Below, in pieces: positions 1-64,000 of a DNA stretch of 64,000 bases; within the stretch, counting starts at the first letter, position 1, and each line of letters starts with the position of its first letter. Both the position numbers and the translations under genes were made by a program. A model generated the notes under the pieces. That model saw only the letters and a list, made by a program, of their open reading frames with translations. It was not told the origin of the DNA and did no database searches. The DNA comes from Diadema setosum (lineage: Eukaryota; Echinodermata; Echinoidea; Diadematoida; Diadematidae): positions 4,406,289 to 4,470,288 of the forward strand of contig CM067067.1 of assembly GCA_033980235.1 (NCBI GenBank), read 5' to 3'.

Positions 1-1046
1 GAAAAGACGTGACACGAAAGACAAACATTATTGCGGGGAAGTCATCTAAAAACGGCACCTGTGCTTCGTCTGCTAATTTCATCCAAGGTCGGTACATATA
101 GGCAGAGTCTATGGTGAAAACTAGCTGCCATTCTATTTTTGGCCCGGCTAACGCGGTGGTTCTGCGCAAATCGTTAATTCTAATCCATTTTGCCCGACTT
201 CTTTTTAACAAGTCCTACAAATGTACAAGCGGCATGCAAGTTCAACCAAAATGGCCACTGTCTCAGACAGAGTGTTTCCCTGGACCACACTGTTTTTTTT
301 TTTTTTCAAGACAAGGTTAGAAAATAATCAGGTTCAAGTTCAACAATGCTTTTCATTCTGTATGATTCATTCTAGAAAGGCCCACACGTCTGTTTCCATT
401 TCAGCTGCGCCAACTATCATCCAATTTACAAGCTATAATTAAGTTTAAGACCGACACAGGCACATAAGCTATTATAGATGGCTGGGTTGAAAAACATGCA
501 GCGAAGCACCGTATGGGATCTACTTGGTCTCGTTCCCCCTAAACGTTTAGGTAAAATTAACTTCTCTGATTTAATCGAATCATGGCGAATAATACAGATG
601 GGGGAAGTGTATGACGAGTTGATCGAGTCGAGTGGAGTCGAGCTGATTACACCCATTAAAAGGGGACAATGATAATGAGAAAATGATTCATTTGGCACGC
701 CTATAAATCAAATTTATCCTGCGTCACTTGAACAGAAACTAAGAAATTAACCAGTCAAAGGATTCAGTCATTCTAAATCTACCACAAAACATTGAAAAAT
801 TCCTCTAAGTGCTCCATCACTGTGAATTCCATGGCATCGAACAAAGAACAATCGTGAAAGTGATCCATACGATACGATCAGCAATTGGATTGATGAGGGT
901 ATTCGTGTATAAAATGTGTGTGTGTGCGACTGATGTCTAGGAAAGAAATTGATTTACACGGATATTATTTAGAAACAGCTTCAAAACAGAGTGAAAAGCT
1001 GCAAAATTAGAACCCAGGTCGCTCAACAGCATTTTGTTTTATATGA
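1..1046. other. Noncoding, nothing recognised
   Basis: Unique-looking AT-rich sequence with a T run near 291-306. A 64-aa frame at 478-672 matches nothing I know and lacks exon signals. Confidence 0.6.
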
Positions 1047-1075
1047 AACAACAACAACAACAACAACAACAACAA
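1047..1075. repeat. (CAA)n microsatellite
   Basis: About ten CAA units. Confidence 0.95.
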
Positions 1076-2806
1076 GATCGGTACACTGATGAAAATATTC
1101 TTCGTTGTGTCAGAAACACAACTGAACATTCTGACACTTATTACATAAACCATTCAAGCCAATTCATCAGAGTTTCTAACTATCGATCCCTTGCCTCTTT
1201 CATTTAACAGAATACCCAAGGTATTTGTATTACAAAGCTTTCCTCTAAATCTTACATTGTGACTTCGTGTGCGTATGTATTAGCCGCTTGTATTAATATT
1301 ATCTTCTTTTTTTTTTCTTTTCAAATAGTGCTAGAACAAAATTGCATCAATGGCCAACGCATGCACCCATTTTCAGCCGAAAATCTCAACAACTGTAAGA
1401 GAGAGGTTTGATTTAAATCAATGAAAAGGAAAATATCAACGGTTTATTGATTCGCCACTGCATAAACATCGTAAGGCCAGGAGAGTCCTTGTCCTTTCCT
1501 GATATTATGTTCCACTTGGAAACATCTCACACCACTGATCACAATGCTGTGACATCAATAAAATTGAAATTAAAGGGCAAGATTGTCACTGCACAAAACA
1601 ACGTTGTGATTCTTCGACCCTTTACATAATTTTATGCACGCCTGAAATATGGGACCTCAAAGATATTTATACAATATCCGAAATATAGGTTGTATTTCTG
1701 ACTTTTGTAGTTCACGTAAAAGCATGAACAGCGGGTGGAATATTCATGGTGCATCAGATCTCCACAATCCACGGTGTTTCCCTTTTTGTTATATAAAGGG
1801 AACGGTTCCCGATGGTTGGTTATAAATCTTCCTCCTTCAATAGTGTTCAATCTATACTTCGCGTAATTTACAGGACTTTACCTGTGCAAGATCCACGTAC
1901 AGAGAAAATGCTACTTAACAGATTATGGGATAGGTAATAGCTTATCTGCATTTCTTGAATCGTTGAATCGTCGTTCTCGCACTGACTGCAACGTTTACCG
2001 AAACAATAGAAATGACTCCTTAGACTTTTTATTCTTCGATTTGAAAAAAAAAGGCGTTTGAAATGAAAGGGAATGGTTTTCCTCGTAAACATTGATATCT
2101 ATTTCTTGGGTGCATGGAACTCTTGTCTTCTACCACTATGGAAACAGGAAAATGAACAAATTGGTTTACGTAGGAGTGTATGCCTCCTTCGGGAAGAATC
2201 CATTCCTTTATATGAATGACTGATTTAATGCAATTACAATTACAATTCCCGGTCACTTGTCATAGTGGATCGACAGTGACAAATGTCAACACGGAGCTAA
2301 TGTCCTAACCAATATCTCCAGAAGACTTAAGAGGGGACCATTCCGTGTAATTAGTGCTACCATTCCAATCCATTCGGCAAATATTTGATGTCATAAGTGC
2401 CGTGGCGGACGACTAAATTTCGACATTTTCAAGTGTGTTTTTATTCAACCTGGGAAGGGAAAATGGATGACGTTACTGATAATGAAGAACTGACATGGAA
2501 GGTTTTAATACCACTGTTATTTGTTGTGAGACGAGCACAATTTAAGAGCATTTAGAAATTTCACGTTATCTACGATAAACAGGGAGGTTTTCACTAATTA
2601 GTGGAAACCCTTTGATTGAGATGTTCATCATCATTAAAGAAAAAACAACACGGAGTCATTACTGAATGCGGGACTACTGTGTTCCATACACTGACCAACA
2701 TATTTTATTATTTGAATGCATCATTTGCCAGGACTATTTCGGCCAATCTATACCACTTTGTCCATCACAACAGTTGCATTTAGTCAGCATCTCAAGCCTT
2801 GTGGTC
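1076..2806. other. Noncoding, nothing recognised
   Basis: AT-rich unique sequence; a T-rich run at about 1307-1321. Only short frames of 60-75 aa without domains. Confidence 0.6.
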
Positions 2807-2833
2807 GAGAAAAGTACGAGTTGTTAATTGCAC
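2807..2833 (+). repeat. Flanking motif copy A (inverted partner of 5459-5488)
   Basis: GAGAAAAGTACGAGTTGTTA followed by ATTGCAC. The same motif, with one extra A, an extra TA and one substitution, is found inverted at 5459-5488 and directly (24 nt) at 5617-5640. It lies about 90 bp beyond the 3' end of the broken LINE. Origin unknown. Confidence 0.7.
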
Positions 2834-2940
2834 AATAGTAACGTTTTCCCAGGGTTTTTCAGGGTTTTTAATTTGATATACAATTTTCACCCTGTCTGTC
2901 AAAGGACATACATATACATATATGTCAGATTTATTCAGAT

Positions 2941-3680
2941 TTATTCAACACTTTCAGTAAAAAACAGAGGAGAATACAGAAAATTGACAACACCACATAC
3001 TATAACAAGAAAAGAATAATCACAATAAGCATCAGTACGAATATACAATACATTTGAAAGTGTTCGGAGACAGACAGAAAGGCTATGGCTTATATAAAAG
3101 TCCTGTCCCCACACTATTTCGGCATACTGATTTAAAACATGCAATTTTAATTTTCTTTTAAACACATTCAGCGATGAACTCTGTCTTATTTCGACCGGAA
3201 TATCATTCCAAATTTTGGGTCCATTAAAAAATATAGAATTATATGATGGCATAGTTATGGCATAAGGCAATGTAAGTTTATCTTTGATTCTCATATCATA
3301 TCTTCTGTTATCACTTATTTTAAAATAGTTAATCAAACATTTTGGAAGCATCTTCCTAAAGCATAAATACATAAAAATTGCACTTTGATAATAATGTATA
3401 TCATTAAATTTTAAAATCTTCAGATTAAAAAATATAGGCGATGTATGGGCAAGAAAATCACAGTGATGAATAATACGGACAAGCTTTTTCTGCAATAAAA
3501 ACAAAATCTCCTGGCATTGGTCATACCTGAATTTGCCCAAGCTATTGCACAGTAGTTTAAATGAGGTAATACGAGAGTATTATAAAGAAGAAGCAACACC
3601 TTTCTTGACAGAAATTGCAATTTATAAAATATTCCTACATTTTTTGACAATCTATTGCAGACGACACCAGTATGTTCGTT
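2941..3680 (-). pseudogene. LINE RT thumb and C-terminal domain, frameshifted
   Basis: Continuation of the RT. The segment to about 3540 reads SKNVGIFYKL, then LYNTLVLPHLNYCAIAWANSG, the conserved region after the palm. Near 3500-3540 the reading shifts to another frame, which continues QKKLVRIIHHCDFLAHTSPIF, then FFNGPKIWNDIPVEIRQSSSL and FKRKLKLHVL, the C-terminal block common in CR1/L2/Rex-type elements. The final stop is a TAA at 2941-2943 inside the tandem 3' repeat. The change of frame between the two halves shows decay by a small indel. Confidence 0.88.
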
Positions 3681-4202
3681 CTAATTAAGTTTGTTATCAA
3701 TTGTCACACCAAGGAATTTGATCGAACAGACTTGATCAAAATGTATGTCTTTAACTTCAATCCTAATTTCGTTGATATCTATCTGTCTTTTCGTGAATAC
3801 CATATAATTTGTTTTCTTTACATTAAGAACAAGTTTATTACAGTCTAACCAATCAAAAAATTTCAAAAATTCTTTATTAAAATCATTTTGAAGTACAACT
3901 GGATCTCTACCCTTCATGAACATACTGGTGTCGTCCGCAAACATTATTAACTGCAAAGAATCTGAAACATTACACATATCATTTATATATAACAAAAAAA
4001 AAAGCAAAGGACCAAGGATAGATCCTTGTGGCACACCACATCTTATTGTCATCATATCAGATTCAATATCATCATACACAACATATTGCTTTCTTCTACT
4101 TAAATAGCTATCAAACCATTGTAGGTTCACTCCTCTAACACCATACAAATTAAGCTTTTGCAATAAAATTGAATGGTTTAATGAATCAAAAGCTTTACTC
4201 AA
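3681..4202 (-). pseudogene. LINE reverse transcriptase, palm segment with FADD
   Basis: 173 codons carrying the RT catalytic core: KAFDSLNH (residues 3-10, motif A Asp at 6), CGVPQGSILGP (55-65), FADD (88-91, motif C) and KFLGV near the C-end. All three catalytic aspartates are present. Two scars are visible. The usual LLFLLYIND reads with one extra Phe, from an in-frame expansion of a T run. The frame stops at a TAG (3681-3683) where related proteins have Trp, after which the same frame resumes at 3680. There is no true start: the frame opens with TTG after the upstream frameshift. Confidence 0.93.
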
Positions 4203-4204
4203 AT

Positions 4205-4753
4205 CTAAAAAAGACCAATCATTATTTCTTTATCATCAAAAGTATCAGCGACCTTGTGTATAAATTCAACAACGGCAGAAGATGTAGAATGTACAGCTCG
4301 GAAGCCAAACTGCTTATTACTAATTATATTGCACTTTTCCAAAAAAACAGATAAATTATTATACACACATTTTTCTAATATCTTTGAGAAAAGAGGAAGA
4401 ATAGATATAGGGCGATAATTACTAACTTCTTTTTTTGACCCTCCCTTGTGAATTGGAATGACCTTAGCAATTTTCATTTGATCCGGAACAATATCTGATG
4501 TAAAAGATAAATTAATAATTGAACTCAGTGGATAAGATAAGATATGAATAACTTTTTTTAATATCATAACATTAACATTATCAAAACCAGGACTCTTATT
4601 ATTCTTGAATATAGAAACAATGCCAATAATTTCTTTCGGGGTACATGGCAAAAAGAAAAGAGTAGATTGATTTTGGTTGACATACCGCAAGAAATTACCA
4701 TTGCCTTGACATTTTGCGGCTAAACTTGGACCAACATTAATAAAAAAAATCAT
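4205..4753 (-). pseudogene. LINE reverse transcriptase, fingers/early palm segment
   Basis: 182 codons matching the N-terminal part of a non-LTR RT: FFINVGPSLA near the start, KSPGFD (residues 53-58), IPIHKGG (99-105), SNYRPISILP (111-120) and FGFR followed by HSTSSAV (149-161). The frame is lost exactly where the first catalytic Asp motif should begin: a T run near 4206-4211 appears one base short, creating a TAG. The protein continues in the next frame from 4202. It is in the same frame as the upstream endonuclease fragment, so the two were one polypeptide. Confidence 0.92.
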
Positions 4754-4798
4754 TAAACAAAAATATTACTTATTGAATACTTTTCGGTAACAATACTT

Positions 4799-5464
4799 TT
4801 ATTGCACTTGATTGAGGTTGGTAAAGTTTTTTTTTTTTTTTTTGGACCCAGAGCCTAATATCCCATGTATGATATTCCACGTAATCTTCATATTTCCTGC
4901 AGCACCTTCAAATTTCTTTGTAAAATATAATCTTTTAGCTTCTTTAATTTTCTTTACATCATTATCATAGACATCCCAACGAGAATTCTGCGTCTCAGTA
5001 ATAAAACTAGCAGTATTTTCTTCATTCATAACACGTTTCATCTTAATATCAGGCTTCTCATTTTGGCGTAAAGATACATTGGATATTGCACAAATCGGGA
5101 AATGATCACTAATGTCTGCTACAATGACACCTGAGAAAATGTCTTCAAGGTAATTTTTTAAAATGTTATCAATCAAAGTAGCTGAATTACTGGTGATGCG
5201 TGTCGGACTATGGATCAAAGGATAAATACAATTTGTCATACAAATATCAAGAAAATTATTTACATTCTGAGAAAATGAAACATTGAATAAATTTAATTTA
5301 TAATCCCATAGAAGATAAAGTAATTTCTTTTCTTTATTTACAACTCTCAATATTTCTTCTAAAACATCATTAAATAATTGCACAGATTGATCAGGTGGAC
5401 GGTATACAACACCAACTATTATATTTCTATCAGTATTTTGTATCTCAACAAAACGTGGGTGCAA
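4799..5464 (-). pseudogene. LINE endonuclease fragment (C-terminal half)
   Basis: A 221-codon open stretch of an exonuclease-endonuclease-phosphatase domain, the nuclease that nicks target DNA for target-primed reverse transcription. Visible motifs are VGVVYRPP (residues 17-24), WDYKLNLF (53-60) where functional copies usually have GDFN, PTRITSNSATLIDNI (87-101), and SDH (119-121) with the catalytic His. The Gly and Asn of GDFN are Trp and Lys here, so the active site is damaged. The start Met is probably only the first ATG after the truncation point: residues before FVEI do not look like LINE protein. The frame ends at a TAA (4799-4801) and meets another stop before the RT segment, which lies in the same frame. 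Confidence 0.9.
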
Positions 5465-5478
5465 TCAACAACTCGTAT

Positions 5479-5488
<10 letters not shown>
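5459..5488 (-). repeat. Flanking motif copy C at the LINE 5' edge
   Basis: On the minus strand it reads GAGAAAAAGTATACGAGTTG and then TTGATTGCAC, the inverted counterpart of 2807-2833. It coincides with the point where recognisable LINE protein begins and is followed by a TC/TA microsatellite. Confidence 0.7.

Positions 5489-5526
<38 letters not shown>
5485..5526. repeat. (TC)n then (TA)n microsatellite
   Basis: About 12 TC units followed by about 9 TA units. Open frames here are repeat artefacts. Confidence 0.95.
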
Positions 5527-5616
5527 ATACATATTATTCATAACTCTCTGGCCCAAAAAGGAACATGCGCATAAAGGGTTGAAAGGTTGGTCCGTCGGGT
5601 AATCGAGCTTGTCGTA

Positions 5617-5640
5617 GAGAAAAGTATACGAGTTGTTGAT
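5617..5640 (+). repeat. Flanking motif copy B
   Basis: GAGAAAAGTATACGAGTTGT then TGAT. With the inverted copy at 5459-5488 it makes a 180-bp hairpin-like unit; with 2807-2833 it is in direct orientation. The preceding bases (about 5605-5616) also resemble those before copy A. Confidence 0.65.
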
Positions 5641-5646
5641 ATAACC

Positions 5647-5648
<2 letters not shown>

Positions 5649-5685
<37 letters not shown>
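5649..5685. repeat. (TA)n microsatellite
   Basis: An uninterrupted TA run of about 18 units. Confidence 0.95.
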
Positions 5686-5687
<2 letters not shown>

Positions 5688-5824
5688 TTCATCACTAAAA
5701 TCATTATAATCATCATCACTTTGCAATTAAGGTTCACAACATTTAATACGTACAGCTTGGTCCCGACTTCAAATAATACTGAGTAACATCCTATACTTCG
5801 TGACTGCTGTAAAATACGGACATT

Positions 5825-5920
5825 GAGGGGCCCACATTCTACAAGCTTGAGGGGCCCACATTCTACAAGCTTGAGGGGCCCACATTCTACAAGTTTGAGG
5901 GGCCCACATTCTACAAGCTC
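5825..5920 (+). repeat. 4 x 24 bp minisatellite
   Basis: Four exact-length units beginning GAGGGGCCCACATTCTACAA at 5825, 5849, 5873 and 5897. Unit 3 differs by one C to T change and the last base of unit 4 differs. Directly after the array comes AGTGGGTCTCTCC (5930-5942), which can pair with the GGGGCCCAC of a unit. The array therefore looks like an amplified left arm of a hairpin in a LINE 3' UTR. Confidence 0.95.
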
Positions 5921-6161
5921 TGTCTTTTTAGTGGGTCTCTCCATTTTTCGCACTTTAAGCAAAGTTATACATGTACAATATTTCGATCACTCTGTTTTTT
6001 TTTACTACAATGTATAATTACTATGTGGTCCTCCTAAATTGTTTTATATTCTTTTCGATACATAATGTTCTGTTTACCTTATTCTCTGTTGTCAAAAGAA
6101 GTGTAACTTATATTTTTTGTCGAAAAATTAAATAAACTTTGAATTGAATTTGAATTGAAAA
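5921..6161 (+). mobile_element. Probable 3' end of a CR1/L2-type LINE, plus strand
   Basis: A noncoding stretch that starts with a GTGGGTCTC hairpin arm, continues T-rich, and ends AATAAACTTTGAATTGAAT followed by TTGAATTGAA (6133-6159). The GAATT-type tail matches the tail of the LINE at 28.5 kb, in opposite orientation. No coding part is attached: a 5'-truncated 3' UTR fragment. Family assignment is inference. Confidence 0.5.
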
Positions 6162-6759
6162 ACATTTCACTCTTTACACGAGACTACGTATCGTTGCATT
6201 TTCATACGAGAATCTCAACCAAAGCCCCAAGAGTATTTATCCTTTTGTGATGAGTGTGATGAGTGGGATAAGAAGAGGTTTACAAAATCTAGTTTTTGTA
6301 CCACTAGTGTGGGCATTGAAACTGTTTTTCAATGCATGAAATCAATTAACGGTCACCTACCAAAATCACAATTCCATACCCCAGATGGCTATACAGAATT
6401 AAAAGCAATTACGCGCTTAAATACAACAAAATAGAAGCATAAAGTCATACCATTGCGAATTAATCGATCGTTTTTCCAAATGAGGCACGACAAATTCCCT
6501 GCATTCGGGTTCATGCACTTTCAAAGAATAGCAGATTGATTTAACGGTATAGTGCATTGCTCGTGATTTAGTTCTTTATTTTGTTGCTACATCTTCATGG
6601 AAATGACGACCTATATATCGTGTTATCACTAATCACTGCGAGTTCCTATTCATAATCAGACTTTCAGGGGAAATAGCATCGCCCCAAATCGCCTATGTAG
6701 TTAACAACTGACAAACAAGCACAAAGCCTCAAAGTAGGAGAAATACAGCGGGAAAATAT
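6162..6759. other. Noncoding spacer
   Basis: Lies between the LINE 3' fragment and the TTAA element at 6760. No repeat or gene seen. Confidence 0.6.
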
Positions 6760-7319
6760 TTAAAGGACAAGTTCACCTTCCTAAACATAAGGATTGACAG
6801 AATGCAGCAATATTAGTAGAACACATCAGTAAAAGTTTGAGGAAAATTGGACAATCGATGAAAAAGTTATGAATTTTTTAAGTTGTTGTGTTGGAACCGC
6901 TGGATGAGGAGACTAGTAAGGCTCGTGATGTCATATGAGTGCAACAGTATAAAGAAAATGTACAGAAAATTAAACATATTTTCACTTTTTTCGCATAATA
7001 AAAGAGCACTTGACTTGCCTCTTTCTAAAGGCAACGGGAATAATATTACCCATGTCAGTAACGAGTCAAGGGAATGTGTACTTTTTTCAAAAGATGAAAG
7101 TTTGTGAAATTCTCTTTATAATTTCCTTATACTGTTGTACGCATGTGACATCATACACTGCAGTAGTCTTCTCATCCAGCGGTGACTACACAAAAAATTC
7201 ACAAATTCATAACTTTTGAACGGATTGTCCGATTTTCCTCAAACTTTCAATGACGTGTTCTACTAATGTTGCTACATTCTCTCAATCCTTATGTTAATGA
7301 AGGTGAACTTGTCCTTTAA
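6760..7319. mobile_element. TTAA-flanked palindromic MITE (560 bp)
   Basis: Starts TTAAAGGACAAGTTCACC and ends GGTGAACTTGTCCTTTAA. The outer inverted repeats remain recognisable for more than 100 bp (AACATAAGGATTGA, AGTTTGAGGAAAATTGGACA) and weaker pairing continues to near 7025, so the whole element is an imperfect foldback. There is no transposase frame; open frames at 6883-7107 and 7010-7219 lie inside it and are incidental. TTAA target sites are known for piggyBac- and Kolobok-type transposons, and the element is probably moved in trans by one of these. Confidence 0.9.
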
Positions 7320-8114
7320 TGACGATGTGAGATCAAGTCGGAACTAAACCGTTCAATACTGATTATTGATACTTAAAGATGACCAGGTGACTCTCCTATT
7401 AGAGGCCAAGCATAGCTCTTTATAATTTCCGATAACTAAAACAAATCATCACTTACGGTAGAAGACAGCAACGACATTCCCTGGTATATTTTTGATTGCA
7501 TTTCTTACAAAATCTTAAAATAATCTTGAAAACACTCTCCGCCGAGATGTAACTACAATTTTTACGCAACACCATGAGCATTTGAATCCCCCCCCCAAAA
7601 AAAAACAACAACAAACAAACAAACAAACAAACAAAAACAAACAAACAAAAAAAAAACCGATGCGTTACAATGCGGGCTGTGTACTACGTCTCACAAACAA
7701 TGAAAGAGCTTCATAACGTATGTACTCCACAGGTAGCCAATCTGTCAATCAAAACTGTTACAATGAGGCCAAAATGGATGTAAATAACAGATGAGGATGA
7801 GTGTAGCATGTATCACTGTAGTTGTTATTTTTTGGTAGTACAGTACCATCAATCATGTTAATATCCATTTGTGCTACTTCAGTTAAGGGCAATTCCACGA
7901 AAAATGTTACTTTTTTTAAAAATTCTAAATATGTTTTAATTTGAAAAATATATGAGCTACAGGGACAAATTTAGTATCAAATGCTAGAACTTATCAGTTC
8001 TTTCATTTGAGTGGTATTTTGATACAAATGAAGTGCATTTAGGCATTCTTTTCTTCAAAAACCCCATTTTACGGCAAAATCTTTGTTCATTTTTGTAAAA
8101 ACACACAATCTTTT
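7320..8114. other. Noncoding spacer
   Basis: Holds the CAAA repeat. 7880-8110 is AT-rich, with nothing recognisable. Confidence 0.55.
7603..7652. repeat. (CAAA)n / A-rich repeat
   Basis: AAC and AAAC units ending in an A run. The minus-strand frame with poly-Phe/Leu-Val-Cys here is an artefact. Confidence 0.9.
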
Positions 8115-8258
8115 GTGTCGCATGGAATATTTCGTTACGAAATTGGTCATTTCGTGGACGAAATGTTCATTTAGTTACAAAATGTTGTCATTTCGTTACA
8201 AAATAATCATTTCATCGACGAAATGACTGATTTCGTAAAGAAATATTCCATGCGACAC
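8115..8258. mobile_element. Short inverted-repeat element with ATTTCGT subrepeats
   Basis: A 144-bp element with 29-bp ends matching at 28 positions: GTGTCGCATGGAATATTTCG on the left and its complement ending GCGACAC on the right. The interior is made of ATTTCGT/ACGAAAT words in both orientations. No coding capacity. Superfamily unknown. Confidence 0.8.
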
Positions 8259-8280
8259 TTGGTGCTCCATGGTTTTTGTT

Positions 8281-8296
8281 CATGGTTTAAACCATG
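8281..8296. repeat. Perfect 16-bp palindrome
   Basis: CATGGTTTAAACCATG, with further CCATGG words around it (8268-8300). Just outside the 8115-8258 element. Function unknown. Confidence 0.7.
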
Positions 8297-8498
8297 GTTT
8301 CATTTGTACCACCTTCGTGAATTCGGGCGATTATGTTCATGGTCACATCTAGGTCTGACATTATAAACCTCAAACTTGCACAAAACAATTATTGTTAAAG
8401 TCCCCATATTGTATAAGTACCATGGAAACTGAAATAAAAATGGGACAAGAACAAGTGGAACTACGAATCGTCACAGCACTACATCAGGGTTTGGTATG

Positions 8499-8536
8499 AA
8501 AGTTTTTTTTTTTTTTTTTTTTTTTTTTGGGGGGGG
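8499..8536. repeat. T28 run with following G run
   Basis: A homopolymer run of T followed by about nine G. Confidence 0.9.
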
Positions 8537-8767
8537 GCTGACAATGTTTGGACGATTAAAAACAGCAACACTGAAACAAAAGTGGATAGATACTAAACGT
8601 AAACAGGAAGTGCGGTTAAAAAGAAAGAATGAGCATGATACTCAAAAAGAAACGAAAAATTATACTGCGCATGTACATGTATAATTCGAAAAAGTGGATG
8701 TTCACAGAAATTATGTTAATAGGGAGAACAAAAATCAACTATCACTTATTTCGTGCGACACTATTTC

Positions 8768-8795
8768 TGTTGTTGTTGTTGTTGTTGTTATTGAA
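8768..8795. repeat. (GTT)n microsatellite
   Basis: About eight GTT units. Confidence 0.92.
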
Positions 8796-10058
8796 AACCC
8801 TCCAACCAAACCCACCTGCAACTATTTCACAATCATAAACGGCATTTTATACCTCTCGTATAAACAACTTTGGAAGATAATGTCAAACTTGACCTCATTC
8901 ATGACGTCAAACAAAGTAACATTATACTAATTTACCCTTGATACAACTGGGTCAGTACAAAAGAAGGGTATGCAACCAATCTGAATAACAGGTATTACTC
9001 TTTGTGACGGAAGTGTAGGATGCGCAATTATGCACAGCGCTTGGACGTTCTCTAGTCATTTTGATCTTCTTTCAGAGTATACAGATGGCGTTCCACACGG
9101 CTTAATTTTGCATTTCGTTGGGTACAAGGGAAACCGAGCGAAACTTACTACTGTAAGAAGGCACCTCGCACATATTTTTCTTTTATACGTACTGTATTAT
9201 GATGCCCCAAATACCCGACATGATTTGATGCCCCTTATGCAGAAAGTAGGCTAGATATTATGACGCCTGAGTCGTCGATGTAGTAACCATCATCGTGTTC
9301 GGGTACATGCAGAAAGGATAACACTCAAACTTGGAAAAAGTGCAATTTGTCATTGCTGTCTTTAAAAGTCATGTGCTCAGTCATGCTTGACATTTGTCAA
9401 CATAATTAGGTATCAATGAAAAGAAAGAGTTCTTCTTTTCTCACAACTAATATTGTGCTCTCCATAGCTGACAATTATGAAACAGTAGCCCTGCAAAGTT
9501 GGATTACCTTTTTTTTATACGCACTGTACATGCCATAATAGTTGCAACTCTGCAAATCTTGGCAAATATCGATTAAAAAACAACCATGACATGACACTAT
9601 TCACGACAGAAAAAAAAATATCAAAGAGAGAGAGAGAAAAAAAACAAACAAACAAAGAAGTTCTTACCGTTTTACAAAGTAGTAAGAATGTGAAATTTGT
9701 TTATTTTTCTTGCATTACAATGTACCGTGAAGTTACGACATGTACGCGGTTGAATTCTGAATGGCTGGTCTGACCACACGACGTGAAGTTAGTATTATGT
9801 CTACAGTATAAACTTGCCCTTTTTCATTCATTTGAAACTGGAACACTAGTCGAATAACCACACGTACCACGGAGAGAACAAAATCACGGCGAGAATAGAT
9901 TGTCAACTTGCTTGCTTGCTTTATTCAGTAACCATACGGTCCTAGCAGAGATCTTATAACCGTAACAGACATCTCGCTGAGCCCTGCTCAAGCAACAACC
10001 TATAACCCGATTAACAATATTTAATGTTTTACTACTATGTTCATGACACTCCTGACCA

Positions 10059-10178
10059 AAAAAAAAACAAAAAAAAAAACAAAAAAAAAAAAAAACAAAA
10101 AAAAAAACACATGGGGTGTAGTTAGAGGAATCTGCCCATCCCCTCGCACACACACACACACACACACACGCACACACT
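10059..10178. repeat. A-rich tract with C interruptions, then (CA)n
   Basis: A8-A14 blocks separated by single C (10059-10109), unique sequence, then about 16 CA units (10147-10178). Confidence 0.92.
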
Positions 10179-10479
10179 AACACTTCCCTACAGTAGGTGA
10201 CAAGACGGGAAATTTGAAATTTGAAATTATTGGTGTTTTCAGACACAAATAACTTTTCACGTTTCTTCCACTTCATGTTTCTAACAGCCACTAATACTTT
10301 CCATACTTCAGTTCTGTTGGTACGATTCTGTCCACTTTTTACAACTTCTGACTACCACTGACACAAATGCTACACACTAAACTACCACTATTCTACAATC
10401 AGATCAACTGTCATGCTCCTGACACCAATATCATTTTCTACTGATTGTATGAACTGCGACTACTTTCGGCGCTGCTTTA

Positions 10480-10750
10480 CTCTCTACGACTACGACTAAT
10501 ATCACCACTACAACCATCACAATATTGATCTTATACTTTTGTACTAGTATCATTACACTACTACTGCAGATGCTAGTAATACAACTGCGTCTTCAAATGT
10601 TACTTTTGTATCTTACTATCTTAGTCTTACTACAGCTACTACTATTAGTACCACTACTACTACTACTACCACTACTACCATTACTACTACTAACTACCAC
10701 CACTACTACTACTACCATTACTATTACTATTACTACTTATACTACTATAA
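10480..10750. repeat. Degenerate (ACT/ACC/ATT)n trinucleotide array
   Basis: Trinucleotide periodicity is densest at 10626-10745 (ACTACTACC, ATTACTATT and similar). The Leu/Thr-rich 90-aa frame at 10525-10797 is its translation, not a gene. Confidence 0.92.
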
Positions 10751-11028
10751 TACCTATCTATGTCAGTCAATGTAATAACCACGGAGTAGTTCCATGATAT
10801 AACTACATTATTTTGTTACGTTTACCTGCTAGATCACACGTAAAGTAAGTATTCATTATAAATGAAAACGCCAGAGCTCTTTTTAAGACTTTATTCCCTT
10901 GACACATTTAAAATTGTGATCTATATCGACATACCTGCCAACACTTCGTAATAATCGTCGCCATAATATCAGTTGTCAATATGGAAGTTGAAACATCACT
11001 GTGATTGGTTGTTGTGTATGTTCATAAC

Positions 11029-11043
11029 TCCCCCCCCCCCCCC
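11029..11043. repeat. Poly-C run
   Basis: About 14 C, followed by a CT-rich stretch, about 100 bp beyond the 3' end of the mir-184 hairpin. Confidence 0.9.
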
Positions 11044-11151
11044 AACCCTCTCTCTTTCACTCCAACTTTCTCTATCTGCAGCTGTGGGGGAGTGGCTTGG
11101 GGCGTGACGATTACAGCTGCTTGCCTCGGCGATGATATGTGTCTTATATGA

Positions 11152-11173
11152 GCCCTTATCAGTTCTCCGTCCA
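11152..11173 (-). ncRNA. mir-184: miR-184-3p mature guide strand
   Basis: The 22-nt mature product, with seed GGACGGA at guide positions 2-8. This is the dominant strand of the family in the animals I know. It sits on the 3' arm of the hairpin. Confidence 0.95.
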
Positions 11174-11200
11174 GCGCGACTTCAAGTAGAGTTCACTCGG

Positions 11201-11221
11201 CCGGGCAAGAGAATGATAAGG
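11201..11221 (-). ncRNA. mir-184: miR-184-5p (passenger arm)
   Basis: The arm opposite the guide. It begins CCTTATCATTCTC and pairs with the guide with the mismatches usual for a miRNA duplex. The exact ends are set by analogy with insect miR-184-5p. Confidence 0.8.
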
Positions 11222-11604
11222 AATGATAAAAGACAAGGACAGGATGATGACTTTGGGAAGGAGTGCTGACATCATCGATGACGCCGTCGCCATGATTATC
11301 TCCAAGTCCAAGTCGTCAATGATGCGATTCAGCAGCTGGTATGGTTTAGATCCCCTGCGTTGATAGATCGATGTCTGACGTTAATTCCATCTGTTACAGC
11401 ACTTCCTGAATATAGCCTTACTTCTACAGAATATCCCCAAATCTCAAGCCCGTTTGACAACGCTTGCCATAAACCAGCATTTCTTCGAAAAAAAGTGTTG
11501 TTACACACGCCATGACACATCATAAATCAACCATAACTTATCATATTCATCACTGTGTCTCTGTAAATCTTAACAGATCAGATATCAGTTGACAATACTT
11601 TTTT

Positions 11605-11606
<2 letters not shown>

Positions 11607-11640
<34 letters not shown>

Positions 11641-11660
11641 CGCGCGCGCGTGTGTGGGTC
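11607..11660. repeat. (GT)n-(CG)n alternating repeat, upstream of mir-184
   Basis: About 16 GT units, AG, five CG units, then TGTGTG. Alternating purine-pyrimidine of this length with a CG core is a classical Z-DNA former. It is about 370 bp 5' of the mir-184 hairpin on the minus strand. Confidence 0.92.
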
Positions 11661-12504
11661 TGTGTGTGTTTTCAAGAGGAGATATGCGATGTATCCAAGT
11701 GATATATTTTCTATCCTATACCAGGACTATAATCGAAACATTAAATACAGGGGTAACGTTTTGTAGATATCTTCTTCTTTTCATTGTTGACATAATCTCG
11801 CACTGCACTCAGATGGGTGCTGCTGTTGTGGATGAGAAAGCAACCTGCACTAAATATTCATTGACATCGAATAAATTTCTTTCATCCCGCATATAAATAT
11901 GATCATAATGATGATAACAAGCACTATCATACAAGACTGACGATTTATGACGACGATTCTACCAACAATACGAGTAATAACAATCATAATCATATTATCA
12001 TTGTCAATACAGATTGTGTAATAACTATTGGTCGGACCCTGTTCACGACTTCGAAATCGATATTCCAACTCTCGTCAACAAAAGTGACCAAGAAATAGCC
12101 TTTCGAAAGTCCGAGTTGAGACTATTCTAGTTCATCGAGAAGACAATTTGCATACAAGTGTTATGTTTTCCCTTCTGGATATGCACAAGAACGGCATGCC
12201 TTGCGAGAAATCACTATGCACGGAGCCTTTAGCTTGGTGATTTAAAAAGTATGACCGATCTCAGAGATGCTCGTCGTCATGGTTACACGAACTGAGTTCC
12301 TCCATATCAACTCGGGGCGAGGTGAGGGGCCTAGACAAGCAGCAATGTGTGGTCCTGTTGACTTTATTGTAAGTATATGTATTACCATGGTATTACCAAA
12401 ATGGCTTGCCGGCTAGCATGGAAGTGGCAGACAAAAGGCAATTTCCTCTCAAAATGACACAAATGTGCTTACTGTTAATTTGTCATTATATCTGAGAAAG
12501 CCGG

Positions 12505-12545
12505 TATAAAAAGGTCCTTGGGGCAGTGTCGTCTGTGTATATGAA
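12505..12545 (+). promoter_or_regulatory. TATA-like core promoter motif
   Basis: GCCGGTATAAAAAGGTCC at 12501-12518 is a good TATA box with GC-rich flanks. It is on the plus strand and so does not drive mir-184. No transcript is evident. Confidence 0.18.
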
Positions 12546-13599
12546 CACGACCGCCATAATCATTAGAAAGGGATAACAAGCTACGTGTCTTCATTACACC
12601 ATGCACAGGAAGGAAAGCCGGACCGATTTCAGTATCCTGGGAAGACTGCTAGATCGCCGCGTTAATCACTATTTCATGAACTCCGTACCTTACATGTAAC
12701 AAGATGACCTACTTGCGCGGATGATCTTTCGTTAAAGTCTCCGGTTGGGTCTTCAGGCCGACATCAATCACTTCCGAGGTATCTATGACGACAAGAATAA
12801 ATCTCGCCATAAGAGGACCCATCGACAGCCGAATACACAGGAGACGAACCAGGATTTCAAAACAAGAAGCGAACTAACTCGCTCTGCACCTCCATGCTGA
12901 TATCGTGTACAAACGGTTACCAATGGCCCCAAAGCGTGAGGAACGACATGTTCCTGAAGGCCTGGTAATAGTACTACCACACAATACATCAAGGAGATGC
13001 ATTCCAAAAGAGATGATTCACGCTGTCACCATGGATACACGTCATTCAAATTAATAGACATCAATTTCTACGATACGAAAGTGTACTGACAAAGAAGCCT
13101 CCGAAGTTTGAACAAAAACCTATTGAAATGAGTTCTGTGATGCTTTACTGCTTGGTAATAACCCAACGACGACAGAATGTACTTTCTTATATCAATAATT
13201 GACCTGCCTTTTCTAATTACGTTCAACGGTTTTCTGCAAAATTTGAATTACGGTCGTGATTGTAAGGTAAAGTTGACGAGGTGACCTGTTTTAACATGTG
13301 CGGGATTGTACTAGTATGATCATGCATAACTGCTCCTTCATAAATATTCATGAGACTGCTGAAACGCGTGGCGGAGTCGCTAGTCGAGGGCCGAAAGACC
13401 ATTCAACTATACCACCGAATATTAACCATCGTATGAACTATCAACAGGATTATTGGAAATTTTGCCTCGTAATGCAAAACAAAATCGTCTCTTCAGAAAT
13501 ATATTATTTGCGTCTCGATATCACCATCAAAGGCTTAGCCGCAGAGCTTTCCTCTGGAAAGAAGAGGCTTTTAAAAGAATGGTTATATGTCCTGTTTCC

Positions 13600-13613
13600 C
13601 CCCCCCCCCCCCA
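13600..13613. repeat. Poly-C run
   Basis: About 14 C. The proline-rich frames crossing it are artefacts. Confidence 0.85.
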
Positions 13614-14141
13614 CCCTTTGTATAGAATTCTGGCCAGTAACTCACATATAAATGTGACACGTGGGACTGACTCCGGCGACTTTATAAACACAAGAAGTGA
13701 ATTTCCTCCCAGTTGCATTGTAGGGGAATAGACGAGAAATGTTACCCGTTTGATTGATCTCCTCTCGGAGGTGCCGTGTTTATGTTCTAAACGGATCGTA
13801 TTTCTTAAATCTGAGGCAGAGTGGTGCAACAGTCTCGGTTACTCCTCAGTCTTACCCATCAAGGTAGTAGTGTCTCTATCTAATTCATTGCAACCTTAAT
13901 GAAAGCCAGCGTTCCATCGACTGCACAGACAGCTGGTAGCAGTGCCTTTTGTCGAACAGACCCGAGAGAGTAAATTAATTCTGCATTTAAGGTAGGTTTC
14001 AACCACTGAAAGCTGTGACTCTAGGCAAGGAGATCAGTGTTCTCAAACTCACGTGTGTTTGAAATACAGCCGTCTCTTGACATGTTCCATTCAATTTAAA
14101 TTTGCCTTTCTTATTCGGTTGCTAGATTTGCAGCAAATACT

Positions 14142-14213
<72 letters not shown>
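14142..14213. repeat. (GTA)24 microsatellite
   Basis: 72 bp of uninterrupted GTA. It gives a poly-Tyr frame on the minus strand, not a gene. Confidence 0.97.
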
Positions 14214-16739
14214 ACATTCAGCTAACACGGCGGTTAACATCCCACTAAAATATGGGCAACCAATGTAAGAACATGAAGGCAGCGGGGAAACCGTTACCGT
14301 TACGTTCAGATTTGCAGGGAACAATCTCCGCCTGGCTTCAGGCCTAGCCACATTTACCAAGGGTACATGTCAGGCTTTTTATCCATCTACACAATAATTG
14401 GAGTTGATACGTGCAGGATTTTCGGCTACATGGCGCGTGGGGGCGAGGCGCTTCCCGTGGTAATCAGTGCCGCCAAAACGATTCAACGCTAGCAATTAAA
14501 CTCAACTCACACGATAGCAAATCAGAAACAAGCCGGCCCGTGCAAGCTATACACAATGGTATTTTATCTCGCCAAGATAACTCACAGCACAGAAACATAA
14601 ATGTCATGAATCGCTCAGAGTGCTTAGAGGTGGACCCTGGACATCACGTGTCCTCTTTGTCATCATATTGGCCTCAAAACCACAAACGAGCATTGATTTA
14701 ATATTCAGACATATTAGTTGTAGCATGTGCGTGCGTGCGTGCCTGCCTGCTTGCGTTCGCACACTTCAAAATCAGGCGGCGGTCGTCATTTGCTGTCCCG
14801 TATGTACAACTCTCGGGATAGTCGTTTGATCACCGCCTAGGGGTAGAAAATATGACGCTGATAGTCATAGTGTGTCGGAAGACAGTGTTCTCGCATGGGT
14901 AATGTCGAGGATTCTTGAATTCCGATTCAAAATGCAAACCTCTATTTTCATTGAGACATCACCAAACTTGAAAAAGCAGGTAATGCATTGCACTACACGC
15001 CTTACCCACCCAACCTTTTCATCATAAAAGTGAATAGCCCACGCAAAGAATACCGTATTGAATATCATCTACTACGCCTGCAAGGAGAATGGAACCATTT
15101 TATTTTCCCCGGTATATGCCAGTTACTCAATACGAGTATTTTTCCCATGCTACAACACTCAAGCGAATAAGCAAATTGCAATGTTTACACTGATCATTTA
15201 CATGTAATTATTTCCCAGGTTAGTTTACTCATAATATTCACTGAGGAAATACGTATGAGAATCCCATACACCGATCCAATTCCTTTAGTAGTACATCGTC
15301 ATGCGTTCAGTAAACACCAATAATTATATCACTCAACGGACTTTTTATTCGAATAATTGTACACACATGGGGGACGCATCCTCTGCGCATCATTTTGCCA
15401 TCGATTTCTTGCCTTTAGTTTTCCATCAATTTACGATTCGTAGGTATTGATTCGCATGTATCATATAGATGGCCCACCACTGCCACGTTTTCAGTCACTG
15501 TTTCGATCATTGTCATGTTCAGAGCTATTATAGACGAAACACTGGAACATAAACTTAAGTTTCTACTTTGGAATGTTCACAGACACCGGTCAGTGACACT
15601 CAATCCCAAACTTTCCATTTCAGAACTGACTACTGACAAGCGACCAACATTCTGTGTTTTCAAAAGATCTAATATAATAAAATGTAATAAAAATCCTCGA
15701 CGTCTCAAATAATATCTGGCCATGTGCCCCTTTCCTCGAGTGATGCAGGACATTAAAAAATTTAGATGTGTTTAAAATTTATGGGATATTCCTAGAAACA
15801 TATTAGGCTTACGTGACGTCTTTCCCGTATATCATACGACATGAAAATTTTGCTCCTGAAGTTGCTATAAAGACTAAGTGGGGTTTGTGCTTCGATGGCC
15901 TTACTAATTTATTTCCATAATGAACGTCATAAGAAAGGGTGAAATTGAAGAAAGAATGACAGTGGTTTACTGCTCTAGTTATGTCCCTACGCCGTGCCTT
16001 TTTTTTTTTTTTTACTCAAGCTATGTTATAAATCATGACCATGTCTCAAAGCGGAAGACAAGGGTTTGAAGGATCATACAGCGGCCTTCAAGTACGACTT
16101 GCCTACAGTTGTGGGAGGGCACATTACTGTCACTTACAGCACGAAGACGATTCTTCTCTACCACTGACTACCAGCATAACTGGAGAAATAGAGGGCGTGG
16201 TCGGGTTGTTTCCATTCTTCCCCGTGCTCCCAAAGCCATGCACACCGGTAACAACGTGCGATTCTAAAACAGTACCATATGGCATACCCCGCACGCGATC
16301 CAAGTGACATTCGTTCTACGTAATGTAGCAGAAACTAGCATGGTTTGGACGGACACAAGGCGGATGTGTGTCCGGTGTTTGTGCGATCAATTCCCTGTGT
16401 AACTTGAGCGCCAGGATATTCACTGTCCCATTCAACTATCAAATATTAACGCAGATAATATTGGTGCTCGATGATGGCAGGGGGGATGTACACGGATGGC
16501 AAGCGGTATATTTGTCTCTTCTCACTAATTAGAGTCTCCTTCGTGAGGCCAGGTAAGAGTCATAGCAAATTAGCTCGCAGGTAACCCTTGCAGATTCCAT
16601 GAATAAGACAGTGCGAGCAGGAAATTGTTTCATAAATTATTTACCCCAATCTTCTCAGCCTTCCTCCCAGACCATCTCTTCCATCAGTTATTAACCAACC
16701 AGGTCTTACGCAAACCGCCGGGAACACGCATTTAGCGTC

Positions 16740-16830
16740 GTTTTGTTCACGCCGTCTGCAACTCGTCTTGCGTCTTAAGGCAGCCTAATTACCAGTCTTA
16801 ATTATAAATGGGATTAGTGGCGGCCAACCC
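16740..16830. promoter_or_regulatory. Homeodomain-site cluster, possible enhancer
   Basis: Two TAATTA cores (16786-16791, 16799-16804) and a GGATTA (16811-16816, the K50/Otx-type site) lie within 31 bp, in a stretch of unusually nonrepetitive, GC-balanced sequence (16500-16950). Inference only. Confidence 0.22.
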
Positions 16831-17079
16831 AGGACAGACGTGTCTGCAAAACACGCGTTAAATTATCGGCATACAGCAAGGGACATTTACAGGGATCTCT
16901 CCTCGGCCAAAGAACTTTGGACGATTCCCACCGGGATAGCTATAAACATTCTCATTTCCTTGCTTATAGTTATGTTTCTATGAAGAGATCGAGCACAATG
17001 ACGTTGGGTTGTTCAAACTGGCGATAAATTTCGCTTCACAACGGACGAAAATACACTTCTTGTCAATATAGTGCATGCA

Positions 17080-17444
17080 TTAAAGGGGAAGGCTAGTAAC
17101 TGATCAGTGGGAATCAGTGGAAATGCTGGGAGACGATTGTTCCAATCCTTATGGGATTCATTCAAGGGTTCATTGTATATCTATTGTTGTGTGAAAATGA
17201 TTTGCTTCAGAACGGTCTCATATTCAAGTAATGTGCAGATTAATGCTCTGTCACTGACCAGGGACGCTTACCTGGAAGCATTAAACGGCACATTACTTGA
17301 ATATGAGACCATTCTGAAGCAAATCATTTTCACACAACAATAGATATACAATGAACTCTTGAATGAATCCCATAAGGATTGGAACAATCATCTCCCAGCA
17401 TTTCCACTGATTCCCACTGATCAGTTACTAGCCTTCCCCTTTAA
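17080..17444. mobile_element. TTAA-flanked near-perfect palindrome (foldback MITE)
   Basis: Arms at 17080-17247 and 17277-17444 are each 168 bp, align without gaps and differ at about five positions, leaving a 29-nt loop. The ends are TTAAAGGGGAAGGCTAG and its complement, so TTAA is the likely target duplication. Three of the five arm differences are single C/T or G/A transitions, so the copy is young or its arms have been homogenised. The 78-aa open frame at 17107-17343 lies across the arms and loop and is not a gene. If transcribed, the RNA would fold into a 168-bp duplex. Confidence 0.96.
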
Positions 17445-17999
17445 GACTACAACAATAAGACAATATAATGGTGACAGTGACTCAGAATGAATCACTTAAT
17501 TATGAAGAATATTCATTCTATGCATTATTCTTCCCTCTATCTCAAAACCAAAGGCACGAAAAATAACACCAAAATTGGACGATGTGTTTGAAGTTCTTTG
17601 ATTATTTCAGGTGCCTTATACAGCTGACTGCAGTTTTTGTTTTGCTTTATTCTGTTTTTGTCAGTAGTTTTCGGGAAGACCGTGGCACATATACTATTAT
17701 ACAAAAATGTTATCTGCTGATGATCTAAGGACGCATACAGACATGTGAGGTTCCACAGTCCAAATGGAGTGGCTACTAGTATATGGGTCACATGACATTG
17801 TAATGTTGTAGGCTCCTCACAAGTGAGTGTAAGGCGGGATGCAAACAGTAGCAAGCAGGTGTTTCAGGGCATTGACAGTTGAGAGCTGGTTATCACCTTC
17901 TATTTCTCCACTGTGTGAGAGGAGGACAAGAGTACTCTTTCGATATCTACACCTTTCAGCACAATTATGTAAATGACTAGAACTACCAGGGTTTATTGC

Positions 18000-18390
18000 C
18001 ACTTGGTCTAATATCAGACGGTCTAAAACACCACTACGGCTAATCTCATTTGGTCTACTATCAATTTTGTCTAATGCCCGTTTGGGCTAATCCTCACTTG
18101 GTCTGATGCCCAGTTTGGCTAATTATCATTCCGTCTTTATGACCAGATTGTCTAATAACTGCAATTTTGTCTCCTTAGATTCTTTCCCATTTTGTCTGAT
18201 AAACTGTGAGTATTAGACGAAATTGGCATAGTCCATCTGGAAGTAGACCAAATGGTAATGAAACTAAGTGACAATTGAACTATAAATATGGTCATTAGAG
18301 GAACTGGTTGTACTTGTAGATGAAACGAGATTAGACCATGTGGGTTGAGACTATACATGATTATTAGACAAAGGGGGAGTAGACCAAGTG
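18000..18390. mobile_element. Element made of GGTCTAAT arrays in mirror orientation
   Basis: Begins CACTTGGTCTA (18000) and ends TAGACCAAGTG (18390). The left half (to about 18200) holds about a dozen degenerate forward units, TTGGTCTAAT plus about six bases, roughly every 16 bp. The right half holds the complementary form, ATTAGACCAAAT, more sparsely. No coding frame. The layout of terminal repeats with subterminal arrays is like that of transposons whose transposase binds many sites, but I cannot name the family. Confidence 0.8.
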
Positions 18391-18563
18391 ATAGATCACC
18401 AACTACCAGCCCCTCTAACAAGTTACATTATTATGCTGGTATGGCAGCAGCGCCAAAACAGACTGTTGCTATCTTTTGCTCAGTTAAACAACACCAACAT
18501 AAAAAAAGAAATCACTGCACCTATGACACGCATGTTTCATTTCATTATTAATTTACAGTCGTT

Positions 18564-18684
18564 CAGGGCCCTGTTTTATGAAGTTATAATTGATTAAATA
18601 GTTGATTTCTATCATAAGTCTGTGGCAGCCTGTGTGGTAAGGAAATTTATAATCGATTATATTTTTTGATAATACGGGGCCCAG
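18564..18684. mobile_element. Small hAT-like MITE with CAGGGCCC ends
   Basis: Left end CAGGGCCCTGTTTTATGAAG, right end ATAATACGGGGCCCAG, which is an imperfect inverted copy. Interior AT-rich with TAATTGATTA-type words in both orientations. The CAGGG ends resemble hAT nonautonomous elements; no clear 8-bp target duplication is visible. Confidence 0.6.
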
Positions 18685-20429
18685 AAATGCTAAGATAGAA
18701 TAAAAAAAAAAAAACCAAATACTTATTAACACTCATGGTATATTTCTGCTGCGTTCAACCTGCACACGAATAAACATTTCCCATAGACGTGTAAATATAG
18801 GCCTACAATTCACAATCTAATCGTAAAGTGGAAAGTGATACTATCAAATTTAATATTCAATCTAAATCGTACACTAGAGTATACAATGTCTATGCGCAAA
18901 GTTAGAAAAATCCATAAACGTACATTGGGGAAAACTGTCAAAAATGAAGAGTTCGTGTAATTTCACTGAGTTTTTTTTTTCCCCCTTTAACTTTAGTTCA
19001 GAAAAGATCACCCATCCAGGTGTGAAGCCAACAGCTGAGCTGTCTCTGGTCACATGACAATTATGAAGATCACATGACAGGGGAGTCGGGTCAGGTGACT
19101 CGTTACAAAAACATCGGTGAATCGGGTGTCGTGCAGATTGCAATGAACAAGTCACTGGTACTATCCTGGTGATGAAATACAACCATGAAATATAGACATG
19201 ACGTATACGGTTAGCGCATGTTTTAGTGCTTTTTGGGGGTTTTTTTTCCAGATATAAACGGGAAAGACAATATTATCATCAGTGATTATCATAAATAATA
19301 TTAGCACCGTTGGACTTCTTTCTTTTCAAATTTTGCTCCGGATTTCACAAGAACGGAGAGCACTGACCAAGATTAAACTGACCTTCTTGGTCCATAGTAC
19401 TTCGAAGGATAATTGCAATGGCCACGACATCGTGCTCCAGGACGCAGCGAATAGCTCCCGAAAGGTATGCCGTTCCGTTTCTGCACCTCATTCTTACTAC
19501 GGCTATGTGAGGTAATATGCTTGCTGGTTGTTTTCCGTATATCCAACCTTTAACAAACAGCGAGGAGCTCGCTTTCCTACAGGAAAATATCGGTACATGT
19601 AGTTGCAATCAAGAAGCCTGTGATTGAAGCTCCTTAATATTACAATGTGCTACGTGCACGTAGTGGTACTTTGTGTGTTTAGCCCCGATTTCGAGGGATT
19701 AATGTTGAAATTTTGATAAATAGTCAATTGCTACAGATATAATATACAAAAACGAAACCGTCATGCTTAGACAACAAATAATACAAAAGTCATGATATAC
19801 ACGTGGACTCTTTTCTCATTAGCTCTTCAACTTACCAGTGGTACTATAAATACCAACATAGGGTCAATTCAGAAATCGGACGCTCTTGCGTTTGAAGTTA
19901 CATGTTACATTACGAAGGTGTATTTCTGAGGGGGAGAGGTGACGGTATTCAGAATACAGGTTACATGATAAAGGCTCATCAACCTACACACGAATATCAT
20001 TCGATAGCTGGTGACACCAGGTTAACGCAGTACACATGTTTCGGGTCACTCACAACAAGATGCATTGGGCAGATATTCACCTAGTCTCGATTCCAGGCGC
20101 ACTTTTTCCAAAGCTTCCTCTATTCAATCCTTCATCACTCTAGTGGCATCGGATCAACACTGGGGTCATGGGAACGAAGACGATTGGCCATATTTTTTCG
20201 AGAGAAGGACAGATCACACTTCCTACTCATAAAAGCGACAATCGACCTCTCATCTCTCCCTTCTTTGTGGCGAAAAGTTGACCCACGTCGGTCGCTTCAC
20301 TGATGATCTCCGTCATAGCGTGTTCTCTCTCTCTCCCATTTCGGGCTCGCCCTGAAACGGGCGACAATGGGCCAAGCCAACTTCCGCGCCACATGCTACG
20401 TGGCCATGCTTTGTAAACCCACACAGGCG

Positions 20430-20960
20430 CGCCTGCAGTGATGGCTAATCCCGCATATCAGTAATATGCCAATAGCCCGGCATGATAAATGACACAGCCA
20501 TATCGCACTCATGCATATCCTAATATGTACTCAAGGCTAAATGCCGCCAACGAGAGAAAAGAGAAGAGAGAAAAAGAAAGAGAGGGGGAGAGACGGGAGA
20601 ACTAGAGAAACGCATGGAAAGAACTAAAAATACCGAAGAGAGACGAGAAAATCACCATTAATATTTGCATTCTCAACAGGGCACGCATAAATAACAGCTC
20701 TCTGTGTTTGCTTTCCTTTCCTGCACGCCATGCACTGGGTCACAGCTGGGTTCTTCAACACGGAAAAAACCATTCAGACAACGCCCATGATTGATACGTC
20801 TTTCGACCCATTGCTACACCCTATATTGGGTTCCCAATTCAACATCAAATTACCTTCTCCGACAAATTAAAATTCTTCCAATAAAATCAAAAAAGTGATC
20901 ACTGTCAATCATGGTCGCGTTGAAACGGTGAACAGCGGAGCACGATCTCACGCAATCCAA
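20430..20960. promoter_or_regulatory. Possible enhancer with TALE and K50 homeodomain sites
   Basis: CTGTCAATCA at 20902-20911 is the complement of TGATTGACAG, the composite PBX-MEIS/PREP site. CCAATAAAA just upstream (20878-20886) fits posterior Hox/Cdx factors, and TAATCC (20446-20451) fits Otx/Gsc. A purine tract separates the two parts. Sites are known for these factors; their use here is inference. Confidence 0.22.
20535..20625. repeat. GA-rich purine tract
   Basis: Mixed GAGAGAAAA words; low complexity. Confidence 0.8.
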
Positions 20961-21493
20961 TGCAGTCATTAATCACCAACACAGCTATAATATGGGACAC
21001 AGGGGCCTGTGGACAATGGCAGACTATAGGGGGGAAATTTAAGTAGGCTTCCATACACATAAAGATTTCATAAATGCATTAATGATCGTATCATTATGAC
21101 GTAAATGTATCATGTCATCAACATCAACTCATGTGAACCACTCAATTTAATTAAGTTCTTAGGATTTCGTTAGTTTCATGTGATTCTCCCTACTATGCTT
21201 CCCTTCCCATCATAAAGCAGAGCGGTGAAAATTAGCCGTAACACAAAGCCCATTCACTGAATTGAAGAGTACACAGCATGGGCGATCCCTTATTTGCATG
21301 TACTACATTATCGGGTGAGAATTTGCTCAGCTGTTGACAAAAGCAAGCTGAACCATCTTTCACATTGTGATTTCAGCTAAAGGTGCAGAATTCTCTCGAA
21401 AAAAAAAAGCATAAGAGGCGATAACGTGAATGACCAATTACACTGTGATTAGTAGTATAAGAGCACGAAGTAGAGGAAATATATCTCATCGGA

Positions 21494-21580
21494 TCTCTCT
21501 CTCTCTCTCTTCTCTCTCCCTCTCTAGTTCCATTCATTGCCACCATAATCTCTTCTCTATCGTCTTACTTTTTATCTATC
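21494..21580. repeat. (TC)n-rich tract
   Basis: CTCTCTCT words; serine/leucine frames here are repeat artefacts. Confidence 0.8.
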
Positions 21581-23423
21581 TCTCTTCTCTTCACTCCAAG
21601 CAAATGAAAACCAAGAGGCACTAAAAAAGTCCTGGCAAGCAAGATTACGAATTACCATGCGTCACGCTCAGTCTCGCTCTCTGTAAGGGCGCATTGAGTC
21701 ACTGTGGAATGAGGAAGTACACACGTGGATAGAAGGCCTACATCGACTGAAAACAGGATTTGTGATTCATGAGATTGACGAGGACGAAATAAATCTCTCA
21801 CTGTATATCAAGTCGCTACTTACCTTGACCGTGACATTCAATTGACCCCTGATTTCTCTAGTCAAGGTTTGCATATTACGAGTGTTTCGACCGGAGCAAA
21901 CGGCCCAGAAGGTACTGGTACACAACTCGGTAAACATAAAATACACGTTGTATATACCAGATTATACAGGATTCAGAAGTAGAGTGTTAACACTTCGAAG
22001 TAAATTCGCAGATTTTACTCACAAGATAATATGAACAGATGTGCCGACAGTCAATTTCTAGCAACATACAGAAAGAACCAGTAACCTTACGTTTATTACT
22101 GTGCGATACTTTTGATATACTATTTCAGCCCATATAGACAGATCACCTTTTTCGAGCATTTCTAGAAATGTTACCACACTGACATAACTCCGGTACCAAG
22201 CACACCAGGGATTTTTTTTTTTTAAACTACAGTGTAGATATCTCACCGGCACTGTATATATTTACACCATGCCTGCCAACACCCAAGTGTTTAAAGGTGA
22301 TACACCTACATAGTACAGTGATGAATTGTAGCTGTATTACACGAAAGAAAAGGGATTATGTTTTCTGACAATGTGTCGCATATCGAAGGCAGTAAGCGCG
22401 TCATTGTAATCACTCCCCATTCAACATCGGAATTTGAACGATCACTTAAGTGCTGAAAAGGGTGATTTCAAAAAAAAAAAATAAAAAAATAAAAAAATCA
22501 GTACGAAATAAATTAGTCTGCAATAGATGTAAATTTACATGTGCGTGTTCGCCACCATGAACTATCATTCAAGTCTCTACGTACTTACAACTAAACGAGG
22601 ATCAGACCATGGTCCTGGTCAGGTAATGGAAAAAAAAAGGAAAGAAAAATAGACATCGCATTGGCAAACGATTCACCCTGTCAGAGGTAGCATACATGAG
22701 AAACATTATCTATTGATCCACAAGACAAGCTATGATGGAGCACGAGGCCGGAGATAATACCTACTCTCTTCAACAGAAGTCAAGTTGTCTTCGATGACAA
22801 GCTATAGCTTCGTGTTCAATTCCCCCACGATCACGTACACAGACAGTCACTTATTACATACAGCCAACACTAGAGCGGACGCATGGTGTACCAGTAAAAT
22901 CCCCATTATGCCGGAATACCCGCGTCTCCCCTTGTACAACGGGAAGCGGGGGCTGGTGGTACCTGCGTGACACGACACTGTGGTGGAAGTTTAGCACACG
23001 TCTCTCGGATTACCGGTAACATTTCTGAAGGCAACCTCTACGACTCGGAGAATGTATACTTTTCTCAACTGGAATGGTATTACCGAGGTGGAAATATGGC
23101 AGAGATTGCGTGGCTTTGATTCGACTTCTCCGCTCCCAGGCTCTCCATGCATGGATCCCACACAATGCACAACGAATTTCCTCACTCATGGGCGTGCGGT
23201 GTGTCGTACGTGGCTGGGCGAGGAGACCGCTCCCGTGATAAGTCAGGTGCACAAAGGGTGCACGCATCATATGCTGACCCGCCACTCTCAGCTGCACAGC
23301 GGTATCACTCGTGCATGCTGGCAATAACCCAAACCCATGCGAATGAAAACGCCGAAGCACACATGCGCGAACCGAGTACCTCACCGCACCACAACCCAAC
23401 AGACAGGAGCCAGCGCAGGAATC

Positions 23424-23510
23424 ATTGAGATAGGGAGAGAGAGAAAAAAAAAAAGATAGGGAGAGCGGTAAAGAGAGGAGGAGAGAGGGAGGGAGAGGGA
23501 AGTGGGGAAA
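23424..23510. repeat. GA-rich purine tract
   Basis: AGGGAGAGAGAG and A-run mixture, low complexity. Confidence 0.85.
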
Positions 23511-24101
23511 TGTGCAGCAAACGATGTGTCGAGCGTGAAGACTTTGCCCGGTCCCAGCTTCCAGATGCGCGCGCTTTTCGTTGTCAATTTGTCGTAATGG
23601 AATGAGTGTGTCATTAATACTAAAACGGCGGCTGCTTGTGCTGGGCCCAACTTTTCACCCCATCCAAACCAAGCTACTTATGGAACATGCCATTGCAAAT
23701 CAAAGTACACGTACTTATACCTTGTGCATAGGGGAAACGCGGCATGATATTATGTATAAGTTCTGCCAGTGAAGTATGACCGTGTGACGTCTTGTATCGT
23801 GTATATTGCCTGTTTCCCCTACATCTTCGTATCAACCACATTCACCAGTCACCGAGCTGTGTATGGCATGTGACAATACGAATTATTGTATCAGGAAGGT
23901 GGGTAAGCTTTTCCTGATTGAACATTGTGTGTAGCATGTGATCCAAGCACATCAAGCACAAACATCATTCAAGCTTGAATAGGGAACGCCGCGTATCACT
24001 AAAGCCTGTGTTCAATCATTTCACAAAGTTCATATAACCTTCGACTATTCGTCCAAGTGATGCAGTACTTGTGTTGATACCGGGGAGGTGGAAGAGCCTC
24101 C

Positions 24102-24141
24102 TTCCACATCCCTGCTGATCTTTCCACCTCCCTGCTGATTC
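24102..24141. repeat. 20-bp tandem pair
   Basis: TTCCACATCCCTGCTGATCT followed directly by TTCCACCTCCCTGCTGATTC. Minor local duplication. Confidence 0.75.
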
Positions 24142-25339
24142 TGTCGATTGCGGCACTCTCAATGGAGCACTGACTAAATAATACTCCTGATTTTTTGACA
24201 CTAGCACCCAACTGGTCATGGCAAATATAGTACATGTACATCCGACTGCATGGAAGAGCATCCAAGACTTTCTCTTCCAAGCGCCAGTAGTGTCATCGCA
24301 CTTTGAGAGGGCGTCGATATGTGAGCACTGTACTGTATATGACAGCACCACATTCACTCCTTCCTCGTTACTCGAGAAAAAGGCGATGCGCCCCCACGAA
24401 TAACCTAGTGTCAATCCAGGGTTAAGATTTCGAGGAGCTCTCCAGAGGGTTTGGGCACGAACAAGTGTCGAAGGGGAGGAGAGAAACTGGGATGGGGGAC
24501 TCCAGAAGCCCCCGTCGCGTGATGGCATCCAAACTTCAGAGGAATACATTGATTGTATGGTTGATTTCTATGAATACTAGTATGCCATCATGGTATAAGA
24601 CCTACCGAAAATCACCCATGGTCGGAAACATGCAGAATAATAATAATTAACTCTTATCATTTATGATTAATGACATAAACTTACACAAACCTCATTTGAA
24701 ATTAATTCAAAGAAACTATGGAGCAGACTCTATCGCTGAAATCACAATTAAAACTGAAACTAGATCATTCTTTGTGTCGCATTAACAAAAACAAGTTCGT
24801 TATTCTTTTTTGATGCTACAACCATAAGTTTTGTAGGCCTATATCTTCTGTCTGTGATATATTGCAATGATTTAAGTTAGAGAAACAGGCGCTGGAATGG
24901 TGTTTCCTTCTTTTTGACGGATTTTTTTAATTTTCATCTTGGAGGAAAAACTAAGAACCCCTCCCCCCCCCCCCCATTCCTTGCGGGACGATACGGTATT
25001 TCCCATCAGGCTATTAACTCGTCACCCTTTCATCGTATTCGCATAATGCGTGAACGGACATCAGTTGGTTTTGTAGCCAGGAAGTACGCACTCCATTGTC
25101 ATGAATAAAGACTTAAGTCACCCGCAGGTGGCTGTTGGTGGCGTGCTTTACCTGGCAGAATGCACCAACCTTCCTGCAATTTGAGAATCTCCTCCAGATT
25201 TTCACGTCCTTAATGAAAGACCAACTGCCAGCTTTCGTTGTTAATTGCAATGACACACTCAAAGCACTTATTCTATTTAACTGGCATCTGTGGTTACATT
25301 TCTCTCGGGTTATTTTGTATGTATGTGTATACAAACACC

Positions 25340-25365
25340 ACACACACACACACACACACACACCA
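25340..25365. repeat. (CA)n microsatellite
   Basis: About 12 CA units. A (CT)n tract follows at about 25446-25463. Confidence 0.9.
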
Positions 25366-25848
25366 CCGCGTCTCTGAAAGGTTTACCCTCTCCGATATTT
25401 ATTATCAAAGAGTTGAAAGCGACGCCATTTTTTCCTCTTTCTCTTACTCTCTCTCTCTCTCTCTTTTAAACAAGGACATGAGGCATTAGCGCCATTTTGA
25501 ATTACCATCTCACTCCAGGATCATGCATCGACCACTTTCGGTCGCTTCTCCGGATTTCTCGGTACGCCATCAATTTTGTTTACAGATAGACGCACATGTT
25601 ACAGAGCGAAGGGGACAGTGAGTTTTCCCAGGGCGTCTTCTGTCATGCCGCCAACCCGGCTCCTGTAGCTTTTACCGCCATTACACATACTCTCCAAGGC
25701 GACGTAAGGACGCAGGTGACTGCAAGACGTTTTATACATTCTCTTTTAAAGTTTACGGCATCAAGAGTCATGAAAGCTTGCAAACATATGCGCACACGAT
25801 ACACAAACATCTTGCAGACAGCGAGGATTACAAACATTATATATCTGT

Positions 25849-25966
<118 letters not shown>

Positions 25967-27284
25967 TCCTGTAGGTAGGTCCTATATTATGTGCGTGTAT
26001 CTATCATATTTTAGTTTTGTGTGTATGAGCAGTAATGTTAAAACGTTAGAATATAGTACCGGGATTTTTTTTTTTTTCACGCGTATACATACAACAAGAA
26101 AATGTCTGTTGTCATTACATTTTGCCTGATGTTGACTATTCATGCCCAACTTACTGGCCAATAATGTATACAATTTGCTGTAGCAGCTGTTGTACTCTTT
26201 TAGCACATAATAGCACATAGACATACACCAGTGAAAAAAGCAAACAAACAAAACAAACAACAACACTCTAAAGAACTTCGTATCATTGTCGGCCGCAACG
26301 GACCCGCAAGGACGAACGTTTATCAGTGGCTTTAGCGGCTTGAACGCCAAGGCAATATTCAATCTAATCAAACCACAATTATCCCCGGTGACAGACCTGG
26401 AACCTCGAGAGGGTTCGATGCTGCACACATCTCTCACCCTCCCCGTAATGCCCCCACCTGCCAACGATCATCATGCCCGTTCCTATCTGGGCACACTTGG
26501 CATTATGGTCGTGTCTGCTGCCTTCTTGGTGGTTGTAAAGCTCTCCTTTGGGCAACCGACATCCAAATCTTCACAAGATGTCAACTCATGCCTGGAGCTT
26601 GGCGGCAAATTAATGTTTGTACTGCTTTCTATTTGGTAATCACATCAAGAATGGTGATCGACTTCTCTTGCTATTTTCTGGAAGTTTTAAATGACTTGGT
26701 TTGTGACGAAAGATAAATATTTGACTTTCTCATGTACATGTCAGATTTATTTTTTCTTTTCGAATACGATTAACATAACGTGCTTGATAAATATATTTTC
26801 AACGTAGCCCATGGTAATAACTGTATTTCTGTTTCACTTTATTACTCCAATGAAGGACGCTGTTTCTGATTTTCTAAGTGTGTTTGGTTGTATTTTTATA
26901 TTAAATTTTGCTCATAATTCTTCTCTGCATCGATGTAAACAAGTCATGAAAAGAGTACAATCATGTGGACACAATCTTCCTAGTTCTTATCGGCATACAC
27001 TCAAGGATCTTTTCATCTTATGCTCAAATCATAACGTGACATTTCTCAAACGCTGTGGAAAAATTTTCATTTCATTCAATGCTACAATGACCTCACTTCT
27101 TTCATGACAGGTATGCTTTGATTTCATTTTGTTTGAACATCGAGATCATCAAAATAATCAAAGGAATACTGCGCGGGGAGATGAACATAATTTCATGTTA
27201 CAAAAGAACGCCAAGTGCCCCATCAAAACACATATCCCTCTGGTCATATTATGCAGTAGACTCTGTGCTGCTATGATCTTTAAC

Positions 27285-27674
27285 TTAAAGGGATCGTATA
27301 GTTTTGGTTGAGACCTAATTTAAGGTTTCTAGCATTTTTTGGTGAGATAATGAGAAACCTCTTTTGAAATATGAAAGAGCATGTAATTCCATGAGGAATT
27401 CAACGTTTATTTGATGAAAATTGGTTTTGAATTGGCTGAGATATCCAAAACTGAGCGATTCTAATAAAGTGTGGGACCCACACTTTTTTACGATCGCTTT
27501 GTTTTACTTTGTTTTGGGATGTTTCAGTCATTCCAAACCCGATTTTCATCAAATAAACTTTGAAATCCTCTTAAAATGGTATGCTCTGTACTATTTCATA
27601 AGTGTTTTCTTGGTATCTCGCAAAAAGTTAAAAGCCCAATTCTCGTCTCCACCAACACTGTACCATCCCTTCAA
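27285..27674. mobile_element. TTAA-flanked palindromic MITE (390 bp)
   Basis: Starts TTAAAGGGATCGTATAG. The right end reads CCATCCCTTCAA, a decayed CCCTTTAA. The centre is the palindrome AGTGTGGGACCCACACT (27468-27484), close to the exact midpoint, and the arms share TTTATTTGATGAAAAT and its complement. The 95-aa frame at 27421-27708 overlaps the right half and is incidental. Confidence 0.88.
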
Positions 27675-28520
27675 AGTTAATAATTGTTGGATATGGATGG
27701 GCCAATAGGAAAATGGGGCTCGTATGATGCTATTCCCTCGGGAATACAAATATGATAGGAAAGAGAAAGAAAGAGAGAGGAACCTCGAAAGGGACGAAAG
27801 GGATGAAAGAGATGGAGCGTGGGAATGATCGCGGCGACACTAGTAAGTGAATGTTACAGACAACGGAGAGGCACATTCAGACTCAATATACAATCAATCA
27901 ATATAATATAATACACTCAGCAAAAAAAAAGAAAGTAAACACTTTTTCGAGATCATATTTTTCATAGAAGATTTGGTGAAAATCAATGTATTATATAGCA
28001 TGTCAAAGGTAATTTAATTGGCTATCAGGTTAGTAGGTTAATACAAAAATGAAACATTACGCATGAGTGAACACATTCATTTTTGCCCACCAAGGCACAA
28101 GATTTTACTCTTCTTATTTAGTAATTTAAGGATTCATGAGATAAATTTAAGAACCAAATATTATTTACAATTTTCCTAATTTGAAAACAAATTGAAATTT
28201 CTACCATTTTTGTTAATATTGCTTCTTCTCTTATTTCATTGGAATATGGGTTTGACCTAAGATTCTTCATTTTTCTCCCTTATTTTTGGCCTTTATTGAT
28301 ATTTTGGGCTTCAAAGATATTGTAGAGATCAAAGGTTTAATTTTGCAACTTAATTCATGTATCTAATTGTGTTAAATTTGTCTTTTGTTCTTGTTATATG
28401 GAAGAGCACTTGCGCATGAATAACAACTTGTTCAATTTTGCAACTTTTGCTTTTGTGCCTTGGAAGAGAAAAACAAAGATGTTCACTCATGCGTAAAGTT
28501 TCCCTTTTTATTGACCTACT

Positions 28521-30066
28521 ATTCAATTCAATTCAATTCAATTCAATTCAATTCGTTTATTCATCTCAATCATCATAAAACAAATACATTTTGAGATCAA
28601 CATAGTAAACAAAAAAAGAGTATTGATGAGGAGAACGGGGACTACAAAAAGCGGTTGCTTGAAAAGGCGTAAAGCCCCCAGATTACAATGATAAATGGAA
28701 TGCATGTAAATGTACATAACGAAGTGAACATAATTTTTAAATGAAGTAAAATAATAAACTGTTTGAATTTGTACATAAAACACAGAAGATACTATACATT
28801 GAAATGGAAAAAATAAGTAAGGTCTTAGCTCAGTAAAGTTCGACGCCTCCTCCCCCCCCCCCCCCCATAAATGCAGTCACAGACATGATGCATATATATT
28901 CCTCTTAGTAATAAAATTCATGAGTATATATTATAACTATTGTAAATTCTTTTGGAATTCAAATCAAATAAAATGATTGAATTTGGTTATTTTCTTCATA
29001 TGTATGAATCAAAAGATTCTTCAATTTAAATGTGAAAGAAGTTATGGTTGAACAAGAAGCGATGTCATTTGAAAGGTTGTTCCAGATACGGGGACCGGTA
29101 TGCTTAACAGATTTTAATATGGAGTGACTATTGGTTGCAGGATAATTGAATTTAAGACGTGAACGAGTATTATATTGGTGAACATCTTTATTGTGGCGAA
29201 ATAAATTGGAAATATTAACTGGTGCCAAATTATTATTAACATAGAACATTAAATTAGCGATTTTGAATCTATAAATATCATATATTGTTAAGGTTTTTAA
29301 ACGAAAAAATAGAGGCTGAGAAGGGGCAAAATAAGCAGAATTAGAGCATATACGTAGAGCTTTCTTTTGCAATTTGTGTATGGGATCTAAATGAGTAACA
29401 CCAGCATTTGCCCATGTAATGGTGCAATACTGTAAATATGGGAGGACAAGAGAATTATACAACATAAATAGCTGCTTTTCAGGGAGCGTAGTACGTAATT
29501 TGCATAATATACCAATATTTTTGGAAACTTTGTTACAAATCAAAAAACGGTGTTCGTTAAATTTTAATTTTTCATCAAGTATAATACCTAGAAATTTAAC
29601 TGATGTTGATAAACATAATTGAACATTATTCATCTTGATTTTAACTTCATCTAAGACATGAGATATTGTGGGTTTACGAAAGTACATAACACTTGTCTTT
29701 TCGTAATTAATAATTAATTTATTAGCATCAAACCACTCAGACACTTTATCAAGCTCAGTATTTGTTTTAGAGACAAGGTACTTAAAATCACTGTGAGAGG
29801 AAATAATATTGGTATCATCAGCAAATAACACAAAATTAAAGAAGGAGGATACATAACATAAATCATTGATATATAAAAGAAACAGGAGAGGGCCCAGTAT
29901 GGATCCCTGGGGGACTCCACACTGGACCCTAGAATATGATGAACTACAGTTATTGTAGAAAATAAATTGGTATCTTTCATCTAAATAGCTGTGGAACCAG
30001 TCCCACACTGTACCCCTAATTCCAAAGTAAGATAATTTGTACAAAAGAATATCAAAAGAATTTTGG
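28521..30066 (-). mobile_element. 5'-truncated CR1/L2-like LINE nested in the TA MITE
   Basis: A minus-strand insert of about 1.55 kb. It begins inside RT motif A and ends in about seven GAATT units (28521-28554), a short-repeat tail typical of CR1/L2-type elements. The 3' UTR (28958-28555) contains a G run (C on the plus strand, 28854-28866). Its borders are sharp because the host MITE is palindromic and the uninterrupted left arm shows the expected pre-insertion sequence. No clear target-site duplication is seen. Confidence 0.92.
28959..30064 (-). pseudogene. Reverse transcriptase fragment with intact open frame
   Basis: A 372-codon open frame, uninterrupted from the truncation point to the stop. 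Counting from the first codon of the open stretch (TTG at 30077, outside the LINE), it shows NSFDILLYKLSYFGIRG (residues 6-22, remains of motif A), CGVPQGSILGPLLFLLYIND (53-72), FADD (85-88), SVKFLGIILDEKL (159-171), LYNSLVLPYLQYCTITWANA (206-225), HQYNTRS (300-306) and GPRIWNNL (328-335). The endonuclease and the RT fingers are missing and the first codons belong to the MITE, so no working protein can be made. The intact frame and unmutated FADD mark a much younger insertion than the LINE at 2.9-5.5 kb, to which the protein is clearly related. Confidence 0.93.
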
Positions 30067-30354
30067 CTGATAGCCAATTAAATTACCTTCAATATGGTAT
30101 ATAATTCATTAACTTTTAGGCAAATATTCTATGAGAAATACAATCTTAAAAAAGTGTTTACTTTCTTTTTTGGCTGAGTGTATATACACATACAGATATA
30201 CACAAGGGCGCACACAAACACACACACAACACAAATAAGACACAGAAGTATAGACACTGACGTGATAAAAGCAGCATGATACTCCTCAAACTATTAAATG
30301 GAATTATCGTACAAAATCAAATAAAACAAATTCAACAAATAACAAATGGAAAGT

Positions 30355-30719
30355 TTAAAGGTACTGTTTGCCATTGGGAGCAGTGATTTAAAAATGTTCA
30401 AGATATTATTATGTCGCATATGTGTAGGTTAGTTGTATCACAAGACATTCAACTATGTAAAATTTTGCAATAAAGCCTGAAATATAAGGAGATAATTATC
30501 ACTATTTTTCTCACTAAACCATAACTGTAGACGTTTTAGTTTGGAATCATTATTATGACTATTGTTCACATTTTGAATATCTGAAAATACTTACCATTAA
30601 TTATTCTGATTCAAATTTTTACGTTGGCTGTTTTTATCCCTAACTCACATGTTAGCAGAATTTTGAAGCACCGAATAAGGGTTTTTGTTTAATCTGCATA
30701 TGGTAAATAATACCTTTAA
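30355..30719. mobile_element. TTAA-flanked MITE (365 bp)
   Basis: Left end TTAAAGGTACTGTTTGCCAT, right end ATGGTAAATAATACCTTTAA: imperfect inverted repeats of about 25 bp, with intact TTAA on both sides. The interior is AT-rich, noncoding and not obviously palindromic. The terminal TTAAAGG is shared with the elements at 6.8, 17.1 and 27.3 kb. Confidence 0.8.
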
Positions 30720-33700
30720 AATAAGGTAGATAAAAATGTAATCAATAAAAATGATAATAATTATCAAAGACAATAAAGCAAACAGTTCACAGTTCTATAA
30801 CATACAGAGAGAAACACAGGGCGAATGAGAAGGTTGATTTTGCAACCTACGAATAATGCGGCTAAAATTACACTATTTCGATTCGCTTATAAGACTGCGT
30901 ATTCTTTATAATTTAATTCTGAGCAATTTCAGGATCCGAAGTCATTCAAAGAGTTTATACTTCAAGATTTCTCCAAAAGGAAGTTATTCCGGAGAGAATG
31001 TTTCAAATTTTGAATGGCTGAGCAATTCACCTGTTCACTGGCTGACAAAAATAATGACACACCAATCAACAGAGTGGTGACTCGTTGTAATAGTAAGGTT
31101 AACTGTCATTGGCTGATGCAACGCTGATAACATGACGTCATAGCAAGTCGTAAATAAGTCAAAGCTACCTGGACTTTATGAAAAAAAAAAGACTAGCAGT
31201 CGCATGCGTGTCCTAAGAAATGGTTGGACTGTTCTTTCGCTTACTGCAGCTCACAGAAAAGTGTTATAGCTCACATTGATCTATATACATATTATACATG
31301 TATATAGTTGATCACTGGTTTATCCATACAGTGACCTCACAATCCATTCTTGTGTGTCGGCCTTTTCCAGTGAGGCCATGATTATGGAATGAATTTACTT
31401 TGTCCTTTGCACGAGAGAGAGAGAGGCCACAGAGAACGGATTTTCTCATCATTACCATCACTGAGGTCGGAACAATCAAATCCTCGCTTAACTTTAAACG
31501 CAAACGTCATACAGAAACACACGCACGAGCATAATGAATCCATGATAACATGGTGCAAAAAGGAAACGCGTTTCTCGCTATGAGAAGAAGACTAAGTGAA
31601 CTTTCCATCCTATCCCGGAAAAAAAAAAGCTCATGCATGTAACATGAGAAACGCAATGCAGACCTAAAATAATATGTGAATTCGACACATTCTGGATGTC
31701 ATTGCACAGGAGAGGAATAAGCGCATAGCGCAAATAAAGCATAATTTATGAATGATTTAGTTCAAACATTTCATTGTGACGACCTTCTTCCACATTAGCC
31801 AAACAATGTGGAAAGACTACCATCTGCCGTGTGTCAACATGACTATTCCATGGCTCTACTATCGGAAAACAAAAGTTCACAACATCCTGTTCATCAAAGA
31901 CTATACTCCACAGGATGACAGAAATATGGAAACACTGAATGCGAGGTTCATACACGTGACGCGTACAGATCACGGTGCATGGGGTGGTGAGCTGGTTGAT
32001 GCGTAAGCGTGTAATCTCAACACAGGATGATGGACAGGAAATGAAAACGGGGATAAACAAGCTGACGTGAGTGCGCAGGCATGCTCGGCCTGTTGTCATA
32101 TGCAGAGGGAAAGTCACTGGCTCGGCTTCTGTCACAGCTCTGAAACTCAAGAAGCGCAAAACCAGCAGGATTTTGTGCGCCATCCCCGGATGCAACAGCA
32201 CGATTCATCTTTTTTCAGGTTTGGAGCGACCTCTTATACTCGGGACATCTACTACCATCGAGGTCAAATTCAACCGCTTGTTGTCACGTTAACATTGACC
32301 ATGATGAAAGGAAGTCGTGTTCTTTTAAACACTTTCGTAAAAGCAAAAGGGTGTGTTTCATATTGGTTTGTTTCTGTTTGTCTTTTATTGCAAGGGCGCC
32401 CTCTGCTGCTAAAAGGGCAATTGGCAGCCTTCGGTCTTGGAATATACAACCTGTAATTATTCTTTTCCCTTAGAATGGACATAATCATGTTAAATGTAAC
32501 GTTCACGGATTTTGTGTTTTGGTAGCAAACTCATTAATCTACAAGAAAATGCAAGTCATGATGTTTACCGGAAACTATAGCCATGAGACATTATATCCTG
32601 TTGTCTCACGCTTGGATAGTTTGCGATATTTTGATCTTTTTTAACCTGTGAAATAAAACAGAAGAATTCTCCCGTTCCAAAAGATACATACTTTGCCAAA
32701 TAAGTTAACCAGGGGATCACCAATAGAATCAATTATGTGTTTGATTCCTAATTTCCATCTCAAAAATAATCACCGTGTTGTAGAAAGAGTTTCTAGCAAT
32801 CTGCAAAGTCTATCATACTCAGTAGTGCACTAGGCTCAGATAAAAGATACTTTTTGCTTCATTGTCACAACTACAATGCAAAACCTTTCTAGGGCAAAAT
32901 TCCGTGTTCCCACATGGCATGGAATCTGACCTGGCATAACAGATCATTGGTGATTTCTTTTCTCTGTAACGGGACATGAGACCAGTATGTTGGTGCACAC
33001 CAAGCTATTAATGTTCTCACCATGAGCAGGAAACCATTCGGTCCGAAACGTGGTTTGGACACGCATCGTGATCTGTATAGCAGCGATCCACTGAGTGCTA
33101 TGATAAATGAACCACCAATCTTCCAATAATCAAACCTTTCTTACAATTGTCAATCACATTCTGAAATTCGGACTGATGGGTCCATTTCCTTTCCACTGCT
33201 TAAACAGAATAATCCTTTTATTAAACTTATTCGGGGTAAAATTTCAAACCCAAGAGTACATACCTTGAGTTTCCTTGCTCACACCATGGACCTACACACT
33301 ATGCCAAGATTCTCGGACAATGTGGACAGCTCACCTCGTCGCTGGAAGGAGTCATCGCTTGAACAGCGCACGAGTTCGATGTTCGCAGTCTCGACCAAGG
33401 CTCATGTGGCAGGTTGGTCTATCCACTCTGAATAGGTCATACCTTTTCCCATCGATGTATAGAAACAGTATAAAGCTAACTTTCCAGATCTCTTTGGGTT
33501 CTGACTTGTGAGTGGCCAAGCACGTGAATCTGAGCATAATGGAGAGGAGGGAGAGAGAGAAAGAGAGAGTGGTGAATAGGCTAGCTATGCGGAAGACGAG
33601 AATTATCGCCCGATGCAACAAGCTCATCGATTCGGTGATGGATATACAACAAGGAGGGGAATACGCGTCAAGTTATTAATACAGCAGATCGACAGTGACA

Positions 33701-34829
33701 AACAACGAAGAATTCAACTTCCGCGTACGTGCCTATTGTTCAGTCGAAGCTGCCTGGTGCCTCTGCTCTCATCTACGGACGCCGCAACATTAAGCTCGCA
33801 CTAATAACCTTAATCAAATCATCATATCGCGATGGTGCCCGTCTATGTCTTCCAAATCACATGACTTCCAAATCGGAAGAAAAAAAAAATCCCATATTGT
33901 AATCAAAATGTAATTGCACTTTCCGCTCTGTTTGTAGTCTTTTTTACTTTAGCTTGAGTAAGAATAACATGCCAAACAGCTGTTAAGCAGAAAAGGCTAG
34001 TGTATAAATAGATCGTCATTATAAGTCTCCTCATTTGTAATCCCCCTTTTGTTTTCATGGAGAGTCCCAACGATATCTGTGCTCTGATTCCAAGATGGCT
34101 GCTAATTCTACGGGGAGCCATAGCAACATGTCGACTCGCGTCTCGAGCAAGTGTTTTGACCAAAATAGATTCTGCTCACGTTTTTGAGAAAGGGGTTTCT
34201 ACATGTCGATCGTGAAGCTCAAGAATGTTAATCGGTTGATAATGCGGTCTCTGCATGAGCACATGTCTTTTTCTTGAAAGTCACTGGCACTTCGGGGTGA
34301 ATACAGCAGAGGAGAATGAAGAGATAGTACTAGAGCGCCCTCTGTTAGGGCCCCTGCTCAGCAGCCAAGTAATGCCCTATTGACATCGGAGTCACGCCTG
34401 TATCATTTGCGGCAAGCGGCTCAATAATCTTCACCTAAAACACATCTAGTTTCTACTAAAAAATAACATGAGGAGAAACGGCAAGAGTCCTGGGTTGTTA
34501 GCCCTGGATTAGAAGCAAAGAGTAAAATAGTAGCGAGTCTTCTGAAAGAGGGTTCAGACAATTTAAGAATGCGTCTCCTTCTAATTCAGAGATGTACTAT
34601 CAACGGGACGAACTACAATTCGCTGAGTTGGACATCACCTACATTTAATCGCAAACTATGGCAGCATTTGAATAGATGCACTCGCGCTTTGTATGAGGTT
34701 TTAAGAAGGATATCTGAAAATCCCAATCAACGTTGAGTCCTGATTACAATGTTTTTTTTTTTCTACTCGATGCTTCAAGATCTTTTCCGAGACTTACAGG
34801 CAAACATGCAGGTGGAGTTCGACCCCCAC

Positions 34830-35000
34830 TAAATTCTTATCACGATTCCTCATCCATGCCCTTCACCCCCATCCACGCCTCAATCCTCACCCCTCATCCC
34901 CACCTATAATCCCCAGTCCTCATCCTAACATCGCCCTAATCCTAACCTCAACCCCTTAACCCACTCCTCACCCCAAACCCTCACCACCACTCGTGATCCC
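34830..35000. repeat. Degenerate C-rich repeat (CCTCATCCCCA / CCTAACC words)
   Basis: CCTCAC, CCCCATCC and CCTAATCC words without a strict period. CCTAACC resembles telomeric CCCTAA, but no run of perfect units exists. Confidence 0.7.
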
Positions 35001-36282
35001 CAGTCGATACGGAGCGCAGGAGCATCCCCTCCTCGCTCGGTGATTCCCTAACCAGGTAAGTCGTGCTTCAAAGCAGCTCTTTACCATTCCAATCACGCCG
35101 GAGGGAAGCGATGTGGATGAAGAGGGGTGGGATGGAAAGGGGGGGGGGGGTTGGGAAGGCGGACAGAATACCGTGATATTCACAGGGACTGTCCCACTTT
35201 GCTATAATTGGGCCCATTTCTCCGTCTGGCTTTGCCATCGTGGGAAAATTAGGACGTTATCAAACGAGTAACATTACACTGTACTTCTCAAGCTGAATGA
35301 AAAACAAACAAACAAACAAACAAATTGATAAATGTGTATCTCACAAGTAGAAATATGTCCCTTCTTATCCTTACTCATGAATTACGGTCATTTCAGATCA
35401 CTATGAGGTGGACACAATGTATGAAAGCGATAGAAAATGTATAACTCAGGCAAAATTTACATCTAAGTATGCATGCATAACAACTTTATTAATTATCATC
35501 ATTAAAACACCACTAGTAGCATTTAGTAGTAGAATCTTTGAAGTTATTCTATTACCTAGAAAGCAACGAAGACTGTTCTTTTTTCTCCATGTATTGGACA
35601 AAGTGACAAACAGACGAATGGGAGTGTAACTACTCTTCCATTAACCTTCCTTCGTACTTATCAAAATGGTAAACGCATCACGTAGTACAGGATAATAATA
35701 TTGGATGGACGTGCAAGAACCGAGGATATTACCTTGCATTTTCTTGGTGTTTAATCATTTGTGTGGAAATTTGTAGAAAACTCGTATTTACAGGATAATA
35801 TAGGTTCTGTTGATAATACCGTCGAGATAATTGTCGACATGAAAAGTGAGTTCCTCATGCGCCTTAGTACAACATGTATGTTTGGACTACTTCCATGCCT
35901 ATTACTATTTCCAGGCTTTATAATCTCATGAAAAAGGTCGGACGGCCTTTTTTTTTTTTTTTTTTTTCGTTTTCTCGTCGGAGTCAGAGAGAACATCAGA
36001 CGAGAATGACTGATAGGCATATCACTGCCTAATACGTATCATAGGAGCCAATAATGAATCGAACACTTTCTGAAGGCCTTGTTTGCGCAACCGCACTTCT
36101 ATAGGGGGAGATTGATCGACACACACACGCGCGGGAGAAACTCATTTGGGAGAAAATTGGAATGGTGGAACGGTCTGCGCATGAGCATAGGCAAACCACA
36201 CTCATCAGCTCGGTGAAAGCATCGATTTCTACGCCATTTTATCCTGTTTTCCACTTCCTGCATCTTATCTCTTCAGACCGGC

Positions 36283-36346
36283 TATATATAGAGAGCATCC
36301 TACACGCATCCGTCTAGTAGAAGGAATTGATACAACACGTATTCAG
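36283..36346 (+). promoter_or_regulatory. Possible TATA promoter and short first exon
   Basis: GGCTATATATAGAGAGC gives a TATA box at 36283-36291. About 30 bp downstream a start near 36314 is possible. ATTCAG|GTAATG at 36341-36352 is a usable splice donor, which would give a noncoding exon of about 33 nt. No downstream exon is recognised. This is pattern matching; TATA words are frequent in AT-rich DNA. Confidence 0.2.
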
Positions 36347-39300
36347 GTAATGTCAAGAAATGCAGAGTGATGTATGTATACTGGCCTACTTGTTAAAAGA
36401 AATAAGACGAAAGAGTACAATAATTATTCTACTATCATTCTACAACAGACTCAGACTTTTAGGTGTCTTGCAAGGCACATACGATAGATATACAAATCCA
36501 CTTACCCTTTCAAACTGTAACAAGCTATTACACACACACACACTCACACACAAACACAAGATTTTACATGAATAATATAATTATGCGCAATTACGTACTT
36601 GTGGCATTATCTAAAAGCAGTGATTAACTTAGCAATAAAATCCATTATTTGAATGTCATACACCACCACCACCATAACAAGGGAGAAAACAGAATAAGTC
36701 GGTTTTCAAATACCAACGTTTGAAAGTACCCGTATACGAAGTAGGTTATGTAAATGTGAAGTTGCAACAAGAAAACACTCTTTTCATACGGTTGTTGTGC
36801 GTCAAACGCCACATGTCCTTAATCCTTGTCATTCATGGCAGAAGAGGACTTACTTGTACGCCTCCTCTCAGCTTCACAACCCTTGTGACCCCTTTGGAAG
36901 TTCCTGAGAGCTGTGTGAGGACTCCTATAGGACATTAAACACACTTAACCAGAGTCCCAGTGACCGCGATTTTTCCCCATAACAACTACTACCTTTTTCA
37001 CGCGTCTGCTCATACGAACAACGCATGAATATTCTGCCAGAGGCTTGCGTCGTCGCTAGAGAGATTCGCCAATCTTTGATCTTCCCGCCAAACGAAATAT
37101 TTGTGGACAACTCCAAGGCAAACGCTCTCACAAAACACAAACACTCATAAACAAATATGACCCATAGGTCCAAATTCAGGTTGATTGAAGAAAGAAATTC
37201 TCCATCATAGATGTAGGTTTATGTGATGTCTCACCGTCGGCAAGTGAAGTGGACTACAGTCGACGCCCTCATCTGGTTGAGGCCAAATCTCCGACGCATA
37301 GCGGCGCCATTTCAGTGCATTGCGGCACGGCTTTTGATGCGCTCCCAAGAGAGCGGTGCAGTGGGACCAATCGGTCTATCCTGTGTTCACTACAGAGTAA
37401 ATAATACGCTGGGAAGCAGCTAAAAACAGGCTCGTTCAGCAGGAAGAAAGACTTCTGCAATCGATCTACCATCCTCCCGATGACTGAGGGGCTACAATAC
37501 CAGGACAATGTCAAGAAAATTGAACAATCTGGAGCTAAAGAAAATTCTAGTGATAATCGACAACAATGATTAATCTGCAAGTGACGGAAAACATAGCGTT
37601 TCCTTTTGATGAAGTGTCGGGAACATCAAGCGGAAACAAACATAAAGTCATAAAGAACACACAGTGCTAGAGAATGAAGTATGTGAAAATGAGAACATGA
37701 AAACCATCATTAGATTTCACTACATCTCTATAATATCTCGAAAACTATTTTCCCGAGCATATGTGTTTAAAATATTGCAACCGAAACTGAACAACAAACA
37801 TCCTATCCCAAATTAGGCTAATGACATTCCATATGGTAATCGTCTGCAACCAGGATGCGTTATTTCCGGAGAGACAGAATAATGAAACTATATGTTCGCT
37901 CTGCTCCGGAGAGAGAGAGAGGGGGGAGGGAGAGGGAACGAGAAATGCTGCAATATCCAGCTCGTCTGCAAATCCACGTTCCAGGAAACAAAAGGATCTG
38001 GCATGACTGCCTCCCTTTTCATATGTTCCTATTAACGAATCCGGCGAAGGATTCTCTGAAGTAGTCAAATCTTTCCAAGCGCGCGTGTCTTCCATTACGG
38101 CACGACAGCTTTTAACGCTTATTGATACTGATGTCAAATGAATAGAGGCACGTCTTGTATATGCGCACCGGGAAAAGGGTAATAGCCGTCCATGCAGCAT
38201 AGAAAATGCACTACATCTCCGCGGAAATGAAATTAGAAAGCACTTGTGCGCTTTTTAATGCCCGTCTCGTTTTTCATATTTCGCGTATTCATGTGTTCCG
38301 TGATATCAAATAACATCTATTTTCCAACTCATTGTAATGATGCTCGATCATGTCTTTCATTTCTCGACCATCAATCAGAGGCCGAATTTGATCTGTCTTC
38401 TGACTCCAAATCCATGTCAATTCACCCAGAAGTCTTCCTGTTCGTCAAGCATTAATTTTTCTGTTGACATCCATTATTGCAAAATTATTGTCGTCCCCTT
38501 TTCCTCCCCTCAGCTTCTCTCATTCCACATCAAACGTCTGAAGACGCTTTCAGGGGCAGCACAGGGATTCGACGACAGCAATTACGGGAAATTGAAATGA
38601 ATAAAAAAAAAGAGTCGATTTGATTGCAGCAATGCTTGACATTATTCTACATGTTCCCATAAAGAATGCACCGAGCGTTGATATTGTTCTACTTATCTTT
38701 TCCTCCCTAATGTCGAGCGATGGTGCGTGGTTACTAGCGGCAAGAACAAGCCGCATGTGAGTTAATGCGTGATGCTATAGCAGAGCTAATGGTCCTGGGG
38801 TCGTTTGAACATGGTTTGAATAATTCACACTTGGTTGCGCGTCATTATGTCAAAAACAAGTGACTGTGGCAAACGTAGCTTGCCCTAGAATAAATTACAT
38901 TCATAAAACATGTGATATCATTACTAGCACGAGTCTGGTATATCAGTCTTTTATACTTCAATAAAAGATATATGCCAGTGGATATTATACGTGTCACTTG
39001 TTAAAATTAACAAAAATACCTGAGCAATTATTGTAATAAAGTTGTTCATTCATGCAAAATGATCTGACAAGTCGAATCACTACAATGGTGAAAAAAAAAA
39101 CCGAGTTATGAAACTCGCTTTATCGGTAATTAAAGTGTTGCTTTTGTTTTTTGGACAGGGGGACTTGATGACAAAAAAAAAAATGTCGTTCATTCATAAC
39201 ACTGATTGGCATGTTAAATTTTCTGACTTGAGTATTCTTACTGTAGTAAATTCCGTTATGGAAGGATGTTCTCAATTTTAATCGAAGTGTATACACTTTT

Positions 39301-42300
39301 CGACTATGAAAAAGCAAACATATTTCATTTGCATATCACAAGTTTAACATAAATGCGTATGTCGTCCTCATGTGCCACGACAACTAGGAGTTATTTTCGT
39401 TGATTTTTTTTTAATACAATTGATAGCCCAAACCAAGACGTCCAAAGAATTGCACTAAAGAAAATGACTTATATCAAAATGTCGAAGAAATTGATATCAT
39501 TATGGGTAATGACTAAAACTCTATGTCACCAAAATCAGTCGGCATGTAATGACAATAGAACGTTTCAAAAATGGAGCAAAGTCAATACTTGCTGCAGGAT
39601 ATTCTTGAATAACTGTTAATGGGTATTCTTAATCTCTCGTGTTTTCATACAAAGATACGTGATTAATTACACGGAATTTCCACTGCGTCAACGTGGAAGA
39701 AGCAGTTTGGTATTAAAGAGAGAGAGAGAAAAAAAAAAGAAGATACCCTAACTTCTCCATCCGAATAATCGGCACTCGCTTGAAGACACTAGAGCCTTTA
39801 AGTTCACACCCTGTTTGACCTTCTAGCTTGGGTACTTGTCTCGGAGGATCTCTTCTCTAAGTGCATTATGAGACTACACACTTCCCCTCTTCATATCGAA
39901 GCTGTCAACACTCAGTCCAAATTCAGCTTCGCGAAATCAAGTTATACATCTCTGCTGGTCACGTGATCACTCTCCAGTGACGCTCACTCATGGGATACGC
40001 CGGTCTTCAAACAATCGATGGCATCGATTGATACCAATATATACGCTGTAAATGGAGCATGACCGGTGCTTGCAACATGCATCCCAGGTGTATTCAACCA
40101 AGATATTCGATCGGAACGCCTAGTGAGGTGACACCGGAATGGGAAGCGAGGAATTTTACAGTGTCTCTTAGTTGCGTTCATAATAACTATGTCACCATTT
40201 AATAGCGACTTCTTTTTTGAACGAATTGCACTGAGTACGTACGTCCACATGGACGACAAAGGAAGATGGCATGTATATGCCTGTATGGACTAAAACAGAA
40301 GACAGCTGTGAGGCTTAAATAATGTAAAGAGATCGGAGAGAATAACCAGTCAAGTGAGCTGTGATTGGGAAGCCGCTGTAATAATGGAAGACGCCACAAC
40401 TTAACCAGTGTCGGTGCTCGCGCGTTTGTAATGCTGCGTTCACGGTCTTTTCGCCCTCCACGCAGATGCTATCTACGGCTGATGATAAACCATTATCGCA
40501 CTCACCGCGGTAAAATAATACGTGTGGGACTGAGGAATAGGATGGCTAATTGCCCCTTGCGCTGGAAGGAAACGGTGAAAGGGTTGCCACAGGCATGTGC
40601 GGAGGCAATCAAGCTGTCGATGTTCATTAGCGTAACACGCGCGGAAAAGTAATAAAAGAACGACCTTTCTACCTTCATAACGGCGGGCTACGGAGTCCCA
40701 TTATGTCTTATTTCTCGTTGACATGGGGGCAGTGCCCCAGCCCGCACTATACAGGCAATCATGTACTTTGGAGGGACAAGGGGGTTGGGACTGACGCAAA
40801 CAATGTCTTACCTGCATTATCGCGCGATCGGTCAATTGTGGGTGGATGGCCAAAATAATTACAAGACGACAGAAACTTCACCGGAAAGTGTAGCCTGTAG
40901 GGATCGTTGTTACTTCATTTTCTGTGTCAACATTGCAAACATTGCCAGTCGCTCGTTGTCCGCCTACGTCCCCTTTGCAAAGCATATCGCCCGCTTTCCT
41001 GGAACATTGTTTACAGGTTTTCACCCGCCTAAAGGTACACCCAAGTCGCTATGTTGTTGTACTCTTTTCGAATGCTAAGACGAGCAGTGTTCACATTAGT
41101 ACCTATATATATACCATACCGTGACCGAGGTCTGTTCACACTGAATTTCTGCCATCCTTTTCTCTCCCTTATGGTTGTACAAACATGGCAACTCATCTTC
41201 CGGTAAATAGAATTTGCAGCTCGTTGTAGAAGTGTAGACCTTAAATGATGATAACTGCTAAAACGATAGTGATGATACAATAGACGTAACAATGAAAATT
41301 ATAGTGATGAAAGAAAATACGGTAGTAATGACGAAAAAACAATAGCATCCTATTCTGTAATAAACGCATAGCACACTGCTTACTTACAAATCCGCCATGT
41401 GAGTTCTACAGACATAAAATCCATGCATCTTCGGATACTAAGTAATTCCAGATCGCTTTGGAAAGATTTCATGTGTGACTCCCCCCCCCCCCCCCCTTTT
41501 TAGTCGTCCTTGAAAGTATGAGCCCGTAGAGCAACCTTCAATGACACGATATGCAAGGTATAGTGCAAAAAGAAATGCGCCAGAGACATTCACGTGGAAG
41601 TTGTTTACCAACTCGACTGCATTACGGCGTAGGTGGCAATACGCGTATGGCCCCAAAACACCTTTCTGCACGGTTGACTCCTTATTCGTATACGTTTTAA
41701 AGAAATGGTGATTATACGCAGCAGGTTAACCGAGGTGCGAAAATTTTTTCGGGAGCCTCGGGGCGAATATTTCGCGCCGAATTGAGCCGGGCGGTGTTCT
41801 GCCATTGGAGCGAGAGAGGTTCTGAGAGGCATTTATAAAGGAGACCTTAATATCAGCACTGTCGAGTAAAGAGGACCCATCGAGATTGAAATATGACGCT
41901 GAAGAGACGGCGGGGTGGGGAGAATTGAGCGAGCTTATCAAGCATCGTCCCTCTTGAGACTGGAAAGAGACAGTGGAGGGGAAGAAATGTTATCACATGG
42001 ACATTATGTCGTCACGAATGCCTTCCTAAACATAACTTTAAATAGGACGGGGAAAGGAGGTGCTCTGGAGTTGCATCATGTAAGTACTTGATACTTCAAA
42101 GGTGCCGACATAGAAAGGAGCGGTTTCCCCATCTGCTGCCACCATAAACAATGACTGCATGATGCAAACTCATGGCATTCCACAAATGCATAGAAACAAA
42201 AAAGCTACGTATCTGTGAAAAAAGGGCGAAATCTGGCGAATATTTAGAGATTTATTTTGGGACCATTCGAGATTAGTGAGCCTCCACTACGGCTCAGTGG

Positions 42301-45029
42301 GCACCTCATACTGTAGTCTTGGTCACGTGACCTTTACGTCACTTTCAAGACACCACTTACTGATCTCTGCGTGGATTTAATTTCACGTCTTCCCAAAAGA
42401 TTTTGTTTCTTTACGACTTTGATTAGATGCATCACGGATACAGTGTCATCATCCATTCTTTGAGAAACATTATCACTCTAGTGTTTTATGTGTGTGTGTG
42501 CATGCCTGTGTGTAAGGCAAATGTTATTCATATGGCAAGTCGTCTGAAAGTTAGAAAATCATCTTATGATGTTTTCTTTATTCTTTTATTTGCGCAAGAT
42601 TCCCCTCTTCATTATCTCATAAACGTGCAGTCCATCACAATGAGGACTAGTGCTATGAATATTATGAACCACATTCCACATCATGTACAAACATGACACC
42701 GTCTTCACGACTTCTCTACATGTATGCACCAATGACAGGTGTTAATTTAACAGGTTCCCTCGTTATTCCAGGAATATTCCTAGGGTGGTTTGAATCATGG
42801 CGTAGCACACTCAGAGAGCTTCGTGATGATGTAAATAAACTTAATGATAAGCCCTGTTTTAACGACATGACAGGCACAGCTAAATCTCATAGAAATTTCC
42901 CGAAGACAAAGCTTAGCGTGACAAGATGATGACTCGTGCAGTATTTGCCATTTACGGCACAGTGCTACGAGTATCATGTAAGCTCTTACAAAGACCCTTG
43001 GACGCGGGGTAGACAAATTACACAGCAATCCTCAGAATATGCCGAAATTGGAACAAAGCTCCTTCATCGAAGATCGCGCTTTCTCCTTCCTTTTTCTGTT
43101 AAGGTTTTTTTTTTTAAGATCTGTGATAGCTGATTATGCATGCAGTATAGCATCAGAATGATAGAGCCCACTATTAGCTGCCCCTGGCACTTGGCTCTGA
43201 TAATACACGATGCGCTGATGTCATTCTTGTCCCACTATTGTATACAATATGCCAGAAGGCAAAAAGCGCCACCAGCGCACCACCATCACAGTGACCATGC
43301 TCTTGCTCTAAGTGAGATTACGGCTATTTATACATGTACAATGTAGGCCAAATGTAGGCGCCACATATATCTATTCTCGAGCAATTCATCCAAGTTACAT
43401 GCTCCTAGATGCAAGGACTCATTAAGAACGACATGCATCCAATCGATAGAACAAGCTCGTTTATGCACAGCCTTTAAACGTGTATTATACTGCAACTCAT
43501 TTGCTACCACACTACAACAGAAAACTTCCACAGTATATTCCACTCTGCAAACATTATTTAGCATGGATCATAGCACATAAATCTGCTAACTTCATGAGAA
43601 ATATTATTTTGAGCCAAATCACGTGTGCGTGTATGATGTGTACGTGTTAAGCTTTAAATAGTTTGTTGTTTTAAGGTTACATAATCATCACATATGTATA
43701 CGGCACAAACCTCAAAGACCTAGTATATTGTTCGTCACCTTATACGCTGATGTTTCCAAAGAGCAATTTCTCATTCCGTCTAAAACATTGATTGATCTAA
43801 CATGAACTTTTTCAAGAGAGATACATTTTTTCCATTTGGATGCAAAATTTACTCACTAAATCCACTTGGTGTGCCTTGGACGAAGTCGTGAAGACAATGT
43901 TAAGAGGTAACTCGAAAAATTGGCAACACGTCGTGAAAAAGTAAGGGTTAATACATACTGCATACCAGTCGACTATTTACTGACATTCTGGTAACATTAT
44001 ATACCTTTATTATTACAATACTTGCTGTCATCATTGCTTCGCTGTATTATCACTGTTTTTATGAAAATATAAAAGCAGCTGTTTATTTCACAACACGGCG
44101 ATGATTCTCACGGAAGCTCGCAAATATTTATCCGCCATGTGAAACACGGAATGGAAACAGAAACGTACGTTATGAGAATTTCTCATCCTCACTGCTATTA
44201 TGCAGTGTTTTTTAGGCTGTGACGGAGACACTAATCTACAGCGAAATGACGAGCATTTTGTTTTCATTTCGGCATTGCCATTATTCATGCAGCAGCACGG
44301 AGGGTGAGGGAACAGTGAGGAATACAAATATCATCAAACTCTCCTCTCTTTTTGGAATCGCGTTATTGATATAAGCGAACACAAACTAACTTCAGTACAT
44401 ATTTATCTGATATGTAGACTCGTAAACTTGGCGTTACAGGAAATGTACACCTTGTTATAACTCAATATTAACCTCAGTCCTTGACTTGCCCTATGAGAGG
44501 GAAAAAAAAGAAAACCACACACCACCCTACATAAACCATTAGCAATGAATGAATTCCACAGATTATGATCGTCAGCTGGCAATATCATTCCATATTCTTT
44601 ATCACAACTGTTTTACTACTACATTATGCAATAATGAACGCCATTGGAGGATATTGAGTACGAAAATACCCCCATCCCAACTATTTTATGGTTTAACGGT
44701 AATGTTCAGTCTGAAGTGTTAAGGTAAGAGCAAATGCCAGTAGGCATACTGTACGTGTGGTTTCCAACTTTTTCAAAGATTAATTTGGGCTGTAAATTAC
44801 AGCCTGGGTATTTCTTGGCACCTTAGACAAGTGAAGTCTCATAACGCCTGTCGATTTGCACGGACCCTCTGGTTTTACCAACCGTGTTTATTCAACTCTC
44901 AATAAAAAAAAAAGCGATCCATCACAGCATTCGCACATTCATTTTGGCAAAGATTGATTTTGAATTAATCAAATTCGGTGTCACGTACAACACACATACA
45001 CACATAGAGAATGCTCGAGTCTGTCTTCA

Positions 45030-45135
45030 CCCCTTTCCCCTTTCCTCCTCCTCTACACCTCGTCCCCTCGCTCTCTTCCTACCCCCCCCCCCTTCTCCCT
45101 GACCCTCACCCACACTCATACACACATCGACACAC
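45030..45135. repeat. Pyrimidine-rich tract with C11 run
   Basis: CCTTTCCCCTTTCCTCC, then C runs and CACACA words. Low complexity. Confidence 0.8.
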
Positions 45136-45801
45136 ACAGATGCAAACATGCACTCGCTCCTATCACCTCTAAAGGTTACGCATTCATCCCTGTCTGTCAT
45201 TGTCACCTCGCTCAGGCCAAAAGAAATTACCGCTGCGAGTTCAAACTGTTTATTCAAAAAGGCGCGATGGTAAAGGAACTACACGAGCTGTGATAAATCT
45301 CTCATCCCGGCACGTCCTTCATGATGGAACCGGTGGATCAACCACCGAGAATCTCTGAACCGAAGGTGAGAAGAGGTGAACCCCCATACCACAACGAAAA
45401 ATGACAAAGAAAATGAGAAAAATAAAACAGAACAGTAAACAAAAAGAAAGGAAAATCATTTTTGGATTTTTCTCATTTTATCATTGAACAGTTGTTGAAA
45501 ATGAGAAACAGGAAGTTTCTCGATTAGGAGTAAATAGGACAATACCAACACTCTTTTTTTTTTTTGCAAGATAAGGGCCAAGAGACTAGTGACAGTGATT
45601 AAACTAAGCCTAAAATATGTATGGGGATCAGGTCGGGTATAGCGCCCTGACATCGTTGAATCGATGCTGGCTATAACCCTGACTCACCCCGTGACCATGG
45701 TGTGTGGGGTACCCTGTAATCAAACGGGGTGCATGCTGCACAACCTGACAGCCGCGGTTTGGACTTTCACTGGGCGACAGCCAATATAGCCACCCACTAT
45801 G

Positions 45802-45802
<1 letters not shown>

Positions 45803-45843
<41 letters not shown>
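45803..45843. repeat. (CA)20 microsatellite
   Basis: About 40 bp of pure CA. Confidence 0.95.
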
Positions 45844-45845
<2 letters not shown>

Positions 45846-46085
45846 GCATTATACATATATAACATATATATATTATTATTAGTAGTAGTAGTACAGTGTA
45901 TTTTATTCGGCATTTCAGACATCGCACATGTACATGGGTAAACACAAAACACATTTGATTCAGCAAAAACAAAAATAAGACAAATTATAACACAGAGACA
46001 AAGCACAAATGAGAGAAAAAAAGACCTAGATTGTGACATAGAAAACAGGGCTGCCAGGGGCAAGAAAAGGTAAACTTAATTACCG

Positions 46086-46086
<1 letters not shown>

Positions 46087-46130
<44 letters not shown>
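46087..46130. repeat. (TA)22 microsatellite
   Basis: About 44 bp of pure TA. Confidence 0.95.
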
Positions 46131-46132
<2 letters not shown>

Positions 46133-46751
46133 AAATTGCATCATACGATACCATTAAGTCTGCGCGGCTCTCCAGTAATTACATTCTAATTAAGGTCCCT
46201 ATACGATCTGAGATAATGGACGGATACACGCAAAATTTCCAGCTTTTTTCCTCCTCTTGATCAAGGTAGATATGGGTATTAAAGAATGATATGCATTGGT
46301 GTGACTCATGGCAGCACACGTGTGTGCATTATTATGGCCTCTAAGGACATCCTCGTGTGTGATGGAAGTCATTCTAAAATCGGTATGATATTTCAGTGAT
46401 CTACATCGAATTCACAACGTTTTCTAATAAATTTACTTATTCTGATGGGGGGATACTTGTAAGTATAGGTCAAAATAATTATGCATAATATATGAAAAGC
46501 TGTTTTTATTACACGCGCATGCGCACAGGAATGAAGTTCACTCAACCGTGATGAAGGCTCCATCCTACAAGTGCACTCAGATACTGACTACACCGCACTT
46601 GATTCATCATATAATATACTACCAAACGTTGCCTTTATCTTGGGTTACTGATGTATTCTTGTAGTATCCACAGACTATATGAACCGCAACAGTAGATTAA
46701 CTTTCACTTCACGCGATTTCAAATAACATGACGGTCTGTCGATGGTTTTCG

Positions 46752-46992
46752 CCAATAATGATAATAAGGTGTTCTTTATCCAAGGTAGCTTCTTCAGTGT
46801 TGCCACTGCTCTACCGGAGTCCCTGCCATTATTATTACCCCAGCGTTGCCAGGTACCCATTCATACACCTGGGTAGAGAGGGACGTGGTGGGGAAAAAAA
46901 AAACATCTTGTCCGAGGACGTAAGCACTGTGCGGGATTCGAACGCAGGTTCTCTGATTGGGAGTCTGGAGTCTTATCCACAGCGCCCCCACA
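46752..46992 (-). mobile_element. tRNA-derived SINE
   Basis: On the minus strand the head at 46992-46925 reads like a tRNA gene: it opens GTGGGGGCGCTGTGGATAAG (A-box region) and carries a B-box-like GCGTTCGAATCCC (46932-46944), the pol III internal promoter. A tRNA-unrelated body follows, with TGAATGGGTACCTGGC and ending CCTTATTATCATTATTGG, a simple TTAT/ATT tail. It is not a functional tRNA: the acceptor stem does not close. The polypeptides read through here on either strand are incidental. I recall a similar SINE body in marine invertebrates; the family name is not certain. Confidence 0.8.
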
Positions 46993-47022
46993 TAATAGTA
47001 TTACAGTGGCCAAAGGATCAAT

Positions 47023-47042
47023 GGGGGGGGGGGGGGGGGGGG
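47023..47042. repeat. Poly-G run
   Basis: About 19-20 G, close to the SINE. Confidence 0.9.
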
Positions 47043-50000
47043 AGGGATGCGCAGTTTTCCTTCCCTCTTCCTGTATCCTCATCACCTTTCATCCTGCAAA
47101 ACGAGTGCAGGCGTGCTGAGAGCCTTGACAATACTGTACTGCGTCATGATGCAGGAAGTTATCAGTTATCAGAGGTCTATCATATCACGTCATAATTGTG
47201 TCGAAGGACTGGAGTAGGTGAGGCAATCAATTTTTGTGACTCTTAAGGTCACATGACTGAAAAGTCGGGAGGACGAGTGATCGAACTGGTCCCATTATGA
47301 GTAGTAAACTCAGATCTTTCCTCTCTTGTATCCTGCATCCTCCCCATACATAACAGTAATGTACATAGTATACTTACAATGATGGGGATAAAATTCTAAA
47401 ACACGCCGGAAAGCAACGAATTAAAGGAGTTCATTCACTAGGCAAGACTTAATGTGATGCAAATCTGAATCGGCTCCGAACCTCTCCATTGCACGCATGC
47501 CGTGACAGTACTTCTCATGCATAATGCTTGTCGCATGTGCGTACAAACACCGAGCAATATTTTGCCGTGCCGATGGGTATTCTTGTCAATTCACTCTTTC
47601 ATTTCATTTTCCCCATCTAGACATCCTCGTCACTCAAATTAGCGCCTAACCAGATCTGGATATGCACGGAAATTTACCGCACTCACTACTTCGTACCCGA
47701 TTGGAATCACACACTGACGTGGCAATAGCGTCGATATCTTTTAACTTTGTCACTGCGCCGCTACGGGATTTGATGTTTATTCATGACGTGCGGTTGTTAC
47801 GAGTATCACGGGGTTCGATTGAATATAACACGATAAGACAGCAAGGCAAATTTACACTGCATGCATTTCCCCCTGCTTGATTGAAGGAAGAAAGGATGAA
47901 AATTGAACAACCTCACCGCATATATTAAAGTGTTTTAAAGTAAAGCGTGACCCTTGTTCGTGTGAGTGAAACCCAATACGATCTGAGAAACTTTCGGAAT
48001 TTAGGTCAGAACGGGTTTCGCAGTTTGCTTCGATTTTGTCTTCCTCGCCTTCAGGATTGATTTCCATGTGACTGTCAACGATAGTATGCATTTGGTCGAA
48101 GTACTGCAATCGTTTAGTCTTCGATCGATAGAAAACAAAAATAAGGAAATTGTACCACAGAAGCTGAAAACACGTAGCATGGCATCACATGGCTACGAGA
48201 TGATGCTTACAAGTTTACGAAATCGTGAAAAAAAAAACCACAACAACAAAGGCTTGTATGTCGTGCCCTAAAATAAAGTTAGGATACTAATGCTGTCATT
48301 TCAAAAAGCAGTTTACCATTTTACTTGAGAATTTAACAAAATAGAAAAGAACTCTTGAACAATTCGCTGAGATGTAGGCCTACTACGTATACTATGTATC
48401 GGTCACAATTTTGCCCCCCCCCCCCCCTTCTTTTTTTAATTTAACACATTGTTCCCGATAAAGCTATAAAGCTGAATAAACCTAAAGCGATATTTTAAGG
48501 GGTAAAAGAGGGTTATTTCTGTGATAATGACACTTGTTCAAGCACTTCAGATCAGGAGCCTGAAACTGATAGGAATTCTTGAGAGTATACAACACATGCG
48601 CTGTGTATAGACTTCACTCCGATATGTTGGCGAGAAGATTAGGGAGGGAGGGAGTTGGGAGCAGACGGCAGCTGGATGAGATGTATTAAAAGTAAGAGAA
48701 GTCAGTAAGCGAAGACTTCTTTTAAAGCAAGCCAACATTCGACCTAGATCTATGGGTTTCATGTTTGTTTGGTTTGGTGCCCTGTTGAGGTCTGCTTCCG
48801 AGTATTTCGGACATTCTTCCGCCTTGACAGTATTCCATTTGAGTGTGGTAGACCGCGTGTGTGCGAAAGAACTCATGGAGAACATCGCAATTGTATACGG
48901 TAAGTAGCAGATGAGCTGTGAGAAGTCATCAGGTGGTATTATGATAAGGCGGCTTCGAAGCAGGTGGCATAAGATCCGTTTTACCCATAATTTTCGTTAA
49001 TATTATTGTAGTATAATATTCTTAAGCAGTTGTGGAAACACTGATTATGAATAAAATTCTATCTAAACCTGCGTGTATGGACTCAATACCGATGTCTACA
49101 AATAAAAACAGGACACAGGCCTCATTACAATCATGATCGGTTTCAGAATGGAGAGACTCGTATGAAAGACGACCACGTCCGTCAAATGGCCGGTAGATAT
49201 TTAGTGTAAGATTCCCCTTGAAGAACTATCACATTCTCTTCGCGACACCACTTCCCTCTTTCAGATGCCAATTTATTAGATGCCATAAAATTCACGATAT
49301 CGATTATGTACAACACTGCACTCAGAAAAAAAAAGAATGTGATATCTCAGTTTCTCATTGCAAGTGAATATTGAATTCTTCGTGTATGGACACTATTCTC
49401 TGAAATCTTTCTTCGTTGCTTTTTAAATTAGTATAAGAGCAGCCTCTGAAATCCATTAACAAAGGGAGTTTCATCTCGACCACATCAGGCCTACACACTA
49501 CACAGGAAGTGACTAAGCCGCTTCACGCTACAAAGTGAACAAAGAACTCGGATGGCTACATGAAAAAAAAAAAGCGATTCTGTTTTCACGAAGAACTTGA
49601 CAATATCGCTGTCACTCAGCTGGAGAAAACTAACAAACGTCGTTCATTTACCTCCTTGTCCACACACACCCTTTGTGTAATAGTTCATTTCTCTTGTCCT
49701 CACTTCTTCCCCTCTCAAGACTTCTTCTGGCACTCCTCTCCTCTTTCTTCTCCTACTTCCCTTTTCATGATTTTGTAAGAGGCGTGACTTGCTACTAGTA
49801 AGTCGTCTCCTTATCTCCACGATCCCCCACCCCATCTCACTTTTGGATGACGAAGCTGGTTTGTAACCGTAATCTGGATCAACGCTGGCTCTCTTCTACT
49901 TCGTAATATATTTTGGATTAATAATAATAATAACGATAAAAAGGTGGTATCCTCCAGTGATTGGTTGAAAGAGCTTCATGTGATTATAATATGTATTTTG

Positions 50001-50077
50001 TACAATAATTTCAGAATGTCTTTTTACTGGTAGGTGACACTCCATGGTATACTATTTGTGAAATTATATCATACAGT
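47043..50077. other. Noncoding, nothing recognised
   Basis: Unique sequence with a C run near 48414-48427 and a short AAT run near 49921. No domain in any frame. Confidence 0.5.
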
Positions 50078-50340
50078 AATTGTGACATCACAAACCAATT
50101 GTAACATCGCGCACTGCTTCTCACGGTCACTTTATTGTGACATCACAAAGCAATTCTGGCATCGCGTGCTGCTCCGTATGGTCACTGAAATGTCACGAAG
50201 TACATTGTAACATCGTACGCTGCTTCATACGGTCACTTCATTGCGACATCACAAGCAACTCTGACATTGCGAGCTGCTTCGCATTTTAACTGTGAAATGT
50301 CACAAAGCAAGTGTGACATCGCGTCCTGCTTCGTACTGTT
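50078..50340. repeat. Minisatellite, about 5 units of 50-56 bp
   Basis: Units start near 50078, 50134, 50190, 50240 and 50296. Each holds TGTGACATCACAAAGCAA, then a second ACATCGC, then GCTGCTTCGTACGGTCAC, with substitutions and small deletions between units. The TGACATCA word is close to a CRE site (TGACGTCA), and nearly every unit carries a GACATC or ACATCGC pair. No coding frame spans it. Confidence 0.9.
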
Positions 50341-52280
50341 GGTAGTTGGTACTGTACTAATATCCCTCCATTCTCTGCCTAATTTCGAGTTTCCGGTAAG
50401 TAGGCCCTACTGATGAGCCTTGATGTCTCCAGTAGCACCATTCACGTTGCCTCTCGATGAATAGTACTATTTTTTGGAGCCACCTCTACCCACACCTTTA
50501 ACCAGAAACTCTCAAGGCAAAGTATATTTGCATATTTTAACCCTCCTTGAATCACAGAGGGTCAAGTGGTATACTCTGCCAGTGGTGGACACTTCGCGAC
50601 CTCAATACGCTTCCTACCACCTGCATCACGACAACCTTTAGAGACCGATGGTTCGTAGACTTTATAGGAGGATAGTGCCCCTCATTACACAGTGGGAGGA
50701 GGGGCTGATCACTCTCCTGGGTTCCCTGCAGTGCTGATCACGATGGGACATTGTCTCTACCGATCTCATGACAATTGGTTTTGATTTTAAAAAATGCAAC
50801 AGTCTGTCTCCTAAACAAGACCATAACGTTAACACTCTTTTTGGACTCTTGGTAGTCCAACAATCGCATATAACTGATGCTACCCTCATTGTTTCATCAT
50901 GAAGTTTTTTCTACCAGACAGAAAGCATCACGGTATTAATGTAGTATAGTATAATACGAAACTGATATTAAAATGGGATATACCATAATATTGTTTATTG
51001 ATTTGACTTTCAATGATAGCCACAAAAGAAGCAGTACTTTTAGTGTGTCAACACACACAGATCGCTTCATTCGCGATCAATCGACAATACTTTCGGTGAC
51101 GTTGGAAACGCTCACTTCACTGCAATCACACGACTCCAGGAAAGCCCTCGCGTGCGCGCAATTGATGCGGACGTGGCGTATCAAAATCCCAATTAGGTTG
51201 ACCACAGTCAAACTCACGAACATTTATTAGCGCGCCAGACGGGGGATTGCTTTAATGGATCGTTAAAGACACGCGGAGTACATGGCGCCACGATCTACAC
51301 GCGGCATTCCATACAAGGTGCCTGGTGGTATGCTGGCGACCTTCAGACATGCTCTTCGTACGCCTTTACCCGCGACAAACAACCACAATAAACATGTTAA
51401 TACAAACATACACCTTCTAAAGACATACCTCGCATGCCTTCACACCCCACCCCAGGTTTATTCTCAAAAGTCTCTCCACTGATTTCTTTCCCTCTCTTTT
51501 TTTTTTCTCTTCGACCAATCCACTTCCCCTACGCCCACATGTTTCCTCAGACTTTGCTGAAATCCTGCTACTACCTTTATTTCCATGCTACAAAAGCCAG
51601 AGCAATGAATATCTACTTCAGTAAATAAACTCAAAACGCACAAATATGCTGGACTGGGGCAATCTCCTTTAGCCTCCGTCGCAATTCGAATAATTATTTT
51701 GCTTCCCATAATACCATCACTAAGCTTACTGGGGACTAGAGCAACATAAGCCGGCGTAACAGACAGACATAGACGAGCAATAATACACACAAACACACCA
51801 GAACAAAACTTCATACACACACTGACTGAGTACTTCAAGACCCATATTCAATTCCCTGTAGTCACCCTATTCCTCAAAACTTTGATAACATTGTATCATA
51901 CTCCAGATCTTTCTTGATTTGTTTATAGAATAATAAGGTAGTGGGACAGAAATATATACGTGAATTTGATTAGCATAGTGGCAAACTGGTTTATTGGCTT
52001 ACACATTATGAGGCCGGAAATGCATGCAGGTCGTTGGATTATGGAACTGCTCCACGTGGCGGACTGCGGGAGAGAGCTAAATTAACATTCATCTTTACAG
52101 GGAAACTCCCTCGCAAGACGTTATCTGACTCATGAGCGACTAACCAAGATGCAGTGCAAATGCATGTTAACTTGTATTGACTCATAGCATAGAAATGATC
52201 GTCACGTATGTGACCGAAAGATTAATTATGTAATTCTTTTTTTTTTTTTGCCAGATATTACTTCATTATACCATTCTACT
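50341..52280. other. Noncoding; 51050-51350 GC-rich and nonrepetitive
   Basis: 51050-51350 has GCGCGC words, CAATTAGG, GACCACA (Runx-like) and TTTATTAG. By texture it could be conserved noncoding DNA, but no exon is readable in it. Confidence 0.4.
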
Positions 52281-52709
52281 ATTTTTCTTTGGGTTACTTG
52301 GATATACCTTCAAACGACCAAGATTCTGCCAGTTAACAACGTCATCCGTCAATTGTTGCTAAGAAATGCTAAAGTACTAATATTACTAATAATTTTTATA
52401 ATTAACATAAGACATCGAAATGCACCTTCCCCTATAGACCGATCATAACTTGCATAATCATTTCCCTGCAATGTTTTTTGTTAATCATGTAACATGGAAT
52501 CATGAACGTCATAATAATTCAGTCTATAGGGGAAGGTGCATTCTATTGTCTTTGTTCATCATTTTAGTATTTTAGCAATGCTTGACAGATGATACCACTG
52601 AGAACATGCCAGAATCTCAATCGAGATTTTTTCTTTTGTGTGTGTGTGTGGTTTGTTTGTTTGTTTGTTTGTTTGTTTTTACATATCCAAGTAATCTGAA
52701 GAAAAACAT
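52281..52709. mobile_element. Imperfect foldback element interrupted by a GT/GTTT repeat
   Basis: Outer ends TTTTTCTTTGGGTTACTTGG (52282) and CCAAGTAATCTGAAGAAAAA (52688) are inverted. Middle arms share ATTCTG near 52322 and its complement near 52613. The inner arms ATGCACCTTCCCCTATAGAC (52420-52439) and its complement (52522-52541) are a perfect 20-bp pair. A (GT)n(GTTT)n tract at 52638-52680 lies in the right arm only and explains its extra length. No protein. Confidence 0.75.
52638..52680. repeat. (GT)n(GTTT)n repeat
   Basis: Sits inside the right arm of the 52.3 kb foldback. Confidence 0.93.
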
Positions 52710-55700
52710 TGTTTATGTCAACTGTTCGAGAACTGAGCAGTTAGAACTTAAAATGAGTAAAATGATGGGGTCATCATTTCGCAATTTTCATTGATTATGT
52801 AAATAATTATGATGAAAATGATATTCTTCTCCTTTAAAATAGTGTCATTACTTGCAGAATAACTTCAAAATTATGATCAGTCAGCAGCTATATCAGGATT
52901 TGATACCGAGACATAATTGCGTTTGAACCAGAACAAAAAACAAACGGGAAAATTCAAGATCTTATAGAATTATGTGCAAACTACATGTTTATAGCAAGTT
53001 GTCAGGCGATTATAAATATGATCAACTCACTACTTCATATTGAGCACTGTTTCGAGTAAACTGGCACAACTTCTCAATTTCATAATTTCTCTAATTCTTA
53101 TTCGATTTTGACAAATTTTTCATTGTTGTGCTTGTTACTCTCTTTTTTTTTCAGACCGACTTTTAACAGGTCAAGAATTTTCCTTTTGATATCGTATTAT
53201 TGCGTTACAGTCATTGCCAGATTTTCGTTCATACATGTTCCCATTAACTCAGACCAGTGCTGAGCATGACATGTACCAGCTACCTGCGGCTACTCATATT
53301 GAATATAACGAGCAAAAACAGGACAAAGCTGGCACACTCACGTACGCGCACACACAGACCACACACACAGACATTATCCCACTAATTAATTACAGCGTGC
53401 CCTGCATCTGAACATAATAGCTAGGGCATAATCAGCCAACACCCAGACACACATATTGACGTGTATACACAAGAGATAATGTCTCAGCTCTCTTGAGTCG
53501 AAAATCACACATCATCCACACCCAGGCATGCTATTTAAAAACACATTTGAAGAGCAGAGCTCTCTTTCGAGAGGTCTTTTTTGTGGTTCGGAGAACTGAT
53601 AAGAGTTTACCTGCGACGTTAAACCGCCTCCTCCATTCTTACACAATCAGGCAGGACCCTGACGAACGGTATACTCCCTATAGAAACATATTGTATACAA
53701 AGCAGGCAGAACGTACTTCTCTGTGAATAGAACGAATGATTGTATGTGTAATCCTGCGGATTGGGTGAGGAGGTTTGCACGGACTGATAAAGCGCGCTAC
53801 AGTGCACAAACAGGGATTTAAAAGGCGAAAGGGTTAATCAGGGATTAAGGGACAAGTATAGAGCGGTAAAATCGCAAACGGAGACGAAAAAGACGGGGAA
53901 CTATGCACTGCAAGTGGGTGTATTGGAAAGGCGTATAATATCAGACGACATGTGGAAAACTGGTATGCCATGTGGCTCTTCTTTGGCCTCGAACTAGAGA
54001 CCAGGGGGCATTTCATGAAGCATTTTGTCCGACAATTTTGTCGAACAAATTTGCTCTTGGCCAATCAGATGCAAGGATTTCAGAAGCTTGTAACAGTTTG
54101 TCAGAAAAATATCTGACCAAAAAGCTTCATGAAATGCCCCCCTGCACTCTATTGAATCATGCTTCAAAGTCCATAACTCCTACAAAATAATATAAGCACA
54201 CTTTACAATTACAGACACGAGTATGACCAAGGTGTATTGATTGTACACGACATATTACGAGCATGTTTCGTGTTTTTTTTAATTAAATAAACATGTTAAC
54301 CTATCAAGCTAGGGTACAAATTCATTGAATGTGATGGGAGGTTTACGACAAAGAAGGTAGGCCTACTTCTATGAGCTAAATATGTCTTAAAATAAAATCT
54401 TTTTTTTTCTTTGAATACCAAGTTTCATTTTTCAACTAAACGGTGTTCTCGTTCTCATCATGTAACATATTTGGTGTTTTCTTTTTAGATAGACCCTGAA
54501 TCTCATGGATTTACTTCATCGGTCGGAAAGAGTCCTTTATGTATTCCCCTACTAACTTTGCCAGTACCACTCTACACTGTATACCCTACCCTGGTTAGCT
54601 TACGCACGGATGTACACACACACATTTGCTTGGAAAGTGGTGGGGACATTATGGAATTATTGCCCATTTATCATTTTAACCCTATTGCAAAAATACTCTA
54701 AATGAGTGATGTTTTTCATGAGTTTAGCGTAACAAAGTTTGCGGCTGATTCAAAGTAATTTCAAGCAAGAACATACACAGAACGACATTTCCGTGTGTAG
54801 ACTGTAACGTTATGGAAGTGAAATATGACACACAGATATGGCAATAGTGAAATTCATTTCATTTTCATTCGAGACTCGAGAGAGTACTCAAATTGTAAAT
54901 GTCGATACATCGCGCAGTGCGATACCGGTGCAGTTCTCCGTGTCTCGATACAAGAGGCCTGAGGGTACGAAGTAGTTCCTACACGCACAGAGGTCATGGA
55001 GTGCAGGTCAGCGGCTCACAATCAGTGACTTTCTGATCTTTTCCGGTTTCCGGGGATTTTGTGCAATGAAATAGCGGAAGTGTAATTTAGAGAGGACATT
55101 CTATCCACGCTAATATATAATATCTTGGGCAAGAGTATCCTAGCCGGGGATAGGTAATAGATCGGACCATGTACCTTGATCGGAATATCGTGACATATGG
55201 ATAGCCGAAAGAATCACTCCCATCATCTCGCGATATTAAACATTAGCAGTAAATAATCAGTGTACAATTCCGCCTGCCAAAGTACATCAACTCTCTAGGC
55301 GCGCAATACAAAATTGTAATTGATTGCCTTGGAAACGTCATGCAAGAGAACTTGCCTAACATTAACAATACCAATATGAATGTAGCCGAACATTAACAAA
55401 TCAATGTGAATTTACTTTTCTTACAACAGTTATACGTACTTCTGTCGAAGCGCTCGTGCAGGAAAATGTCAAGTATAATATAAGCGCTTTAAATAGACAG
55501 GCGGTTGAAGCTCTACGTTGCATGCAGCTTCGTGAAGTTATCGCTGCAGAACGAAGACATGCTGTGACTGATGGGCCTTCTCCTAACGAAGGTAATTAAC
55601 CAAGATGTCCCGCGGATTCCTTGCCAGACCCGACTCACTCGAGTCCCTGTCAAAATACCCCCGCAAATTGGCGACGCTCAACGGAGTCGGGGGCGATGGA

Positions 55701-57805
55701 AAGGGGCGTAGACTCGCTCGCTCGTCAGCAACTGTTTCGTGTCAAGGTGTCACGTGTAACCCTCGCCCGATCAATACATCGAACGTGGGCATGCATGTTA
55801 AAAAGAGCAATCCACTCAAATTGTAGCGGAGTCCGTATCTCCGCTTTCCGAAACATTTAGTTTTCATGTCAACCGTATGGTATCACCCATTTAATCATAA
55901 ACCTATTTGAGCAGCGCAAAATTCACGGTCACGCATACACAACGAGCACCTCTCTAAGTCTAGTAGTATCTTCTCACTGAGTTCCACTCAAATCACACAA
56001 TCAGCAAGGGACCCAATACAGGCAGAATAATGACCGAATACCCATCAAAATCATACCTAAATTGAGTGCAAATTGCTATTCTTCCTTCAACTTACCACGT
56101 TGATTGATTCCTATGTTTACATCAGCCCTTTCGCGTGTGCGTTGAAGACTCCACGTTTCGACAGCTGAAGATAGTAGTGCGCACGAAGCCGTCACTGGAC
56201 GATGTCGAAGAGGCCTTTCTCATTTTTGTCATGGCAAAGACTGAGCCGTTTCAGCGACGAACCCCTGCTGCATGCAGCTCCAATGTTGCTCAGTCTCTGG
56301 CATATAATGATGCGACCTGTGGCGGCGCTGTCCGTTAATAAAAAACAAAACGAACACAGTAACGTACAACACTGTTTGCCCACATACTCAGTGAACTAAA
56401 ATGATATCGGTAGCTAATGGTAGGAGCATCACAGAAGTAATCTACTACAATACCCCCATCCATAGATGAGCTAGACTCCTACTTAAAAACGCAGACTGTA
56501 CAACAATTCTCTCTCACATGCAAAAGGAAAGGAGTCAGTTTAAAGGCCACTCTGGATGTTGAAGAAAACTTGCGGTATTCCAAAGTACGATTGTTTATTT
56601 TCTCAACGTAAAACTTCGTCATCTATTTTTGAAAATTTAAATCAGAACACTTTGGAAAAGAGTTGAAATAGTGAATTCTAAGCATGACACTCGTCACTTC
56701 ATCTATATCATTATTTCTGCGGATGAAGACTCAAAACAAACTCCAAACCAAGCACTCAAAGGCGAAACCCTTGCAAGTTCTGCAGGCCGTGTCAGCTCCG
56801 CATACCGGATACGCATTCGCTTATCTAGAATCCTTTTGTAACCGTAAAAAGACAGCTTTGTAAGTTTTGAGGTGCAGTTTTCACTCATGAAATGATTTAA
56901 AGAGTGGGAACCTGCGTGCAAGGATCTGTAACTCAGGCATGTGTGATGAACCTTGCCAACGGGTTCCGCGACACAAACACCTGACATAAGGGCGTTGGGA
57001 AAGTGAAACAGTGAGTTACGCACTTGAAAGGAACATCCTTTCTACTGTCTTCTTTTTATCTTATTCTATTTTACGTTTTCACCCAAATTTGGTTTTCGAA
57101 CAACACTCTTGTCAAAGCCTACTAATGCATAGTCGTTTTACTAGTATGCTGCCTTGATCAACAATGAATGTATTTTGAATAGTTGGAATTAGCAGTGGTT
57201 GAAGTCGTTGTGCAAATCTCGTTCGCAGGCTTGAACTGCGGTCTTGGTCACACAGACTTCAAGAAAAAATATATCTTCAAATTGCTTACTCGTATTCATA
57301 GTTACTAAAATAAGAATGCTGATCATCGGTAATTACTACTCTAACCTCTGGGTAGCGAGGGAGATAAAAGCCAATTAACGAACGCGACAGGACGGCATTG
57401 AGAAAGGCGGTAAAAACGTGTACTCTAAATTCTCACTTCGCGCCTTTTTTTTTTTGTTAAGTTCACACCTTTGCCCTTTGTCTTGAAGAGTGAGAACAGA
57501 TGCGAACAAAGAGAGACAAAATGTTATTTGATATCTACATACCGTGAACATCACTAGCTAAGGCTACGTGCTTTCATAACGTTGCATCATCCACAACATT
57601 CACAGACTCTATAACATTAACCAGGAAGGTGTCACCTCCTTGAATTAACAGTCAAACAGTGCCACATTCTGTGCAGAGATACGGAAGAGTCAAACTTGGA
57701 GACGCACATAGCTCTAACTACACGAAGCCGTATGTATTTAGCTATCATCACGGGGATGTACAAAAGGTTTGCGAACAACTATTGCCTTACATTGGTTTAC
57801 AGACT
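52710..57805. other. Noncoding apart from the 54.0 kb MITE
   Basis: No gene or further element recognised. Frames below 110 aa without domains. Confidence 0.5.
54002..54144. mobile_element. Palindromic MITE with CAGGGGGCATTTCATGAAG ends
   Basis: A 143-bp element. Left end CAGGGGGCATTTCATGAAGC; the right end is the near-perfect complement, with one extra C in the run. The interior keeps partial symmetry (TTTGTCCGACAA, TTGTCAGA). CAGGG ends suggest a hAT-type relative; no target duplication is obvious. The 53972-54190 frame across it is incidental. Confidence 0.8.
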
Positions 57806-57903
57806 GTTCTCCGACAAAGTTGACGATCATTAAAATTTCATGATTGTCAACTTGGTTGGAGAACAACCCTCTTATAAACGTCTAATGTTTACAAGAGGGT
57901 TGT
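57806..57903. repeat. Two adjoining hairpins
   Basis: Hairpin 1: GTTCTCCGACAAAGTTGACG onward (57806-57830) pairs with 57840-57864 at 22 of 25 positions. Hairpin 2: ACAACCCTCTT (57863-57873) pairs perfectly with AAGAGGGTTGT (57893-57903). The hairpins overlap by two bases. This could be a small MITE or RNA structure; there is no recognised miRNA seed. Confidence 0.75.
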
Positions 57904-58529
57904 AAAATAAGTACAAGCTGTTACTTTTGCATGCTGTCAGTTTGTACAGCTGTGAGACGCCGAATGCACTCAGGCACTCGTCAGACAAAAGAAAACATAA
58001 ATCTCATACATTTACAGCAGAGTGACCAGACGTCATGTTCGGCATCATATCATTACGGCCTGCCTGTGCAACATCAAATGTTTCATGGCATGATAGCCAG
58101 GGCGCCAAAAATATCAGAACATAAAATATGACTGTTTAACCCTGTAAATGCCTCAAGCAAGATTACTGTGTGCAGCAGCAATGGCATTTTACGACAGTAC
58201 TGCTATAAAAGGGGTTAAATGCGCAGAGATGCATCGCTAAAGTTAGTGGCGTCATAACGAAGGGGGGAAAGGGACTCAATTTGAGCAAACTTGCTGGGTT
58301 GATGGATGACAACTTCAACACTCAAGACATGAAAATTTTTCACCGACCAAGGGGCCAATAAGTTGACTCGGCTTGCTCCGAATTGTAACTCAATTTGGTG
58401 AGGCAGACGTCTCCGTTACCCCCTGAAATTGGAGTGATTGATGATTTACATGCTCTCGAGTTATTATTGAAACAAACTGCACAGCTAAAAATCGCCAGAT
58501 GATAGATTCAAAAGGTGTGAAATAACTCG

Positions 58530-58760
58530 CCTCTTACCCCCATCACCTCCCCCTAACCCTCTGGTCACCCCGACGTTCCCCTCACCTTCCCCTCCCTAAC
58601 CTCCCACTCATCTCACCTCTACCTTCCGTTCACCTCCCTTTCCCCCTCCCCTTCCGGTTTTCCTCATACGCCCCTCCCCATCACCCCTCCCCCTCCTTAT
58701 TCTCCTCACCTCCCTTCCGATCCCTCACCTCCCCTCCCCTTCGTTCTTCCCCTCATGCCC
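58530..58760. repeat. Polypyrimidine (CCTCCC-rich) tract
   Basis: More than 200 bp of almost pure C and T on the plus strand with few purines (for example CACCTCCCTTTCCCCCTCCC). Such a tract can form triplex DNA. No gene. Confidence 0.85.
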
Positions 58761-58782
58761 TTCACCATCACATTTACACACA

Positions 58783-58783
58783 A

Positions 58784-58815
<32 letters not shown>
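58783..58815. repeat. (CA)n microsatellite
   Basis: About 16 CA units at the head of the 78-bp duplication. Confidence 0.92.
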
Positions 58816-58817
<2 letters not shown>

Positions 58818-58951
58818 TGTACACATATACATACATAATACATGATGTGAGAAATAACTGGGTTATTCATCGCACGCACACACGCACACACACGATGTAC
58901 ACATATACATACATAATACATGATGGGAGTAATAACTGGGTTATTCATCGC
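58796..58951. repeat. 78-bp tandem duplication
   Basis: Two copies offset by 78 bp, each with CACGATGTACACATATACAT then an ACATGATG and AATAACTGGGTTATTCATCGC. Copy 2 differs at two bases of the nonrepetitive part. It adjoins a (CA)n tract that is itself part of the unit edge. Confidence 0.92.
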
Positions 58952-61900
58952 TGTCGCATTAAAATCTAATATTGCTAATACATGAGCACTTAGAGAAAGT
59001 TGTCTTTTTTTTACGGAAAGCGAGAACACATCATCCCATGATAAGCTTTGGGATATTTATATCAGCTCCATGAAAATACAGATTTACTTTGCTTTCTGTG
59101 TAACATTGTCACTGTTGACAAAAAAGCTCGTGCTAAAGGAACGGAGGCAAGTAATTTCAGATGCGATCATGTTGTAGCTTGGAAATAATAATGTAAGTGC
59201 AAGGAATGTCAAAGTTTTGCTATTACAGCAAATTTCTTGTCTATAAACCTCACCTGAAAATGTGTTATGTGATACCCACTATCGTATTGCCATTTTACAT
59301 TAGAGGAATAATAGGATCGCTACCGGGGTTTCTCTTTCCTCACGACTTCGACGACCGTGCGCATTCTATGCTTACAACCCCCCGTAATGCTCATGAAGGC
59401 CAATGATCTCGCCTGTAAAGATCTGAGCACAAGTTAATCCTCGTCAATAACACACCTTCTCCCCCCCCCCCCCCAATGATTACTATTCCATTGAATCCTA
59501 CTTGTGGGAGTTTATCTATTTAATTCTGTAACAGAAATTTAATACCTAGTGTGAAATCATTTTTAGTTTTTTTTTTTTTTTGATTTTCTGCGGGAAGAAA
59601 TGGGGTAAATTCGAAATTACAGATCACAATGACGTATTTGATATTCAGGCCATTTTGCTACCTGCTTGCGACCGCTTTCTGTTCCTGACGATGGAGGCGC
59701 CCTTCTCCTATTATAGGTTTATTGCTGCACAGTGGCAGGTATTTCTGAGCTCTAATGGTGTCATTAAACATATACAGTGTACAATCATAGTCATTACTGG
59801 TACTGGGTGAAGATGATGAGCGCATGACAGTAATTCAGCCATACGTGATGCGGAGTAAACTTCATCATGGGTCATCTTTCAACGGTGATGACAAAGACCC
59901 CACTGTCATTGGCATAGTGAACTTTCACTGACCTATGATCGAAGGAATGAGGCGGTGACAGGCCAGACGATGTCCCCTAACGTCAGCGAGAGTGACTTGC
60001 TCTCCAATCGCTTTTCGTTTTTCTCTTCTTCAAATTCAACAGAGTAAAACGTTGATATCTACTTCAAAATTCCAGGTAGTTTTTTTTTTTTAAACCTCAA
60101 CAGGATTATTAATATCAAAAACAAATATTAATAATAATTATGCACGACAGAAAGCTACACCTGATTAATGTATTCTCAAACTGCTTTTTGATAATAAAGG
60201 TATTCATTATCATCTGGAGCCGCAAGAGACAGGGTTTGGTTAGTAAGACGATTAAAGGTCGCCAAGAATCGGATTGGTGTGACTGGTTAAATCCTATAAG
60301 AAGATTGTGTTGGTTTCAAATGAAAATGGTGTCACTTAGCCTAACCAAGGAGTAAGTACATTACCGGAGGTTTGAAGTACTCCAGTGCGTGTACCACTGA
60401 AATTAGCTGCCTTGCTCCAATTGATCAAGATAAATGCTCAATGAAGAACATGGTTAGTCAAGCATGACAATCTAAAAAAAAAAAGATGGTTGCAACCAAC
60501 ACGATCATCGGAACAGGCCAGAAATTAAAATCGTTGAGTATTATTACAACGTACAGTGTCTTTGTTATCTCAGAACACAATTGCATCGACGAACACGAGA
60601 GTACTTACACGCCACACTTTGAGATGCTCCGGTTCATCTTATCATATCCGCGCAACTGGCGTATCTTAGGAGGGTGGTGGTGGTGGGGGGGGGGGGGGGG
60701 CAGAGTATGCTTCTTCCATCCATAAGCAGACGTGTTTCATTGTCTTCTCTCTGCGCTCTCAAGGGGTGTGAAACAACTCACTGAGGTCCAGCAATAGAAG
60801 ACAAACACCCGGTCTGCCCGGTGACAAATTTCCCGCGCAAACACCTCTCGCCTGTTACCCGGCGTGGAGGATAAACGAGCGGGCAAACGAGAAGATAACG
60901 TGATGAGGGGCGAAGGAAGTTGGCGAGGAACGGTGCGGCACCTCAATCGACAGGACCATGACAGAAATGCACACATGACGCCACGGTGCTGGCGAAAATC
61001 ACAGCCCCTCCTATCCTTGTCACTTAAAAGAAGAAAATGCTATCAAAGAAATGGACGGCGAGGGATGACGACGGCAACGAAATGGTAAACATGGTGGGCA
61101 AAGAAAATTCGTTAAAGCCAAACATGCTTAAGAGTCTAACCTCGACAGAGACGATAGCTGAGATGAAAAGCGCCACGTAGTCGCTCACACTCGACCCTTA
61201 GTAAAGGGTCGTTGTGACAGGAAAGGATAACCAGTTTCTATAATGTCTGGCGTATCATAATACGAAGCTGAAATCAGCCTGCTCCAAGCTCCGCCTTACG
61301 AATTTCACCCGCGCATTAGGTACGGCCCAACACTTGACTCTCCTCGCAATAAACCCGTCCAGCATGATTCATATCTCGCCACGCTCTGGCGAGCATTCAT
61401 AATGCTGATCTGATAGCAGCCAGCTCAACCGTCCATCCGTGCAATCCGACCCCGTGTTCTTTTATCCTGGTAATAATAGTCTTAAATCCCGTTTCCCTAT
61501 TTTTCTGTGCCCTTCATTTCCATGCAACTGTAAACCGTGTCTTCCTTCCCTTCCCAGCCCCTTTTGACTGCGGATGAATATCCACACTTCACCAGTTTAG
61601 TGTCCAGGTATTGGTAATTTGATACAGGGGCAGAGAGAGGAAATATTGGCAAAGAGTGCTGGTTATTGTTGCTGGCACGCAGTGTTGTATCAAGCATGAT
61701 CACAAACCAGCAGCATGGAGCTTGGTAACTTCGATAAGAGGAGAAAAAAACATTTCAGAAGACACTTCACTGATGCACTTACACATGTTACATAGCCTCT
61801 ATTCAGAAAAGAGCAAATCGAGCCAAGAAAAAGCAACCCCCACAACCTGTAATTACACCCTGGCGATAGTTTGCGCTAGGCAAACGCTGCATTCAGCGGG

Positions 61901-64000
61901 CTCACAATCTGCAGAAGATCAATTATGAATTGCGCGAAGTCCATTGACTGCGGTTTCTTATTACGCACGCGCGAATCGAATACTGTACGTGACGACTCAA
62001 GCAGCTCTTGAGAGAGCCTCGACTCTCAGTGCAAAAACCATTCCCCATCTGGTCATTTGTTACTTTTTAGAAGCTTGTTTGTATGCAAGAAAACGGCCCA
62101 CGGACTTTAGTGAATAAATTATCATTCATTTCACGCACGTCACTCTTAAACTGTTAGTTGTGCTGCACGCTGAACGGCTGTTCCTCGTCTCAGCACTGAT
62201 ATAAACTATACCCGTCTTCTTCTCCGAGAGTAGCGGCAATTTATAAACACCCGGACAAAGCTTGCATCCTCTGCGCTTCTATTTGAACCAGGTCAAGACG
62301 GCATACTTAATTAACCCTATCACAACCAATAAGCTAACATAACATGTGTGATACAAATGAGACGTTTAGACAGCGGTATGGAAAGGGGTACATGTCATGT
62401 CGTGTCAGGTATTTTTATAGCCATTTACCGTCAATCATTGTCTTGAAGAAATATGATCGACTCAGTTAAGCCATTACCCCGATAAATTCTGACGCAAATC
62501 TTTCTATTTTGGACAACACAACTGATAAGACCAATAATTCCACTGATTGATTTCGTCTTTCTGGACTCCTCCAAAACCAGACACAATATAAGTCTCACAA
62601 GTCGGATCATAACCATGCAATTGTGTTTTGTGATCTTGGATCATACTCAAAACGTTTTGGTGGTGACCGTAAAGGTATGAGACTTACATGTTCATGTGAT
62701 GCATAAATATCAGTGATTCAACGATTGGTCAACAATATATAGGCTGATGATTTAAAAAAAAAAAAAGAATCACGTTCATACCATTGCTGCACATGTAAAT
62801 CTTGCCTTTAATATCAGGTAAATATGAATAATAATCCTGTATTAGATATTCATATTCCTGTCCTCTTATCAGCAGCCCATAAAGTTCTATATTCATTATC
62901 ATGCTATTAAAGTAGCTAGCTCGTTTATAGAGTTTCACACTTCCATTCGAAAATCATATTTGGACCCCTATTGTTTTTCAGTATGCAACATTCGTTCGCT
63001 CATTCATTAGTTCATCCATTCATTGATTCATGCATTAATCATTCCAGCAGAAGAGATGATAACGCACGCATATAGCACATGACAAACGATAAAAACCCTT
63101 CCTGCATTAATCCATCACAAACAATGTAATATGCGTTATGCCCCATCGAACAATGTGGTCATAAACTCGCCGTTATCATTACGATGGATTTTGAGAGGAA
63201 AAGAGAATTTTGAGAGAAAGACACGCGATTCTTTTTGGTACATCTAAGTTTTCTTAAAGATAGGAATATCTAATTCAGAGAAAGTGGCCAAGATTTAAAG
63301 CCATTTTGCTATTCCTTTTTCAAGGAGCTGAAGTAAAAAAAGAAGCTCTCTCACCCACCATATCGTGGCGCCCAGCTCCTAATCAGTACCCGTCATCACG
63401 GATAATAATACTATCAAATTTATGTTGGATATGCCTCCGTGCATTGCCCTTTATTCATTAAAAAGAGGTCCTTGAGAGAACCGCCATCTATACTATTGCC
63501 ATATAAGATAGGAAGGATAATTACCATGGAAGTCAACCGTGGACGACCGGAAATGGATCGAGAGTTTGTCCTTGTTGGAATACATTATACCGAGTCCTTC
63601 GCGTCACACCTGTAAACCCCTGGAGTAATAGAGTTGCATCACGGATGGCAATACGAGGACATCCTCCGCGGATAACTCTCATGTATACGAAACTGTGCTG
63701 TTGCGTGGTATCGATGCCTGGTGGTGGTATACAGGGATACCTGTTGGATGGAATAAGGAGGGTGATAAAAGATTAATGTTGGGGAAGATGCCTCTCTGAT
63801 GAGGAATTCAGGTAGAAATTGAGTTTCAGCTACGTTTTGCCACAAATGCAATAGATGAACAGGGTGACAGTACTATAGTCAGGATATGGGCTGCAAGATG
63901 AAGAGTATTATGGTACTGTAAAAATAGTCGCGAGGGTTTTTTTTTAGACCAATAAGGTAATCTCTCATCGTTTAATCTGCAAACACTGACGATATTAAAG
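58952..64000. other. Noncoding, nothing recognised
   Basis: C run at 59460-59474, G run at 60687-60700, ATTC-like tract at 62987. 61260-61420 is GC-balanced and nonrepetitive. No domain in any frame. Confidence 0.5.
62987..63050. repeat. Degenerate (ATTC)n tract
   Basis: CATTCGTTCGCTCATTCATT and related words, roughly four-base periodic. Noncoding. Confidence 0.75.

Follow-up and report, generated by a model that had tools for sequence, protein, structure and literature searches.

A 64-kb stretch of the Diadema setosum genome (the window; positions 4406289-4470288 of its contig) carries on its minus strand, at 11141..11234, a hairpin locus that, judged by its sequence, is a genuine, ordinary and intact mir-184 orthologue. 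We hold it as close to certain that this locus, the only one of its kind found, is the mir-184 gene of the species and is orthologous to spu-mir-184. A complete mir-184 locus had been called at this place by an earlier reading of the DNA letters (the sequence-only reading), and the call is borne out by an above-cut-off match to the Rfam mir-184 model, by an exact mature sequence and by a predicted processing geometry that fits. The model, RF00657, aligned through its positions 1-86 with 11142-11233 of the minus strand and returned a score of 59.0 bits (E 3e-10), the curated cut-off being 54.1 bits.

The 22-nt 3p arm at 11152-11173 (minus strand), which the same reading had assigned to miR-184, proved to be an exact match to the mature RNA and carries the family seed GGACGGA. 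It is the sole exact copy of the 22-mer within the window, and also within the genome searched; given the composition of the window, such a match is expected by chance 3.0e-9 times per window and 4.2e-5 times per genome. All 22 of its 22 letters agree with those of the echinoderm spu-miR-184 printed in the accessible part of PMC4669494. The mature 22-mer is likewise common to Diadema and to insect and tick mir-184 (mosquito, thrips, and Haemaphysalis, in the excerpts available), a comparison made by mature sequence alone, and a letter search returned 24 papers that all contain it, with insects, ticks, mites, snails, fish, and a sea cucumber among their subjects. A letter search of the literature found no printed copy of the 5p arm, and the main text of the D. 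setosum genome paper (PMC11066563) has no word starting with "microrna".

To be accepted as canonical, an animal miRNA gene should have at least 16 pairs between its arms, stability exceeding that of shuffled sequences, 2-nt 3' overhangs, basal UG and CNNC motifs, and small-RNA reads that come from both arms and have uniform 5' ends. The minimum free energy (MFE) structure of the Diadema precursor contains 18 pairs with both bases inside the two arms. The hairpin, whose folding the sequence-only reading had proposed as a check, forms at -34.1 kcal/mol, compared with a mean of -20.5 kcal/mol for shuffled sequences (z -4.11), and none of 200 dinucleotide shuffles was as good. When flanks were included (a 141-nt stretch), the same hairpin formed but z weakened to -2.27, with 3 of 200 shuffles folding as well. 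A lower stem outside the duplex, which had also been claimed, is present as eight pairs that join 11234-11226 with 11149-11141.

The 5p arm, earlier described as the passenger strand of the family, starts at 11221 and agrees with the Rfam 5p alignment, one base being missing relative to the RF00657 consensus. Its extent (22 nt, 11200..11221, minus strand) follows from the MFE pair table on the assumption of 2-nt overhangs. Position 11221 pairs with 11154, and the 3p arm therefore extends two bases past the 5p end, as in a Drosha-type overhang; a U-G pair, 11222-11153, lies at the duplex edge just outside the 5p start. At the other end, 11173 pairs with 11202, so that a 5p arm of 22 nt, which would end at 11200, gives a 2-nt overhang on the Dicer side. 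The predicted geometry thus permits both ends of the duplex to carry 2-nt 3' overhangs, the 5p ends being derived from the structure and not from reads. Between the arms lies a terminal loop region of 26 nt (11174..11199, minus strand, from the same pair table), and the loop itself is longer than that of the Rfam model (14 versus 7 nt in the part that the alignment leaves unprinted). Within the 5p arm and the stem base, the element TTATCATTC occurs twice, one base apart (11211-11229, minus strand); the two copies would permit a shifted pairing register, and the MFE structure retains the canonical one.

In the predicted structure, a basal UG is found at 11234..11235 (minus strand), at positions -14/-13 from the 5p start, and a CNNC motif at 11131..11134 (minus strand), its first C being at +18 past the 3p end. 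The rules for both motifs derive from work on human pri-miRNAs. The background frequency in this window is 0.071 for a UG at a fixed place, 0.124 for a CNNC at +16..+18, and 0.0086 for both jointly. Since chance alone would bring the two motifs together at 0.9% of places in the window, we regard them as mild support.

A second, better mir-184 locus elsewhere in the genome had been named in advance as one of two observations that would overturn the assignment, and none was found. The genome searched comprises 885,718,524 bases (885.7 Mb) in 96 contigs, and it yielded a single RF00657 match and a single exact 22-mer; of the 77,122 candidates of the first look, the model search scored 56, and a second match may have escaped it if weak. 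Allowing up to three mismatches, the 22-mer search returned the exact copy and six sites with three mismatches each; 2.3 sites are expected by chance given the window composition, and a control with the reversed pattern gave 0. As candidate extra copies of mir-184, the six were rejected: they have no RF00657 score up to E 1 and, when their folds were judged by eye, a mir-184 hairpin was seen in 0 of 6. Four of them belong to one repeat; compared with the fourth copy in excerpts of 820 nt, the other three show 93.4, 95.1, and 99.9% identity. The 22-mer of this repeat, at three mismatches to miR-184, has the seed intact, and an antisense RNA of the repeat would bear a miR-184-like target site, probably by chance.

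Inside the window, a possible local relic at 53585-53606 of the plus strand was also rejected as a mir-184 copy: it has five mismatches (17 of 22 positions match) and forms no mir-184-like hairpin. It has 15 consecutive exact bases in common with the mir-184 locus, and 0.031 such sites are expected by composition. We take the similarity to be due to chance; conceivably, the site is a very old mir-184 relic.

These searches bear on the alternative that the locus at 11141..11234 is a copy, decayed or duplicated, that has ceased to be processed, with the working gene elsewhere. The 5p arm, one base short of the consensus, would be in line with decay, but the mature arm is without a single change, the genome searched gave no other RF00657 match (56 of 77,122 candidates scored) and no other exact 22-mer, and the six three-mismatch sites do not score with the model up to E 1. 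We consider a dead copy very improbable.

Even less probable, in our estimation, is that the functional miRNA is made from the plus strand, or from both strands, as in some bidirectional miRNA loci. The plus strand does fold well (-32.4 kcal/mol, z -4.27), as do near-perfect inverted repeats in general. Against its being the functional strand, the mir-184 model gives it 21.8 bits, and the conserved 22-mer is located on the minus strand.

Folding energy by itself does not single out the locus. When the window was sampled as 94-nt stretches at a step of 10, the hairpin ranked 60th in energy among 12,783, the mir-184 locus being present twice in the list. Better folds are formed by 59 of the 12,783 sampled stretches; the case for mir-184 rests on sequence identity and not on energy. 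Those 59 stretches, and the fact that some of the best 25 low-energy ones lie within tandem arrays (for example, 25831-25871), might be thought to favor an inverted repeat that arose by chance or from a transposon and happens to resemble mir-184. For practical purposes, this is refuted by the genome-unique exact match of a 22-mer whose expected number in the window is 3.0e-9; the surrounding 1 kb, two simple-sequence stretches apart, also showed no other copies among the candidates scored, and we give the idea practically no credence. When the 1 kb around the hairpin was compared with the genome (40 of 162 candidates scored), the 126 matches consisted of the locus itself and of matches to two simple-repeat stretches, 10700-10758 and 11608-11669, which lie near the ends of the query and outside the hairpin.

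Several other foldable or repeated elements were seen in the window. The lowest-energy 94-nt stretch sampled, 57811-57904 (-46.3 kcal/mol on the plus strand and -41.3 kcal/mol on the minus strand), scores weakly with mir-2363 on both strands and is probably a palindrome. A repeat at 8122-8251 reaches 60.2 and 58.5 bits on its two strands with the MIR6135 model, whose cut-off is 99, and is probably a palindromic mobile-element remnant. Two apparent remnants of non-LTR-type retrotransposons are found on the minus strand. One, at 2941-5464, has its reverse transcriptase (RVT_1) matches within 3681-4765; in the other, RVT_1 matches fall within 28959-30077, the whole extent of the remnant.

The sequence-only reading had found mir-184 to be the only host gene that could be named in the 64 kb, and the analysis agrees: the window contains no tRNA, no further RNA family that reaches its Rfam cut-off, which leaves no miRNA cluster partner recognised there, and no Pfam family other than RVT_1 among the ORFs scanned. 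With E values of up to 5 allowed, Rfam models gave 22 matches, among them mir-184 itself and its opposite strand; six mir-297 matches were discarded, all of them overlapping tandem arrays. The window has 44 ORFs of at least 100 aa, and 3 of the 20 that were scanned with Pfam matched, each time RVT_1. A search for a host gene in 1-15000 of the window found 0 Pfam families in the three plus frames and one minus frame (stops read as X), in a scan run without a positive control; the RVT_1 matches at 3681-4765 lie in the other two minus frames.

The search was extended by 60 kb on each side, where 87 ORFs of at least 100 aa are found, 12 of which span masked bases; 7,500 of the 184,000 bases of the window and its flanks are N, all outside the window. 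Pfam was applied to 11 of the 87, and these comprised one kinase and ten more, one of which gave a sub-cut-off match (ZrgA). The protein kinase, a 332-aa frame on the opposite strand approximately 69 kb from mir-184, is the nearest recognised gene. Its frame shares 313 of 322 residues with a protein of D. setosum; the next matches are at 57% or below and come from sea urchins where the species is named, and a D. antillarum protein matches at 38%. By this one protein, a Diadema origin of the DNA is well supported. Upstream, to approximately 113 kb, no Pfam-recognised gene was found among the few frames tested, a result that short exons may escape. A frame at about 113.7 kb (window coordinates) on that side resembles a reverse transcriptase by eye. 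Because only retrotransposon remnants were recognised nearby among the frames tested, mir-184 looks like an isolated gene in intergenic DNA.

From what holds for the family, we infer transcription, cleavage, strand choice, and repression for Diadema mir-184 as follows. Drosha/DGCR8 would cut a primary transcript of the minus strand at a place that has the basal UG and the CNNC to one side of it and the duplex to the other. Dicer would cut next, leaving a duplex of 22/22 nt, and the 3p strand would then be loaded into Argonaute and would repress mRNAs via the seed GGACGGA.

Expression data exist for other echinoderms. In the coelomocytes of a sea cucumber, according to PMC4669494, miR-184 stood at 4.7%, had gone up to 24.7% 6 h after LPS and was back at 5.8% at 12 h. 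On northern blots of sea urchin embryos, as reported in PMC3247247, miR-184 was barely visible on day 3 and undetectable on days 1 and 2, and it was undetectable in the sea star as well; low sensitivity may be the reason, according to the authors. Expression may be weak or stage-limited. Both miR-184 arms are listed among the heat-responsive miRNAs of S. intermedius in the accessible text of PMC9277089. Highly conserved as miR-184 is, no clear common function has emerged for it, as stated in the extract of PMC12032250.

A role in the control of mir-184 for whatever flanking DNA may be conserved, as suggested by the sequence-only reading, is a reasonable candidate role only. We find it improbable, as a more specific proposal, that the entire interval from approximately 69 kb downstream to approximately 113 kb upstream could be a regulatory landscape devoted to mir-184, serving, for example, to switch the gene on in coelomocytes upon immune challenge; the idea of a coelomocyte immune switch comes from the surge of miR-184 in the coelomocytes of the sea cucumber.

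These results place mir-184 of a diadematoid sea urchin on a 40-Mb contig. The locus adds a species to the mir-184 family and not a principle, this kind of gene having long been known. Since the searches revealed neither a second copy nor a recognisable close neighbor, it is a clean target, whether the aim is to knock it out or to compare cis-regulation between echinoids.
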